Source: Colwellia sp.
GTDB taxonomy: Bacteria; Pseudomonadota; Gammaproteobacteria; Enterobacterales; Alteromonadaceae
Length of the DNA: 59,970 bases
Reading direction: 5' to 3'
Assembly (NCBI GenBank): GCA_016765685.1
Contig: JAESPR010000114.1
Location: 1-59,970, forward strand
This document shows positions 1 to 59,970 of this stretch, in pieces. Each line of letters starts with the position of its first letter. Position 1 is the first letter of the stretch. The notes below the pieces were generated by a model that ran no database searches, had not been told where the DNA came from, and worked only from the letters and a program-made list of their open reading frames with translations. The translations under genes and the position numbers were made by a program.

Positions 1-97
1 CGCGGTGCCACGGATGGCAAAGAGCGTGTATGTTCAGGATGAACGGCATGTCGCGGTGCCATGGATGGCAAAGAGCGTGTATGTTCAGGATGAACGG
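1..97. repeat. Tandem 51-bp intergenic repeat, two copies
   Basis: Two near-identical units start at 1 and 52; within the shared stretch I see a single base difference (CACGG against CATGG). The second unit ends at about 97. A third fragment of the same unit recurs at 215-235. CCATGGATGG at 59-68 is answered by its reverse complement at 132-141, so the region can fold into a long stem. No open frame crosses it. It looks like a member of a dispersed intergenic repeat family that probably continues left of the window; the family is not identified. Confidence 0.75.
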
Positions 98-122
98 ACA
101 GTTTTTTGCTCCTGCAAAAACT
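98..122. repeat. Imperfect hairpin with T-rich arm
   Basis: CAGTTTTTTGC and GCAAAAACTG pair around a TCCT loop with one unpaired base. It follows the second repeat unit directly. It could act as a terminator for a gene left of the window or be part of the repeat's own structure. The sequence does not decide between these. Confidence 0.4.
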
Positions 123-214
123 GAACTTCCACCATCCATGGCGGTCGTATATCGCGATGCCAAGACGTTATAGGGATATAACTTATGTGGAGAATGCAGG
201 ACGCATATTCTCCT

Positions 215-235
215 GATGGCAAAGAGCGTGTATGT
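215..235. repeat. Partial third copy of the 51-bp repeat
   Basis: Twenty-one bases match the middle of the repeat units at 1-97 exactly (GATGGCAAAG...GTATGT). The stretch between, 122-214, holds further degenerate pieces such as CGCGATGCC. The remainder up to the peptidase gene at 339 is AT-rich leader with no other feature I can support. Confidence 0.6.
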
Positions 236-338
236 CTACATTTATATCTTTACAACCTAACAGCGCTTTTATTCACTTCTGCTATTGCACTTCTTGTTAA
301 ATTTTCTTAGTCTCATTGTCAAATAATAATTGAGCGCT

Positions 339-2057
339 ATGATGACTTTTCTAAAAATAAATAAGCTGAACAAAAAACCGGCAAAAATAGCAGCATTAAT
401 GCTAGCAGCCATAACAACATTATCTGCTTGTAATAACGAACCCGCTTCAACCAATACCCCCAAAGATAACCCAACTAAACACCAGCAAACAGCACCTCAG
501 TTAATAGCTGAATTTAGCAATCGCTTAGGTATATACAAAGAAGTTACCCTAACAGCAGATTTAAGCCATTTGTCTAATAATCAAAAGCAAATGTTATCCT
601 TACTTATTGATGCCTCAAAAATTATGGATGACTTGTTTTGGCAGCAAGCGTTTTCACAAGACAAAAAAACTTTTTTAGCGTCAATTAAAGATGAAAATGT
701 GCGTCGTTTTGCTGAAATAAATTATGGCCCTTGGGATAGACTAAATGGTGATAAAGCTTTTTTAACCGCTAATGATACTAAAGCCCATGGTGCAGAATTC
801 TACCCCAAAGACATGACTAAAGCTGAGTTTGAACAAGCTACTTTAGCCAACAAAGACGGTTTATATTCAATCGTTAGTCGCGATGATGATGGAAAATTAA
901 TAACGATTGCTTATTCTGAAATGTACAGTGATGAAATTAACCGTGCCGCGGCTATTTTAGAAAAAGCCGCTACGTTCGCCGATGACAAAGAGTTTGCTAA
1001 CTATTTAACACTACGCGCCAAAGCCTTACGCACTGATGAATATCAAGCATCTGATCTTGCTTGGATGGATATGAAAAACAACCCTATCGACGTAGTTATT
1101 GGCCCAATAGAAAATTATGAAGATCAATTATATGGCTATCGTGCAGCGTTTGAATCTTATGTATTGATTAAAGATTTATCATGGAGTAAAAAACTAGCTA
1201 AGTATGCGCAATACCTACCTGAGTTACAAAAAGAATTACCCGTCACGAAAAAATACAAGGCGGAAGTTCCCGGCTCCGACGCTGACTTAAATGCTTACGA
1301 TGTTATTTATTATGCTGGTCATTCAAATGCCGGCAGTAAAACCATTGCTATTAACCTACCCAATGACGAAGAGGTACAATTACAAAAAGGCACCCGCCGT
1401 TTACAATTAAAAAATGCCATGCGCGCCAAATTTGATGCCATCATGCTACCTATTGCTGACACTTTAATTGTGCCCGAGCAGCGTAAAAACGTCACCTTCA
1501 CTGGTTTTTTTGCTAACACCATGTTTCATGAAGTTGCCCACGGTTTAGGCATAAAAAACACCTTAAATGGTAAAGGCACCGTACGCCAATCATTAAAAGA
1601 GCATGCTAGCGCTTTAGAGGAAGGTAAAGCAGATGTTTTAGGCTTATATATGATACGCCAGCTATTAGAGAAAGGCGTTATTAGTGAAGGAAAACTTGAA
1701 GAATATTACACTACTTTTTTAGCAGGAATATTCCGCTCTGTACGTTTTGGCGCAAGTTCCGCACATGGTAAAGCCAATATGGTGCGTTTTAATTACTTCC
1801 AAATAAATGGCGCATTTAGCCGTAATGAACAAGGCTTGTATAGCGTTAACATGGAAAAAATGACTGCTACTATTGACTCACTCTCTGAGCTAATTCTCAC
1901 CTTACAAGGTAATGGTGATTACCAAGGTGTGGACGACTTAGTTACCAGCAAAGGCATTATTAGTGAAACCTTAGCTGTCGATTTAGCGCGGTTAGAAGCC
2001 GCTAACATACCCGTTGATATTACTTTCAAGCAAGGTAAACAAGTTTTAGGATTATAA
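339..2057 (+). CDS. Lipoprotein zinc peptidase, dipeptidyl-peptidase III (M49)-like
   Basis: A 572-residue protein with a lipoprotein signal peptide (lipobox LSAC, Cys about residue 31), so probably anchored in the envelope. HEVAH at about 397-401 and EEGKAD at about 427-432 match the two-part zinc site of M49 peptidases, where the second glutamate-containing motif supplies the third ligand. Classical DPP III has HELLGH, with one extra residue; this protein has a plain HExxH, as in a bacterial branch usually annotated dipeptidyl-peptidase 3 family. The likely role is release of dipeptides from peptide N-termini, but substrate is unknown. ATG at 339 or 342 is preferred over an upstream TTG at 330; no strong ribosome binding site is visible. 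It stands alone and is followed by a clear terminator. Confidence 0.75.
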   Translation: MMTFLKINKLNKKPAKIAALMLAAITTLSACNNEPASTNTPKDNPTKHQQTAPQLIAEFSNRLGIYKEVTLTADLSHLSNNQKQMLSLLIDASKIMDDLFWQQAFSQDKKTFLASIKDENVRRFAEINYGPWDRLNGDKAFLTANDTKAHGAEFYPKDMTKAEFEQATLANKDGLYSIVSRDDDGKLITIAYSEMYSDEINRAAAILEKAATFADDKEFANYLTLRAKALRTDEYQASDLAWMDMKNNPIDVVIGPIENYEDQLYGYRAAFESYVLIKDLSWSKKLAKYAQYLPELQKELPVTKKYKAEVPGSDADLNAYDVIYYAGHSNAGSKTIAINLPNDEEVQLQKGTRRLQLKNAMRAKFDAIMLPIADTLIVPEQRKNVTFTGFFANTMFHEVAHGLGIKNTLNGKGTVRQSLKEHASALEEGKADVLGLYMIRQLLEKGVISEGKLEEYYTTFLAGIFRSVRFGASSAHGKANMVRFNYFQINGAFSRNEQGLYSVNMEKMTATIDSLSELILTLQGNGDYQGVDDLVTSKGIISETLAVDLARLEAANIPVDITFKQGKQVLGL

Positions 2058-2085
2058 GCGCCGAGTTGCAAGTTACAAAAATAGT

Positions 2086-2120
2086 AAACGCTTAGCAATT
2101 AATGTTGGTAAGCGTTTTTT
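2086..2120 (+). terminator. Rho-independent terminator after the M49-like gene
   Basis: AAACGCTTA (2086-2094) pairs with TAAGCGTTT (2109-2117) and is followed by a T run to 2120. Its loop and 3' arm are copied exactly at 6231-6255. Confidence 0.85.
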
Positions 2121-2156
2121 ATTGCCCTCTGTTATTTCTTAACTAAATTATTTTGT

Positions 2157-2192
2157 TGATACAAATTGATACATTCGCATAATATGTGATAC
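2157..2192 (+). promoter_or_regulatory. Three TGATAC repeats in helical phase, candidate response-regulator operator
   Basis: TGATAC occurs at 2157, 2167 and 2187, at exact 10- and 20-bp spacing, so all copies face the same side of the helix. OmpR-type regulators typically bind such phased direct repeats. The site lies about 70 bp upstream of the start at 2264 in an operon that encodes an OmpR-type regulator, so autoregulation is the simplest reading. This is inference from spacing and position. Confidence 0.5.
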
Positions 2193-2263
2193 GCCTTATT
2201 TTTATAACTTAGGATAATGTGCTTTCTATCCGTATAAGGTTAGTTAATAAAAGGAATAGACAG

Positions 2264-3271
2264 ATGACACTTTCATATCACTCAGTGTTGAGTAAAGCCA
2301 TTGTTAGTAGTTTACTTATTTTTGTCAGTGGTGCCCATGCCACTAACGTAGCAAAGCACTCAGTTGTAGAAAACAAATTGGTTTCAGTGCCAGAAACCGC
2401 AACAGAAAAAGCAATAGCAGCACAGCTTACAGAAAAGCCCATAGAGAAAAACACTTCGTCAGCAGAGGTTACTCAGGTTGAGTCCATTCCATACCCAGAA
2501 GAATGTGACGATGAAGATGTTATTGATTTTCGCCTTGGTAATAACTCTCGTGATGGCTTCTTTTTAGGGGTGAGTGCTATTAGCAGTGTCGGCGATGATT
2601 TTAGTTTACCAGATGCTAACGATAACAAAGCGACTTTGGATGTTGATATTAGTTATCGCCTGCAATTGGCTAGTTTATTCCTTGAATCTCCAGGGTTAAG
2701 TTCACGACGAATTCACGGTATGTACTCACTGCCCGCATGGGGAATAAATTTTTATGATAATGACGAATGGTCGTTCGATTTATTTTATCAATATAGCACT
2801 CGTGGCATCAAAGGCCTTGAAGGTATTCAATTACGTAATAAAGATGAGCGTGCCGGTTTACGCATTTCTGGCTATTTAGAGAACAGCCAATTGCAATTTA
2901 TCTATTCTCCAGTAAGCCGCAATGGCGAAGGTAGTGATGGCATTGAAGCTTCACTTTCTTATGGTTATAACGGTCAACTTAGAAATTGGACTTATTACGC
3001 TGATATCGGGCTGCAATATCGTTCTAAAGAAGTTACTCCTTATCACGGTTATGGTTATGGGGAACTGTCTGAAAATGCTGATGATAGCGCTGGTTTGAGT
3101 TATAACGCTAAAGCTGGTCTTGAATATCCGCTAAGTAAAGATTGGGTGTTTTCGGGATTTGTTGCTTATCATGCCTTGTCTGATCGCAATATCACTTATC
3201 GTCAAGCGTACATAGAAGATGATGCTGAAAACGGTTACCGTGCTGGTTTATTACTTAGTTTCATTTTTTAA
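2264..3271 (+). CDS. MipA/OmpV-like outer-membrane beta-barrel protein
   Basis: A 335-residue exported protein: signal peptide ending near AHA at about residue 26, a low-complexity linker, then alternating aromatic and glycine-rich beta strands with a C-terminal phenylalanine, typical of outer-membrane barrels. The pattern resembles the MipA/OmpV family, whose members have been linked to murein hydrolase scaffolding or to osmotic and antibiotic responses; function here is unknown. ATG 2264 is chosen because AAGGAA lies eight or nine bases upstream and the signal peptide starts there; a GTG at 2219 opens the longer frame but lacks support. It is the first gene of a four-gene operon with a DUF3019 protein and a two-component system, so the barrel is probably an output of that system. 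Confidence 0.7.
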   Translation: MTLSYHSVLSKAIVSSLLIFVSGAHATNVAKHSVVENKLVSVPETATEKAIAAQLTEKPIEKNTSSAEVTQVESIPYPEECDDEDVIDFRLGNNSRDGFFLGVSAISSVGDDFSLPDANDNKATLDVDISYRLQLASLFLESPGLSSRRIHGMYSLPAWGINFYDNDEWSFDLFYQYSTRGIKGLEGIQLRNKDERAGLRISGYLENSQLQFIYSPVSRNGEGSDGIEASLSYGYNGQLRNWTYYADIGLQYRSKEVTPYHGYGYGELSENADDSAGLSYNAKAGLEYPLSKDWVFSGFVAYHALSDRNITYRQAYIEDDAENGYRAGLLLSFIF

Positions 3272-3283
3272 GAGGCTTATTAA

Positions 3284-3802
3284 ATGAAACCTCAATTAAA
3301 GCGAGTTAAAATAAGATTAATAACAAGGGTGAAATCGCTGATGCCTTGTTTGCTAGTATCTATTTCACTGTTATTACCTATGCCGCTTAAGGCGGCATCA
3401 ATAAGTGATGAGTTACTTAAAGCCTCCCCTGTTAACGTTAAGAAAATTAAAACGGAACAAGTTAAAGTACAGTCAGTTAAGTTAACGGTATCACCAAAAC
3501 AGTGTATTGCTATGCAGCAAGGGCAAAGCTGTTATTTACAGGTTAATGTGACTTTTCAAGCAAATATTCTTGATGATTATTGTCTGTATTTATCAACACA
3601 GCCAACCGCGTTGCAATGCTGGAAAAAGGTTAAACAAGCTGAATATAGTTATGCCTTTGATAGTAATATTGATGTAGAGTTTTTTATAAAAACGCAGGCT
3701 AAAATGCCAAAACAAGCAAACCTCCTAGCACAAGCGAAAGTAAAAATAGCTTGGGTGCATGAGAAAAAAGGGAAACCACGTATGTCGTGGCGACTTTTTT
3801 AA
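3284..3802 (+). CDS. DUF3019 family exported protein
   Basis: A 172-residue protein with an N-terminal hydrophobic segment (about 17-38) that ends in a signal-peptidase-like site (LKAA). The rest matches what I know of DUF3019: a short beta-rich domain with SPKQCIA near residue 70, a second cysteine in QSCYLQV, then a Cys-Leu and Cys-Trp pair (DDYCLYL, LQCWKK), so four conserved cysteines may form disulfides in the periplasm. It starts 12 bases after the barrel gene stop and ends 18 bases before the response-regulator start. DUF3019 proteins commonly sit beside MipA-like and RstAB-like genes in marine gammaproteobacteria; their role is not established. A periplasmic partner of the sensor kinase is a reasonable guess. 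Confidence 0.75.
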   Translation: MKPQLKRVKIRLITRVKSLMPCLLVSISLLLPMPLKAASISDELLKASPVNVKKIKTEQVKVQSVKLTVSPKQCIAMQQGQSCYLQVNVTFQANILDDYCLYLSTQPTALQCWKKVKQAEYSYAFDSNIDVEFFIKTQAKMPKQANLLAQAKVKIAWVHEKKGKPRMSWRLF

Positions 3803-3820
3803 AGAAGTGGACAACTATTG

Positions 3821-4576
3821 ATGAACAAAACAGATAATACGCATATTCTATTGGTTGAAGATGATGTTGAGCTAGCCGAGTGGATTAGTCTTTATTTGAG
3901 TGCACGTGATTTTGAGGTTACTGTTTGTCACCGGGGTGATGAGGCGGTTAAATTAATTAATCAGCTCAACCCAGATATCGTTTTACTTGATGGCATGCTG
4001 CCTGGGCTGGATGGTTTGGATGTTTGTAAAGCCGTGCGCACAACTTTTAGCAACCCCATTATTATGATCACCGCGCGTGATGATGAAATAGATGAAGTCT
4101 TAGGTTTGGAAATGGGCGCAGATGATTATATTACTAAACCGGTACGTGCGCGTGTATTGCTAGCACGTATTCGTGGGCTTTTACGTCGACAAGAAGAGTT
4201 TAGCGAACAGGCTTTAAGTAAAGCTTCAGCTAATGCGTTAACTAAAGCCGCGCAAAAAAAACAGCAAGGTCAGTTACAATTTCAAGGTCTGTTAATTAAT
4301 GAGCAAGCACGCAGCGTGACCTTAAATGAGCAGTTAATTAATGTATCATCTAATGAGTTTGATGTGTTGTGGCTGTTAGCCCAGAAGGCTGGTCAGTTGG
4401 TCTTACGAGAAGAGTTAGTCAGTGAGTTGCGTGGTTTTGATTATGATGGTTTTGATCGCTCAATTGATTTGCGTATTTCACGCTTGCGTAAAAAACTGCA
4501 TGATAACTCTGCCGAGCCTTTTCGCATTAAAACTATCTGGGGCAAAGGTTATTTGTTTGCCAAGGATGTTTGGTAA
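3821..4576 (+). CDS. OmpR/PhoB-type response regulator, RstA-like
   Basis: A 251-residue two-domain regulator. The receiver domain (about 8-124) has the acidic pocket Glu13-Asp14-Asp15, phospho-acceptor Asp57 in LLDGMLPG, Thr84 and Lys106. The C-terminal part (about 150-250) is a winged-helix DNA-binding domain with the recognition segment SIDLRISRLRKKL. Overall the receiver is close in wording to RstA. ATG 3821 is preferred; TTG at 3818 is one codon upstream. The kinase gene follows 2 bases after the stop, so the two are co-transcribed and probably coupled. Expected targets are its own operon, through the TGATAC repeats at 2157-2192. Confidence 0.9.
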   Translation: MNKTDNTHILLVEDDVELAEWISLYLSARDFEVTVCHRGDEAVKLINQLNPDIVLLDGMLPGLDGLDVCKAVRTTFSNPIIMITARDDEIDEVLGLEMGADDYITKPVRARVLLARIRGLLRRQEEFSEQALSKASANALTKAAQKKQQGQLQFQGLLINEQARSVTLNEQLINVSSNEFDVLWLLAQKAGQLVLREELVSELRGFDYDGFDRSIDLRISRLRKKLHDNSAEPFRIKTIWGKGYLFAKDVW

Positions 4577-4578
4577 GC

Positions 4579-5904
4579 ATGCGTACACTGACACTCTCAT
4601 TATTGATTATGGTGTTGATTGCTACGCTGGGACTTAGCTGGATTTTTGATAATTTTTACCAACAATATCAGCAGCAATACTTGCAAAAAAAACAGCCCAG
4701 TAGCCGCGCAACTGACGAACTCAGCGTCTTAGAAGATATTGGTCAAAGCATTGCGCAAGCTCTTGATGGTTTAGAGAATAAACAACAATTTATTCATCGT
4801 TGGTCAAATAATAATGACCGTCATTTGTCTTTACTAGAACTCGCTGATTTTCCATTACCTGAGCCGTTAATGAATGAGTTGATTTCAGGAAAAACCTTAG
4901 TATTAGAAACGACCGATAGCCTTGCTATTCATTATTACTTAACTAGCAGCGCACAAGTACTGATGTTAACGAGTCCTGTTGTGAATGTTCAGAGCAAATA
5001 CTTATTACTTGATATAGCATTAACCAGTTTGTTTTATTTACTGATGATTGCATTGATGTTTTTGTGGTTATACCCTTTACTAAAGCGCTTGGTAAACTTA
5101 CGGCAAGTCGCCAAAAGTTTTGGCGAAGGAAAACTTGAACAACGCATTGATGTTGGTTCAATATCATATATTCGCGATTTAGAAATTGAATTTAATCATA
5201 TGGCGCAGCGTATTGAAGGTTTAGTTAGTGATGTTAAGTTATTGAGCAATGCGGTTTCACACGACTTACGTACGCCATTAGCACGCATACGTTTTGGTAT
5301 TGATACCTTGCAAGAAGAAGAAGACCCTAAGTTACGGCAATGCTTTCAAGATAAAATTAGCGACAACGTTGATGAAATGTCACGTTTAGTTGAAACCTTG
5401 CTAAATTACGCGCGTTTTGATCAGGCGATGATTAATATTGATAAAGCTCAGATTAATTTTTCTGCGTTATTAACGCGCAGTATTGCTCATAAAGAAGATG
5501 CCAGTATTAAGTTATCCGTTACTATGCCTGATGAAGCAATATATATGTTGGGTGATAGTAACTATTTAATGATTTTAGTGGCTAATTTATTACAAAATGC
5601 TCAGCAATATTGTCAAGATGAAATTCATGTTAACTTACACGAAAAGGGCGATTATATCGTGTTATTAATCGCTGATGATGGCCCCGGTATCGCTCCTGAA
5701 TTAAGAGATAAAATAATAAAACCTTTTATTCGTGGTGAAAACCTTAACATATCCGCACAACCTGCATCGATTAAAGGTTATGGCATGGGGTTAGCCATAG
5801 TGCAACGTATTGTTGATTGGCACCATGGTCAACTTGTAATCAGCCGCTCATCTGAGCTATTAGGGGCACAATTTAGCGTTAGTTTATTGAAATATAAGCG
5901 CTAA
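4579..5904 (+). CDS. Sensor histidine kinase, RstB-like
   Basis: A 441-residue inner-membrane kinase. Transmembrane segments at about 5-23 and 142-166 enclose a periplasmic sensor of roughly 115 residues. A HAMP-type linker follows, then the HisKA dimerisation helix with the phospho-acceptor His228 in VSHDLRTPLARIRFG, and a HATPase domain with the N box (NLLQNAQQY), DDGPGI and GYGMGLAIV. The HDLRTPLARIRF wording is typical of RstB-type kinases. ATG 4579 is the natural start; the TTG at 4570 overlaps the regulator gene. The stimulus is unknown. The context, with a barrel and a DUF3019 protein upstream, suggests an envelope signal. Confidence 0.9.
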   Translation: MRTLTLSLLIMVLIATLGLSWIFDNFYQQYQQQYLQKKQPSSRATDELSVLEDIGQSIAQALDGLENKQQFIHRWSNNNDRHLSLLELADFPLPEPLMNELISGKTLVLETTDSLAIHYYLTSSAQVLMLTSPVVNVQSKYLLLDIALTSLFYLLMIALMFLWLYPLLKRLVNLRQVAKSFGEGKLEQRIDVGSISYIRDLEIEFNHMAQRIEGLVSDVKLLSNAVSHDLRTPLARIRFGIDTLQEEEDPKLRQCFQDKISDNVDEMSRLVETLLNYARFDQAMINIDKAQINFSALLTRSIAHKEDASIKLSVTMPDEAIYMLGDSNYLMILVANLLQNAQQYCQDEIHVNLHEKGDYIVLLIADDGPGIAPELRDKIIKPFIRGENLNISAQPASIKGYGMGLAIVQRIVDWHHGQLVISRSSELLGAQFSVSLLKYKR

Positions 5905-5977
5905 CCACAATCACTAACGATGGATTGGCCAAGCCATGATAATGCTCGCGTGAACATTTTTGCTTGAGTATCTTCAT

Positions 5978-6145
5978 TCAGTGATTTTTTACTTTGTTAG
6001 AAAGCCCCTGTAGTTCTTGTGAGCTACGTGTACTCAATATCATTTTATTGTAGAGTAGTAAAATGCCAGTGGTTATATCACAAGACTCACCAAAGATGTT
6101 TCCGCCTTTTGGTATCACAAACTTTCCTTTATCATATGGACACAA
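5978..6145 (-). pseudogene. Possible gene relic, 55-codon open frame in a gene-poor gap
   Basis: In the 449-base gap between the kinase gene and the GMC gene, the minus strand holds one 55-codon stretch opening at a TTG (6143-6145) and ending at TGA (5978-5980). Its composition (FVIPKGGNIFGESCDITTG) looks protein-like rather than random, but there is no ATG and no clear ribosome binding site. It may be the tail of a decayed gene, or chance. I do not recognise the family. Confidence 0.2.
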
Positions 6146-6154
6146 TTAATCACT

Positions 6155-6170
6155 TGACTCTACCGAGTCA
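6155..6170. repeat. Short perfect inverted repeat
   Basis: TGACTC and GAGTCA flank TACC. It lies in the gap between the kinase gene and the GMC gene, about 185 bases before the GMC start. A dimeric regulator site is possible; nothing else supports it. Confidence 0.3.
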
Positions 6171-6230
6171 CATCAGGTTAAAGCCAAAAACATAATATTA
6201 GCAGTTATAAATACATATCAATGTTTTGAT

Positions 6231-6255
6231 CAATTAATGTTGGTAAGCGTTTTTT
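6231..6255 (+). repeat. Orphan copy of the terminator 3' half from 2096-2120
   Basis: Twenty-five bases are identical to 2096-2120 (starting CAATTAATG and ending in the T run), but the 5' arm AAACGCTTA is absent here, so this copy cannot form the same hairpin. It lies about 100 bases upstream of the GMC oxidoreductase start. Confidence 0.7.
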
Positions 6256-6353
6256 CACTTGAATTTAGATCATTATTACTGCGCTATTGAAAAATAACAG
6301 CAGATACTCCATAGTGGTCTGACTTGTTTAAAATACATATTATGGGAACTTTA

Positions 6354-7967
6354 ATGAACAACTTTGATTTTATCATTATTGGCGGCGGCTCTGCTGGCTG
6401 TGTTTTGGCTGATAAGTTATCGGCTTGCGGTAATTATCAAATTTGTTTGTTAGAAGCGGGGCCAAAAGATAAACACTGGAGCATTCATATGCCACTCGGT
6501 GTTATCGAATTGATGAAAGACAAGGTGCTTAATTGGCAGTTCAATTCCGAACCTGAAACCACGCAAAATAATCGCCAAATATTTAACCCGCGCGGTCGAG
6601 TGTTAGGTGGTAGCAGCTCAGTTAATGCCATGTTATATACTCGCGGGCAAAAAGAAGATTACGACCATTGGGCAGCGCTTGGTAATGACGGCTGGTCATT
6701 TGACGAAGTACTACCCTACTTTAAAAGCACACAACATCAAGAACGCGGTGAAAGTGATTTTCACGGTGTTAACGGCGCGCTTAATGTGGCTGATTCACGT
6801 TCAAAGCCTTCTGCGCACGACAGTTTTATATCATCTGCTCAGCAAGCGGGTTTCCCACTAAATAATGATTTTAATGGCAAACACCAAGAAGGGGTTGGTT
6901 ATTATCAGGTGACCCAAATTAATGGTCAACGATGCAGCGCAGCAAAAGCTTTTTTAACGCCTAATTTACATCGATCAAATTTAACGGTTATTACTGATGC
7001 ACACGTACAAAACATTATTATAGATAACAACAAAGATAAAATAGCCACTGGCGTTTGTTATAAAAACAAAGGTAAATGCTATAATATCTTTGCCAAAAAA
7101 GAAGTACTATTAAGTGCTGGCGCGTTCAACTCACCACAGTTATTAATGCTGTCAGGCATTGGCCCAAAAGCTGAGTTAGCAAAACATGACATTACGTTAG
7201 TGCATGACTTAACTGGCGTTGGTCAAAATTTACAAGATCACCCCGACACTGTGGTGGTAACACACCATAACCGCACTGATTTATTAGCCATTCGCCCGAA
7301 AGCGGCATGGTGGTTATTTAAACAAGCATTACAGTATTTTCAACAAAAACGCAGCGGAATTTTAACCTCTGCTGTGGCTGAGTCTGGCGGTTTTATCAAG
7401 TCAAAACCTAGTTTATCAAGACCCGATTTACAATTACATTTTATTCCTACCGCTTTTGATGATCACGGCCGCGATTTAAAAATGCTGCTCAATTATGGCA
7501 TTTCATTACATACCTGCTTATTGCGCCCTAAAAGCCGTGGCAGTGTTACTTTGTATGGTAATAACGCTAATTTACATCCAAAGATCACCTTAAATATGCT
7601 CGACCATGAAGACGATCAAAAAACCATGATTCAAGCGGTTAAAATTGCCCGTTCAATACTATCGCAACCCCCACTAAGTGAAGCTAATGGTCGAGAAATA
7701 TTTCCCGGCGAGCACACCCAAAGTGATGAAGAAATTTTAGAGTTTTTGAAAAACAAAGCCAATACCATTTACCACCCCGTTGGCACCTGTAAAATGGGTA
7801 ACGACGAATTAGCGGTTGTTGATAATCAATTGAAAGTACATGGCATCAAAAACTTACGGGTAATAGACGCGTCTATTATGCCAACCTTAATTAGCGGCAA
7901 CACTAATGCACCAACCATCATGATTGCCGCCAAAATTGCTGAGGATATTTTGGCTGAACCTACATAA
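6354..7967 (+). CDS. GMC family FAD-dependent oxidoreductase, choline-dehydrogenase-like
   Basis: A 537-residue flavoprotein. The N-terminus carries the dinucleotide-binding motif GGGSAG (about 10-15) and the GMC signature region GRVLGGSSSVNAMLYTRG; the C-terminal part has the active-site histidine in YHPVGTCKMG and the Asn of SGNTNAPTIMIAAK. These enzymes oxidise primary alcohols such as choline, polyethylene glycol or aliphatic alcohols and pass electrons to a quinone or oxygen. No betaine-aldehyde dehydrogenase or BetI gene lies nearby, so betaine synthesis is not indicated; the substrate is open. ATG 6354 is preferred because GGGA sits just upstream; earlier ATG 6342 and TTG 6324 are less likely. 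It converges on the next gene with only 7 bases between the stop codons. Confidence 0.85.
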   Translation: MNNFDFIIIGGGSAGCVLADKLSACGNYQICLLEAGPKDKHWSIHMPLGVIELMKDKVLNWQFNSEPETTQNNRQIFNPRGRVLGGSSSVNAMLYTRGQKEDYDHWAALGNDGWSFDEVLPYFKSTQHQERGESDFHGVNGALNVADSRSKPSAHDSFISSAQQAGFPLNNDFNGKHQEGVGYYQVTQINGQRCSAAKAFLTPNLHRSNLTVITDAHVQNIIIDNNKDKIATGVCYKNKGKCYNIFAKKEVLLSAGAFNSPQLLMLSGIGPKAELAKHDITLVHDLTGVGQNLQDHPDTVVVTHHNRTDLLAIRPKAAWWLFKQALQYFQQKRSGILTSAVAESGGFIKSKPSLSRPDLQLHFIPTAFDDHGRDLKMLLNYGISLHTCLLRPKSRGSVTLYGNNANLHPKITLNMLDHEDDQKTMIQAVKIARSILSQPPLSEANGREIFPGEHTQSDEEILEFLKNKANTIYHPVGTCKMGNDELAVVDNQLKVHGIKNLRVIDASIMPTLISGNTNAPTIMIAAKIAEDILAEPT

Positions 7968-7974
7968 AATAGCG

Positions 7975-9147
7975 CTATAACTGAGCCAAGCTAAATAATT
8001 TATGCTCATATTGTTTACGCTGATCTATTTCATAAGTCCATTCAAGGGCTTTTTTGAGCATAAACTTGGCTTTTTTAACTTGTCCTTTATCTCGGAAAAT
8101 ATGATACAGCCCAATATAAGCTTGGTTTAAATATGGAGCACGTTTTAGTGCTTTTTCATAATAAAGTATTGCTGCATTCGTTTTATCATTCATTTGTGCC
8201 GTATAAGCTTGCTCTAACCAACGATATGGGTTGGGATCATCTAACTGAGCTAACTTTTCTTGATAATCCTCTGCTGCTTCAAAACGCTGTTGCTTTCTAA
8301 GTAACATAATATAGTTACTAATCAAAGCAAGGCTAGACTGGTTAATTTGCAAACCCGCTTGATAAATATTTTCAGCACCTTGCTCATCTCCTGCCCTGCG
8401 ATGAATAACGGCAAGCAAATTTATCGTCTCAATATTTTCTTTATCATAATCATGAGATTTTTTTGCTAAAATGAAGGCTTGCGCTAAATCATTTTCAACC
8501 AGTGCATCGCCAGCAAGGTTTCTATAATACATGGACAGAAAATCAAGCTCATCAAATGACTTACCTATCTTATTATTTTTGTTTGGAAAGTAATCAATGA
8601 TAACGCCGGGTTTTTGAAAGTAATAGGTGTTTTTATCAGCGATAAAGTCGGCATCGTAAAGAACGGTTTGTACGTGAGATGAGGACAAAATCAAATTATT
8701 CTTTTTTTCAAAAACAGGAATAGTATTAACTTCACGATAAGAAAACTTTAACCCTAAAACTTTTGCATAAGCGGTAGTTAATACCGCCAAACTCATACAA
8801 TTCCCCTTATTTAATTCCATGGTTGTTTCAGCATTGTAAGTATCACCATAATAAGTAAAATTCGCTAACTTAGTGCTTAACACTGCTTCTAAAGCTTTAT
8901 GAAGTTGATAGCCTTGTGCTTGTTTCTTTTGAACAGCCGATATAATTTCCTGTTGTTGAGCCAAGGTTAAAGTGAATACGTCATTTTGAATACTAAAAGT
9001 TTTACCATCATCAGAAAATAACTGTTCGTTGATAGGAATACTAATATTCTGTCTAACATTATTTTCAGGTAAGCCTTTATTAGCACAAGCAGAGATTGTT
9101 ATCAGAATAACAACAAAAGAAAAATAACAAGTTAATTTTTTCAACAT
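7975..9147 (-). CDS. Lipoprotein with transglutaminase-like and TPR domains
   Basis: A 390-residue lipoprotein (lipobox ISAC, Cys about 21). Residues about 100-190 resemble a transglutaminase-like or cysteine-peptidase fold: NKGNCMSLAV provides the cysteine, SSSHVQTVLYD the histidine and VIIDYFP an aspartate. From about 215 to 370 helical repeats of the TPR type follow (for example NLLAVIHRRAGDEQGAENIY). This architecture is found in envelope proteins of marine gammaproteobacteria without a defined role; peptide or protein processing at the membrane is plausible. ATG 9147 is chosen because AGGG lies eight bases upstream, against a GTG at 9156. It is transcribed alone, downstream of the terminator of the acyl-CoA dehydrogenase gene. 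Confidence 0.6.
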   Translation of the reverse strand: MLKKLTCYFSFVVILITISACANKGLPENNVRQNISIPINEQLFSDDGKTFSIQNDVFTLTLAQQQEIISAVQKKQAQGYQLHKALEAVLSTKLANFTYYGDTYNAETTMELNKGNCMSLAVLTTAYAKVLGLKFSYREVNTIPVFEKKNNLILSSSHVQTVLYDADFIADKNTYYFQKPGVIIDYFPNKNNKIGKSFDELDFLSMYYRNLAGDALVENDLAQAFILAKKSHDYDKENIETINLLAVIHRRAGDEQGAENIYQAGLQINQSSLALISNYIMLLRKQQRFEAAEDYQEKLAQLDDPNPYRWLEQAYTAQMNDKTNAAILYYEKALKRAPYLNQAYIGLYHIFRDKGQVKKAKFMLKKALEWTYEIDQRKQYEHKLFSLAQL

Positions 9148-9210
9148 ATACAACACCCTAATAGTACGAAGACATTCATACTAAAAGATAACACATTAAA
9201 TTGTAAATGC

Positions 9211-9238
9211 AAAAAAGGGAAACTACCTGTTTCCCTTT
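9211..9238 (-). terminator. Terminator of the acyl-CoA dehydrogenase gene
   Basis: AAAGGGAAAC (9214-9223) pairs with GTTTCCCTTT (9229-9238); on the minus strand the hairpin runs into a T tract. It lies just beyond the stop of the acyl-CoA dehydrogenase gene. Confidence 0.8.
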
Positions 9239-9262
9239 ATCTTAATTAAAAACCTTTAAAAA

Positions 9263-11059
9263 CTAAAAAACAAAGTCGTTTTCATCTAATGCCATCATTG
9301 AATCCGCGCCATTTTCAACACATGCAGCATGACCATTTGCTCTTGGTAAAATACGCTGAAAGTAAAAACGGGCAGTTTTAATTTTCGCTTGATAAAAAGC
9401 GCTGTCATCGTCACTTGCAGCTAACTTATCTTGAGCGACTTTTGCCATTTTAGCCCAAAAATAGGCAAGAGTTAGATAAACAGAATACATTAAGTAGTCA
9501 ACCGATGCGGCGCCAATTTCATCCGGGTTTTTCATTGCTTTCAGCCCAAGTGTTTGCGTCATTTTTTGCCAATCACCACCAAAGGTCATAATAGGCTGAA
9601 TGAATTCTTGCATAGCCTCGTTATCAGCATTACCAACACAAAAAGCGGTTACTTCAGCGCCAAATGGTTTTAAAATTTCACCTTTAGAGCCAAGTATTTT
9701 GCGAGCGAGTAAATCCAATGCTTGAATACCCGTGGTTCCCTCATATAAACAGCTAATTTTAGTATCACGCATTAACTGCTCCATACCCCATTCTTTTATA
9801 TAACCATGACCGCCAAATATTTGCACGCCATGACTAGTACACTCTAAACCAAGTTCAGTTAAAAATGCTTTCGCGATGGGTGTTAATAACGCTAGCTTGC
9901 TCTCTGCCGCCGCTTTTTCGGCATGGTCTGTACTTACATGACCAATATCAACTAACTGAGCTAAATAAGCGATCAAAGCACGTCCGCCCTCAGCAATAGA
10001 TTTTTGCGTTAATAACATGCGGCGAACATCTGGATGCACAATAATGGCATCGGCTGCACCATTTGGATTCTTAACACCCGATAATGAACGCATTTGCAAT
10101 CGGTCTTTAGCATAAGCTAGTGCGCCCTGAAAAGACGCTTCAGCAGCAGCAACACCTTCAGTGGCAACACCCAAGCGTGCTACATTCATAAAGGTAAACA
10201 TGCAATTTAAACCACGATTGATTTCACCAATAAGGTAACCTTTAGCACCATCAAAATTAATCACACAAGTTGCGTTAGCATTAATACCCATTTTATGTTC
10301 GATTGAGCCACAACTCACTGCATTTCTGTCGATTATTTCACCACTATCGGTGACATTAAACTTAGGCACTATGAAGAGTGAAATACCACGGCTACCCTCT
10401 GGCGAGCCAGGAATACGAGCAATAACAATGTGAATAATGTTATCTGACAAGTTATGTTCGCCCGCTGAAATAAAGATTTTACTACCCGTTAACGAATAAC
10501 TGCCATCATCATTTAACTCAGCTTTAGTGCGCAACATGCCTAAATCTGTACCACAGTGTGATTCAGTTAAGCACATAGTGCCTGTCCATGTGCCTTCAAC
10601 TAATTTAGGCATAAAAATATTTTTTTGTTCGTCACTGCCATGCTCTTCAATTGTTGCTAAAGCGCCATGGCTTAAACCTGGATACATAGCAAAACTGTGA
10701 TTTGCACTAGAGAATAGCTCTGTAATTGTAGTGTTTAGTGAATGCGGTAAACCTTGACCACCAAAATCAACATTTTGTGCTAACGTTGGCCAACCACCTT
10801 CAACATACTGTTGGTAAGCCTCTTTAAAACCATCAGGTGTTGTTACTTCACCATCTGTCCAAGTACAGCCCTGCTCATCACCACTTTGGTTAATTGGGGC
10901 TACTACTTGTTCAGTAAATTTAGCCGCCTCACTAATAATAGCGTCGACCATGTCAAGACTAGCATCTTCATAACCAAGTTTTTGGTAATGGCTGTCACAA
11001 TCAAGTAATTCTTGCATGACAAATTTTATGTCTCTAATCGGCGCTTTATATTCTGGCAT
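9263..11059 (-). CDS. Acyl-CoA dehydrogenase, long DmdC-like type
   Basis: A 598-residue flavoenzyme, longer than the usual 380-residue acyl-CoA dehydrogenases because of an N-terminal helical part and an extra C-terminal domain. The FAD-binding middle domain shows MCLTESHCGTDLG and the C-terminal catalytic domain shows CLYEGTTGIQALDLLARK, whose glutamate is the expected base. Length and wording match the family that includes DmdC, 3-methylmercaptopropionyl-CoA dehydrogenase, but also many general fatty-acid enzymes. No dmdA, dmdB or dmdD lies in the window, so DMSP use is not supported. A PsrA-type palindrome at 11121-11136 points to control with fatty-acid beta-oxidation genes. Confidence 0.85.
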   Translation of the reverse strand: MPEYKAPIRDIKFVMQELLDCDSHYQKLGYEDASLDMVDAIISEAAKFTEQVVAPINQSGDEQGCTWTDGEVTTPDGFKEAYQQYVEGGWPTLAQNVDFGGQGLPHSLNTTITELFSSANHSFAMYPGLSHGALATIEEHGSDEQKNIFMPKLVEGTWTGTMCLTESHCGTDLGMLRTKAELNDDGSYSLTGSKIFISAGEHNLSDNIIHIVIARIPGSPEGSRGISLFIVPKFNVTDSGEIIDRNAVSCGSIEHKMGINANATCVINFDGAKGYLIGEINRGLNCMFTFMNVARLGVATEGVAAAEASFQGALAYAKDRLQMRSLSGVKNPNGAADAIIVHPDVRRMLLTQKSIAEGGRALIAYLAQLVDIGHVSTDHAEKAAAESKLALLTPIAKAFLTELGLECTSHGVQIFGGHGYIKEWGMEQLMRDTKISCLYEGTTGIQALDLLARKILGSKGEILKPFGAEVTAFCVGNADNEAMQEFIQPIMTFGGDWQKMTQTLGLKAMKNPDEIGAASVDYLMYSVYLTLAYFWAKMAKVAQDKLAASDDDSAFYQAKIKTARFYFQRILPRANGHAACVENGADSMMALDENDFVF

Positions 11060-11120
11060 AAGGTTTCTCCAATAATTAATACCGTCGTTCTAACGAAACG
11101 ACTGGTCAGTGGTCACACTT

Positions 11121-11136
11121 TCAAACAGGCGTTTGA
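11121..11136 (-). promoter_or_regulatory. Candidate PsrA operator
   Basis: TCAAACAGGCGTTTGA is an inverted repeat TCAAAC-N4-GTTTGA, 62-77 bases upstream of the acyl-CoA dehydrogenase start. It matches the known PsrA recognition pattern (G/C)AAAC-N2-4-GTTT(G/C). PsrA is a TetR-family repressor of fatty-acid oxidation genes in gammaproteobacteria. The regulator itself is not in this window. Confidence 0.55.
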
Positions 11137-11207
11137 TTAAATCATGTTCTTAGCTTTTTTAAAAGGAAATTTTCAGTGATTTAACACTTAGTGTAGAGTT
11201 AAAATGC

Positions 11208-11234
11208 AAAAAAGGAGCACAAAGGCTCCTTTTT
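11208..11234 (-). terminator. Terminator of the BACON-like lipoprotein gene
   Basis: AAAAAGGAGC pairs with GCTCCTTTTT around ACAAAG. A-rich and T-rich flanks make it usable from both sides; it lies just downstream of the stop of the minus-strand gene ending at 11259. Confidence 0.8.
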
Positions 11235-11258
11235 ATCACACTATTTTTTACTATTGTT

Positions 11259-13241
11259 TTATTGGGATAACGTAACCAACTCTAGTTTAGAATCAACTTC
11301 TGGATTATTTGAAGAATCTACATTGATAAGTAAACGCTGATCATCACTTGATACCTTGATGCTGCTAGGTTGGCTGCCTTGAGTAAGAACAGTGGCAGTA
11401 ATAGTTTGTTGGCTATCATAACTATCTAAATAAAAGCCATTAGGACTAGTGATATCAATGCGTAAATAATTGGGTTGGCTAGCGCTATCTTTTTCTAAAA
11501 ACAAGGTCACCACATTTTCATTAGTTTCTAACAAACCATTATCAATAAACGTTTCACCATCAAAACTCAGCCATTCACTAGTTTCACTAATCGCATAAAT
11601 ATTAGCTTCATCATCAGTAACGATAAAATCTCTTATTAACAGACCTTCAGCCAATGATTCAGGGTGATATTCATGCGTTAACGTAGTACCAATTCGGTCA
11701 TCGCCAAAGTCATTTATTTGTGGAGTATAACGCTTGAAACTCACGGCATTATTATCTAACGAAAACAGTGTATTAGCCTGTGTAGCGACATCAATTTCAC
11801 TAGCAAAATAAGCATTGGGTATATCCCAAAATAGTCTTTGCAGATTTTCATCCGCAAACTCTAACGTTTGGGTTACCACAAAATAACGACCCGACAAACG
11901 AACTATATCGGTTGGTTCAAAGGCAATATCAGCGTCAAGTATTTCAATAATACTGTTATCCAAAAGGTTTATTCGGTAGCGATGCACAATTTCGGTGGTG
12001 GTTTCGTCTTCTTCCGTTATGGTTTCAATAGCCTTTGTTAATAAATAATCACCATTAGGGTGCATAATGAATTGTTCTAGCACGGTATTTTCAGGAGCAA
12101 CTACTAAACTAGCTTCAAGCTCACCGGTATATTGATGATAAGTTAATAATTGATTACCAACACCAACATAAAATACTGGATTTAGGGGGGAAGCAAGCAT
12201 TTCATTGTTGTTAATTTCTAACGCCGCAAGCACTTTATTCTCAACCACTAAGTCACTGCTATAAAAGTTAACCTTAATTGTTTCACTAATAACACCTGCG
12301 CCTTGACCTGCTGAAACAATCACTTCTGCTGATGACGTTGCATTTAGTGGCGCTATGTTAGGATCGGCACTAATTTGCAATTGGTTGTCATCAAGGGGGG
12401 TAACTGTTAACCAGTTTGCTGTTGTGGAGGCTTGCCAACTTACAGGTAACACACCATTATTACTAATAGCTACGGTTGTTTGTAACGCTGAAATACTAGC
12501 AGTAGAAGTTAAAGCAACAGCGGAACGCTGTGCAAACAAATAAACATTATCTAGCGCTAACTCAACCGGAATTAATTTACTGTCGCCGCTAGTTGCTTCA
12601 GTTAGAATAATATTACCTTGCTGCAAGCCTGAGGCAACAAAAGAGCTTACATCTGGCGTTACCTCAATGACACCATCACCTGTACCTGAGGTGATATCTA
12701 AAGACAACCAACTTACATCAGTACTTGCTGTCCACTGGTTGCTTTCACTGGCAATGGCAATAGTTTGCGAAGCAATGCTTGCATCACCAAAGGTGCCGCT
12801 ATATTTAACCTTTTGAGTATCAACGGCTAAATTCCAAACTAGTAATGATATATCAATATCATGAGCAGCAAAATTACTGGCGTCATCATTACTTACTGCT
12901 ATGCGTATCTTGGTATTGTAACTATCAGCAAACATAAATTGCGCATTAATAACATCAATAAAAATAGTCGCCGCATTTTCAGTCACATTTGCAGTGCGAT
13001 ACTCAAGCCAAGCAACGGGGTCAGTTTCTGGAGCAAATCCAACGATTAAACCATCACCCTCATAAGTTACCTGTATAGCAATAGTGTCGGTTGATGCTTG
13101 CAAAAATTCATTACTAAAACGGGCTGTCGTAATATCCGCCGAAATAGAAAAAGCCTTTTTGTCATCCGAGCCACATGCTTGCAACAACATAACCATGATA
13201 ATTAACATTACTTTATAGACGTGACGCATTTGTTCCCTCAT
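11259..13241 (-). CDS. Large lipoprotein with BACON-like domains, function unknown
   Basis: A 660-residue lipoprotein (lipobox LQAC, Cys about 23). The N-terminal 320 residues hold repeated beta-sandwich units with the pattern of BACON-like domains: a tryptophan-leucine core such as VSWLSLDITSGTGDG and ANWLTVTP, each about 85-95 residues apart. The C-terminal half looks like a beta-propeller or receptor-like fold with repeated short strands, but I cannot assign it. BACON domains usually mediate carbohydrate or mucin binding in secreted proteins; here that is only analogy. Two possible starts, ATG 13241 and ATG 13229, each have a purine-rich sequence upstream. The gene stands alone between two minus-strand neighbours and has its own terminator. 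Confidence 0.6.
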   Translation of the reverse strand: MREQMRHVYKVMLIIMVMLLQACGSDDKKAFSISADITTARFSNEFLQASTDTIAIQVTYEGDGLIVGFAPETDPVAWLEYRTANVTENAATIFIDVINAQFMFADSYNTKIRIAVSNDDASNFAAHDIDISLLVWNLAVDTQKVKYSGTFGDASIASQTIAIASESNQWTASTDVSWLSLDITSGTGDGVIEVTPDVSSFVASGLQQGNIILTEATSGDSKLIPVELALDNVYLFAQRSAVALTSTASISALQTTVAISNNGVLPVSWQASTTANWLTVTPLDDNQLQISADPNIAPLNATSSAEVIVSAGQGAGVISETIKVNFYSSDLVVENKVLAALEINNNEMLASPLNPVFYVGVGNQLLTYHQYTGELEASLVVAPENTVLEQFIMHPNGDYLLTKAIETITEEDETTTEIVHRYRINLLDNSIIEILDADIAFEPTDIVRLSGRYFVVTQTLEFADENLQRLFWDIPNAYFASEIDVATQANTLFSLDNNAVSFKRYTPQINDFGDDRIGTTLTHEYHPESLAEGLLIRDFIVTDDEANIYAISETSEWLSFDGETFIDNGLLETNENVVTLFLEKDSASQPNYLRIDITSPNGFYLDSYDSQQTITATVLTQGSQPSSIKVSSDDQRLLINVDSSNNPEVDSKLELVTLSQ

Positions 13242-13355
13242 AACTATTCCTAAACCTATTGCTAAACTTAGCTTTTAAACTAAAGTGATTTTTATTATTT
13301 TGCTTACAAAAGTTAGCATAACCTATTAGATAGATAAAACTATTTTAGTGACTCT

Positions 13356-13784
13356 CTACTCTCTACCTTCAAAATAGGCAAACACGGTACTAAAAGCTTG
13401 CTCTTGATATTGTTTTAAACCAGTGTCGCGAAAATCTATATTTATCTGACTTTTGGCTAATTCTTTTTTAATAAAGCTTGCCGCTAAAATCTCAACATTT
13501 AAGTCACTGATCAATTGAATCGCCGCTTCAACTTTAAATCCTATTGGCCCACCAGCAAACTTTCCTTTAAGAGCTCGCCCTTTAATAAAAACATGAGTCA
13601 CCTGATAATCTTCCATTAATTTAGCAAAGGTAAACTGAAACTTTTGTACTTGCTCAGCGTCACCCGCGTTATCAAGGCTAACTTTTTGCACTCGCGTATG
13701 AGGAATATCATACAAATTATTTTCTTTTGACATGATGCAAATTATTGCCTCATTGCCCTTTATTTCAACGCCACATGCTTTCAT
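13356..13784 (-). CDS. DUF3010 family protein
   Basis: A 142-residue cytoplasmic protein without signal peptide or membrane segment. It opens with MKACGVEIKGNEAIICI, an RNase H-like beta-strand pattern, and continues with HVFIKGRALKGKFAGGPIGFK, which fits my knowledge of the DUF3010 family found in Alteromonadales and Vibrionales. The fold resembles nuclease or resolvase-like proteins, but no function is established. It is divergent from the SDR gene at 13914, with about 130 AT-rich bases between. Confidence 0.7.
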   Translation of the reverse strand: MKACGVEIKGNEAIICIMSKENNLYDIPHTRVQKVSLDNAGDAEQVQKFQFTFAKLMEDYQVTHVFIKGRALKGKFAGGPIGFKVEAAIQLISDLNVEILAASFIKKELAKSQINIDFRDTGLKQYQEQAFSTVFAYFEGRE

Positions 13785-13913
13785 GAAAAACTCTCATTAC
13801 GATTAATTGCCGTCATTATAACGAAATAGTAAAAATAAGAAAATGGAAGTCACATTAACTTAACGTTATCATTACTAAAATAATTATTAGATTTATATTT
13901 ACAGGCTAAATTA

Positions 13914-14639
13914 ATGAAAAAGACATGCGTAATAACAGGCGGTAGCTCAGGTATTGGCTTGAGCATAGTAAAACTTTTTCAACAAAATAATTATCAGGTA
14001 TTTAATCTAGATCTATCGCCATCAGCTTTTGGTGAATTTTGCCAATGTGATATTAGTGATGTTAATCAAGTCACTAATATCATCCGTAACATTAGCCAAC
14101 AACACACCCTTGATGTGCTGATATCGAACGCCGGCATTCATTTTTCGGCTACTATCGAAAATACCACAGAAGCTGATTTAGACAAGGTTTTTAATATCAA
14201 TGTAAAAGGTGCCTTTGCTGCAATTAAAGCAGTATTACCTAATATGAAAGCTAATAACAAGGGTGCGATCATTTTAATGTCATCGGATCAAGCGCTAGTC
14301 GCTAAGCATAACTCTTTTGCTTATAACTTAAGTAAAACTGCGCTTGCCTCGATGGCAAAAACCACAGCTTTAGATTATGCCGCTTTTAATATCCGCGCCA
14401 ATGCCGTTTGCCCCGGTACTATTGAAACCCCTTTATATCACCAAGCTATTGATAGTTACTGTGAAAAATCAGGTGCTAACAAAGCTGACATTCATTGTGA
14501 GGAAGCAGCACGGCAACCGCTAAACCGTTTAGGACAGCCAGAAGAGGTAGCAGAACTCGTGTTATTCTTAGCCTCGGATAAAGCCAAATTCATTACCGGC
14601 AGTTTGCAAGTAATTGATGGCGGTTATACTGCGCAATGA
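13914..14639 (+). CDS. Short-chain dehydrogenase/reductase, candidate sugar dehydrogenase
   Basis: A 241-residue classical SDR: cofactor motif TGGSSGIG (8-15), NAG (72-74), catalytic serine near 123-124, and Tyr137/Lys141 in YNLSK, followed by the PGTIETPL loop. NAD(P)-dependent oxidation of a hydroxyl group is expected. The amidohydrolase gene starts 21 bases after the stop, so the two form an operon. SDR plus COG3618-type lactonase is the usual pairing for the first two steps of non-phosphorylating L-fucose, L-rhamnose or related sugar oxidation; a 2-keto-3-deoxy-acid dehydrogenase role is an alternative. The substrate is not decided by the sequence. Confidence 0.8.
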   Translation: MKKTCVITGGSSGIGLSIVKLFQQNNYQVFNLDLSPSAFGEFCQCDISDVNQVTNIIRNISQQHTLDVLISNAGIHFSATIENTTEADLDKVFNINVKGAFAAIKAVLPNMKANNKGAIILMSSDQALVAKHNSFAYNLSKTALASMAKTTALDYAAFNIRANAVCPGTIETPLYHQAIDSYCEKSGANKADIHCEEAARQPLNRLGQPEEVAELVLFLASDKAKFITGSLQVIDGGYTAQ

Positions 14640-14660
14640 CTTATATTTTAAAAGGAATTT

Positions 14661-15554
14661 ATGAAAATCATTGATCCCCACTTACATTTATTCAACCTCA
14701 ACAAAGGTGACTATCACTGGCTTAACGATGACAAACCGCCTTTTTGGTCTGATAAACATCTTATCAATAAAGCATTTACTGAAAGTGATTTAGTACTCGA
14801 TACTCTCCTAGAGTTAGTAGGCTTTATTCATATCGAAGCAGGTTTTGATAATCAACAACCTTGGCGAGAACTTAAATGGCTTGAGAAACATTGCCAACGG
14901 CCTTTTCGCGCTATTGCCGCTATAGATTTAACGCTTAATAGCAAAGCTTTCCAACAACAATTAAGTATGTTGATAGCACACCCTTCATTTGTAGGTATTC
15001 GTCATATTTTAGATGAACAAGTATTTTCACTGCTAACCAATAAACAAGTTATCGATAACATTGACACTCTCAATAAGTTTTCTTTTATTTTTGAAGTGCA
15101 AATGCAGTTTGATAATCATATAGCCGTTAATGCTTTATACAAGACCATTACTAACAATACGAATCTGACTTTTATTATCAATCATGCAGGTTTTCCCACT
15201 ACAAGCGTTAAAAGCGTAGAATGGCAACGTTGGCAGCATAATTTACTGAAACTTTCCACATTCTCCCATGTTGCAATCAAATGCTCTGGTTGGGAAATAA
15301 CAGATAGAAACTATCAGACAGCTTGGATGAGTGAAACGTTAACTGAGATATTCAACATTTTTGATATTCATAAAATAATGTTAGCTAGTAACTTTCCGCT
15401 ATGCTTATTCAACAACAGTTCATATCAAGATTATTGGTTATCACTTTTAAACACCAACTTTTTCCAAACATTAAATCAACAACAAAAAAGCGCATTAGTG
15501 TACGATAATACGCTTTATTGGTATCAATTAAAGATAGTACAACCAACAACTTAA
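14661..15554 (+). CDS. Amidohydrolase family protein, candidate sugar lactonase
   Basis: A 297-residue TIM-barrel hydrolase of the amidohydrolase-2 (COG3618) type. The metal motif DPHLH gives Asp5, His7 and His9; later family signatures are FIHIEAG, VGIRHIL, INHAG and KCSGWE. Where many lactonases have GSDWP, this protein reads ASNFPLC, with Asn in the place of Asp, as also seen in part of the family. Characterised relatives open aldonolactones, such as L-fuconolactone and L-rhamnonolactone. AAAAGGAATTT just before ATG 14661 is a strong ribosome binding site. The stop codon abuts the stop of the opposite-strand dehydratase gene. Confidence 0.75.
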   Translation: MKIIDPHLHLFNLNKGDYHWLNDDKPPFWSDKHLINKAFTESDLVLDTLLELVGFIHIEAGFDNQQPWRELKWLEKHCQRPFRAIAAIDLTLNSKAFQQQLSMLIAHPSFVGIRHILDEQVFSLLTNKQVIDNIDTLNKFSFIFEVQMQFDNHIAVNALYKTITNNTNLTFIINHAGFPTTSVKSVEWQRWQHNLLKLSTFSHVAIKCSGWEITDRNYQTAWMSETLTEIFNIFDIHKIMLASNFPLCLFNNSSYQDYWLSLLNTNFFQTLNQQQKSALVYDNTLYWYQLKIVQPTT

Positions 15555-16730
15555 TTACTTAACCACCACATGCGGTGATCGTTTAACCACCTCATCATTT
15601 AATTCAATACCCAACCCCGGTACTTCTGTGACTTCAAAAAAACCATTGACGGGCTGAGGATCTTGTAAACACAGCTCTCTGTTCCAATCTTTTATCGCAT
15701 AAGTATGATGCTCATGAATTAAGAAGTTTGGAATGGCGGTTTCTAAATGTAGTGATGCCGCAGTGGCGACAGGCCCACCACACACATGGGCTTGAATGCG
15801 AATATCGTAAACATCGGCGTAATCACAAACTTTTTTTGCCTCAGTAAAACCGCCACACAAACCCACATCAGGCTGTAAAACATCAATACTTTGTGCTTCA
15901 AAATATGGGCGTACATCCCAACGATGATACAAACGCTCGCCGCCAGCAATGGGCACGTTAACGTTATCAGAAACTTTTTTATGTACTGCCGAGTTTAAAT
16001 AGTTCACCGGCTCTTCGTACATCATGCAGCCAACTTCTTCAACAATTCTACCCATTTGAATGGCTGAAGCTGCGCCCATTAATGAGTGCGATTCAAAAAT
16101 AATATCGACATCTTCACCAACTGCATCACGAATAGCGCGTAATCGGTTGCCAAATAAACGCATCTGCGGCTTGGTAAACAATTTGGTTCGATCAAACGAT
16201 GAGCTGCCATCTTTGTTATAAACAATCGGGTCAACTTTTACCGCGTCATATCCCTCACTTACCGCTTTTAATGCCGCCTGTGCGTATTCTTCTGGCTCAA
16301 TTAATTTATTAATTTCACTGTCCCAATCAAATTGTAATTGGCTGGCATAGGTGCGTAATTTGCCATTTACTTTACCACCTAACAATTGATAAACCGGCAC
16401 GCCAAGCGCTTTAGCTTTAATATCCCAAAGCGCAGTATCTATAGCGCTCATGGCAGAATATAAAACCGGCCCGCCACCTAAACCCCAGAAGCTTTCGCGT
16501 AACATTCGCGACCATAACAGCTCAGTATTAAACGGGTTAAAACCAATAAGCACTGCCTCAGAAATTTCTTTGATCATAGCCGCTGCCGCACTATGTCCCC
16601 AGTCATAAGCAAGACCGGCTTCACCAACACCGCTGATACCCTCATCAGTATGAACTCTAATAAACACAGGATTCCAACCGATACGTTTCGGGCAATGAAT
16701 ATCAAAAACTTCTACATGGGTTACTTTCAT
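15555..16730 (-). CDS. Enolase-superfamily dehydratase, D-galactonate-dehydratase-like (MR/MLE)
   Basis: A 391-residue mandelate racemase/muconate lactonizing enzyme. The N-terminal capping domain covers about 1-120. In the barrel, Glu213 with His215 (ESHS), Glu240 (YEEP), Glu265 (GGERLY) and His315 (QAHVCGGP) align in order with the metal ligands and acid-base histidines of D-galactonate dehydratase. The first ligand is usually Asp; here it is Glu, which is unusual. The expected reaction is dehydration of an acid sugar to a 2-keto-3-deoxy acid. GAGA eight bases upstream supports ATG 16730. It follows the class II aldolase gene by 34 bases in the same direction, so dehydration and aldol cleavage are probably co-expressed. 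Confidence 0.8.
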   Translation of the reverse strand: MKVTHVEVFDIHCPKRIGWNPVFIRVHTDEGISGVGEAGLAYDWGHSAAAAMIKEISEAVLIGFNPFNTELLWSRMLRESFWGLGGGPVLYSAMSAIDTALWDIKAKALGVPVYQLLGGKVNGKLRTYASQLQFDWDSEINKLIEPEEYAQAALKAVSEGYDAVKVDPIVYNKDGSSSFDRTKLFTKPQMRLFGNRLRAIRDAVGEDVDIIFESHSLMGAASAIQMGRIVEEVGCMMYEEPVNYLNSAVHKKVSDNVNVPIAGGERLYHRWDVRPYFEAQSIDVLQPDVGLCGGFTEAKKVCDYADVYDIRIQAHVCGGPVATAASLHLETAIPNFLIHEHHTYAIKDWNRELCLQDPQPVNGFFEVTEVPGLGIELNDEVVKRSPHVVVK

Positions 16731-16764
16731 TTTTTATCTCTTTATTTATCTTCAAAAGGGTTGG

Positions 16765-17535
16765 TTAGTTGGCAAAGTCTGGATAGCGCCTTTGAACGCG
16801 ACGCACCATCGCTGGCCAAGCCGTTGCTCCACCTGTTTTTCCCGTATGCACAATATTGGCTTGCGCTTTAATACCATCAATAATACTTTGCGGCGCATAA
16901 ATAGGCTTCATGTTTGTCGCCATTACTTGCAGTTGTATTTGACAAGCACGAGTTAAGTCATACATATGCATAAAAGCATCACCAATGGTTTTACCCATGG
17001 TCAACGCGCCATGGTTGCGCAATAACATAAAATTGCTAGTGCCTAAATCATTTTGAAGCCTTAATTTTTCATCCTCATTTACCGCTAAGCCTTCATAGTC
17101 ATGGTAACTTAGCGAAGCGAGCGCAAACATTGAATACTGACTTAAGGGTAACAAACCTTTTTCAAGGCTAGCAACGGCAATAGTTTCGTTAGTATGCACA
17201 TGCATAGCGCAAATATCGTCGTGACGAACCTCATGTACGGCGCTATGAATAGTAAAACCGGCGGGGTTAATTTCAAACGGACAGTCTTTATCAACAATAT
17301 TGCCGTCAATATCAATTTTAACTAAGTTTGATGCAGTTACTTCTTCAAAAGCTAAACCAAAAGCATTAATTAAAATGTGCTCCGTATTTGGAATGCGCGC
17401 CGAAATATGCGTATGAATGAGATCATCCCAGCCATGCATTACCATCAAGCGATAACAGACCGCTAAATCAACACGAATTTGCCACTCAGTAGTAGATACT
17501 TTATTTTTTAAACTAACCTTGGGAATTTCAAACAT
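16765..17535 (-). CDS. Class II aldolase/adducin family protein
   Basis: A 256-residue cytosolic protein of the FucA/AraD/adducin fold. The metal site is visible as His112 and His114 (MHVHT) and His175 (RNHGAL), with an acidic residue in HEVRH as candidate base. Members split aldols or act as epimerases; this longer branch is uncharacterised and often sits beside MR/MLE dehydratases. In this setting it would cleave the 2-keto-3-deoxy acid made by the next gene, for example to pyruvate and an aldehyde, but that is inference. ATG 17535 is used; no strong ribosome binding site is visible. Confidence 0.75.
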   Translation of the reverse strand: MFEIPKVSLKNKVSTTEWQIRVDLAVCYRLMVMHGWDDLIHTHISARIPNTEHILINAFGLAFEEVTASNLVKIDIDGNIVDKDCPFEINPAGFTIHSAVHEVRHDDICAMHVHTNETIAVASLEKGLLPLSQYSMFALASLSYHDYEGLAVNEDEKLRLQNDLGTSNFMLLRNHGALTMGKTIGDAFMHMYDLTRACQIQLQVMATNMKPIYAPQSIIDGIKAQANIVHTGKTGGATAWPAMVRRVQRRYPDFAN

Positions 17536-17893
17536 TTTTATGAACCATGCGTTTATTTCAATGACTAAAGTCTACCTGAGCTAGCACTGGGTATAAAGAA
17601 AGAGTTACCACTATTATCACCCAAGACAATGAAGATAATATTGCCGTTTATGATCGCAGTTATAATGAATTAGGCAGAACAATTAGTAACCAAAAACTCT
17701 CTATACAATAAGCTGTCAAAAACACTAAATCTTATTATAATTGACCAGTACTTGATTGCATCATCATATTTTTTCGCAAAGTGGATTCAATAAGCAACTG
17801 AAATAAAGAGAGTATTTCAAATGGCACTGTCTTTGCTATAACAGAACTGATTAGTAATAAACATTAAATAAATGACACTAAAAGGAAAGCAAG
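17536..17893. other. Intergenic gap with divergent promoters and a possible gene scrap
   Basis: This 358-base gap separates the divergent aldolase and DUF4389 genes. On the plus strand 17580-17711 is free of stops for 43 codons and reads like protein (IAVYDRSYNELGRT), yet has no start codon. It may be the remnant of a decayed gene. The rest is AT-rich and probably holds both promoters. AAAGGAAAG at 17881-17889 is the ribosome binding site of the next gene. Confidence 0.3.
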
Positions 17894-18361
17894 ATGAATA
17901 ATGACAAAGATGACACAAAGACAACACCCGAAAATCAAAATGGAGATGTGTCGCAAACTGAGGCAGTGTCGCAAACTGAGGCCATCAATGATCCTCAACC
18001 AACTGAGCAGCAAACAGAGCAGCAATCGGTAGATGAAAAGTTATCCCATAAAAGTGAAAAAAATGAACACATTAATAATACTGATACAGAAAAAACATGG
18101 CACAACAAAAATGCCTTAAAACGTGGTATTGCGATGCTAGGTTACGGATTTATAGCAGGTTTTGTCCGTTTAGCGATTACCCTTATTGCCGTATTTCAAT
18201 TTTTCTCGTTATTATTCGCCGAAAAACCTAATAAACCCTTGGTAGAATTTGGCCAAAACTTGAATACCTATTTATATCAAATTAACCAATTTTTAACGGT
18301 GAACTCTGAAATGTATCCCTTTCCTTTTGCTGACTGGCCTGACTCAGCACCAAAAGAATAA
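17894..18361 (+). CDS. DUF4389 domain membrane protein
   Basis: A 155-residue protein. Residues 1-75 are acidic, glutamine- and threonine-rich and probably disordered, including a duplicated VSQTEA encoded by a perfect 18-base tandem repeat apart from its last base. Residues about 83-152 match the DUF4389 pattern: a membrane segment (GFIAGFVRLAITLIAVFQFF), FAEKPNKPL, and an amphipathic end with PFPFADWP. DUF4389 proteins are small inner-membrane proteins of unknown role. The strong AAAGGAAAG ribosome binding site supports the start. The next gene to the right is on the other strand. Confidence 0.75.
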   Translation: MNNDKDDTKTTPENQNGDVSQTEAVSQTEAINDPQPTEQQTEQQSVDEKLSHKSEKNEHINNTDTEKTWHNKNALKRGIAMLGYGFIAGFVRLAITLIAVFQFFSLLFAEKPNKPLVEFGQNLNTYLYQINQFLTVNSEMYPFPFADWPDSAPKE

Positions 18362-18387
18362 AATGAATTGCCATATATGAGTCAATC

Positions 18388-18564
18388 TTATTCACTCATA
18401 CCTTTAACAATGGCAGCAAGTAAAAGAATAAACATCAGTATCCAAGTTGTTTTACCAAATTTTGCTTGTTGCTTATCAGTCATCGGTTTGCCAAAACGCT
18501 CACCTAAAATCACCATCAGTGCAACCGCACCAAAAACACAGGCCAATATAATCAATAACGTCAT
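18388..18564 (-). CDS. Small membrane protein, 58 residues
   Basis: ATG at 18562-18564 (minus) opens a 58-codon frame ending at TAA 18388-18390, preceded by a strong AGGAAGAACAG ribosome binding site. The product has two hydrophobic segments, about 2-20 (LLIILACVFGAVALMVIL) and 41-54 (WILMFILLLAAIV), joined by a basic loop (GERFGKPMTDKQQAKFGK). Codon use fits the neighbours. It converges on the DUF4389 gene with 26 bases between stops. I do not recognise a named family; it looks like a conserved inner-membrane miniprotein. Confidence 0.65.
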   Translation of the reverse strand: MTLLIILACVFGAVALMVILGERFGKPMTDKQQAKFGKTTWILMFILLLAAIVKGMSE

Positions 18565-18655
18565 CTGTTCTTCCTGAAAAATTTAAGGGAATAGCTATAC
18601 AATTGCTAAAAATCAATTAACATTAACAAAGGTATTCAAATTATTCATTACTTCT

Positions 18656-19882
18656 ATGTCCCAATCTGATGATTTTTATCAAAAACGTCGTTTTATTATT
18701 CGACTTGGCAAAGCACTACACAAATTAGGCTCTACTGCTTATCGCTTAGAAGATAATTTACTTTCTATTGCTTATTTTTTAGAGCTGCGCGCCTCGTTTA
18801 TTATCACCCCAACCGCATTAACTTTTATTCTGTCTGATGATGAAGATGACCAACAATACAACCATTTAGTTCGGGTTACCCCTGGCGAAATAGATTTGGG
18901 TTCATTAGCGCGCATAGACGAATTAGTTGACGAATTAATCAATGGCGAACGCACTTTAGCAGAAGCGTTAGAGCGCCTAAAAGAAGTTAACGCCAAACCG
19001 CCTCCGTACGGCAAGCTATTAACATTTTTAGCTTTCGGCGCATCAAGTGGTGCCTTTGCGATGTTAATGCATACCAGTTGGCATGATGTTTTTTGGTCAA
19101 CGCTATTAGGTTTTGTGGTTTTTATTTTTGTTGCTTGGGCAGAGCGCTCTCGCCGCGTTACTGAAATGTTAGAGCCAATAGCAGCATTAACTACCTCGTT
19201 ACTTGCTTCATTAATATCCTTGTTCGATCCAAGTATCAACATTCCTATGGTGATCCTTTCAAGCATTATTGCTTTCATTCCGGGTTTGTCTTTAACGGTA
19301 GGTTTATCAGAATTAGCCGCTCGGCATTTAATGTCGGGCACTGCGCGCATCATGGACAGTGTTATGGTGTTATTTAAGCTTTATTTTGGTGCGGTATTAG
19401 GCATGGCTCTAGGAAAGCTTATGTGGGGTGAAGTAAGCTTTGTACCACCAGAAACTATGCCTGTTTGGACTTCATGGCTTGCGGTAACCACGTTATCCAT
19501 TGCCTTAGTTATTCTATTTAAAGTGCGTATAAAAGATGCGCCTTGGGGCATGATCGCTGGTTATATTTCGTTTAGCGCTAGTGTTTGGGCAAGCACCTAT
19601 TTAGGTGTTGCTTTAGGGGCATTTGTTGGGGCATTTGCCCTAGGGGTTTACAGTAATTTATTTTCTCGATTGATGAACCTCCCCTCTTCCATAGTGCGTT
19701 TATTAGGCTTAGTTGTGTTAGTGCCGGGTTCAAAAGTTTATATTGGTTTAAATAGCCTTGTTTCTGGTCAAGATATGCTGGCGGTGACCGATTTAGGCTC
19801 GCAAACTTTTTTAATTTTCATGTCATTAGTCGCCGGTATTATTTTTTCTAACGTTGCTATGCCTCACAGGAAAACACTGTAG
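18656..19882 (+). CDS. Threonine/serine exporter, ThrE family
   Basis: A 408-residue inner-membrane protein combining both modules of the ThrE family: an N-terminal cytoplasmic and membrane domain (YjjP-like, with LGKALHKLGSTAYRLEDNL and the start of the membrane part near 118) and a C-terminal domain of four to five helices (YjjB-like, about 275-400). Enterobacteria encode the two halves as separate genes yjjP and yjjB; here they are fused, as in Corynebacterium ThrE. The likely role is export of threonine, serine or small dicarboxylates. It shares its last base with the possible GTG start of the TetR gene, so the regulator is likely co-expressed and may control it. Confidence 0.85.
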   Translation: MSQSDDFYQKRRFIIRLGKALHKLGSTAYRLEDNLLSIAYFLELRASFIITPTALTFILSDDEDDQQYNHLVRVTPGEIDLGSLARIDELVDELINGERTLAEALERLKEVNAKPPPYGKLLTFLAFGASSGAFAMLMHTSWHDVFWSTLLGFVVFIFVAWAERSRRVTEMLEPIAALTTSLLASLISLFDPSINIPMVILSSIIAFIPGLSLTVGLSELAARHLMSGTARIMDSVMVLFKLYFGAVLGMALGKLMWGEVSFVPPETMPVWTSWLAVTTLSIALVILFKVRIKDAPWGMIAGYISFSASVWASTYLGVALGAFVGAFALGVYSNLFSRLMNLPSSIVRLLGLVVLVPGSKVYIGLNSLVSGQDMLAVTDLGSQTFLIFMSLVAGIIFSNVAMPHRKTL

Positions 19883-20562
19883 TGATAAAAAATGCGATGA
19901 AAAAAAACACCAACACACATACTAAGATTAAACCCCCTACTTACCATCATGGTGACTTACAAAGTAGTTTACTAACAACTGCTACGGCAATGATATCTGA
20001 ACAGGGTATAGAAGCCTTGTCTTTAAGAAAGCTTGCTGAGCGTATAGGCGTTTCTCGCACTGCTGCTTATCATCACTTTAAGGATAAAAATGATCTGCTG
20101 TGCGCCGTCGCTGCCCAAGGTTTTATCTCGTGGCAAAAGCAGGTTGAGCAAATATTTAATGATAATGAACTAACAGACAAAGCAAAATATCAGACTTTTG
20201 TTCATTATTATGTACGCTTTGCCACACAAAATGCCGCTATCTATAAATTGATGTTTGGTAGTACTTTGTGGAAACAAGCGGCGAAAAAGGAAGGAAAAAA
20301 AGAACAAGACCAACCCAGTAATTCACAAAAGCTTATTGACGTTGCCTACCCAAGTTTTCAGTATCAAGTTGAAATGACCGCGGCATGGCAACAAAAGGGC
20401 ATACTACCTAAATCACAAAATTCTCTGCGCTTAGCACAAGTGACTTGGGCGACACTGCACGGCATAGCTCAACTGGTGATTGATGGAATATATGCTGATG
20501 CAGATCAAATAGATGAAATGTGTCAATGTGCTGTAGATTTGTTTTTATCTCAAAACCAGTAA
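19882..20562 (+). CDS. TetR/AcrR family transcriptional regulator
   Basis: Up to 226 residues. The N-terminal helix-turn-helix domain reads HHGDLQSSLLTTATAMI, then LSLRKLAERIGVSRTAAYHHFKDKNDLL, a typical TetR recognition region; the C-terminal domain (about 90-220) matches the WHG type of TetR ligand domains. The GTG at 19882 overlaps the exporter stop (TAGTG) and has AGGA ten bases upstream; ATG 19897 is the alternative and has none. The coupling suggests it acts on the exporter operon, but no palindrome is evident upstream of that operon. The effector is unknown. Confidence 0.85.
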   Translation: MIKNAMKKNTNTHTKIKPPTYHHGDLQSSLLTTATAMISEQGIEALSLRKLAERIGVSRTAAYHHFKDKNDLLCAVAAQGFISWQKQVEQIFNDNELTDKAKYQTFVHYYVRFATQNAAIYKLMFGSTLWKQAAKKEGKKEQDQPSNSQKLIDVAYPSFQYQVEMTAAWQQKGILPKSQNSLRLAQVTWATLHGIAQLVIDGIYADADQIDEMCQCAVDLFLSQNQ

Positions 20563-20806
20563 GGGAGTATCGCTTCACCTCATTTACAAGGCCAATCACC
20601 TCAATGTAGTTGTAAATAAGAAGTAAATACCCTATAAAGTTTAGGTTATCCTAAAAAATGTAAACAGATGTTTCACTAGCTAGAATTTTAGTTAAATTCC
20701 TCGTAGTATCAAACCATCGTGCTTTTCATCGGTACATTGTTACCATTACTACAAAGTTAAATAGCACAGACATTGAATATTTAAATTAATAAATGAGAAT
20801 CAAATA

Positions 20807-22873
20807 ATGAAGACAATTTTAACCGGCGCAATATGTTCATCTTTGCTATTACTTTCGGGTTGTAGCAACAGTGATAGCACCGCAACAGAAACTAACGTTG
20901 CCGCCCCACAAAAAACAGTATTAGCTTCCGGCATTGACCAAGCAAACATGGACAAAAGTACTCGTCCACAAGATAACTTTTACCGCTATATTAATGGCGG
21001 TTGGATGAACAGTAATGAAATCCCCGGTGATAAAACGGGCATTGGCGCTTTTAATGACTTACGTGATAAAGCCGATGACGATGTTAAAGTTATTATTGAA
21101 GAACTTGCCGCCACAAAAAATTTGAAAATAGGCTCTGACGAGCAAAAAGTAGCTGATTTATTTCGCTCTTACATGGACAGTGAAAAACGTAATGCTGCGG
21201 GTATCAAGCCAATTAGCTCAATTTTAACCGCTATTAATAATATTGATAACAAAGATGACTTAGCCGCTTTTTTTGGCAAACACTCAAGCAGTGGCGTCAG
21301 TAGCCCGTTGGCTTTATATGTCAGTATTGATGCAAAAAACTCATCAAGTTACGCCATTCATATTTGGCAAAGTGGCTTGAATTTACCTGACCGAGATTAT
21401 TATTTTAATGAAACTGAGCGTTTTGTAAATTTGCGTAGTGGTTATGTTGCTCATATAGAAAACATGTACAACTTAGCTGGCATGAAAAATGGTAAAACAG
21501 CCGCTAAAAACATTATGGCGCTAGAAACCAGTTTAGCTGAGTTTCATTGGACCCGCGTGCAAAGCCGTGACAGCGAAAAACGTTATAACAAATTTGCTAC
21601 CAATGACCTAAACAGTATTACAGAGCAGTTTAACTGGCAAGCATTTTTGGCCGCTGAAGGGGTTGCCTCACAAAAAGATATTATCATTAATCAACCTGAT
21701 TTTATTAAAGGCTTTGGTGAAACATTTGCAGCAACCTCACTTGACACTTGGAAGCAATATCTGACTTTCAATACCTTAAGTGCCTTTTCAAGTTATTTAA
21801 CTGCTGAATTAGACAATGAAAGTTTTGATTTTTTCTCAAAACAGTTAAGTGGTCGTAAAGAGCAGCGTCCACAATGGAAACGTGGCGTTAGCGTTGTTAA
21901 CGGTAATTTAGGCGAAGTTATTGGTAAAGTTTACGTGGCTCGCCACTTCACTCCTGAAGCTAAATCTCGCATGAGCGAATTGGTTGAAAACTTACGTAGT
22001 GCTTACGGTTCAAGCATTGATAACTTAACATGGATGTCTGCAGATACCAAAAAATCAGCTCACCTTAAATTAGCCGCTTTTACTCCTAAAATTGGCTACC
22101 CTGATAGATGGAAAGATTATTCAACATTAACTATTGCTAGCGACGACTTAGTGGGTAACATTATTCGCTCTCGCAAAGCGGCTAGTAAGAAAAGCATTGC
22201 AAAATTAGGTGGCCCAATTCATAAATGGGAATGGCATATGACACCACAAACAGTCAATGCTTACTACAGCCCACCTGCAAACGAAATAGTGTTCCCTGCC
22301 GCTATTTTACAAGCGCCTTTCTTTAATATGGCTGCTGATGATGCCGTAAACTACGGTGGTATTGGCGCAGTAATTGGCCATGAAATGGGTCATGGCTTTG
22401 ATGACCAAGGCAGTAAATATGACGCGACAGGCAACTTACGCAACTGGTGGACAGAGCAAGATTTAAAAGAATTTTCGACCCGTAGCAAATCATTAGTTGA
22501 ACAATATTCAGGTTACCAAGTATTTGAGGGCTTAAACGTCAATGGTGAATTAACGTTAGGCGAAAACATTGGTGATTTATCAGGCGTTACCATTGCTTAC
22601 AAAGCTTATAAAGCTTCATTAAAAGGTAAAGAAGCGCCTGTTATTGACGGTTTAACGGGTGATCAACGTTTCTTTATGGGTTATGCACAGATTTGGCGCG
22701 GTAAAATGGTTGAAAAATCACTGCGCAACAAGGTAGCAAATGGCCCTCACTCACCGGGAAAATTTCGTGTTTTAGGTATTTTATCTAACTTTGATCAATT
22801 CTATGAAACATTTGATGTTAAAGAAGGTGATGCTATGTATATCGCCCCTGAAAAACGCGTTAAAATTTGGTAG
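20807..22873 (+). CDS. M13 family metallopeptidase (PepO/neprilysin-like), lipoprotein
   Basis: A 688-residue lipoprotein (lipobox LSGC, Cys 19). The N-terminal peptidase M13 domain spans about 55-430; the catalytic part has HEMGH at about 525-529, the third ligand in GENIGDLSG near 585, the NAYYSPPANEIVFPA region and the family end RVKIW. M13 enzymes cleave oligopeptides up to about 40 residues; this one probably works in the periplasm on the inner leaflet of the outer membrane. It stands alone with its own terminator. The 244 bases upstream are AT-rich, with an inverted repeat ATTTACAA/TTGTAAAT at 20582-20617 of unknown meaning. Confidence 0.9.
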   Translation: MKTILTGAICSSLLLLSGCSNSDSTATETNVAAPQKTVLASGIDQANMDKSTRPQDNFYRYINGGWMNSNEIPGDKTGIGAFNDLRDKADDDVKVIIEELAATKNLKIGSDEQKVADLFRSYMDSEKRNAAGIKPISSILTAINNIDNKDDLAAFFGKHSSSGVSSPLALYVSIDAKNSSSYAIHIWQSGLNLPDRDYYFNETERFVNLRSGYVAHIENMYNLAGMKNGKTAAKNIMALETSLAEFHWTRVQSRDSEKRYNKFATNDLNSITEQFNWQAFLAAEGVASQKDIIINQPDFIKGFGETFAATSLDTWKQYLTFNTLSAFSSYLTAELDNESFDFFSKQLSGRKEQRPQWKRGVSVVNGNLGEVIGKVYVARHFTPEAKSRMSELVENLRSAYGSSIDNLTWMSADTKKSAHLKLAAFTPKIGYPDRWKDYSTLTIASDDLVGNIIRSRKAASKKSIAKLGGPIHKWEWHMTPQTVNAYYSPPANEIVFPAAILQAPFFNMAADDAVNYGGIGAVIGHEMGHGFDDQGSKYDATGNLRNWWTEQDLKEFSTRSKSLVEQYSGYQVFEGLNVNGELTLGENIGDLSGVTIAYKAYKASLKGKEAPVIDGLTGDQRFFMGYAQIWRGKMVEKSLRNKVANGPHSPGKFRVLGILSNFDQFYETFDVKEGDAMYIAPEKRVKIW

Positions 22874-22909
22874 TCGTTTTTCTATAGCTCAGGTTTAATT
22901 CTGACATTT

Positions 22910-22935
22910 AAAAAACAGCTTAGGCTGTTTTTTTT
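22910..22935 (+). terminator. Terminator of the M13 peptidase gene
   Basis: AAAAACAGC pairs with GCTGTTTTT around TTAG, with a T run to 22935. Confidence 0.85.
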
Positions 22936-23017
22936 ATGTCTCTATTTTTATATCAATAAAATACTTAGCCATCTAAACACCTAAAGCTTGCTAATCAAAC
23001 TACCTCCGCGTAAAATC

Positions 23018-23190
23018 ACATTTTGAAACTAGGGAATAAGGTGCTTTTATTGCTGAATAAGTAATAAAAAAAGCCTCGACTGTACCCGCAACTGTAAGTC
23101 GTTATTTTATTTTAAATATAAAGCAAAAACGATAAGTCAGACACCTAGTAATTCAACTACTATCAACCAACATTTGCGTGCGGGAAAACA
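23018..23190 (+). promoter_or_regulatory. Cobalamin riboswitch upstream of the B12 transport operon
   Basis: The ordered landmarks of the class are present: AGGGAATAAGGTG at 23031-23043, GACTGTACCCGCAACTGTAA from 23078 (the B12 core, continuing to GTC 23100), and AAGTCAGACACC at 23134-23145. A GC-containing stretch (GCGTGCGGG) close to the start codon could pair with a loop and form the expression platform. When adenosylcobalamin is bound, the downstream genes should be shut off. Limits are approximate. Confidence 0.85.
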
Positions 23191-23200
23191 CCTATAAATT

Positions 23201-24019
23201 ATGTCATTACAACTACAAGTTAATCAGCTTTCTTGGCAAATTAACGACAAAATAATTTTAAACAACATTACCTTTAATGTCAGCAAAGGTGAGGTTATTG
23301 GTATTATCGGCCCCAATGGCGCAGGTAAAACTAGCTTGTTACATTGCATTACTAATCAACAACAAAAAATCAAATCAACACAACTCACTGGCAATATTCA
23401 TTTAAACAACAAAATAATTACTCAATACAGTGCTAAAGCGCTAGCCCTTCATTTTGCCCATGTTGCCCAAAAATCAGCAGCTATTTTTTCATTAAGCGTT
23501 ATCGATATTGTTAAAATGGGCTTATTACCTCATAAAAGCCTGTTTGCCGTTGAAAATGATCATGACAGACAACAGATCAAACTAGCATTAACAAAGGTCG
23601 GTTTAGCACACGCTGAAAAAATGGACTACAACCAACTTTCAGGCGGCGAACAACAGCGGGTGTTAATTGCCCGCGCATTAGTGCAACAAGCACAAATTCT
23701 TATTTTAGACGAACCAACAAATCACCTTGATGTTTACTATCAACATCAAATTCTCAACCTGATCAGTCAGTTAAATATTACGGTGATCATGACGGTGCAT
23801 GATCTTAATTTAGCTAGTCAATATTGCCAACGGTTACTGTTATTAGATCATGGCCAATTAATTGCCGACGGCAGTCCTGAAGAAGTATTAACTGAAGCGC
23901 TATTATGTCAGATTTTTAGATTGCCCTGTGCGGTAACCAAAGATGTTTTGAATCAAAAGCCGCGAGTATTTTTTTCTTTGCCTGCGCAGCAAACATCCAA
24001 CTTAAACGGTGCTAATTAA
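23201..24019 (+). CDS. btuD: Cobalamin ABC transporter ATP-binding protein
   Basis: A 272-residue ATPase. Walker A GPNGAGKTS at 37-45, Q loop near VAQKS, signature LSGGEQQRV, Walker B ILILDEPTNHLD and switch histidine TVHD are intact. It belongs to the iron-siderophore/heme/B12 subgroup that pairs with BtuC/FecCD permeases. It is directly downstream of a cobalamin riboswitch and 1 base from the permease start, which fixes the role as B12 import; in wording it could equally be an HmuV-like ATPase. Signature and neighbours make BtuD the best call. Confidence 0.9.
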   Translation: MSLQLQVNQLSWQINDKIILNNITFNVSKGEVIGIIGPNGAGKTSLLHCITNQQQKIKSTQLTGNIHLNNKIITQYSAKALALHFAHVAQKSAAIFSLSVIDIVKMGLLPHKSLFAVENDHDRQQIKLALTKVGLAHAEKMDYNQLSGGEQQRVLIARALVQQAQILILDEPTNHLDVYYQHQILNLISQLNITVIMTVHDLNLASQYCQRLLLLDHGQLIADGSPEEVLTEALLCQIFRLPCAVTKDVLNQKPRVFFSLPAQQTSNLNGAN

Positions 24020-24020
24020 C

Positions 24021-25022
24021 ATGAATAAACTGTTACTCACCCTGATGGCTTTATTACTCTTGGTTTTAATTTCTGCACTAGCAGGGTTGAATTTTGGCCC
24101 CGCCGATTTAAGTTACAGCCAAGTGTTTCAATGTTTAACGGGGAATTGCGCTGATCAAATAAGCCAAATGGTTGTTTGGCAAGTACGCATACCCAGAGTT
24201 TTAGTTGCTTTGGTTGCGGGCATGGGGTTGGCCATCGCCGGTGCTATTTTGCAAAACACCACCCGTAACCCACTTGCCGATCCGTATTTATTCGGCATAG
24301 TTTCCGGTGCGGGTTTAGGCGCAACCATAGCTAACCTTTCCTTAGAAAGTATCGGCTTAGGTGATCAACTGAATATTGCCCTGCCCCTTGCTGCTTTTCT
24401 TGGCGCTTTGTTTGCCATTACTATCGTGATATTTATCGCCAAAGTTTTACAACAAATGGAGCAACTATTATTGGCCGGTGTCGCGGTATCTTTTATGCTC
24501 GGCTCTGTTACTCAATTCATACTGTATTTTGGTGATCCGTTTGCTACTAATCGCGTTATTTTTTGGCTGATGGGTAGCTTATCGCGCGTTGAAATGAATA
24601 ACTTTTACGTTATTGCCAGTGTCTTAATGGTGACCATTGTTGCCATCATCGCTTTGCACCGTCAAATTGATGCCTTGCTACTGGGTGATGAGAGCGCCGC
24701 AAGTTTAGGGGTTAATGTTGATCAGTTACGTTTATTGATGTTAGGACTTTGCGCAGCATTAAGCGCAACTATTGTCGCCTATTGTGGCGGTATCGGTTTT
24801 GTTGGTTTAATGATCCCCCACATTATTCGCCAAGTAATTGGCGTGACAACCTTAAAATTAGTGATGGGTAGCGCCTTAATTGGTGGCAGTTTTTTGATTT
24901 GGGTCGATATTATCGCTCGTTCAGCTTTAGCCGATGCCGAAATTCCAATCGGCATAATCACTTCCGCTTTAGGCAGTATATTCTTCCTATTTATTATGAT
25001 TCGAACCCGAAACACTCATTAA
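24021..25022 (+). CDS. btuC: Cobalamin ABC transporter permease, FecCD/BtuC family
   Basis: A 333-residue inner-membrane protein with about ten membrane helices. Family markers are RIPRVLVALVAGMGLAIAGA, TRNPLADPYLFGIVSGAG and GGIGFVGLMIPHIIR, the last being the loop that contacts the ATPase. ATG 24021 is chosen over an in-frame GTG at 24009, which lies inside the ATPase gene. Together with the ATPase and the binding protein at 25692 it forms the BtuCDF importer. Confidence 0.9.
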   Translation: MNKLLLTLMALLLLVLISALAGLNFGPADLSYSQVFQCLTGNCADQISQMVVWQVRIPRVLVALVAGMGLAIAGAILQNTTRNPLADPYLFGIVSGAGLGATIANLSLESIGLGDQLNIALPLAAFLGALFAITIVIFIAKVLQQMEQLLLAGVAVSFMLGSVTQFILYFGDPFATNRVIFWLMGSLSRVEMNNFYVIASVLMVTIVAIIALHRQIDALLLGDESAASLGVNVDQLRLLMLGLCAALSATIVAYCGGIGFVGLMIPHIIRQVIGVTTLKLVMGSALIGGSFLIWVDIIARSALADAEIPIGIITSALGSIFFLFIMIRTRNTH

Positions 25023-25038
25023 CGGTGAGGCAAAACAT

Positions 25039-25644
25039 ATGACAGATTCAGAGCACAAAAGCATGCAACATAAAAAACGTATGCAATCGGTTAAAGAAAA
25101 AGTAGATCAACGTATTGACGATGCTCAAGAAGAACGCGGCTTAATCATTGTTATTACTGGCAATGGTAAAGGTAAATCCACCTCGGGTTTTGGCACTGTT
25201 GCTCGCGCTGTGGGTCATGGTTTAAATGCCGCAGTAGTACAATTTATTAAAGGTACTTGGGCTTGCGGTGAGCGTAACCTACTCGAAAATGCGGGTGTTA
25301 GTTTTGCGGTAATGGCAACAGGATTTACTTGGAACACTCAAGATAAAGAGCAAGATATTGATGCTGCACAAAAAGTATGGCAACACAGTAAAGAATTATT
25401 AAAAGATGACAATATCGATGTAATTTTACTCGACGAATTAACTTATATGCTCAGTTTTAAATACTTAGATCTAGATGAAGTCATTGACGCACTTAAAAAT
25501 CGCCCTATTAATCAGCACGTTATTATTACCGGACGCGCCTGTCATCGAGCCATTATTGAGTTAGCCGATACGGTCAGTGAGGTGCAATCAATTAAACATG
25601 CTTTTGATCATGGCATTAAAGCCCAAAAAGGCATTGATTGGTAA
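25039..25644 (+). CDS. btuR: Cob(I)yrinic acid a,c-diamide adenosyltransferase, BtuR/CobO family
   Basis: A 201-residue enzyme with the family P-loop TGNGKGKST (40-48), AVVQFIKG, and DVILLDELTYML. It transfers the adenosyl group from ATP to cobalt(I) corrinoids and so activates imported cobinamide or cobalamin. It starts 16 bases after the permease stop within the riboswitch-controlled operon. With import genes but no corrin-ring synthesis genes in the window, the cell probably salvages B12 forms. Confidence 0.9.
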   Translation: MTDSEHKSMQHKKRMQSVKEKVDQRIDDAQEERGLIIVITGNGKGKSTSGFGTVARAVGHGLNAAVVQFIKGTWACGERNLLENAGVSFAVMATGFTWNTQDKEQDIDAAQKVWQHSKELLKDDNIDVILLDELTYMLSFKYLDLDEVIDALKNRPINQHVIITGRACHRAIIELADTVSEVQSIKHAFDHGIKAQKGIDW

Positions 25645-25691
25645 ACCGTAGGCGGGAATTTATTTGCGCTAAAAACGAGTAATGAGAAAAC

Positions 25692-26573
25692 ATGAAACAA
25701 ATAATTAAATACTTATTAGCACTAATTTTTATCAGCATTACCTTTTCCAGTATTGCTGAAACAACTACAGAGCATAAACCTACTATTATTGCGCTTTCAC
25801 CTCATATAGTTGAAATGCTTTATGATATTGGTGCCGGTGAACAAATTATCGGTACTACCGCCTTTGCTGACTACCCTGAACAGGCAAAAAACATACCCGT
25901 TATCGGCAATTATTTACGTTTACAAATTGAGAAAGTAATCACTCTACAGCCTGATTATATTATCGCTTGGAAAAGTGGTAATCCTAGTGACGATCTCGCT
26001 CGCTTAAAACAACTGGGTTTTACTATTATTTATTCTCAACCGAACAGCTTTGAAGATATAGCTAAAGAAATGCGTGAGTTTGGCGTGCTAACAGGTCATC
26101 AAAACCAAGCTGAACAACAAGCAACACAACTCATTAAAGCGCTTGAGCTAATAAAAGCACAATATCATGATAAAGCAGCGATTACTGTATTTTACGAGCT
26201 ATGGTCAAGACCACTAACAACCATAGCAAAAGGCAGTTGGCCGCAACAATTCCTTAATATTTGTCAAGCAAAAAACCCTTTCGAACAAGCAAACACGCCT
26301 TATCCACAAGTGAATATTGAAAAAATATTACTGACGCCAATACAAATAATAATTCAGCCTTTATCGTTTAATCAAGAAGGTAGCCAAAAAGAGAAAGAAG
26401 CCTTTAATTGGCAAGATTGGCCGGTTATTTCTGCGGTTAAAAATAAACAGATTATTCAACCCGATGCCGATGCTATGCACCGTATGACCATGCGTAGCCT
26501 TGGAGAATTAAAAAATTTGTGTGCCAGCATTGATGATACTCGTCAGTGGTTGCAGCAAAATAATGAGCAATAA
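25692..26573 (+). CDS. btuF: Periplasmic cobalamin-binding protein, BtuF-like
   Basis: A 293-residue protein with a signal peptide (cleavage near SIAE, about 22) and a class III periplasmic-binding fold. IIALSPHIVEMLYDIGAGEQIIGTT and PVIGNYLRLQIEKVITLQPDYIIAW match the first lobe of BtuF-like proteins. It lies 47 bases after btuR and closes the operon. It should bind corrinoids delivered through BtuB and present them to BtuCD. Confidence 0.9.
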   Translation: MKQIIKYLLALIFISITFSSIAETTTEHKPTIIALSPHIVEMLYDIGAGEQIIGTTAFADYPEQAKNIPVIGNYLRLQIEKVITLQPDYIIAWKSGNPSDDLARLKQLGFTIIYSQPNSFEDIAKEMREFGVLTGHQNQAEQQATQLIKALELIKAQYHDKAAITVFYELWSRPLTTIAKGSWPQQFLNICQAKNPFEQANTPYPQVNIEKILLTPIQIIIQPLSFNQEGSQKEKEAFNWQDWPVISAVKNKQIIQPDADAMHRMTMRSLGELKNLCASIDDTRQWLQQNNEQ

Positions 26574-26604
26574 AATGCTCGTTTAACGCTCTTTTGAGCA
26601 TAAT

Positions 26605-26774
26605 TATTTGCTGACTTTGGGAAGTTGATGACCTACTTTTATAGTACTAGTTCAACACTGCCCCCGCAACGGTAAGTCTTTTTTTAACAGAAAATACCAG
26701 TCCGAAAATCAAACCAGCATGTACTAACATAAACCACACAACCAAGAACGGTGGGTTCTTGCCTTGAGGATAAC
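26605..26774 (+). promoter_or_regulatory. Second cobalamin riboswitch, upstream of btuB
   Basis: TTTGGGAAGTTGATG at 26616-26630, CTGCCCCCGCAACGGTAAGT at 26658-26677 and CCAGTCCGAAAATC at 26698-26711 follow in the order expected of a cobalamin aptamer. Behind it a hairpin CCAAGAAC-GGTGG-GTTCTTG (26742-26761) ends four bases before the TGAGGA ribosome binding site of btuB, which suggests control of translation start. The receptor is thus regulated separately from the transporter operon. Confidence 0.85.
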
Positions 26775-28628
26775 ATGAAAAAAACACTTTTAGCTTTAAC
26801 CATCATTAGCACATTTACAATTAGTTTAGCATCGGCTAATAACGCCTTAGATGAAACGGAGACCATTGTGGTCACTGCCAACCGTATATCACAAAACAGT
26901 GCCGATTTACTCAGTAGTGTAAAAGTTATCAGCCGTACAGATATTGACTTATCATCAGCAACCTCTGTTGCCGAGTTACTTAACGAAATTAACGGCTTAC
27001 AAATATCACAAAATGGTGGCGCCGGTCAAACAACTTCATTGTTTAGCCGAGGCACCAATTCAGGTCATACCTTAGTTATTATTGATGGTCAACGTATTAG
27101 CTCAGCCACTTTAGGGCAGGTTGCTTTTGCCGATCTTGCTGTTGAACAAATTGAACGCATTGAAATTATCAAAGGTCCAAGAGCGGCACTTTGGGGATCG
27201 GATGCCATTGGCGGTGTTATTCAAATATTTACTCGCCAGTTAGCTGCTGGTGAAATAGCCGCTGATGTAGGTTTTGGCAATTTTAACCAGCAGCAACTCA
27301 GTGTTAGCGGCGCATTAGCCCATGGCGACGGCAGTACCACGTTTACCGCAGCAACCAAATCAAGCGATGGTTATGATGTTTTTAACAACGCAGAAGACGA
27401 TGATGACGGTTATAGCCGTGAGAATTTTTCGATTGTAGGACAGCAAGCTCTCAGCAAACAATGGCAACTAAACTGGTTAGCTAAATACAATCAAGGGGAA
27501 AGTGAGTACGACAATACCTTTGGTGGTGCTAATGAAAGCGCTTTAGAGAACTCTTTTGAAAGTAAGCAATGGCAACTTGCAGCAAGTCAAATTGATGGCA
27601 ATTGGCAGCAAAACTTATTGGTTGGACAGCAGCAAAATAAAAGTAGTACCTATGATAAGAACAAACTTGAACAAGGGAGTAGCTTTTTCCAAACCACACG
27701 TTTGCAAGCAAGTTGGTTAGGCGCTTTACAGCTCACAAAACAGCTCAGCACTAACCTAGGCTTTGATTTTATTGATGAAAAAGTTACAGCCAACACGCCC
27801 TTTGATATTACTCAACGAGACAATAAAGCCGCCTTTGCTCGTTTAGCGTTTGACAATAACAGTATTATTTTAGATGCTGCTTTACGCTATGATGATATTG
27901 AAGGGGTTGATAGCGAAGCTACTTATAACTTAAGTGCTGGTGTGCGTTTTGCTCAAAATTCACTCGTGAGTTTAACTATTGGCAGTGGTTTTAAAGCGCC
28001 CAGCTTTAATGATTTATATTTCCCAACAGGTACTTACTCATACGGTAACCCTGACTTGGTGGCAGAAACATCCAGCAGTATTGAATTACTAGTAAAAGCT
28101 GACTTTTTGGGCATAAACACTGAGTTAAGCATCTATAATACTGAAATTGATAACTTAATTGACTGGCAGCTCGATGAAAACTTTGCTTATCACCCTATCA
28201 ATGTTGATAAAGCAGAAATTGACGGCGTGGAGTTAACGCTTACTACTGCGTTTTTAGGCTTAAACCATCAAGTGCAATTAAATTACTTAGACGCTAAAGA
28301 CAGCAATACTAATCAACCTTTGATTCGCCGCGCAGAGCAAAACGCTAGTTATCAAGTCAGCCACAATTGGGAAAAGTTCAATTTACTCGCCAGTATTAAC
28401 TACCAAGGCGAACGCGAAGATGCCGACTTTGACCCCATCACTTTTTTACCCATTAGAGTGCCACTTGCTAGCAATACTTTGGTAAACATCAGTGCTGCCT
28501 ATCAAGTAACAAGTGACTGGTCGGTAGCCCTTAAAGTAAACAACTTGTTTGATAAAGACTATGTCACCAACAATAACTATATTGGTCAACCTGCTCAGTA
28601 TTTATTGACGGTAAGTTATCGTCAATAA
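26775..28628 (+). CDS. btuB: Vitamin B12 TonB-dependent receptor BtuB
   Basis: A 617-residue outer-membrane receptor. A signal peptide (about 1-21) is followed by the TonB box ETIVVTANR, the plug domain with VIIDGQRI and RAALWGSDAIGGVIQIFT, and a 22-stranded barrel ending in YLLTVSYRQ. ATG 26775 has TGAGGA four bases upstream; a longer frame from GTG 26751 would read through the riboswitch hairpin and is rejected. Its own riboswitch confirms B12 uptake as the function. Confidence 0.93.
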   Translation: MKKTLLALTIISTFTISLASANNALDETETIVVTANRISQNSADLLSSVKVISRTDIDLSSATSVAELLNEINGLQISQNGGAGQTTSLFSRGTNSGHTLVIIDGQRISSATLGQVAFADLAVEQIERIEIIKGPRAALWGSDAIGGVIQIFTRQLAAGEIAADVGFGNFNQQQLSVSGALAHGDGSTTFTAATKSSDGYDVFNNAEDDDDGYSRENFSIVGQQALSKQWQLNWLAKYNQGESEYDNTFGGANESALENSFESKQWQLAASQIDGNWQQNLLVGQQQNKSSTYDKNKLEQGSSFFQTTRLQASWLGALQLTKQLSTNLGFDFIDEKVTANTPFDITQRDNKAAFARLAFDNNSIILDAALRYDDIEGVDSEATYNLSAGVRFAQNSLVSLTIGSGFKAPSFNDLYFPTGTYSYGNPDLVAETSSSIELLVKADFLGINTELSIYNTEIDNLIDWQLDENFAYHPINVDKAEIDGVELTLTTAFLGLNHQVQLNYLDAKDSNTNQPLIRRAEQNASYQVSHNWEKFNLLASINYQGEREDADFDPITFLPIRVPLASNTLVNISAAYQVTSDWSVALKVNNLFDKDYVTNNNYIGQPAQYLLTVSYRQ

Positions 28629-28652
28629 TTGAGTATTTATTCAAACCATTAC

Positions 28653-28694
28653 AAAAAAAGCCTATTACTGATAAAAGTAATAGGCTTTTTTTTA
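28653..28694. terminator. Strong bidirectional terminator between btuB and the DHH gene
   Basis: AAAAAAGCCTATTACT pairs with AGTAATAGGCTTTTTT around GATAA-type loop bases; A and T tracts on both sides serve both converging genes. Confidence 0.93.
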
Positions 28695-28709
28695 CTATCG
28701 TCAATATCA

Positions 28710-29702
28710 TTACACTGTTCTCAATTCAATAAAACGTTCAACAAATGGCTTAAAATGGTATTGGTCTATTAAACCAAAATGATGTTTATGATCTTTGAGA
28801 ATAATACCACCCGCCATATGTGAATGGCCGCCACCAAAACCACGACCGCTATCATTTAGTATTTCTCGAGCCACTAAACCTACATTGGTTTTAGGGCATT
28901 CTGAACGCAATGATATTTGAATATTATCATTGGCTTGTGTTGCGACAATAACAACATCGATTTCATTCACTTTTAACAGAAAGTCACTCAAAATACCTAA
29001 CATATTTTTAGGGCAAGCTACGGTCATAAAAACCGTGGCCACACCGAGTTCAATTTGCACTCGGCTCATGGCATGGGTAAATAATGCTAGCTCTTTTAAT
29101 TCAATTTCATTTCGGCACACTTTATTAACAATATCAAGCCGTGCATTGTTATTAAAATAAGCAAAAGAACGAATGTCAGCATTCACAAAACCGCGGGTTA
29201 AATTAGCCGTATCAATATTCAAACCAACCATTAAGGCGGTAGCGACATTGCGTGGCATTTTCAGCCCAAGCAAACAATAATATTCATAAAGAATGGTGGC
29301 CGTTGCCCCGTACTCGGGACGAATATCACTAAACCATAAATTGGGGGGTGCGGTAACTTGGTGATGATCGATAACAGCAATTTCATCTCCAGGTAAATCT
29401 AAAACATTTTTCTCACCAATGCAGCCGTCTACCGTCACTATTTTATCTGCAGGGGAAAGTGTCACCTGATTAATATGAAAAACCGGTATTTCTAACCAAT
29501 CAATCATATTTGACAATGAAATTCGGTCTATATTGCCATTATAAACAATGAGCGTGGTGGCTCCTTTAGCTTGAAAAAGATGCGCCAAAGCATAAGCAGA
29601 GGATATCGCGTCATGGTCAGGAAAGTCATGAGCCTGAATAATAATGCGATCCAAAACAACAATACGCTCTACAAAGTTTTCTAATTCAGTTTTGGTTATC
29701 AT
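28710..29702 (-). CDS. DHH family phosphoesterase, NrnA-like
   Basis: About 330 residues. The DHH domain shows HDFPDHDAISSA near the start, VTVDGC and the name-giving IDHHQV; the C-terminal DHHA1 domain has the glycine-rich GRGFGGGHSHMAGG. Relatives hydrolyse short oligoribonucleotides or 3'-phosphoadenosine 5'-phosphate with manganese. ATG 29702 has AAAGG seven bases upstream and is preferred; ATG 29726 is 8 codons earlier with a weak site. It follows mltC by a few bases to 33 bases on the same strand, so it is likely the last gene of that operon, although its cytosolic role looks unrelated. Confidence 0.85.
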   Translation of the reverse strand: MITKTELENFVERIVVLDRIIIQAHDFPDHDAISSAYALAHLFQAKGATTLIVYNGNIDRISLSNMIDWLEIPVFHINQVTLSPADKIVTVDGCIGEKNVLDLPGDEIAVIDHHQVTAPPNLWFSDIRPEYGATATILYEYYCLLGLKMPRNVATALMVGLNIDTANLTRGFVNADIRSFAYFNNNARLDIVNKVCRNEIELKELALFTHAMSRVQIELGVATVFMTVACPKNMLGILSDFLLKVNEIDVVIVATQANDNIQISLRSECPKTNVGLVAREILNDSGRGFGGGHSHMAGGIILKDHKHHFGLIDQYHFKPFVERFIELRTV

Positions 29703-29735
29703 ATTTTTACCTTTGGCTGCTTTCATAATACAGCT

Positions 29736-31163
29736 TTAGAGACTTTCTACCGGCGCGTAGATATTTTGGCGTTTAACTACCTTTTTCATATAATGCTTAG
29801 TTTCATCATAGGGTAAGTTCTTAACTAAGTGATCATAAACCTGTTCCGGTGTTAGTTTATTAATAATTTTAGCGGCACGATTGATATTACGTGATTTATC
29901 TATATTAAATGTTCTAGCGACATTGCCACTGCCGGTATTGTAGGCCGCAATCATGCAGTACAAACGACTTTTCGGATCTTTTATTTTCCGTAAATAACGA
30001 GAGTTTAAAATATGCATATAAGCAACCCCAGCCGTTATATTATAGTTGGGTAAAAACAAATCTGCTTCGGTCATTGGCGCATCTTTTTTATTCAACATTC
30101 GGTTAACATCAACGCCTGCTGTTCTAGGAACTATTTGCATCAAACCATACGCGGGTACATGAGATTGAGCTTTAGGGTTAAAATAACTTTCAGTGTGCAT
30201 AATGGCTAACATCAAACTAGGTGATAATTGCCAACGTTCACTTTGATTTTTAACCTGACCAATAAAAGGTTTTGCTTTAGTTAAGGCATTTTTGTGAGCT
30301 AAAGGCATAGTAAAAGTGGTGATTTTTTTGCTTTTTAAAGCCTCTTTTTTTGCTTTATTACTCTCAAGCTTAGCTGTTTGAGCTTGTAATACCGAGATTC
30401 TTCGTTGAGTTTCCTTTTCTATTTGCACTTTTTGTTTAGCTATGACTTTTTCGGTATTTTCTTGTGCAACTTGTTCTTGCGCTTTAGACACCAATTGTTT
30501 CTCATCATCGACGTCAAGTTGATCAATAATTTTTTCAATTTGATTTTTTTGTGCCTGTCCTTGCTGCTTTATACGCTTAATTTCTTTATTGAGCACGGCA
30601 CCTTTATTGGTTGCCACTTGTGCGGACGATTCTTCTTTTTTAGCATTTTTCACTAGATCATTAACTAAAGTTTTATCTATTTTTTCACCAACAAGTTGTG
30701 CTAACACCTGATCTTTACTTGCTTGATTAGTAAGTACTGCAATAACATCTTTAGCCTCAACCACTTGATCTTCATCGTGCAATACACTGATACGAATTTC
30801 ATTTTTTTCAAAATCCAACACGGTTTTTACCGTTTTATCTGCACTGTATTCAACCAACTCTTCTTGTGACGAGACTTCGGCATCTCCCCATAAACTGATT
30901 AAATTATCCCTGATATCATCAACTTTTTGAAAATATTCTTGTCTAAATTTTTGGTAATCAGCTAGGTATTCATCCTTCCATTGTTGGAATTCTGTCATTT
31001 CAGCGTCACTACCTTCATAGCTTAACTCAGCCATGGCTTGATCAAGTTCAGCAAAGGGGTCATCCTCGGGTGGATGTCTCTGCTGATTGGCAAACGTTGC
31101 TGCTGAAGTAACGATTCCAGATAGAACTAATAATATGACTAAAGTAATCTTGCTGATTTTCAT
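29736..31163 (-). CDS. mltC: Membrane-bound lytic murein transglycosylase C-like
   Basis: A 475-residue exported protein. An N-terminal MltC-type domain (about 35-175, DPFAELDQAMAEL, then ISLWGDAEVSSQ) precedes a lysine- and glutamine-rich coiled coil (about 175-285), then a soluble-lytic-transglycosylase domain with the catalytic glutamate in HTESYFNPKAQS, AYGLMQIVPRTAG and AAYNTGSGNVAR. It cleaves peptidoglycan glycan strands. E. coli MltC has 359 residues and is a lipoprotein; this one is longer by the coiled coil and has a signal peptide without a lipobox cysteine (VTSAATFA). It is transcribed 23 bases after the preceding membrane-protein gene. Confidence 0.88.
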   Translation of the reverse strand: MKISKITLVILLVLSGIVTSAATFANQQRHPPEDDPFAELDQAMAELSYEGSDAEMTEFQQWKDEYLADYQKFRQEYFQKVDDIRDNLISLWGDAEVSSQEELVEYSADKTVKTVLDFEKNEIRISVLHDEDQVVEAKDVIAVLTNQASKDQVLAQLVGEKIDKTLVNDLVKNAKKEESSAQVATNKGAVLNKEIKRIKQQGQAQKNQIEKIIDQLDVDDEKQLVSKAQEQVAQENTEKVIAKQKVQIEKETQRRISVLQAQTAKLESNKAKKEALKSKKITTFTMPLAHKNALTKAKPFIGQVKNQSERWQLSPSLMLAIMHTESYFNPKAQSHVPAYGLMQIVPRTAGVDVNRMLNKKDAPMTEADLFLPNYNITAGVAYMHILNSRYLRKIKDPKSRLYCMIAAYNTGSGNVARTFNIDKSRNINRAAKIINKLTPEQVYDHLVKNLPYDETKHYMKKVVKRQNIYAPVESL

Positions 31164-31186
31164 AACATGTCCTTAAGGTCCCTAGT

Positions 31187-32014
31187 TTAACTTTTGGTAA
31201 ATAATTGAAACTCATACCGCGTTAACAACGCTTCGGCAATAATTACCGGCTCTAGCTCCGTAATAGCATAAAAATTAGGAAATACGGCTTGTCGCACTTT
31301 TTTTAACGGCGCAACTAATGCTTGTTCATTTTCTGCAAACGTAGCTTTTTCATCTAAGTTTTCAATTGTTTTAGCCAGTTGTTTTCTATAATTTTCGTTA
31401 ACTTCCTCTTCTTGAGCGATAGCACCATATTCAACGTAACCACGTATTAAGGTTAAGAACATTTGCTCCTTACCTAAGTCTTGTGATTCGATATAATAAA
31501 GTAAGTTGCCAATATCATAACTATAGGCACCCGTTTCTTTATGTGCTTGTGCTAAACTTTTCTCGCCAAGTTGTTCAGCAAAAGGGATTTTAGGCGAAAA
31601 TCCATCTTCGAGAGTAAAAACACTATAACCGACTAAACGATCATCCGCAGAAATAAGCGTTAGTGTATATTTTGCTTTGCTGTAATAATGAAACTGTAGC
31701 TTGTTGTTTAACTTCGATCGTTTTAAAACATGCGGCTCCCCAACAATAGATTTAACATAATCCATACTGCTACCGACATTCACTTTTTCGATCAACTCAT
31801 ATTCGATACTGTGAGTAAAGTGGGTTAATGTCGCCTCATAAACACTCAAAAATATATCTTTGGTATCATTGAATTGACCAGCAGAAATCATAATTGCCGC
31901 AATCATCATTATTGTTGTTTGCACTTTTTTCCAAAATGAAGGTGCTGGTGTTTTGTGTTCTTCTAAACGGTCTTCGACTAAGTCATCAACCACATCTTTG
32001 AGGGAGTCATCCAT
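31187..32014 (-). CDS. Single-pass membrane protein of unknown function
   Basis: About 275 residues: an acidic cytosolic N-terminus, one membrane segment (about 32-50, TIMMIAAIMISAGQF) and a large C-terminal domain outside. NVGSSMDYVKSIVGEPHVLKR and LQFHYYSKAKYTLTLISADDRLVGY recall a small-lipoprotein-like SmpA/BamE pattern, or the domain called ETEC_3214, but I cannot confirm either. ATG 32014 with AAGAG upstream is preferred to a longer reading from 32050. It lies between the LPP20 lipoprotein and mltC genes, so a role at the cell wall is likely by context. Confidence 0.55.
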   Translation of the reverse strand: MDDSLKDVVDDLVEDRLEEHKTPAPSFWKKVQTTIMMIAAIMISAGQFNDTKDIFLSVYEATLTHFTHSIEYELIEKVNVGSSMDYVKSIVGEPHVLKRSKLNNKLQFHYYSKAKYTLTLISADDRLVGYSVFTLEDGFSPKIPFAEQLGEKSLAQAHKETGAYSYDIGNLLYYIESQDLGKEQMFLTLIRGYVEYGAIAQEEEVNENYRKQLAKTIENLDEKATFAENEQALVAPLKKVRQAVFPNFYAITELEPVIIAEALLTRYEFQLFTKS

Positions 32015-32129
32015 AAATACTCTTATTTTTTTTATGACAAATAAAAGCAACTACTCACTAAAATGTTAGTGAGTAGCAACCTATTAGACCAAACAATAAA
32101 CGGCAGCAATAATAACTACCTTCATCTTA

Positions 32130-32726
32130 TTAGTTAGTTAAACGCTGTATTTCTTTTTCAAGACTTTGTTCAGCTTTATGGGCTTTAAACTCTTGGTATA
32201 AAAACTTTTCATCTTGTGGGTTAACTGAACGTTTGCTTCCTTTCACTAAAGCATTAAATAATTCTTTAGTTGCCGACGGACTTAAGGTAGTTAACACACA
32301 AAAATGCTGCTTGCCCGCAATATCAATAATATCTGATTTAATCGCTCGTGAACCCGATAATGTTTGTTTGGTTAATTGTTTAGAAACAGAGCTAAAAGTA
32401 GCACCGGTAGTTAACTCTTCGTTTGAGTCTGTACGATTAGCATAGGTTTTATCTAAACCTTCAACGCGTGTTTCAATTTGTTGTGCTAAAGACAAACGGC
32501 CATTGGCTGTTGCCATTTTTTGATCAATAGATAAATTGCCCGAAAACTTAACACAGTCGGTTGCGGCAATACCATCTTCAACAACAGGGTTTAATACCCA
32601 AGCAGGAATACCTGTTGTTAGGCTATTAGTTTCTTTTACTTCTGGTTCTGTTTTTTTTGCTGATGAGCCGCATGCGGCTATAATTGTAGTCATTGCCGCA
32701 ACAATGATAAACTTTTGTGCTTTCAT
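32130..32726 (-). CDS. LPP20 family lipoprotein
   Basis: A 198-residue lipoprotein (lipobox IAAC, Cys 19). After a short linker, IPAWVLNPVVEDGI starts an LPP20-type module: a PxWxxxP entry, a strand with VKFSGNLS, and a long helix (MATANGRLSLAQQI) with later Ser/Thr-rich strands (FCVLTTLSP). LPP20-family proteins sit in outer membranes or flagellar sheaths; here nothing flagellar lies nearby. It follows another LPP20-type gene and precedes the membrane-protein gene and mltC. Confidence 0.75.
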   Translation of the reverse strand: MKAQKFIIVAAMTTIIAACGSSAKKTEPEVKETNSLTTGIPAWVLNPVVEDGIAATDCVKFSGNLSIDQKMATANGRLSLAQQIETRVEGLDKTYANRTDSNEELTTGATFSSVSKQLTKQTLSGSRAIKSDIIDIAGKQHFCVLTTLSPSATKELFNALVKGSKRSVNPQDEKFLYQEFKAHKAEQSLEKEIQRLTN

Positions 32727-32828
32727 GTTATTTCCTTTTATGTAAATCGATTTTCCACTACTAGTTATAAATAATTTTTTTTACTATTACCAATAAATCT
32801 TTCATGTTTTAAAAAACTGAGCTAAAAC

Positions 32829-33938
32829 TTAACGAACTTCACTTTCAAGTAACCATGCATAAACCACTAATTTATTATTTTTTTCAATTATTTTAATGTC
32901 TTGTAATTGTGCACTAACCATGGCTTCAGTATCCATAGTTGTTTTTGCCAAGGAGTACGAACCCTGATGATATTTCAACTGATAATTATGATCGATGGTA
33001 ATTTTTTTTGTTTTGGCTAATTCAATCAAACCATCTTTGATGGCGAGTTTTATCGCACTACTAAAACGACCATCAGCAACAATGCCATCAAAGGCTCCAA
33101 CTATACCAGTTTGTTTACCTATGTTTGGCGCTTTCAACCACTCAGGGTAGGACTTAAACTTTCCATCACTCAACGAAACAGTAGGGTACGTATAACGAGC
33201 GAATAAATAATTGGACGTTTGACAGCTATGAGTATTCAATAAATTAATGGTATTACCTAAACCAATAACAGAGCCACTGTGCTGTGAGCACCCCCAATTT
33301 TGATATTTTCCTGTTGATTTCACTTGGTAGCTATGATCTTTTACGTCAGATTTAAAAATATACTTCAACAATTCTTGAGCATTATTTTTTGTGGTGGCAA
33401 GTTGCTTCGCCGGATTAGCCGTCATTTGACTAACACCGTGAATCACACCAACAGAGGGTTTGTTTTGTGTGCCCATTGTCGTTATGTTATCACTGCACAA
33501 CCACAGTGGTTGACATTGTTTAAAGTCACAGCTTTGCTGGGGACACTGCTGCGCTAACCATTGCTGTTGTTCAACAATAGCAGCGCTATTGTGCTCAATA
33601 GTGGCATAACTATAAAGCGCTTGGTTATTTATGTATGGGGTTGAGAAAAGAATTTGTTTGCCATTAGCAAGTAGAACACGCTTTTCGTTAACATCAAGCG
33701 CGTTGATGTTAACGTTAAAGCCATAATATTGACTCAAACTTGTTAGCGCCCGTTTTCGACTCGCAATTAAAGAACCATTAACGCTACTACTAAAAGGATT
33801 AGCGGCGCCAATAAAACCCGTTTGGCTTTCAGTGACTGGATTATTTAACCAACAAGGAAGAGAGTCAATAGCAACACCAATGTTCGCATGCACTAACAAT
33901 AATAAAGCTAACAGTATTTTAATTAAGATACATTTCAT
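32829..33938 (-). CDS. Exported protein with two LPP20-like modules
   Basis: A 369-residue protein with a signal peptide (about 1-23, VGA|I) and no lipobox. Two LPP20-like modules are visible: one from LPCWLNNPVTESQTGFIGAA (about 26) and one from YPEWLKAPNIGKQTGIVGAF (about 264). Between them lies a cysteine-rich patch (CPQQSC, CQPLWLC) that is probably disulfide-bonded. It is the first gene of the leftward operon and diverges from the COG3014 gene, with 187 AT-rich bases between that should hold both promoters. The function is unknown. Confidence 0.6.
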   Translation of the reverse strand: MKCILIKILLALLLLVHANIGVAIDSLPCWLNNPVTESQTGFIGAANPFSSSVNGSLIASRKRALTSLSQYYGFNVNINALDVNEKRVLLANGKQILFSTPYINNQALYSYATIEHNSAAIVEQQQWLAQQCPQQSCDFKQCQPLWLCSDNITTMGTQNKPSVGVIHGVSQMTANPAKQLATTKNNAQELLKYIFKSDVKDHSYQVKSTGKYQNWGCSQHSGSVIGLGNTINLLNTHSCQTSNYLFARYTYPTVSLSDGKFKSYPEWLKAPNIGKQTGIVGAFDGIVADGRFSSAIKLAIKDGLIELAKTKKITIDHNYQLKYHQGSYSLAKTTMDTEAMVSAQLQDIKIIEKNNKLVVYAWLLESEVR

Positions 33939-34125
33939 GGCAGAAGTTCCAATCCTTGCGAAACATCAATCAAACTGACTTTTTCACTATCATAAGTTAA
34001 TTTACGCCTGAATACTAACGACTTTTCAGATAACAAAATATAATTTATTGTACATTTATAATATGGTGCTACAGTATAAATGTTACTGCTTTGTAATACT
34101 TTTAATAATAAATAGGATGTTTAAA

Positions 34126-35850
34126 ATGAAAAAAGTTATCGGTATAATTATTGCGACCATGTTTATCAGTGGTTGTGGTTCAACATTAAAACCTAAAGTA
34201 GATCACTTAGAGCTTGTTCGTGATGGAAATTATAACCATGCAGAACAAATTATTGTTGAATCGGTTGCTGCAGAAGGAAGCAATAAACTTCTGCATTATC
34301 TAGAAATGGGCATGCTCGCCCACTTGCAAGGTAATTATCAAAAAAGTAATCAGTTATTTGATCAAGCAGAACGCATTAGTGAAGAATTATACACCACCAG
34401 CATTTCAGACATTGGTCTTGAATCAATAACTGGCGCTAGCTTTTCCTCCTACAAAGGACTCAACTTTGAACAAACTTTTGTTGGTTATTACAAAGCATTA
34501 AATTACTTAAAATTAGCCGAAACTCAAGATAAATTCAGTGAAAGCGATCTTGACCGAGCTTTAGTCGAAGTACGACGTTTAGGTAATAGATTAACTGAAT
34601 TAACCACCAAAACGGGTGGTTATCAAGAAAAAACTGATGAAGACGAGTCACCAATCGAAATGATGTTAGGTTTTCTAAAAGAAGCTTTGGGTGCGTCTAT
34701 TAATAGTGATGAATTAGCTTATAAAGATGATGCATTCGCTCATTATCTATCGGGGATGCTGTTTGAAATCAGTGGTGATTTAGACGCGGCACGAGTTGAA
34801 TATGAAAAGTCTGCCCATGCTTATGAAAATGGTTTTGCCGAAAATTATAAATTAGGTAAAAAAGGTGCTGCTCAAGTTTGGTACGATACCGCACGGGTGA
34901 TGAAAATAGCTGGAGGATATGATGAAAAATTACGTAAAATATCCAAAAAACATCTAACAAGCAAACAGCGTAAGTTATTAAAAAGTGTTAATGCTAAATC
35001 ATCTGAATTAGTCGTTATTCAGCATTTAGGTTTTGCCCCGCAGAAAAAGCAACTCAACATGACATTAACAGCAGAAGCCCATTCTAAATCTTTAGTGTTA
35101 ACTCCCGTTCCTATGGGCACAGAAAAAGAGAAACAAGATCAATTGCATTGGTTTAAAATGCTTTATGCTGATAATGATTTATTTACTGTAATGAAAAATT
35201 ATGCTTCAGGTGATCTGCACGCAGTTGCTACGGCCAATGTAACTAAGCGTATATCTCTGGGTCCACTCTGGGGCAGAGCAGAAGAATTAGGGTTAATTAG
35301 CGCTTTATCAATCCCTTCTCGAGTTGCGGTCTCCTACTACCCAAGTATGGAAAAAACCTTTATTAAATCGGAACTCTTTATTAACGGAAAATTAGCTTCA
35401 GAGTTATATCAAGGCAATAATATTGCTCGCATCGCCCTGCAAGAGCAGCTGAACGTTGCCAATACTCAAATTCAGCTGGCATTAGCGCGCGAAATTACTA
35501 AAGCAATTTTAGCCGAAAAAACTGCCGCCGCAGCAGGTCAATGGGGAGCGATCGCCGGCATAGGATTAAAAGCATTAAACGCAGCAACAGCAAGCGCAGA
35601 TACTCGCAATTGGACAACATTACCGGGGGCAATAAAATTCGCCCGTGTTACCCTACCCCCTGGTGAACATAAATTAGTCTTAAAAACACAGTTATCTTCT
35701 GGTAGAATATTAGAGCAGTCGCAGGTAGTTAAAACAACAAAACATCGGCCTAAAATGTGGCATACCCGTACACTTTCTCGACTACCAAAACCTGAATTAA
35801 CAACTAACACAGCGATTGCAGAAACTAGCAAACAAACCAGTACAGAATAA
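34126..35850 (+). CDS. COG3014-type lipoprotein with TPR-like helices
   Basis: A 574-residue lipoprotein (lipobox ISGC, Cys 17). Residues about 20-270 carry TPR-like helical repeats (HYLEMGMLAHLQGNYQKSNQLFDQAE, and again near 225-250); the C-terminal half has a beta-rich domain and a glycine/alanine-rich segment (about 460-495, AAAAGQWGAIAGIGLKALNAA). This is the architecture of COG3014 proteins of Vibrio and Shewanella. ATG 34126 has AGGA eight bases upstream; an earlier frame from 34048 lacks it. It starts the rightward operon with the LpoB-like gene 102 bases downstream. Confidence 0.75.
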   Translation: MKKVIGIIIATMFISGCGSTLKPKVDHLELVRDGNYNHAEQIIVESVAAEGSNKLLHYLEMGMLAHLQGNYQKSNQLFDQAERISEELYTTSISDIGLESITGASFSSYKGLNFEQTFVGYYKALNYLKLAETQDKFSESDLDRALVEVRRLGNRLTELTTKTGGYQEKTDEDESPIEMMLGFLKEALGASINSDELAYKDDAFAHYLSGMLFEISGDLDAARVEYEKSAHAYENGFAENYKLGKKGAAQVWYDTARVMKIAGGYDEKLRKISKKHLTSKQRKLLKSVNAKSSELVVIQHLGFAPQKKQLNMTLTAEAHSKSLVLTPVPMGTEKEKQDQLHWFKMLYADNDLFTVMKNYASGDLHAVATANVTKRISLGPLWGRAEELGLISALSIPSRVAVSYYPSMEKTFIKSELFINGKLASELYQGNNIARIALQEQLNVANTQIQLALAREITKAILAEKTAAAAGQWGAIAGIGLKALNAATASADTRNWTTLPGAIKFARVTLPPGEHKLVLKTQLSSGRILEQSQVVKTTKHRPKMWHTRTLSRLPKPELTTNTAIAETSKQTSTE

Positions 35851-35952
35851 TATCAACCCACTGCGCATGCACTCTTAAAGAGGCATGCGCAAACTTGCTA
35901 TATATTATAGATTTCTATAAAAATTATTAAATTGTCTAAAAAGGATCTAACA

Positions 35953-36567
35953 ATGAAAAATGCCCTAACTAGAATTCGCTTAACAGCGCTTGTTATAATG
36001 AGTTTATTACTATTATCAGCCTGCGGATCGACTAAAGTATCTCGAGTCAGCAGCAGTGAAGAAATTGCCCTTACCGACAAATGGAATGATAAAGATTCAC
36101 AGTTGGTAGCAGAAGCCATGATTAATGATATGTTAGATTTTCCATGGATAGATAAACACTTAAAAAAAGAAGGCTCTAACCCTGCAATCATCATTCAAAG
36201 AGTTCGTAATAAATCACACGAACAAATTGCGGTAGAAACGTTTTTAAATGATTTAAAACGTGCCATTTTACGAAGCGGTCGAGCTGATTTTGTTGCCAAT
36301 AGAGATGTGCGTAATGACGTACGTGCAGAACGGGCAGATCAAGAATTCAATGCCAGTTTAACTACTCAAAAAGAAATGGGTGAAGAGCTTGGCGCAGATT
36401 ACGCGCTAGTTGGCTCTATTAATTCTAGCGTTGACCAATTAGATGGTAAAAGAGTTACCGCATATCAAGTGGATCTATCGTTAATTGATATGACAACCAA
36501 TAGGGAAGTTTGGAATGGACAGAAGAAACTTAAAAAATACCAAGAGCGCTCTAGTTTTGGCTTTTAA
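35953..36567 (+). CDS. LpoB-like penicillin-binding-protein activator lipoprotein
   Basis: A 204-residue lipoprotein (lipobox LSAC, Cys 24). The domain after about residue 45 matches LpoB (COG3417): LVAEAMINDML, PAIIIQRVRNKSHEQIA, FLNDLKRAILRSG, then MGEELGADYALVGSI and LIDMTTNREVWNGQKKLKK. E. coli LpoB reaches through the peptidoglycan to stimulate PBP1b; in other gammaproteobacteria several LpoB-like proteins coexist, so PBP1b activation is probable rather than certain. AAAAGGATC precedes the start. The next gene starts 53 bases before this one ends. Confidence 0.85.
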   Translation: MKNALTRIRLTALVIMSLLLLSACGSTKVSRVSSSEEIALTDKWNDKDSQLVAEAMINDMLDFPWIDKHLKKEGSNPAIIIQRVRNKSHEQIAVETFLNDLKRAILRSGRADFVANRDVRNDVRAERADQEFNASLTTQKEMGEELGADYALVGSINSSVDQLDGKRVTAYQVDLSLIDMTTNREVWNGQKKLKKYQERSSFGF

Positions 36568-38119
36568 ATCATTTTTGCCATTTAGCACTCATGTTATGGC
36601 ACTGTTTTTTGCGATCAGTGCCTATCAAACAACTGCATCTCCGTTACCATCAGGCTCTGAGGGTAACTCGAACAGTAATGCAAAGCCTGGTTGGATAGTA
36701 AAATTACCCCAAGCAACCAACATCATTTACGGTGTTGGTAGTGCCACTATTTATTCCGATGATAGTTATGCACTCAAAAACGCGAGTGAATCAGCTCGAG
36801 CAGAACTGGCCAAATCTATTCGTGTTAATGTTGCGGCAATCACCAAAGTAAAACAAAGCTCAGACAATGGAAAAATGAGCTTTTATTTTGATGAAGCGAT
36901 TACTAATTCGGTACCCGAAATGGAGCTTGCCGGCTTAAAAATTGCCGATAATTATTTTGATAACATTAACTCGACCGTTTATGTATTAGCCTCTTTTAAT
37001 AAAAAAGAAGCTATTATTGAACTTGGCCAATTACTGACATCAATTGACAGTGAACTAGCCTTAATAACCATTGACTTAGCTGATGCCGCAGGTCAAAAAC
37101 TTGCTCAAGCAATACAAGTTAAAAAGTTATTATTTAAACGCAGGCAATATAATGATCAATTAGCCAATTTGAGACAAGCAAAAATAATGTTACCTGCTCA
37201 TGGTCAAGATTTATTAACAAAATCGGGACAAGTATTTAATAACATTACTTTCGGCGTCTTTAGTAAAACCGATCGAGATCTACAAGAAAAAATTGTTGAG
37301 GCTATTACTGACCAAGGTTTACGAGTTAACAATCGTAATGCTGACTTTTATTTAACTTATCGTATTAAATGGCGTGGCGTGGCGCGCAATAATTTATTCT
37401 ATACTATTGCTAGTGCGACTGTAACGCTTAAAAATGGTGATACTGTACTGCGAAAGTTTAAACAAAAAGCCAAAGGTACCTCGAGTGACGAAGGTATGGC
37501 AAGAGATAAAGCGGTAGAAAAAATTGGTGAACAATTTGCTGCCGTATTGTCAAAAGAGTTAATCGCTAGCTTTCAAAATGCCGCACCTAGCGCAAGCAAG
37601 TCAAAACGCAGTGATGTAATTGACGACACCTTAACTTATCAAGAAACAGCAGCTACCATTAAAAAGCCAGTGCGACACCATATTGCGCCAGTTAGCCACA
37701 CTATAGCCAATACAAGGCAAACGACTCAGACACCAATAGTTAATACTTATCAAAATAATCACAGCATCAGTTTACTCGGGGTGGTTTATACGCTAAAAGC
37801 ATGTTTACGTAATGCTGATATTGTTACTTGTAATTTAATCGCATTAAATCGTAATACCGATCAAAAAATTTATCTGTATCGCCGCAAAAGCAGAGCAATC
37901 GACTTTAATGGCACAGAGTACCCTAGTCAGTATATCGGTATAGGTGGTAAAAAATTAACAAGGTACTCTTCTGTTAATCGTACTCTCGTTCAAGGCATCC
38001 CTATTGTGATGACGGTACAATTTACTCCCGTAAACTATCATGTTAGCACGTTTGCTTTGTTAGAAATAAAAACGCATGCCGGTAATTTACAATACCGAAA
38101 TGTCGGCATTACAAACTAA
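36515..38119 (+). CDS. LPP20 family exported protein, 534 residues
   Basis: The frame starts inside the LpoB-like gene (53-base overlap) with AGGGA eight bases before ATG 36515, which implies translational coupling. A hydrophobic segment (about 28-42, VMALFFAISAYQTTASP) serves as signal or anchor; ATG 36596 just before it is an alternative start. GWIVKLPQATNIIYGVGSA begins an LPP20 module with the helix NASESARAELAKSIRVNV. A second domain follows (about 240-350) and, after a Thr/Gln-rich linker, a C-terminal beta domain (about 410-534). The function is unknown; context ties it to PBP activation. Confidence 0.7.
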   Translation: MDRRNLKNTKSALVLAFKSFLPFSTHVMALFFAISAYQTTASPLPSGSEGNSNSNAKPGWIVKLPQATNIIYGVGSATIYSDDSYALKNASESARAELAKSIRVNVAAITKVKQSSDNGKMSFYFDEAITNSVPEMELAGLKIADNYFDNINSTVYVLASFNKKEAIIELGQLLTSIDSELALITIDLADAAGQKLAQAIQVKKLLFKRRQYNDQLANLRQAKIMLPAHGQDLLTKSGQVFNNITFGVFSKTDRDLQEKIVEAITDQGLRVNNRNADFYLTYRIKWRGVARNNLFYTIASATVTLKNGDTVLRKFKQKAKGTSSDEGMARDKAVEKIGEQFAAVLSKELIASFQNAAPSASKSKRSDVIDDTLTYQETAATIKKPVRHHIAPVSHTIANTRQTTQTPIVNTYQNNHSISLLGVVYTLKACLRNADIVTCNLIALNRNTDQKIYLYRRKSRAIDFNGTEYPSQYIGIGGKKLTRYSSVNRTLVQGIPIVMTVQFTPVNYHVSTFALLEIKTHAGNLQYRNVGITN

Positions 38120-38130
38120 CAACCCGTTAA

Positions 38131-39276
38131 TTAAAGCAACGGCAGTTTTTCACCCGTTAAACTGCCACGCCACATTTTATTCACACCATCAACATTCGCT
38201 TGTTCAACAAATAAAATTTCGCCATACTGACCACGCTTAATACTCGAATCAATAGCGATTACTCGACCTTGATAACGCGTTTCAATTTGCTTTTGAGAGG
38301 TATGCCCAACAATTAAGTGTTTTACGTCAAAATGCTTTAGCAGTAGATTAATTTCTGCCGACGTTGCGCCCTTGTCTTGAGCAAAATAACCACGATACCA
38401 AATAGGACCATTAGAACGATGTAAATACTCGCCTAAACCTTGACGAGGCTGTGTTAACTCGGCTTTGACTAAGTTTGCTTTAAATACGCGGTTAATTTCT
38501 TCAAGACTATGATTATCTGTAGCTAAATTAGGATGAAAGCCGCCATGCGCAAACAACATATTATTGACTTTCACCAACACGGGTTTGCTGCGTAACCAAC
38601 TACCTAAAACGCTTTTTTGACTAAATAACTGTTCAAAAGGCTGCTTGAGCTTTTTTGCAGTTTCAATATATTTAGGATGTAAATAGCGTAAATCACCATT
38701 TAATATCATCACTTCATGGTTGCCTAAGGTCAGGTGTATTTTACCTCCAGCAAGTTCTGCTTGACGCTCTAAGTGATATAAAAACCAGAGTATTTCAGTG
38801 ACCTTATCGCCTCGGTCAAAAATATCGCCCGTAATAACAAAATGGCCATCGGCAAACGCCCAATTGTTTTGGTCATCAATAATTTGGTTATTAATAAGTA
38901 GCTCAATCATTAAGTCATATTGACCATGAAAATCACTTAAAGCAGCAACATTAAAACTGCCACTATAGCTTACAACCTTAGTTTCTAAACTAATGGTATT
39001 ATGAATTTTTGCGGGTAAGTCACATGCGACAACCTGCATAGGAAAGCTAGTTACGGCTATGTTTTGGTGAATTACTTCACCTTGGCATAACCAATATGCT
39101 GACAAGCTTTTTTTATTGTTAACAAAAACGTAAGGGCCGTCATTAACTGCCGTCAGTTGAACTTTTTCATGTGTTGTTGTTTTATTATTTGAGTTTTGTT
39201 TTTTATCGGCTGCTTTCACAGCACCGCCTGAAATAACAACGGCTATAAACATTAATACAATTTTTCGGAAAAACAT
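38131..39276 (-). CDS. Shewanella-like (SLP) metallophosphoesterase, exported
   Basis: About 381 residues with a signal peptide (about 1-24). The PPP-type metal motifs are complete: LSDFHGQYD, GDIFDRGDK, LGNHEVM, FAHGGFHP and IVGHTSQK. These are the marks of Shewanella-like phosphatases, which dephosphorylate proteins or phospho-compounds; an export signal places this one in the periplasm, so a phosphomonoester nutrient is a fair alternative substrate. ATG 39276 has AAGG six bases upstream; the longer frame from 39342 is not supported. It converges on the LPP20 gene with 11 bases between the stops and is downstream of the TonB receptor gene on the same strand. Confidence 0.85.
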   Translation of the reverse strand: MFFRKIVLMFIAVVISGGAVKAADKKQNSNNKTTTHEKVQLTAVNDGPYVFVNNKKSLSAYWLCQGEVIHQNIAVTSFPMQVVACDLPAKIHNTISLETKVVSYSGSFNVAALSDFHGQYDLMIELLINNQIIDDQNNWAFADGHFVITGDIFDRGDKVTEILWFLYHLERQAELAGGKIHLTLGNHEVMILNGDLRYLHPKYIETAKKLKQPFEQLFSQKSVLGSWLRSKPVLVKVNNMLFAHGGFHPNLATDNHSLEEINRVFKANLVKAELTQPRQGLGEYLHRSNGPIWYRGYFAQDKGATSAEINLLLKHFDVKHLIVGHTSQKQIETRYQGRVIAIDSSIKRGQYGEILFVEQANVDGVNKMWRGSLTGEKLPLL

Positions 39277-39394
39277 AATAAGCCTTGTGTCGACAGATTG
39301 AATTGAAAAATATTCACTTCCTTGTGAAGAGGATATCACCACGTCCTTGTGGTTAAAGTCTACTGTTCCAATTTTTCAGGGAACAACCAAAAGA

Positions 39395-42300
39395 TTAAAA
39401 ATTAATTTCAGCTCCTAAGTAAACAAAACGACCTGTACCAGCATCATAGGCACTACCGTAATTTCCTCGTCCACCTAAGAAAAACTGACCTTTATCATCG
39501 AAAACATTGTTAACACCGCCAAATAATCGTACTTCAGCATCCTTGTCCATTTCAATAGTGTAAGACGCTGACAAGTTATGCTTGAAATATGAAGCGTAGT
39601 TTTGAAACTTCAAAGCTTCTGGAGCAGCTATACAGCCTGCTGCATCAGGATCTTCGGTAGCACAATTTTCTGTATTAGCCGCTATATCTTCTTGCCATGA
39701 TTCTTGCTGGCTTTTACTGCGGATCATGGCGCTTTTATAGCTAGTACTCCAACGAATGCGTAAAGAGTCTAAATACCAAGCTATTGACGCTGAGGCCTTA
39801 TCTTCAAAGGTAAAACCGTAACCAACCCAATCTTCTTTTAAAGCAACGCCATCAATACCGGTTGAGGTATTTGAACTTTCTAACAAATGAGTCCAATCCA
39901 TTTTAAATGCAAAACGACCAAAATCATTCAAGTCATAAGCATAAGCAACTGCAATATCAACACCACGATTACTCAGCTCGTCAATATTATAACTACGTTG
40001 CATTATTTCAATAATTTCACCATCGCTATTACGAGTAACCGCATCACAAAACTCGTTTGGTTGCCCTAAAGTAACGCTACTGGCGTAACATTCTTCCATG
40101 ATGCGTTGATTAGAATATTCATCAATAGCATCGGTAATAGCGATATCGTAATAATCAACCGCAATGCTAAAACCTTCAAAAAAACTAGGTTTATAAGTAA
40201 ACCCTAAGGTGACTGTTTCCCCTGTTTCTTCAAATAGATCAGGATTGCCAGCATTAGGTGAGTAATTATTGTCATCGCCTTCAAATACCCCTTCTTCAGC
40301 AATAATAGTAGCGATACGTGGATCTAAACGACAGTTATCATGGCCTTTTTCATCCGATGTGGCGGTAGTATCTTTACAAATGTCAGTATAGCTATCAAAG
40401 TCGCCCGCAGCTGGCTCGTATAACTCATTAATACTAGGGGCACGTTGAGCAATAGCCCAATTACCACGAATATTTAATCCTTCGGTAATAGACCATAAAA
40501 AGCCTAATTTATAGCTTGAAACCAGATCAACGTTTTTAATATCATATTCGGCAAAACGTACTGAAGTTTCTAGCGATAAATGCTTTGCGCCAACAACATC
40601 ACGTAATAAAGGAAATGATGCTTCAGCAAATATTTCGGCAACATTAATTTCACCTTTAAAACTGGGCACTAGGTTCCAAGTAATACCACCGTATGACAAC
40701 TCTTCATCGGTAATGGCTTCTTGGCTATCTTGGCGATATTCAGCACCAAAGACTGTTGCCACTGAGCCTGCTGGCATTTCAAATAAATCGCCCGCAATAT
40801 AACCCATCACGGTAATTTGCTCATTATAAGTATCAAGCGTTGGGTTAGAGCGAATATAATCAGCGGCTTGTGTAGAAATAGAGCCTTCACCAAATAAGTT
40901 TAGAGGTGCACAGCCTGCGGCTCTCGCTGCTGCATCATTACACTGTATTGTGCCATCCTCAGCATAGCCCGCATCTAACGCATTTTGTACGCGGAAAATA
41001 TTAAGTTCATTATTACGGTATTGTTTTTGATGGAATTTTCCGTAACCAACTGAAACATCCCAATCCCATTCACCATCAAACATAACCCCTTGCAAACCTG
41101 CCCAACTACGAATGGTAGTACGTTCATTATCGGTAGAAATATTGCCAACCTCAGCAAAACGACGATCCCAGTAAATTCTGTCTCTATATTCGCCCGCAGC
41201 TTCACGAATTTCATCGGGAACGTAAGGATTGTCAATGGGAATATAACCGGGTCTAACGCGGCCTGGCTCACCCGTTTCTCTATCAATATAAGTCACGTAA
41301 GCGCCTTCATAATCATCTTCTGGCGATTTGTCATTTACCGTATAATTACCACTCCATTGAAGCTGAGAGTAAAACATAATTTCATCAGTAATATCAAAGT
41401 CAAGCTTCAGCGCGGCTGAAATACGCTCGCTTGGTACTTTTAACTGAACAAACTCACGAGTATTAATACCATGTTCTTCTTCACTCCAATCTTCGTAAGG
41501 CACTGAATTGAGCGTTTGCCCTTCATACCAAAAAACTTTATCAAAGCGGCTTGATTCTAGAAATACACCACCAAAAGTACCATCACTCAAACTACGCCAC
41601 TCTGATTGGTTGGTGTCACGCATACAAACATAATCACCATTAGCTACTTTCATGGCATTACACATTTTTTCATCATCATATTGATAAGCTGTTTGCACGG
41701 CAGCACGGTCACGATCACCGTATTTCAAACCATACTGACGATCATAGTTGCTACTGAAAAACAAATAACCACGATCATCAGCAAAACTAGTTCCATAGTC
41801 TAAATCTAAGGTGAATTCTTTTTCTCCTCCTGACGTACTTTCACCACCACGCGCTTTAAAACTGAAGCCCTCTTGCCCTGTTTGAGTTATGATATTGACT
41901 ACGCCAGACACTGCATCAGCACCATAAGTTGCTGATGCACCGCCAGTGATTATTTCAACTTTTTTTACCATACCCGACGGAATAGTCGACATACTGACAT
42001 AATTACCACTTTTGGAATTAGAAACCACACGGCGACCATCTATTAACGTTAATGTACGGTTAGTACCTAAATCGCGTAACTGGACTGTCGTAATACCCGT
42101 ATTAGAAACACTGGATTGACTAGTTGTATTGCTAGTACCATAAGAAAGCGAGGGCATATTATCAACAAGAATTTCTGACATTTCGCCTAAACCAGTATCG
42201 CTTATTGTTTCTCGGTCTAAGGTAACTAATGGTGTAACTACAGTAAAACTGTCGCGACGTAACCGAGAGCCGGTCACGGTAATTTTCTCATCTACTTTAA

Positions 42301-42448
42301 CTTTGTTTTTTTCTTCAATAGATGCGGTTTGAGTAGCAGGTTTAACTATTTCATTTTCTGCTGCAAATACTTGGGGTGCAATAATGCTTGTCGCCAAAAC
42401 GGTATATAAGGCGGTATTAATTGCGATGCTAAGGGGATTCTTATTCAT
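39395..42448 (-). CDS. TonB-dependent receptor, large
   Basis: A 1017-residue outer-membrane receptor. After a signal peptide (about 1-29) comes a TonB box (EKITVTGSRLRRDSF), the plug domain with TLTLIDGRRVV and GGASATYGADAVSGVVNII, and a long barrel ending in YLGAEINF. Long loops are rich in acidic residues and cysteines (for example DICKDTTATSDEKGHDNCRL). The OAR-like type typically takes up peptides, oligosaccharides or siderophores; the ligand is not visible in sequence. Divergent from it is a membrane-bound winged-helix regulator, probably its control protein. Confidence 0.9.
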   Translation of the reverse strand: MNKNPLSIAINTALYTVLATSIIAPQVFAAENEIVKPATQTASIEEKNKVKVDEKITVTGSRLRRDSFTVVTPLVTLDRETISDTGLGEMSEILVDNMPSLSYGTSNTTSQSSVSNTGITTVQLRDLGTNRTLTLIDGRRVVSNSKSGNYVSMSTIPSGMVKKVEIITGGASATYGADAVSGVVNIITQTGQEGFSFKARGGESTSGGEKEFTLDLDYGTSFADDRGYLFFSSNYDRQYGLKYGDRDRAAVQTAYQYDDEKMCNAMKVANGDYVCMRDTNQSEWRSLSDGTFGGVFLESSRFDKVFWYEGQTLNSVPYEDWSEEEHGINTREFVQLKVPSERISAALKLDFDITDEIMFYSQLQWSGNYTVNDKSPEDDYEGAYVTYIDRETGEPGRVRPGYIPIDNPYVPDEIREAAGEYRDRIYWDRRFAEVGNISTDNERTTIRSWAGLQGVMFDGEWDWDVSVGYGKFHQKQYRNNELNIFRVQNALDAGYAEDGTIQCNDAAARAAGCAPLNLFGEGSISTQAADYIRSNPTLDTYNEQITVMGYIAGDLFEMPAGSVATVFGAEYRQDSQEAITDEELSYGGITWNLVPSFKGEINVAEIFAEASFPLLRDVVGAKHLSLETSVRFAEYDIKNVDLVSSYKLGFLWSITEGLNIRGNWAIAQRAPSINELYEPAAGDFDSYTDICKDTTATSDEKGHDNCRLDPRIATIIAEEGVFEGDDNNYSPNAGNPDLFEETGETVTLGFTYKPSFFEGFSIAVDYYDIAITDAIDEYSNQRIMEECYASSVTLGQPNEFCDAVTRNSDGEIIEIMQRSYNIDELSNRGVDIAVAYAYDLNDFGRFAFKMDWTHLLESSNTSTGIDGVALKEDWVGYGFTFEDKASASIAWYLDSLRIRWSTSYKSAMIRSKSQQESWQEDIAANTENCATEDPDAAGCIAAPEALKFQNYASYFKHNLSASYTIEMDKDAEVRLFGGVNNVFDDKGQFFLGGRGNYGSAYDAGTGRFVYLGAEINF

Positions 42449-42742
42449 CTTTATCTCTCTTTAATGTTTCAGGAAGTTTTAATGGTTTCTTTTGTTGTTG
42501 TTTTTTCTTACGTCCTTTTTTATGAAACATACGCAACAATTACAATCTACGGCAGATAATTTTTATATCGTTTAAACATCTATTTTAATAATATCAATAA
42601 ATAACAGTTGGTTACATATTTCAACCTATACATATTGAACTGACATTTCATTGATAATAAAAAGAGTTAATGAAAGATGGTTATAGGTTTGTTAGCATAA
42701 ATATTCTAATTCCCACCAAATTTTTAATAATTTAAACCTTTG
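42449..42742. promoter_or_regulatory. Divergent promoter region between TonB receptor and regulator
   Basis: This AT-rich 294-base gap should hold both promoters. It includes a 7-base inverted repeat, TTTCATT (42646-42652) and AATGAAA (42669-42675), a candidate operator for the winged-helix regulator. Nothing else stands out. Confidence 0.35.
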
Positions 42743-44881
42743 ATGTCAGCAATGGAAATATCCAAAACCTTTAAACTTGGTCAATGTCAGGTAACACCTG
42801 CTGACTTCAGTATTCAATTTGAAGGTAAAGAAAAACAGTCGTTACAGCCAAAATTTATTGAGGTGTTAAGCTATTTAGCTAAACACTACCCTCGTGTGAT
42901 CCCAAGAGAAGAACTAATAGAAAACATTTGGGGCCCCGATAGTTATGTTGGCGAGAAAAGCCTAACCAATGCTATTTGGCATTTGCGTAAACATTTAGCG
43001 GACATAAACGCTACAACGGGAGTTATTGAAACCATTCGTAAAGCGGGTTATCGATTATTAGTAACACCTCAGTGGTTATTGCCTGAACTAACCTTAGAAG
43101 ATATTTCAACAACGACACAAGCTCATCGTCAAGGGATGAACAAAGCCATTTTTTCTACTATTGCTACCGTTATAGTTGCACTAGTTTTGGTTGTCTTTTA
43201 TACCGACATATTAATTGATGAGCCCGAAAAAATTAGTCACATTACCAATCATCCGGGCAGTGAATTATTCCCTGCTGCGTCACCTGATGGGCGTTATATT
43301 GTTTACAGTCAAATAAGCACTAACAAACCTAATAACCTTTTCATGAAAGATACCTTGCAGCCGCAATTACCTGCTCAGCAACTAACATTTGATACGGCAA
43401 CCGAAGGACACAGTGTTTGGAGTAATGATGGTCAATACCTTTATTTTTCACGTAAAGATCTAGTTAAAAAACATTGTAAATACATTCAATTAAAAGTCAC
43501 TAGCCGCCAAGAAAAAGAACTGACCAATTGCCCTCTTAATGGCGGTTATTATTATGTTGACATCTCAAATGATGATAAAACTCTTGCCGTTTATAATTAT
43601 GTCAAAGGTAATGAAGAGTCAGGCATTTATTTATTGGATTTAACACAAATAGATAAGGAAATTCCATTACCGAGTAAGCGTTTTTCTTGTGTAAATAACT
43701 GCGATTACAAAGACCGAGATATGGCTTTCTCACCGGATGGAAAATACCTTGCCGTGAGTCGTCGATATAATCGTTTTAGCGAAAACATTTATTTGGTAAA
43801 TAGATCTAATCAGGTAACAACACAACTAACTTTTGGGGAAGAAGATATTGTTGGCCTATCATGGCACCCAAGCGGTGAAAAAATAGTTTATGCTGCGGTA
43901 CGTGCAGGGACTCGTTATGGTTTTGTGTTAAATATCGACGATAAAACAAGCCAAGAACTACAGCTAACAGGTTTTAGCTATCCGAGTTTTGCTAAAAAAA
44001 CAAAACAACTTTTTTACCAACAACGTATTGAGAATGAAGACATTGCCAGTTTAGAGCTAAACAGCACTATTGCTAGTAGCCCTTTTCCGGTAATACAGTC
44101 TAGTTTTAATCATTTTTCTCCTGATTATGATGAAAAGAATGACCGTTTTGCTTACATCTCTAATGTCTCTGGTTTTAATGAATTATGGTTAGCAAAACCC
44201 GATGGTAGTGAACGTAAACAGCTAACACAACTAAAGCAAAACATCCGTTTTCCTAAATGGTCACATGACGGCAATAAAATAGCTTTTTTATCCTCATCAG
44301 GAAAAAACAAAGGCGAGAGTATTTACATATACTCGCTGATAAATAAAAAGTTAACTTTACTCAACAGCCCATTTTTTCGACATAATCGTCCTAGCTGGAG
44401 TTGGCATGATGATAAAATAATTTCCGCCATTTATGGTAAAAAGTTTACCGATATTTTTAGTATTGATATTAAAAATGGCGAGGCTAAACGTTTAACTTTT
44501 GATGGCGGGCGTTATGGGGTCATGATTTCGGCAAAAACCATGTTATATAGCAAGTTAAAAAGAGGTTTATGGCAACATGAACTTGATTCTAAAAAAGCAC
44601 CAGTAGAAGTGGTTGATGGTCAAGATTTTAGAACTCTTTATGCTTGGAGTTATGGCAAAGATGGTGTTTATTTTCATAAAAAATTTAACAATCATCACCA
44701 AATTATTTTTTTCGACTTGAACAAGCAAACTAATCAACCTTTAGTGCGCCTTCCCTTGCATTCTTTTTCTAGTTCAAGCTCACTAACCTACATTCACAGC
44801 CAAAACAAACTGTTTTATACTCGTTCAAGCTTGCCGCAAGCAGATATTAAAATGGTCGTTAACTCTCCCTTATTAAAATAA
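42743..44881 (+). CDS. CadC/ToxR-like membrane regulator with TolB-like beta-propeller
   Basis: A 712-residue one-component regulator. Residues about 5-105 are a winged-helix DNA-binding domain (LQPKFIEVLSYLAKHYPRVIP, then VGEKSLTNAIWHLRKHL and RKAGYRLL). A membrane helix at about 137-157 follows, then a periplasmic six- to seven-bladed propeller made of PD40-type repeats (SHITNHPGSELFPAASPDGRYIVY and similar). The layout allows an extracytoplasmic ligand to control DNA binding in one protein. It diverges from the TonB receptor gene and probably controls it. Starts at ATG 42743 or 42752 are equally plausible; there is no clear ribosome binding site. Confidence 0.8.
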   Translation: MSAMEISKTFKLGQCQVTPADFSIQFEGKEKQSLQPKFIEVLSYLAKHYPRVIPREELIENIWGPDSYVGEKSLTNAIWHLRKHLADINATTGVIETIRKAGYRLLVTPQWLLPELTLEDISTTTQAHRQGMNKAIFSTIATVIVALVLVVFYTDILIDEPEKISHITNHPGSELFPAASPDGRYIVYSQISTNKPNNLFMKDTLQPQLPAQQLTFDTATEGHSVWSNDGQYLYFSRKDLVKKHCKYIQLKVTSRQEKELTNCPLNGGYYYVDISNDDKTLAVYNYVKGNEESGIYLLDLTQIDKEIPLPSKRFSCVNNCDYKDRDMAFSPDGKYLAVSRRYNRFSENIYLVNRSNQVTTQLTFGEEDIVGLSWHPSGEKIVYAAVRAGTRYGFVLNIDDKTSQELQLTGFSYPSFAKKTKQLFYQQRIENEDIASLELNSTIASSPFPVIQSSFNHFSPDYDEKNDRFAYISNVSGFNELWLAKPDGSERKQLTQLKQNIRFPKWSHDGNKIAFLSSSGKNKGESIYIYSLINKKLTLLNSPFFRHNRPSWSWHDDKIISAIYGKKFTDIFSIDIKNGEAKRLTFDGGRYGVMISAKTMLYSKLKRGLWQHELDSKKAPVEVVDGQDFRTLYAWSYGKDGVYFHKKFNNHHQIIFFDLNKQTNQPLVRLPLHSFSSSSSLTYIHSQNKLFYTRSSLPQADIKMVVNSPLLK

Positions 44882-44884
44882 CCC

Positions 44885-45301
44885 TCACCTCAGGTTAGTC
44901 AGTTTTTCTTGGCAAATCACTAACATCTGCTCATTATATTGACGCATAAAACCAACCACTTTTTTGCGCGCCAAACGCTGCTTCTCAGACGTAAGCACAT
45001 CGCCTGTAGCTGAATAATATTTTTTACCACAAAGCTTAATAATCGCTTGAACTTTACTGGCTTTAACTCCAGGAACACTCATGCTGCGCCCCGAAGTAAC
45101 CAGTAAACGGTAATCTTTATTTTGCTTAGCTAATTTTATTGCCTCACTTAAGTTAGCTAAGTAAGTTAAGTTAGCTAAACCCGTTTGTTCTTGTGCAGTT
45201 TTCTTTTTTCTCCCTTCATTTGAATTGACATTGTTAGAGCTAGCAACCAAAGTGCAACTCACCGTGAACAATATCAATAACACTGCAATAAAAAGCTTCA
45301 T
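44885..45301 (-). CDS. Small lipoprotein of unknown function
   Basis: A 138-residue lipoprotein (lipobox TVSC, Cys 16). After a lysine-rich linker, a mixed domain follows with two cysteines (KLCGKKYYS, LVICQEK) that may pair. I do not recognise a family. AGGAG nine bases before ATG 45301 supports the start. It follows the reprolysin-like gene by 40 bases on the same strand, so they are likely co-transcribed. It converges with the propeller regulator gene, with a weak hairpin (TAACC/GGTTA) over the two stops. Confidence 0.55.
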   Translation of the reverse strand: MKLFIAVLLILFTVSCTLVASSNNVNSNEGRKKKTAQEQTGLANLTYLANLSEAIKLAKQNKDYRLLVTSGRSMSVPGVKASKVQAIIKLCGKKYYSATGDVLTSEKQRLARKKVVGFMRQYNEQMLVICQEKLTNLR

Positions 45302-45341
45302 CAGTAACAACTCCTTTCCTAATTATTATTTCTTGCCCTTA

Positions 45342-47657
45342 TTACTTTGACAAAAAACACCTGCGCCAAGGTAATAATAAAGCAAAGAACAATAACCAAA
45401 CCATACTGCCTGAAGATTTGGCCACGGGTGGTGTTGGGGGTGGCTCAGGTGGTGGAATAGGCTCTGGTTTTACTTCAACCGTGATAGTCGCCACAAATTC
45501 TGCACTGCTCACACTGCCTTTATTGGCAATAATGCCCACAGACAGCGTACCAGAAAAATCACTGTTTGGCGTAAGCGTCATTCCTGAAGCCGTATAATTA
45601 TCACCACTTTGAATGGTTAATGAATCAGCAGCTTCGCAGGCATAACTAAACTGAGCACTGGTTAGCTCAATGCTTTCACCTTGGATAAGGGATAAAGTTT
45701 GCTGGCTGGTGATGGTAATATCCGTGGTGCTAAGCGCTTTGTCTATGCTAAAGTTGCCGTCATTAATGGCGAAGAATATATTATTACTACAAAGCAGTTT
45801 TATTCTCGCTTGGGTGGTATTAATGTCATCCGCACAAAAGGTGTCTATTGAAATTTCACTGCTGCCACTATTAACAAGGTCACTAGCCAACACAACATCA
45901 AAATTTTCGCCGCCATCTTTTGATAACAACACATCAACCGCAGCACAATTAATAGGTGTGGCATCTGTGCTAGCTACTTGCCAGCTAATATTGTTGCTAC
46001 TGTCAGCCCAGACATCATCTAAAATAGGAGCCGTCAGCGCAAAGGCTTGTGCGGTATCAACAACGGTCAGTTTAACCTCATCAAAATTAACTCCGCCCTC
46101 ATTATCAAATACCATCAAACGAAAATTTAATTCTCGGTCAGTGGTTGGTAATGACTCACCATCACTAATGGTATTATTGAGCACATCAGATAACTGGGGC
46201 AAATAACGATTAGAGTCACTGCTAGGAAGAAAAGCACGAAATAGTGGCCGGCTGCCATCATCAATTTGCTCAGCAAGAGATGAGCTGGCATTACCTAAAT
46301 CAAATTGCTGCCAACTATAGATTAAGTTAACACTATCAAGATCATTCGCACTACCCGATAATTTAAAAGGCGTTCGCGCCGGAATAGTATAATCTAAGCC
46401 CCCATCAACAACCGACGTATTGTTGGTTTCGCCAGTAACAACGCCACAAGTATTGCCCGTACCATTTTGAATATATTCCTTTATTTGATCTATCGAACGA
46501 CTATGAAAAAAGGCATCAGAATTCAATTGTAAATTTTGTTCCCCGCAAATACCGGCATAAGCCATGATAGTTGAACCACTGCCTACTTCATAAGCTGAAT
46601 TAGCAACCCGATTACCTAAACAAGCGTCAGCCGTACCGTTAAAAGTATGCTCTGCGCCAAACTGATGACCGATTTCGTGGGCAACATAATCAATATAAAA
46701 AGCGTCATTGTTTGGATTCGGATCGCCCGTTACCCCATCACCTTTATAGAGTGAATGGCAAACACCGCCCAGAATAGCCAAACCACCGCCAGCCGTATTG
46801 ACAATATGACCAATATCGTAATTATTCCTGCCAATAACGCCATCAATAACGGCTGTGTTTATTTCACCATCATCACTGGTATTGGAAAAAGGATCTGAGT
46901 CAGCATCGGTATAAACCAACAAATCGTTATTAGCGACCAACTCTAATTTGATCGCTAAGTCACGCTGATAAACCTGATTTATACGATTAACTAAGGTGAT
47001 GATCTCAGCCATAGCACTGTCAACTGTACCACCGTGAAATTCGGTATATTCAGCTGCGGCAGCAATGGCTAAACGATAGGTTTTAATAGCACTTTCATCT
47101 GCATTACTACTGCTTGTTTTATTACTGCTTATTGAATCTGCGTTAGCAACAAAAGGCTGTGCTATTATTTTCGGTTGCTGAAACTTATAATTTAACTCAC
47201 GTGTTAACAGCTCATCTTGACTCGTATAACGTTTATATTCGCTATTTGAATGTTCAAACATGCTATTAGTTTTTTTAGGCTCTATGAAAATACGCTCACC
47301 TTGATAATAAAACATGCCATGAAAACCGTTCGGGGTAATGTCAAAGCGACCGGTATTATTTGGATTATCAAGTGAAACACCAATGAAAGTTCTGATATTA
47401 GGGTACTTTTTGGCTAACTCGTCGGCCATGACGCTCACCGGTGTGAGTTTAAAATTAACTAATTTTCCATTGGCTAAAGGCAAGGCAATAACGATAGCTT
47501 GTTTATCACTCAGCAAAAGTGGGCGCAATTCACTGATGTTTACCGATAACATGCCCCCATTATCGGTTTGTTGAAATAGTTTGTTAGGCTCTGCCCTTAG
47601 CATTTGAGAAAACAAGAGTAATAAACAGCCAAAAATTAATTTATTCCACGAATTCAT
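45342..47657 (-). CDS. Reprolysin-like (M12B) zinc metalloprotease with C-terminal sorting tail
   Basis: About 771 residues. A signal peptide (about 1-22), a propeptide-like region to about 165, and a catalytic domain with HEIGHQFGAEH at about 327-337, followed by the Met-turn STIMAYAG. Later come an Ig-like domain (about 430-520) and further beta domains. A proline-rich linker leads to a tail (SGSMVWLLFFALLLPWRR) of a short Ser/Gly motif, membrane helix and basic end, like GlyGly-CTERM substrates of rhombosortase. Secretion by type II and membrane anchoring or release at this tail are likely. ATG 47657 has GAGA about nine bases upstream. Confidence 0.85.
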   Translation of the reverse strand: MNSWNKLIFGCLLLLFSQMLRAEPNKLFQQTDNGGMLSVNISELRPLLLSDKQAIVIALPLANGKLVNFKLTPVSVMADELAKKYPNIRTFIGVSLDNPNNTGRFDITPNGFHGMFYYQGERIFIEPKKTNSMFEHSNSEYKRYTSQDELLTRELNYKFQQPKIIAQPFVANADSISSNKTSSSNADESAIKTYRLAIAAAAEYTEFHGGTVDSAMAEIITLVNRINQVYQRDLAIKLELVANNDLLVYTDADSDPFSNTSDDGEINTAVIDGVIGRNNYDIGHIVNTAGGGLAILGGVCHSLYKGDGVTGDPNPNNDAFYIDYVAHEIGHQFGAEHTFNGTADACLGNRVANSAYEVGSGSTIMAYAGICGEQNLQLNSDAFFHSRSIDQIKEYIQNGTGNTCGVVTGETNNTSVVDGGLDYTIPARTPFKLSGSANDLDSVNLIYSWQQFDLGNASSSLAEQIDDGSRPLFRAFLPSSDSNRYLPQLSDVLNNTISDGESLPTTDRELNFRLMVFDNEGGVNFDEVKLTVVDTAQAFALTAPILDDVWADSSNNISWQVASTDATPINCAAVDVLLSKDGGENFDVVLASDLVNSGSSEISIDTFCADDINTTQARIKLLCSNNIFFAINDGNFSIDKALSTTDITITSQQTLSLIQGESIELTSAQFSYACEAADSLTIQSGDNYTASGMTLTPNSDFSGTLSVGIIANKGSVSSAEFVATITVEVKPEPIPPPEPPPTPPVAKSSGSMVWLLFFALLLPWRRCFLSK

Positions 47658-47710
47658 AACAAGCATCTCTTTTTAAAATCTTAGTTAGTTAAGATTAACG
47701 ATAAAGCAAT

Positions 47711-47739
47711 AAAAAAACCACTGGCATGCAGTGGTTTTT
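47711..47739 (-). terminator. Terminator of the RND efflux operon
   Basis: AAAAACCACTG pairs with CAGTGGTTTTT around GCATG. On the minus strand the hairpin runs into a T tract. It lies beyond the stop of the RND permease gene. Confidence 0.85.
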
Positions 47740-47767
47740 GTTTCAAAAGTGTAAAATCACCCAAAAA

Positions 47768-50700
47768 TTAGTTAACGGGTAACTCTTTTTTCTCTATATC
47801 CACTTCAGCACTGTGCTGTTTGTTCTTTTTACGACTAAAAACACCGCGTAAATCCTCAATAATCATATACAAACTCGGTACAAAGACTAACGTAACAATA
47901 GTGGCAAAAAGGACTCCAAATGAAAGTGAAACCGCCATAGGGATAACAATTAAAGCTTGGGCGCTAGTTTCGAAAAAGATAATAGGAGCCAGACCAATAA
48001 AGGTCGTCAGTGAGGTCAGTATTATTGCTCTAAAACGTTTAGTTCCGGCATGCATTACTGCATCTTTCAAACGTTCGCCCCGTTTTCTAGCCCTGTTAAC
48101 ATAATCGACCATCACCAGTGAGTCATTGACCACCACCCCTGAAGCCGCCAATATGCCCATAACCGATAAAGCACTTAAGTCCATACCTAAAATGAAGTGA
48201 CCAAATACTGCACCAATCACGCCAAAAGGTATAACCACCATGATCATCACAGCTTGTGAGTACGATTTTAATGGTATTGCTAACAATGAAAAGATCACCA
48301 TTAAAGAAATAACAAAGTCTCGTAATTGATCATCAGCGCTGTCCATTTCCTCTTGAATACGACCCGACACCTGACTTTTAACTTGTGGGTATTGTTTTAA
48401 TAATGCTGGTATAAAGTTATCGCGAATATCTTTGGCCACTTCGAACGGCTCAACTTGCTCAGCATCAACACTAGCCCAAACATTAATAGTGCGATTACCA
48501 TTTTCACGACGAATACGAGTAACGCCATCGGTTAGCGTAATATCCGCTAGTTCTGATAAAGGTAGCTCAGCACCATTAGGCGCCTGAATCAGCACATCAT
48601 CAACATGACCAATACTGCTGCGTTGTTCTAGTGGATAACGTACCATTACTTTGATTTCTTCGCTATCTCGTAATATGCGCTGTGCTTCTAAACCATAAAA
48701 GCTATAACTTACCTGCGAGGCAATTTCTGCCAATGATAAACCCATGCTATGAGCAAGCGGTTTTAACGCCAATTGCACTTCTTTAGCACTAGTTTGACGC
48801 GAATCATTAACATCGCCAATACCTTTGAGTGAATTTAGCTTAATCTTTAATTCATTAGCTACCGCTAATAATTGCGCATCATTTTGGCTTTCTAATCTAA
48901 AAGAAATATCGCCATCATCACGACCACCACCAAATAAATTATCATCAATAGAGAGTGATTTAACGCCCGGATAATTAGGAATGGCTTTACGCCATAAGTC
49001 CGCTAATTCAAAGGTATTCATCGCTCTTTCTTTTGGAATAACCAATTTAACCATGACCCGACCACTGGTACGACTGCGTAAATCAACTTGCATGTCTGAA
49101 ATCATTGATGTGCCATATTGCGCTTCAATTTTTTCGTCCACTTGATAAATAATGCGTTCAATATTGAGTAAGGTGTTTAAGGTTGATTTTTCCGAAGCGT
49201 CAATATTCATTTCAATACTAATACGTGGAAAGTCATGAGGAATTTGAGGTTGACCAATAAAACGAACAAAACCACCACTAAATAAACCCGCACTGAGCAA
49301 CATCAAACTGATGAAAAACATCAACACAGCATATCGGTATTCAATACAAACCGCTAAGGCAGGAGCATAAGTATTCTTTATAAAGTTTTTTAGCTTGATA
49401 TCAATCCAACGACGAACCCTATCAAGAGGGTTTTTCGGGTTGAATTCTTTAATTTTCATTTTAACTAAATGCGCAGGTAAAATAAGTTTAGATTCAATTA
49501 ACGAAAAAATTAAACACAACACAACGACCGAGCCAATAGCTTTACCAAAAGCCGATGAAGGGCCTTCACCAAATAAAAATGGCAAAAATACCGCAATAGT
49601 GGTTAAAACCCCAAAAGTTGCCGGCATAGCGACACGCTTCACCCCTCGAATAACACTGTCTGTACTATGTCCATGTTCTTCAATTTCATCATGAGCACTT
49701 TCGCCCATTACAATAGCGTCGTCAACGACAATACCTAGCACTAAAATAAAGGCGAATAAGCTAATGACATTAATAGTGACATTAACAAATTCCATGGGCA
49801 TGACGAATAACGTACCAAGAAAACACACCGGTAAACCCATCATTACCCAAAAAGCTAAACGTACTCGTAAAAATAACGCTAACATTAAAAAAACCAATAT
49901 CGCGCCAGTTTGCATGTTGTCTAACATCATGTTTAGACGACCGTCAAGGTAGTAGGTCATATCAACCCACGTTTCTAATTTGACGCCTTGAGGTAAAATA
50001 TCTGCTTTTTCATCAACATAAGAATTTACCACTTGCGCAACATCGGTAATACTTTGGTTATCTGAGGCGCCAATAAAAATAGTTACTGAATTCTTACCAT
50101 TAAATTTTGAGTATTGTAAACCTTCCTCAAAACCATCAATGATAGTAGCAACATCACCCAATAAAACTTTGGTGCCGTCTGCTAAAGTGATCACGGGTAT
50201 TTGTTCAAACTCGTAGCCTCGGTAAGCTTGATTCTCTACCCTTAAGTTAATATAACCGTTTTCAGCGCGAATTTGACCTGCTGACATATTACGTGACGAG
50301 TTACGCACAGCATTGGCAACATCGTTAAAGCTTAAGCCAAATTCTCTTAACTTGTCTTTACTCACTTCTACCGAAATTTCATAACCTAAACCGCTATATA
50401 ATTCAGAAATATTAACATGAGGTAGCTGTTGAATTTCATCATGAATTTTACGCCCTAACTCTTTAAGCTCACCATTAGTTAAGTCGCCATAAAGGCTAAT
50501 AAACATAACTTCTTGCCGAAATTTCTCTCGTTCAACTTTGACTCGTTCCATGCCATCAGGAAAGCTTGGAATAGCATCAATGGCTGACTTTACTTCTTCA
50601 AGCACAATTTGCGGGTCATAATCTAATTCAACTTCAAACCAACCATTAGAAAAGTTACGACTTGAATAAGTAATCACTCGTTTTAGACCTTGCACGGTTT

Positions 50701-51016
50701 CCAGCGCTTCTTCTATCTTTATAGTGATCCCTTCTTCAACTTCTTGCGGCGCCGCACCGGGGTATGGTGCGTTATAAGAAATCCAATTAATTTTAATTTG
50801 CGGAAACATTTGCTTGTTGATGGTTTGCATGGTTAAAAAACCACCCACCAAAATAAATACCATTAACAAATTAGCTGCAATGGAATTACGGGCAAACCAA
50901 GCAATGATACCCTTATGAGTGTCAATAGTGGTATCAATGCTTTCATCCACTTTGGCGGAGTTATTCGCTACAGAGGTATTTTCTGCTGAGGTATTACTTT
51001 CAGAAAGAGAGCTCAT
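47768..51016 (-). CDS. RND efflux pump permease, HAE1-like
   Basis: A 1082-residue inner-membrane pump with the usual repeat of two sets of helices and periplasmic domains. The proton-relay aspartates are in LGIVVDDAIVMGES of helix 4; other family marks are ARNSIAANLLMVF at the start and GILAASGVVVNDSLVMVDY in the second half. The N-terminus (about 1-30) is a serine/asparagine-rich extension. The gene starts 2 bases after the adaptor gene. No TolC-like channel gene lies in the window, so it should use one encoded elsewhere. The substrate is not predictable from the sequence. Confidence 0.92.
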   Translation of the reverse strand: MSSLSESNTSAENTSVANNSAKVDESIDTTIDTHKGIIAWFARNSIAANLLMVFILVGGFLTMQTINKQMFPQIKINWISYNAPYPGAAPQEVEEGITIKIEEALETVQGLKRVITYSSRNFSNGWFEVELDYDPQIVLEEVKSAIDAIPSFPDGMERVKVEREKFRQEVMFISLYGDLTNGELKELGRKIHDEIQQLPHVNISELYSGLGYEISVEVSKDKLREFGLSFNDVANAVRNSSRNMSAGQIRAENGYINLRVENQAYRGYEFEQIPVITLADGTKVLLGDVATIIDGFEEGLQYSKFNGKNSVTIFIGASDNQSITDVAQVVNSYVDEKADILPQGVKLETWVDMTYYLDGRLNMMLDNMQTGAILVFLMLALFLRVRLAFWVMMGLPVCFLGTLFVMPMEFVNVTINVISLFAFILVLGIVVDDAIVMGESAHDEIEEHGHSTDSVIRGVKRVAMPATFGVLTTIAVFLPFLFGEGPSSAFGKAIGSVVVLCLIFSLIESKLILPAHLVKMKIKEFNPKNPLDRVRRWIDIKLKNFIKNTYAPALAVCIEYRYAVLMFFISLMLLSAGLFSGGFVRFIGQPQIPHDFPRISIEMNIDASEKSTLNTLLNIERIIYQVDEKIEAQYGTSMISDMQVDLRSRTSGRVMVKLVIPKERAMNTFELADLWRKAIPNYPGVKSLSIDDNLFGGGRDDGDISFRLESQNDAQLLAVANELKIKLNSLKGIGDVNDSRQTSAKEVQLALKPLAHSMGLSLAEIASQVSYSFYGLEAQRILRDSEEIKVMVRYPLEQRSSIGHVDDVLIQAPNGAELPLSELADITLTDGVTRIRRENGNRTINVWASVDAEQVEPFEVAKDIRDNFIPALLKQYPQVKSQVSGRIQEEMDSADDQLRDFVISLMVIFSLLAIPLKSYSQAVMIMVVIPFGVIGAVFGHFILGMDLSALSVMGILAASGVVVNDSLVMVDYVNRARKRGERLKDAVMHAGTKRFRAIILTSLTTFIGLAPIIFFETSAQALIVIPMAVSLSFGVLFATIVTLVFVPSLYMIIEDLRGVFSRKKNKQHSAEVDIEKKELPVN

Positions 51017-51018
51017 CT

Positions 51019-52248
51019 TTATTCGCCCTCACTGTCTGTACTAGCCACTTGAGTATCACTATTTTCATTTAAGCTTTCATCTAACATTTCTGTATCTTGT
51101 TCTTTTTCTATATCACTCACTAACGCTAATTTCATCCCCTCTACTGGGTAATCTAAAGCAGAAACAATTAACTGATCGCCATCAAGCAAACCATGGGCAA
51201 CAATTACATCAGCGCCTTGTCGGCGAACAATATCAATAGCAGCATAGTGAAGCTTCGACTCGTCATCTAAAATAGCTACTCTATCATCGACCACTAAATA
51301 ACGAGGAATAATACTAGCATTGGCAATTTCAATGCCGATAATTTTAGCCTGAACATAAGAGCCAAAACGCAGCGGTAAGTCACTGGCTGTTTTATTACTA
51401 TTTAAGTGGTATGGGTCTTTAATTTCAGCGACCAAATAACTCATGCGGCTATTATTATCAACAACGCCTTCATCACGAGCAATATCCGCTAACCACTTAA
51501 TATCTTTACCTGCATAGGTGGTAACAAGTTTCACCTTAGCACCTTGGCCTTGAGCCGTTAAAAATTGCAATTGATTATCGGCAACGGGTAAGCGTACTTC
51601 TGCGATAGCGGTGCCTAGCAATTTACCGAGATTACTGCCAACACTAACAAAAGAGCCTAAACCGATAACACGCTCTGCTATCATGGCATCATAAGGCGCT
51701 TTTACTTCAGTTCGCTGTAGATTACGTTCAGCTCGTAAAACGGATGCTTGCGCTGATTTAACGCGTGCTAATTCTTGCGCTAGTTGAGGTTTACGTAAAC
51801 TTAACTCAGTAGGCGAGGTATCTGTTATTAGCTTCCATTCGCGCTGCGCCACTTTACCTTGTGCCAGTTCTGTTTCTAACGCCGCCCGCGCTGTAGCCAT
51901 ATTAGCTTGCGCCTCGATTAAGGCCGCTTGATAGTCGTTAGGATCAATACGCGCTAATAGCTGACCTTTTTTAACCAAACCACCACGCACAAAGGTATCG
52001 CTTAATTCAACAATTTCACCTTGTACTTGCGCAACAATAGTGGTTTCATATTTAGGTGTCACTACACCATAAGAGCTTACTTCAAGTATCATTGGCGTGA
52101 CGGTAATGTTTTCAACCGCAACGATTGGGGTGTTATCCACCTCAGGTTTTTCTTCAGGTGGTTTTTTCATGCTAGAAAAACCAATAAGTGCAACAATGCC
52201 AACGGCTAATATGGCGATGGGTAGTATAATTTGTTTTTTACGAGCCAC
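51019..52248 (-). CDS. RND efflux periplasmic adaptor subunit
   Basis: A 409-residue membrane fusion protein. It has an N-terminal membrane anchor (about 6-24, no lipobox), a lipoyl-like half (VVTPKYETTIVAQVQGEI), a coiled-coil hairpin (about 110-180), the second lipoyl half (VKAPYDAMIAERVIGLG) and beta-barrel and membrane-proximal domains, ending in an acidic tail (about 380-409). It links the permease to an outer-membrane channel. It is the first gene of the operon and diverges from the TerB-like gene. Confidence 0.9.
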   Translation of the reverse strand: MARKKQIILPIAILAVGIVALIGFSSMKKPPEEKPEVDNTPIVAVENITVTPMILEVSSYGVVTPKYETTIVAQVQGEIVELSDTFVRGGLVKKGQLLARIDPNDYQAALIEAQANMATARAALETELAQGKVAQREWKLITDTSPTELSLRKPQLAQELARVKSAQASVLRAERNLQRTEVKAPYDAMIAERVIGLGSFVSVGSNLGKLLGTAIAEVRLPVADNQLQFLTAQGQGAKVKLVTTYAGKDIKWLADIARDEGVVDNNSRMSYLVAEIKDPYHLNSNKTASDLPLRFGSYVQAKIIGIEIANASIIPRYLVVDDRVAILDDESKLHYAAIDIVRRQGADVIVAHGLLDGDQLIVSALDYPVEGMKLALVSDIEKEQDTEMLDESLNENSDTQVASTDSEGE

Positions 52249-52593
52249 GGTTTTATCCCTTTTACAAATCTAAATTTATGTTCTAAAGCAGATAATTAAA
52301 AATAACTATCTGATGATATGGTGCAGATCATAACGAATTAGTCGTCACTAACTACCACAAAGTTGTAACTGTCTATTACAAAATATGCGCCTAAATGACA
52401 AAAACTCGTAAAATAAAACAAAACAGCACAAATAACACTTAAAAATCAACCACTTCAAACCAGTCCAATATTAACTGTTTTTTACTAAAAAATAATTTAA
52501 ACTAAATTTCATGATAAATAGTTGGTTTATTTCACCATTATTTATAGATTTGAAAAAAATTCTAAACAAAATAACCAAATAGTTGGAGTACTA
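52249..52593. other. Divergent intergenic gap, nothing specific seen
   Basis: These 345 AT-rich bases separate the RND operon from the TerB-like gene and must hold both promoters. I see no convincing palindrome, small gene or RNA structure. TTGGAG at 52583-52588 is the ribosome binding site of the TerB-like gene. Confidence 0.4.
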
Positions 52594-53055
52594 ATGTTCA
52601 ATAAAATTAATGCTTTTTTCAATGCGTTAGTTGCGCAAGAAAATGATCAAGATAACCAGCAGTTACCAATAGAAATAGCCTGTGCAGTATTGCTTTGTGA
52701 AGTGATGCGTGCTGACAGTATTTTTACTGAAAAAGAACAAAATGCACTTGAGATTATATTAACAAAACACTTCAATTTAACAGTGCCTGAGGTTACAAGC
52801 GTCCTTGAACAAGCATTTGAATTAAGTGAGAACGCTAGTGATTTTTATCAATTCACCTCAACCTTAAATCAGCACTATTCATTAGATCAGCGCATTAAAA
52901 TAGTGACCTTATTATGGCAAGTCGCGTACGCCGATGGTGAACTAGCTAGTATTGAAGAACACATTATTAGAAAAATTGCTGATTTACTTCATTTAAGACA
53001 TGGTGAATACATTGCCACAAAAATTGCTGCTGAACAGCTCGCCAAGAGAATGTAA
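52594..53055 (+). CDS. TerB family protein
   Basis: A 153-residue soluble helical protein. PIEIACAVLLCEVMRADSIFTEKEQNALE and KIVTLLWQVAYADGELASIEEHIIRKIADLL are the paired acidic helix motifs of the TerB/DjlA-type fold, which binds metal. No other ter gene is near, so tellurite resistance is not implied; lone TerB proteins of this type are common in gammaproteobacteria and of unknown role. GGAG five to six bases before ATG 52594 sets the start; the longer frame from 52522 is rejected. Confidence 0.85.
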   Translation: MFNKINAFFNALVAQENDQDNQQLPIEIACAVLLCEVMRADSIFTEKEQNALEIILTKHFNLTVPEVTSVLEQAFELSENASDFYQFTSTLNQHYSLDQRIKIVTLLWQVAYADGELASIEEHIIRKIADLLHLRHGEYIATKIAAEQLAKRM

Positions 53056-53138
53056 TGATCACAAAATAATTGATTAATGCTTAATAAGATGGGTTATTAT
53101 AGCTATCAATATATTCCCACCTTCAACTGGCATTTTCC

Positions 53139-54005
53139 ATGGCACACTCAAGTGAACAATCAACCGCTTCCTCTAACGCTGAAATAGGTAAATACAATAC
53201 TCTGAGCATTATTGCCGTAACGGATAACGGCGCTTATCTTGATGCTGGCGATTTGGGTGAAATTTTATTGCCAAATCGTTATTTACCAAAAGACTGTAAA
53301 ATAGGGAGTGACCTTAACGTATTTCTTTATTCTGACTCCGCTGACAGGCTTGTGGCAACCACTGAAAAATCATTCGGTCAAGTGGGTGAATTTGTTTCAT
53401 TGAAAGTTGTGCAAGTAAATAAAATGGGCGCTTTTTTAGACTGGGGTTTACCTAAAGATTTACTGGTTCCGTACAATCAACAACATACAGCAATGGAAGA
53501 AGGCAAGTATTACCTAGTACGTATTTATCTTGATCAACACACTGACCGTATTGCTGCATCGAGCAAACTAGATAAGTTCATTGATATTTGGCCTGCTGAG
53601 TATCAACAAGGTGACAAAGTAAAATTGATTATTGGCGGAAAAACCGATTTAGGCTTTAAAGCCATCGTAAACGATTTGCATTGGGGGTTACTGTACGATA
53701 ATGAAATTTTTCAACCATTACGCATAGGTAGAAAAATTGATGGTTACATCAAACAAGTACGTGAAGATGGTCGCTTAGATTTGTTGTTAACCCGTGGCAG
53801 TAAAAATAAAGTCAATGATTTTGCTGATAAGTTGCTAGAACATTTAGCAAAAAACAATGGTTTTAGCCCGCTGCATGATAAAAGTGCGCCGGAGTTAATT
53901 CAAAGAACCTTAGGAGTTAGTAAAAAAACCTTCAAAGCAACGGTTGGTAATTTATTGAAAAATGGCAAGTTAACGATAGAAAAAGATGGCATAAGATTGA
54001 AGTAG
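53139..54005 (+). CDS. CvfB/YitL-like S1-domain RNA-binding protein
   Basis: A 288-residue cytosolic protein built of tandem S1-like OB folds (about 18-75, 78-140, 155-215) and a C-terminal winged helix (about 228-288, FSPLHDKSAPELIQRTLGVSKKTFKATVGNLL). This is the domain order of CvfB (YitL), an RNA-binding regulator of gene expression in Gram-positive bacteria; the gammaproteobacterial homologue is not characterised. It lies 83 bases after the TerB-like gene and converges with the large histidine kinase gene; only a weak hairpin (TAGCC/GGCTA at 54003-54020) lies between. Confidence 0.85.
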   Translation: MAHSSEQSTASSNAEIGKYNTLSIIAVTDNGAYLDAGDLGEILLPNRYLPKDCKIGSDLNVFLYSDSADRLVATTEKSFGQVGEFVSLKVVQVNKMGAFLDWGLPKDLLVPYNQQHTAMEEGKYYLVRIYLDQHTDRIAASSKLDKFIDIWPAEYQQGDKVKLIIGGKTDLGFKAIVNDLHWGLLYDNEIFQPLRIGRKIDGYIKQVREDGRLDLLLTRGSKNKVNDFADKLLEHLAKNNGFSPLHDKSAPELIQRTLGVSKKTFKATVGNLLKNGKLTIEKDGIRLK

Positions 54006-54071
54006 CCAGTCCTTGGGCTATCGCATACCCCCTGTAATATAGGCATCCTACGGTCTGTTTTGCATTATTTC

Positions 54072-57000
54072 CTATTGCTTTGGTAATTTGATAATAAATG
54101 TTGCACCTTTGCCTATTTGACTGGTCAATTTTAATGTGCCAGATAACTGCATATTAATCATATTAAACGCGATACTGAGCCCTAAACCAGCCGCGCCACT
54201 TTCTCTAGATGTAGTATAAAAAGGAGAAAATATTTTATCGTGAATTAACGTATCAATACCAACTCCGTTGTCCTGACACTCAATTGTCAGTCCCTCATTA
54301 CCTTGATAATACCTGAGGGTGATTTTTCCTTGCCTATGCTGTGTAAACCCGTGTTGTATCGCGTTGTTGATGATAATAAGAATAACTTGAGATAAAATAC
54401 TTGGTACAGTATCAAGTAATATTGACTGCGAATTTTCTAAACATATAGATATACCATAGCTTTTAGCTTCGGCTTGTACAGAGCTTATTACCTGATCCAA
54501 CAAATGGTGAATGTCTATTTGAGTAATATTTGTGTTTTCTTCATTTGCTGCAACACGTTTAAATTGTTGAATAAGTTCAGCTGTTTTGGATAAATTAGGC
54601 TTGATCAGCGTTAAGCTTTCAGTGCTAGTTTTAATAAATTTTTCTAATGAATTTCGCTTCAATTCATTTTTTTCAACCGTCTGCTTAAGTTCACACAACT
54701 TATCATCTAATACTGAAATTCCAGTAATTGCAATACCTAATGGAGTATTCATCTCGTGGGCAACACCTGCAACAAGCTGCCCTAAAAAAGCCATTTTTTC
54801 TTGCATAATGAGCTTTTCTTGTGATCTAGCGTTTTCTACCGCAATTGCCGCATAAGAAGCCAAAGTCTCTAATATGATAACATCACTTTTACTATAGCTA
54901 TTAGCTACAAAACCTTGCATGCCAATCACCCCAATAACTTGTTGTCGTATAGTCATGGGGACATAAACCATCGAGAGTGCCCTTTTTGCCATAGAGCCAT
55001 CACTAAGCTTTTGTGGCCTGTCATCACGATTTTTATGGTATTTACTGTATTCTTGGTTGTAGTCATTAATTAATATACAACGTTTATTTAACACACAAAA
55101 AACGGCTAGTTGTTCAGGTTGATCTAGTGCTCTAGTATAACGATTAAACCTGATATTTTGCTCTATGGCATATTCAAATTCTATTATGTTTTGTTGCTTA
55201 TTAACTAACCCGATACCAAACGTGTCTACGGTAACAATTTGTTGAATATGACGGTAAATCTCTTGAAATACATCATCAAGAGTTAACTGAGTGGTAAATT
55301 CTCTGCCGATAGAATTAATCGCTTCAATCTCTTGAGACTTCTGAGAAACTAACACTTCTAATTGGCGCGCTTTTTCTTTTAAAAAATGAATGCGCCAACG
55401 GAATGTTAAAGTCAAAACTAAAATAACAACCGCCACAAAAGCTAATTTAAACCAAAGAGTTTGCCAGAGTGCAGGGGTAACGGTTACAGAAATATTCAAA
55501 GGAATGACTTCTCCTTGGTTAAAGGCATATTTACCTTTAATTTGAAGGGTATAATTCCCCGGTGATAAATTGGTGTATTTGATCCAGCGGCTATTGGCAT
55601 CGAGTTTAAGCCAACGAGAATTTTGACCATGTAAACGATATTGATAAGTGATGGTTGAACTATCATTTAAGTCAAGCGCGGCAATTTGGATACTAAAAGA
55701 TCGAGATAACTTTCCTAAGGCTAATTGATTATTAGTAGGCAGGGTTTGGTTTTCTCCATTGAGTTTATACTTTCGGATAACTATTTTACTGCTTGGCAAT
55801 GTCGGTTCAAAATTATCAGGTTCAATAATCAGTACGCCTTTTGTGCCACCAAATAACATCGTTCCAGAAGGCAACTGAGTATATGCACCTAACCATATTG
55901 TGCCAATATCAACCCCCTCACTTTTACTTATTCGATTAAATAATCTCTTATCAAAATCGACAAATGTAGATGCGCTCCATAATCTGTCCTGATTATCAAG
56001 TAGCATGTTAGCGCCAGGGCGTCGTTTGCCAAAATCAAATTGAGACGATAGCTCAGTAAACACTGGTTGTATTTCATTAATGTTAGTTACCAGAAAGAAC
56101 CCTTTACTAGTGACGACATATAACCCTTCATTATGATTAATAACCCCTCTAACCAAGTCATCTTTAATTGTGCTTGTATGACTAGAAAATTCCTCTAAAT
56201 AAGTTGAATTTGTTTTACGTCTAAATAGTCCTGCATTAGTGGCAGCCCATAAGTTACCGTGTTTATCTTCAATTAAGCTATAAACACTGTTAGCAAGTGC
56301 TGCCCCTGTCTTAGAACGAATGAATTGACAACGATTCAAGTTAGGATGCAAAACACACACGCCTTTTGTTGTTCCAATAATTCGTTCGCCACTTTTCATT
56401 AATAATAACGTTTTTATGGACGTTTTTGTAAGCTCTGGCACTTTAAAATCAATTGCCTGTCTCGTCGCTACATCAATACGATATAATCCTTGAGTATGAC
56501 TTCCCGCCCAAACAATTCCCTGTTTATCTTCCATCAAAGAAATGATATCTACTACCTTGTCATTTGCTTGAGTAAATTCAATAGTGGTCAAACGACCAGA
56601 CGTAGGGCTGAATATATCGAGGCCATTTCCAATGCGACCAAATAGCCAATAATTGTTTTTTAATACCAGAATACTACGAATATTTCCGTAACTTAAGGTA
56701 TTTTCATCTAACAATGAATAACGAATGGTCGCAAAATTATTAATACTGCCAAGTTGTAACAGTTGTAATCCTCCTCCCCAAGTGCCTACCCAAAGGTTTT
56801 GATTTTCATCCAGAATAAGCTTCCCTATGTCATTAGAGGCTAGGCTTGACAACACTGATGGGTCGTGAACAAATTTTCGCATTAATGACTGTGTTTTACC
56901 GTCAAACATCCAAAGCCCTGAGCCATAAGTTGCGCCCCAGACAATACCCTTATCATCTTGAACTATACTCATAAAATAAGCGTGATTACCTTGAACACTG

Positions 57001-57851
57001 ATACCTTTTGGGGCGCGTACTTTGCCATGCCCTTGCCAAAGCCAAAGTCCATTTCTAGTGCCAAGCCAATACATGCCATTGCTATCTTTGAATAGATCGC
57101 GAATATCCAATTTAGCTAATTCAGGAATGATGGTAACCTTATTATTCTTAATTTGTAAAAGGCCAAATGAACCGCCTGCCCAAATAACACCTTCTGAAGG
57201 CTCCATAAAGCTATAAGCAACTCCGTGCGTTTTGCTCGGAAATTTGTAAAGACGAATGAGCTTGCCGCTTGATGTTAAGTGATCAATCCCCTGTTCATGA
57301 CTTACCCAAATTGTTTGATCTTTACTGATAAAAACAGAGCGCGGTCTATTGCTAGTAATTGAGCTTGATTTATCAGTAGGGGCAAATCGTTGAACCTCAC
57401 GGGTAACAGGGTCGAAACTAGCCAAACCATTGGATCGTGTAGTAAGCCAAAGAACCCCGTTATTTTGCTGTGCAATACCGTAAATGTTGTTTCCCGGTAG
57501 ACTATTGATATCATCAGGGTTGTAAGTATGCTTTTGATATTGATAACCATCATATTCTACCAAACCATTTTGAGTCGTTAACCATAAAAGGCCATTATTA
57601 CCCTGTAACCCATTTGTGACAACGCCATTGCTAATTTTCCCTTGACCACTAAGCGTTTTAAAATAAGGCTGCGAAAAAGGAAATTGCAAAAGAGGTGATG
57701 AAGAAGCAGGCGTAGGTGACGCCATGCCTCTTGGAGAAAATATAAGTATTACGAGCAAAAAAAGCACATTGATATTGATATTGATATTATTATTATTAAA
57801 AATAGCTGAGAAATTTATTTTCATTGCTTTTGTTTTAGCGGGCAATATCAT
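54072..57851 (-). CDS. Giant sensor histidine kinase with propeller sensor and GAF domain
   Basis: A 1259-residue membrane kinase. After a signal anchor (about 26-44) come two seven-bladed propellers of two-component-regulator repeats (for example NNGLLWLTTQNGLVEYDGYQY), then a Y_Y_Y domain (about 715-785), a membrane helix (about 797-820), a GAF domain (about 850-1005), and a kinase core with His1032 in VAHEMNTPLG, N box IIINNAIQHG, DNGVGI and GLGLSIA. Unlike the Bacteroides hybrid sensors of this shape, it has no receiver or AraC domain, so a partner regulator must be elsewhere. Start ATG 57851 or 57824 is uncertain. Confidence 0.88.
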   Translation of the reverse strand: MILPAKTKAMKINFSAIFNNNNINININVLFLLVILIFSPRGMASPTPASSSPLLQFPFSQPYFKTLSGQGKISNGVVTNGLQGNNGLLWLTTQNGLVEYDGYQYQKHTYNPDDINSLPGNNIYGIAQQNNGVLWLTTRSNGLASFDPVTREVQRFAPTDKSSSITSNRPRSVFISKDQTIWVSHEQGIDHLTSSGKLIRLYKFPSKTHGVAYSFMEPSEGVIWAGGSFGLLQIKNNKVTIIPELAKLDIRDLFKDSNGMYWLGTRNGLWLWQGHGKVRAPKGISVQGNHAYFMSIVQDDKGIVWGATYGSGLWMFDGKTQSLMRKFVHDPSVLSSLASNDIGKLILDENQNLWVGTWGGGLQLLQLGSINNFATIRYSLLDENTLSYGNIRSILVLKNNYWLFGRIGNGLDIFSPTSGRLTTIEFTQANDKVVDIISLMEDKQGIVWAGSHTQGLYRIDVATRQAIDFKVPELTKTSIKTLLLMKSGERIIGTTKGVCVLHPNLNRCQFIRSKTGAALANSVYSLIEDKHGNLWAATNAGLFRRKTNSTYLEEFSSHTSTIKDDLVRGVINHNEGLYVVTSKGFFLVTNINEIQPVFTELSSQFDFGKRRPGANMLLDNQDRLWSASTFVDFDKRLFNRISKSEGVDIGTIWLGAYTQLPSGTMLFGGTKGVLIIEPDNFEPTLPSSKIVIRKYKLNGENQTLPTNNQLALGKLSRSFSIQIAALDLNDSSTITYQYRLHGQNSRWLKLDANSRWIKYTNLSPGNYTLQIKGKYAFNQGEVIPLNISVTVTPALWQTLWFKLAFVAVVILVLTLTFRWRIHFLKEKARQLEVLVSQKSQEIEAINSIGREFTTQLTLDDVFQEIYRHIQQIVTVDTFGIGLVNKQQNIIEFEYAIEQNIRFNRYTRALDQPEQLAVFCVLNKRCILINDYNQEYSKYHKNRDDRPQKLSDGSMAKRALSMVYVPMTIRQQVIGVIGMQGFVANSYSKSDVIILETLASYAAIAVENARSQEKLIMQEKMAFLGQLVAGVAHEMNTPLGIAITGISVLDDKLCELKQTVEKNELKRNSLEKFIKTSTESLTLIKPNLSKTAELIQQFKRVAANEENTNITQIDIHHLLDQVISSVQAEAKSYGISICLENSQSILLDTVPSILSQVILIIINNAIQHGFTQHRQGKITLRYYQGNEGLTIECQDNGVGIDTLIHDKIFSPFYTTSRESGAAGLGLSIAFNMINMQLSGTLKLTSQIGKGATFIIKLPKQ

Positions 57852-57955
57852 AACAATACCAACAAGAGATAGTTAAGTATTAGTATAGTTGTAGTTGCTA
57901 ATTAAGACAGAATAGGAACACGTATTTGTTAAAAATGATATTAAGACAAAAACAC

Positions 57956-59970
57956 CTAAAAACTACCGCGAAGTCCAACACTGAAATTTCTACCCGGTAA
58001 TGGTGTTACCTCTTTTAAAAAGGAGGAATGCACCTTAGCCACCTCATCGGTTAAATTATTCGCCTTTATATACAACACTATATCATTACCAAAGTAATCA
58101 CCTACGCTATCAAGGTGAAAATTCATCTTCATATCAATTAGGGTATAACCCTGTGTTGGCGATTCTAACGGGGCAATGTCGTTTTGGGTAAAATAATGAT
58201 TAACGCTAAACTCACCATCAAAATCATTACCTTGATAATTAAACAACGCGCCCAATCGCATGGGTGGAATACGCGGTAAACTGAAGTTGTTGGCTGCTTC
58301 GTTATTCGTTAACTGCGCTTTAATATAATCACCAAATAATGTTGCTTTTAACGGACTAGAAATTTGATAGATTAATTCAGCTTCAAGGCCAACCATGTCA
58401 ACATCATTTTGTTGATAGATAAAAATAGGCAAGCCTGCATCGTACTCATCTACAGAGTCTTTAAATACCAAACCCGTGTCTTGTTGATAATAATAATCTT
58501 TTATTTGATTGTAAAAAGCACTCACCACAAAACCAAAGTCACCGGTAAATTTTCGCCACGTTAAATCAAAGCTATACGCAGTTTCAACATTTACCGCTTG
58601 CGATGACAACTTAGTCTCAACGTTACCTGCCAATTTTTCTACCTCAAACAAAGCACCAATTTCAAAGGTGTTAGTGCCAATATGAGGGCCAAAGGAAAAA
58701 AGCTCAGCCGCCGAGGGCGCTCGCTGAGACAAAGCCAGCGATAAACCTACGTTATAACCTGCTTGATAATCCCAAACTAAACCTGAAGAAAGGCTTACAG
58801 GAATAAATTTTTCTTGCTTAAAAGAGCGCCTGTTGTCGGTCTGTTGATTATTTTGTCCTTGCTCAGCAGAGCCAATCAAGCTAGCTTTAGCATCACCCTC
58901 AGCATCAATAGTGGTTTGCTCAAGGCGAACTCCTAATTGCCATAACACCTCGCCAAAGTGTTGCTCTTCTAACCAAGCTCCGGCAATACTGTGTGTTTTA
59001 GCGGGTGGCGTAAATGCCTCAATACCTGCGGCTTTAAAATCAGAGCTTTTATAATGAAGCGTCCAAGCACCTTGCCAGCCTTTATATTCTTGATGAAATA
59101 AGTCGGCTTTCATCTCAATACTTTTATTGGTAAACGTGGTACCAATCATACCTTCTTCAATTTCTTGATGTTGATAGTCGGTATAGGCCGACTTTAGTGC
59201 TAGTTGTTTGATAAAACTTTTTTCAAAATTAATTTTACTTAATAATTGCAACCTATTTTGCTGCATTTTAGCGTGAGTGCCTTCTTCAATTTCTTGATAT
59301 TCTGCAGGCTGAACATGCGTTTCATCCTCATGACTAGCATGGCTGGGAATACCATAATCACGGCTCATGGTGCCATAAGAAAAGCCAATAAAACCTTGCT
59401 CAAATAAATAACTAGAGCCGAGTGTAAAACCGCTAGATTTTGAAGCACTGTTCACTAAACGGCTACTATACTCATCGTCCTCATGCACTTCTTCCTCAAC
59501 CCCTGCTTCATACTCTTCTACCGGATCATAAGATTTAGGTAACTTATAGTCCCCTGCATCACGCCAAAAACCATCAAGGTATACAGCAAAGTTTTCACTG
59601 CCTATTGGCAATCCTTTTTGTAAAGAGAATGATCCCTGACTTTCATTTGCAACATCGTTATATTGTAACAACCATTCAAATAAGGTATCACTGGATGTTG
59701 GTACGCGGTTATCAACAACGTTTACCACGCCACCAATAGCGCCGCTGCCATAAAACAACGTAGCAGGGCCGCGCAATACTTCTATTTGTCTGGCGGTGCT
59801 GGTTTCTACCGCAACAACATGGTCTGCGCCAACACGAGAGACATCACCGGCATCCAAGCCATTTTGGGTGATTAATACTCTAGGGCCATCTAAACCACGT
59901 ATTATCGGGCTACTTGCTACCCCACCATAAAAACTGGCATGTACACCCACTTCATTTTTTAAAGTTTCAC
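57956..59970 (-). CDS. TonB-dependent receptor, ZnuD-like, cut by the window edge
   Basis: The visible part covers about 671 residues; the N-terminus lies right of the window, since the frame stays open to 59970 (reading LKNEVGVHASFYGG). The plug shows IIRGLDGPRVLITQNG and LRGPATLFYGSGAIGGVVNVV; the barrel ends in FSVGLRGSF. Loops at about 59260-59350 and 59465-59515 are rich in Glu, Asp and His (VHEDDEYS, SHASHEDETH), close to the zinc-binding loop of ZnuD, including RDYGIPSH. Uptake of zinc or another divalent metal is likely; no zur site is visible here, as the promoter lies outside. Confidence 0.8.
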   Translation of the reverse strand, partial: ETLKNEVGVHASFYGGVASSPIIRGLDGPRVLITQNGLDAGDVSRVGADHVVAVETSTARQIEVLRGPATLFYGSGAIGGVVNVVDNRVPTSSDTLFEWLLQYNDVANESQGSFSLQKGLPIGSENFAVYLDGFWRDAGDYKLPKSYDPVEEYEAGVEEEVHEDDEYSSRLVNSASKSSGFTLGSSYLFEQGFIGFSYGTMSRDYGIPSHASHEDETHVQPAEYQEIEEGTHAKMQQNRLQLLSKINFEKSFIKQLALKSAYTDYQHQEIEEGMIGTTFTNKSIEMKADLFHQEYKGWQGAWTLHYKSSDFKAAGIEAFTPPAKTHSIAGAWLEEQHFGEVLWQLGVRLEQTTIDAEGDAKASLIGSAEQGQNNQQTDNRRSFKQEKFIPVSLSSGLVWDYQAGYNVGLSLALSQRAPSAAELFSFGPHIGTNTFEIGALFEVEKLAGNVETKLSSQAVNVETAYSFDLTWRKFTGDFGFVVSAFYNQIKDYYYQQDTGLVFKDSVDEYDAGLPIFIYQQNDVDMVGLEAELIYQISSPLKATLFGDYIKAQLTNNEAANNFSLPRIPPMRLGALFNYQGNDFDGEFSVNHYFTQNDIAPLESPTQGYTLIDMKMNFHLDSVGDYFGNDIVLYIKANNLTDEVAKVHSSFLKEVTPLPGRNFSVGLRGSF

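Follow-up and report, generated by a model that had tools for sequence, protein, structure and literature searches.

A long-standing question is how cells match the action of cell wall hydrolases to that of the synthases. Proteins of the LPP20 type are common, but to our knowledge few besides those resembling FlgP and FlgT have an assigned role. The described systems closest to the locus presented here are the LpoB-PBP1b pair of E. coli, canonical MltC, the outer membrane rings of the flagellum, and the Lpp20 and HP0018/Cj0089 groups of Helicobacter and Campylobacter. According to the accessible part of one report, MltD and AmiA are recovered in pull-downs with HP0018, an H. pylori TPR lipoprotein and relative of Cj0089; loss of HP0018 alters cell shape and vesiculation, and HP1457/Cj0091 is termed an LpoB homologue (PMC11394524). 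The available portion of a second describes H. pylori assays in which HP1454 and HP1456 bind FlgP and FapH, and finds motility and bacitracin resistance unchanged upon deletion of HP1456 (Lpp20; PMC11756786). In the part of a third paper that is accessible, FlgP, FlgT, and Lpp20 have an SHS2-like fold in common, and a β-hairpin insert in this fold is linked with ring formation (PMC12222027). A literature search, with most subscription journals outside its scope, returned no text in which LPP20 and MltC occur together, no mention of COG3014, and no description of the locus. LPP20 and LpoB appear together in one paper.

The DNA derives from Colwellia sp. (assembly GCA_016765685.1, contig JAESPR010000114.1, positions 1-59,970, forward strand). 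This whole stretch of 59,970 nucleotides is referred to as the window, and the part studied spans 28,710-38,119. A sequence-only reading had described eight genes in two sets diverging from one intergenic region, and open reading frames for all eight are indeed present, the sets being separated by 187 bp (Table 1). In the ETEC_3214 gene an ATG start lies at 32014, within an ORF (31187-32050) that opens at TTG 32050; membrane topology of its product was judged by inspection, and the family is found in 41 clustered loci. The last gene of the leftward set, encoding the DHH phosphoesterase, is probably an optional member, its family being present in seven clustered loci; Vibrio-type loci have the order MltC-ETEC_3214-DHH. 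A PADLOC search for anti-phage systems gave one weak match, to the COG3014 protein only (E=0.00052), which was taken as chance, and a role in anti-phage defense was dropped.

Table 1. Features of the divergent locus, in window coordinates.
Feature	Position	Strand	Support
DHH/DHHA1 phosphoesterase, cytoplasmic	28710..29726	-	PF01368 46.1 bits, PF02272 34.7 bits
MltC-type lytic transglycosylase, non-lipidated branch	29736..31163	-	SLT 92.4 bits; PDB 4c5f E=2.2e-34
ETEC_3214-domain protein, one predicted membrane segment	31187..32014	-	NF043066 153.8 bits, cut-off 35
Terminator-like hairpin after LPP20 lipoprotein gene	32050..32077	-	12-pair stem and T-rich tail
LPP20-fold lipoprotein	32130..32726	-	family profile to Lpp20 5ok8, E=7.3e-9
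369-aa periplasmic protein, two, perhaps three, LPP20-like modules	32829..33938	-	P-x-W at 28, 144, 265
Divergent intergenic region, common to both gene sets	33939..34125	.	187 bp
COG3014-type TPR lipoprotein	34126..35850 (ATG 34126)	+	lipobox ISGCGS; family A10
LpoB-type lipoprotein	35953..36567	+	PF13036 130.4 bits, cut-off 22.3
534-aa protein with an LPP20 module, a second domain, and a further C-terminal part	36515..38119	+	PF02169 25.7 bits

The LpoB-like lipoprotein named by the sequence-only reading is borne out by its PF13036 domain and by an outer membrane lipoprotein signal, LSACGS in this protein; by pattern, 38 of 38 family members have such a signal. Its NCBIfam TIGR02722 score (90.8 bits) falls below the cut-off of 110.55, so the protein is filed as LpoB-type and not as an equivalog. 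Searches of the PDB with phmmer gave no match for this protein (P0001) and only a chance-level match for the window protein P0003; family profiles were therefore needed, and the LpoB family profile matches LpoB 4q6l at E=1.5e-9. The window LpoB is the only strong one in its genome (76.9% complete, so that a second could be missing). Among 61 relatives no genome has both this type and the common one, and each has one strong LpoB; in the genomes searched, the two types exclude one another by sequence. The same genome encodes a PBP1b with UB2H (G000:C73, 44.4 bits, cut-off 27), and the window protein looks like the LpoB of this genome. For the adjacent lipoprotein the predicted lipobox is present; the COG3014 label is that of the sequence-only reading itself, and Pfam and NCBIfam give the protein only weak TPR matches. 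Each of the 15 LpoB loci inspected has a gene of this type next to LpoB, as do all 11 further genomes in which both occur.

Four LPP20 modules of one fold, each entered through the motif P-x-W-x-x-x-P, had been proposed. Across the three LPP20 proteins there are exactly three copies of the motif (residues 28 and 265 of the 369-aa protein and 41 of the lipoprotein), whereas 2000 shuffles gave 0.0045 copies on average and never more than 1; the fourth copy, PGWIVKLP in the 534-aa protein, is one residue longer, and a further P-x-W lies at 144 in the 369-aa protein. Against PF02169 (cut-off 25.9) the lipoprotein and the 534-aa protein score just under threshold, at 21.0 and 25.7 bits, and the 369-aa protein has no match. 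Profile-profile comparison relates the lipoprotein to the N-module of the 534-aa protein at 97.5% probability, and the C-module of the 369-aa protein to these two at 91% and 93%. For the N-module of the 369-aa protein the best values are 27-33%, and the middle portion of that protein gives no significant match. A common fold is thus solid for three of the four modules and weak for one. The SHS2-like fold is found in the lipoprotein both by profile and by structure (model pLDDT 81.9; Foldseek probability 1.00 to Lpp20 and Tip-alpha) and in the 534-aa protein through its family profile (4kzs, which we take to be HP1454, at E=1.2e-5), and is supported for the C-module only of the 369-aa protein. 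The model of the latter, built from five sequences with a mean pLDDT of 60.7, contains three β-α-β-β units, at about 40-131, 163-255, and 278-365; the description as a simple double LPP20 protein was dropped, and the middle unit may be a further LPP20-like one, which would make five modules at the locus. A lipobox is found in 52 of 53 members of the LPP20-lipoprotein family. In the 534-aa protein, Tyr (TAT) stands at the position of the lipobox Cys (TGC) of its relative in genome G006; its C-terminal extension, about 175 aa long, recurs only in G006 among 17 aligned. Alternative architectures retain the same parts, since LPP349/LPP327 (99.7%) and LPPlipo/LPP199 (99.8%) are homologous over nearly their full length; families F17 and F31 show no significant kinship with LPP20.

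The assignment as MltC holds for the catalytic domain and less so for the whole protein. The SLT domain includes the active-site Glu segment by alignment with 4c5f: Glu325, invariant in family A1, lies in the M-x-T-E-S segment that can be aligned to E. coli MltC, and is presumably the catalytic Glu. The NCBIfam MltC score of 167.6 bits is below the cut-off of 375, and the window protein (P0007) has no lipobox. Only 4 of 87 members of this MltC group keep one, compared with 14 of 16 control MltCs, and in the MltC tree all 16 controls fall on one side of a branch with SH-aLRT 100. As judged from these sequences, this branch of MltC has lost its lipid anchor.

Linkage between this enzyme and LPP20 was scored in the best 80 of 533 confirmed loci, which were picked by similarity to the window MltC and include many close relatives; one (L128) has no called MltC ORF, leaving 79, and the HMMs used for neighborhood counts were built from families of the same loci. 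Among these 79 of the best 80 of 533, an LPP20 gene occurs within 6 kb of MltC in 73 and directly beside it in 67, 64 of these adjacent products having a lipobox. Farther than 6 kb away, LPP20 matches 1 of 472 ORFs in the best 80 of 533 loci, and none of the 16 control MltC loci has LPP20 nearby (17 of 22 non-variant MltC rows, leaving out G054, G045:C1:1697202, G053:C29, G058, and G043:C4). Four of the six loci without an LPP20 match (79 loci, best 80 of 533) form a Psychromonas clade. Of 148 genomes sampled evenly across the order, eight have a full-length variant MltC, with a matching LPP20 lipoprotein gene within 1 kb in six, at 5.2 kb in one, and unlinked in one, and the 50 genomes with only other MltC matches show LPP20 linkage in none. 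The linkage itself is evident in the sequences and recurrent. The exact eight-gene order recurs in one other examined genome, G006 (whose contig ends inside MltC), so that the arrangement is not unique to this genome, although the predicted co-occurrence of all eight genes narrows elsewhere to the widespread LPP20-MltC core.

The leftward genes had been read as a single operon. Their order stands, but a terminator-like hairpin on the minus strand at 32077-32050, separating the gene for the LPP20 lipoprotein from that for the ETEC_3214 protein, probably splits them into two expression units. The consensus scan that yields these hairpins finds 13 terminator-like sites in the region vs. 7.0 expected. 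In loci many of which are close relatives, such a hairpin lies in 35 of 53 LPP20-lipoprotein to MltC/ETEC_3214 pairs (18 lack it) vs. 42 of 489 other gene pairs, and both LPP20-lipoprotein families show it (19/29 and 16/24). Its position is evident in the sequence; its function as an attenuator is possible.

The interpretation that best accommodates these features, to which we give somewhat less than an even chance, is an outer membrane wall-cutting module docked on LPP20 lipoproteins and joined here to the LpoB operon. The anchorless MltC-type transglycosylase would enter the periplasm and be retained at the outer membrane through the LPP20-fold lipoprotein of the adjacent gene, which would be in excess because a leaky terminator thins transcripts for the enzyme. 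The larger LPP20 proteins (369 and 534 aa) would provide additional scaffold. The LpoB-type lipoprotein, with the COG3014 lipoprotein as constant companion, would reach PBP1b, and joining both halves in this lineage would place glycan cutting and PBP1b synthesis at one place and dose. We infer docking, LPP20 excess, PBP1b contact, and coordination of cutting with synthesis from gene content and arrangement. The envelope system suggested by the sequence-only reading, coordinating peptidoglycan cutting and synthesis with LPP20 proteins as structural or docking parts, is to this extent partly supported. The recovery of MltD and AmiA with HP0018, in the accessible part of PMC11394524, is a published parallel. 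Points against are the separable halves, the six loci that lack an LPP20 match, an LpoB gene close to MltC at only 23 of the 79 loci (best 80 of 533), the 18 gene pairs without a hairpin, the lost lipobox Cys of the 534-aa protein, and the HP1456 deletion result, as given in the accessible part of its source (PMC11756786).

Separability also bears on a rather improbable alternative, that an LpoB operon for PBP1b and an MltC-LPP20 unit are neighbors by chance with no functional coupling. Each half is found without the other: G003 has the left half without LpoB, five genomes (G001, G004, G016, G034, and G037) have LpoB-COG3014-LPP20 without this MltC, and COG3014-LpoB is a pair by itself in many genomes. 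Against chance, LPP20 proteins occur in both halves, and the halves meet again, as LPP20/LpoB/COG3014 diverging from LPP20/MltC in 19 loci, all Pseudoalteromonas, and in differing layouts in L056, L115, L132, and L133. The divergent gap aligns with that of G006 with 152 identities (187 and 204 bases). The sequence GTAA-N6-GTAA, which we take to resemble a CpxR box, occurs in the divergent gap of 17 of these 19 loci of Pseudoalteromonas, and the 80 loci together (1,550,411 bases) contain it 73 times; it is absent from the window's gap and from all 28 loci of the CsgG342 layout, and was dropped as a common regulatory site.

Exchange of the LpoB-type part gives rise to broader versions of the docking interpretation. 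LPP20 together with an LpoB or CsgG342 lipoprotein is near MltC in 50 of 79 loci (best 80 of 533), or 61 of 79 (best 80 of 533) if the weakly supported F19 family is included, proteins matching both groups being assigned once. CsgG342 matches LpoB at 90.1% across 78 columns, but its profile also matches the N-terminal part of the LPP20 lipoprotein, signal peptide included, at 91.8%, so its kinship with LpoB is only a lead. F19 matches LpoB at 73.5%. In G003 the divergent position is taken by CsgG proper (PF03783, 27.7 bits), and a Bacteroidales MAG has CsgG (43.5 bits) beside MltC. A cross-phylum machine is conceivable but unlikely, in which an LPP20 outer membrane scaffold would hold anchorless MltC and signal to the synthase via a TolB/CsgG/LpoB-fold lipoprotein, lineages swapping the LpoB-type part for a CsgG342 or CsgG-type one around a constant LPP20-MltC core, with scaffold excess over enzyme set by an attenuator hairpin. 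The same CsgG positions, and the recurrence together of two kinds of LPP20 protein with an LpoB/CsgG342-type lipoprotein, also suit a non-flagellar relative of H-ring/basal-disk logic, in which these proteins would build an outer membrane ring or conduit and MltC merely open the wall. This we likewise consider doubtful. The fold shared by FlgP, FlgT, and Lpp20 is in its favor, as are short strand pairs in the 369-aa model, after the helix and ahead of the second strand, a place where FlgP has its hairpin. However, between SHS2 helix and second strand the lipoprotein model lacks the ring-linked β-hairpin described in the accessible part of PMC12222027 and has helices (65-99 and 111-125) instead, a PDB fold search with the 369-aa model gave no match at E <= 0.001 (FlgT 3w1e ranked fifth, probability 0.15), and FlgT_N scores 11 bits against the 534-aa protein (cut-off 28.8). 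A flagellar accessory or sheath-related system is very improbable. Flagellin is present in 19 of the 20 carrier genomes checked, which says little because most marine relatives swim anyway, and the H. pylori binding of HP1454 and HP1456 to FlgP and FapH, in the accessible part of PMC11756786, points the same way; but no flagellar gene was recognized in the MltC loci examined, and the sole Bacteroidales carrier is without a flagellin match.

Under the docking interpretation, the locus may tie cell wall cutting and building together at the outer membrane, with both sides encoded face to face. An enzyme without an anchor beside a neighbor with one makes docking testable by deletion of a single lipoprotein gene. 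A fixed transglycosylase link would, if true, give LPP20 proteins a role, and the LpoB swap, with never both types in the genomes searched, offers a natural test of the role of LpoB partners.

Among known systems, LpoB-PBP1b of E. coli shares with the locus an LpoB-fold outer membrane lipoprotein and the UB2H domain of PBP1b; the gene partner there is DUF1425/YcfL, whereas here the partners are COG3014 and LPP20 and the TIGR02722 score is under cut-off. Canonical MltC has the SLT domain and M-x-T-E-S segment in common with the variant branch, but is a lipoprotein, adjoins yggX and mutY in control L136, and separates from the anchorless branch in the tree; Mltc_N scores 209 bits in a canonical control and persists as a remnant motif (26-30 bits) in three variants, whereas the window protein and L066 lack it. 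In the Helicobacter and Campylobacter groups, as far as the accessible sources go, one operon includes an LPP20 lipoprotein (HP1456, 5ok8) and a larger LPP20 protein (HP1454), and there is an LpoB homologue, HP1457. The COG3014 profile has matches in 36 of 61 genomes of a Campylobacterota sample, and gene order and size suggest that HP0018/Cj0089 may belong to this family. As here, LpoB lies no more than four genes from the COG3014-family protein in 13 of 20 Campylobacterota loci; unlike here, the MltC profile found no MltC beside COG3014 genes in those 20. The flagellar FlgO/FlgP/FlgT rings likewise place SHS2/LPP20-fold proteins at the outer membrane, but the present locus lies outside any flagellar cluster, has a helical insert in its modeled lipoprotein, and includes a dedicated transglycosylase.

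The constant core of this locus is an MltC transglycosylase without a lipid anchor paired with an LPP20 lipoprotein; the LpoB operon is a frequent yet separable neighbor of that core. The sequence-only reading had joined eight genes into one envelope locus. All eight open reading frames are present where it placed them, their association is real and recurrent, and its interpretation is sensible; the MltC-LPP20 core with a separable LpoB operon is a sharper reading that goes beyond it. The LpoB-like lipoprotein carries an LpoB domain (130.4 bits), as proposed, and the phosphoesterase has DHH/DHHA1 domains (Pfam). The SLT transglycosylase has MltC as its nearest family (NCBIfam, 167.6 bits, below the cut-off of 375); the gene described as encoding a single-pass membrane protein stands under a new label, as an ETEC_3214-domain protein. 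LPP20 (Pfam) scores slightly below cut-off in two proteins of the window and gives no match in a third, and the TPR lipoprotein called COG3014 has no informative match in Pfam or NCBIfam. The leftward genes, taken earlier for one operon, are probably not one simple operon, because a terminator scan finds the LPP20 lipoprotein and ETEC_3214 genes separated by a terminator-like hairpin of 12 pairs.

Linkage was scored in the best 80 of 533 loci found by scanning a five-row MltC alignment against 84,980 species genomes; 79 of the best 80 were scorable. In 73 of these 79, MltC has LPP20 no more than 6 kb away, and in 67 LPP20 is directly adjacent on the same strand; 67 loci hold at least two LPP20 genes. 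ETEC_3214 (37/79), LpoB (23/79) and COG3014 (22/79) are less constant; LpoB or the lipoprotein family CsgG342 occurs in 50, or 61 if the weakly supported family F19 is counted. Every neighbor class scored was absent from 16 control loci of ordinary MltC, and LPP20 accounts for 1 of 472 ORFs more than 6 kb from MltC. The loci without an LPP20 match are L086, L087, L088 and L100, from one Psychromonas clade, together with L130 and L124, the last having a CsgG-domain gene after MltC despite this lack. Control MltCs all fall on one side of a branch in the MltC tree (SH-aLRT 100). One Pfam-checked control adjoins Iron_traffic (YggX) and MutY-like genes and has a full Mltc_N domain (209 bits); among variant proteins this domain scores 26-30 bits in three and is missing from two. 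The system is patchy (5%), since in a sample of 148 genomes drawn evenly from the order 8 carry full-length variant MltC (at least 280 bits). The matching LPP20 lipoprotein gene lies within 1 kb in six of these, 5.2 kb away in G141 and on another contig in G167; linkage was found in 0 of 50 sampled genomes with lower-scoring MltC matches only.

Three main layouts emerge from clustering the best 80 of 533 loci: the divergent arrangement of the window (19 Pseudoalteromonas loci); ETEC_3214-LPP327-CsgG342-LPP199-MltC (Shewanella, Vibrio, Photobacterium, Alteromonas, and others); and an extended gene run that has MltC-LPP20 at its end (Vibrio, Photobacterium, Shewanella). Further variants occur in Campylobacterota, Desulfoluna and Halorhodospira. 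The layouts have parts in common, because profile comparison finds the LPP20-type families LPP349 and LPP327, and likewise LPPlipo and LPP199, homologous over almost their full length. Among 61 genomes (that of the window and 60 relatives), G006 keeps the gene order until its contig stops inside MltC; in G003 the left half adjoins a CsgG-type TPR protein, with no LpoB; G056 has LPP20-CsgG342-LPP20-MltC-ETEC_3214-DHH; and G013 has LPP20 and MltC within a longer gene run.

Several features of these neighborhoods were recorded separately (see table). In the longer layout, six unnamed periplasmic proteins or lipoproteins (F29-F18-F19-F17-F31-F30), most without a Pfam or NCBIfam family, precede MltC and the LPP20 lipoprotein in L093, L095, L097, L104, L105, L107, L109 and other loci of Vibrio, Photobacterium and Shewanella. 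A conserved GTAA-N6-GTAA site, resembling a CpxR box, stands between both operons in 17 Pseudoalteromonas loci of the divergent layout, L061 among them; it is missing from the window's own gap. A second MltC-type gene of the window's genome (L035) has around it three genes for LPP20 proteins, one for a GNA1162/LpoB-like protein, and transporter genes (MlaD, ABC and MlaE); the surroundings of MltC in a Glaciecola locus (L058) are similar. In L042 a serine/threonine kinase-like ORF overlaps the ORF after it; that second ORF ends in a stretch similar to the LPP20 lipoprotein (26% over 88 aa), in a different frame from the kinase, and another LPP20-like gene follows.

Coordinates of the locus and of features recorded beside it
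Feature	Sequence	Coordinates
Divergent locus	window	28710-38119
534-aa LPP20 protein	window	36515-38119
L035, second MltC-type locus	G000:C22	7497-17091
L042, kinase-like and LPP20-like ORFs	G006:C57	1027-3569

Four modules had been proposed to share a fold and a P-x-W-x-x-x-P entry motif. The motif is real, in three exact copies rather than four. For the fold, profile comparisons and models leave three solid modules, one weak and one more possible. The LPP20 lipoprotein family profile matches H. pylori Lpp20 (5ok8, E=7.3e-9), and Foldseek pairs the lipoprotein's model (mean pLDDT 81.9) with Tip-alpha and Lpp20 at a probability of 1.00. The profile of the 534-aa protein family matches 4kzs, an "LPP20 lipofamily protein" (E=1.2e-5), which we take to be HP1454. 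Profile-profile comparison links the lipoprotein, the 534-aa N-module and the 369-aa C-module at 91-97.5%, the 369-aa N-module reaching 27-33% at most; the low-confidence 369-aa model has three units and no significant match in a PDB fold search. The 534-aa protein has Tyr in place of the lipobox Cys, and its C-terminal extension is shared, among 17 relatives, with G006 only.

A lipobox is found in 4 of 87 variant MltCs versus 14 of 16 controls, in 52/53 and 26/26 members of two LPP20 lipoprotein families, and in 142/1481 background ORFs. Of 53 pairs in which an LPP20 lipoprotein gene precedes MltC or ETEC_3214, 35 have a terminator-like hairpin directly after the first gene, compared with 14/179 other within-cluster and 42/489 other co-directional pairs; for gaps of at least 20 bases the counts are 32/45, 7/62 and 21/209. 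Hairpin sequences differ between loci. Their position suggests that the LPP20 scaffold would be made in excess over the enzyme. MltC may dock on the LPP20 lipoprotein, and the locus may coordinate wall cutting with synthesis.

On the LpoB side, COG3014 lies at most three genes from LpoB in 15 of 15 LpoB loci examined, and LPP20 is likewise near in 8/8 window-type and 0/7 common-type loci; a DUF1425 (YcfL-type) gene occurs in 3/3 common-type loci tested. Window-type LpoB (at least 43% identity) is present in 8 of the 61 genomes, none of which has both types. Within the genus (37 genomes, all with UB2H), six carry the window type, 29 the common type (at least 176 bits) and two neither; the odds of no overlap would be about 1 in 80,000 under independence (8 over 6 / 37 over 6), a figure too strong given shared descent. 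G003 and G013 (completeness 95-100%) have a UB2H-bearing PBP1b yet no LpoB match (E <= 0.001). In 15 further genomes COG3014 and LpoB are both present within 1 kb (11) or both absent (4). COG3014 profile matches extend to 36 of 61 Campylobacterota genomes; among 20 fetched loci, LpoB lies at most four genes away in 13 and LPP20 matches in 4.

Excerpts of published work offer parallels. An SHS2-like fold is described as common to FlgP, Lpp20 and FlgT, with ring formation accompanying a beta-hairpin insert (PMC12222027). HP1454 and HP1456 form one operon and both bind FlgP and FapH, and the excerpt reports no clear effect of HP1456 deletion (PMC11756786). HP1457/Cj0091 is named an LpoB homologue, and pull-downs with HP0018, a Cj0089 relative whose loss changes shape and vesiculation, recover MltD, a transglycosylase, together with the amidase AmiA, a result for which the authors themselves ask for confirmation (PMC11394524). 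Among these excerpts the HP0018 pull-down of MltD and AmiA, from a phylum different from that of the window, comes closest to connecting such lipoproteins experimentally with wall hydrolases.
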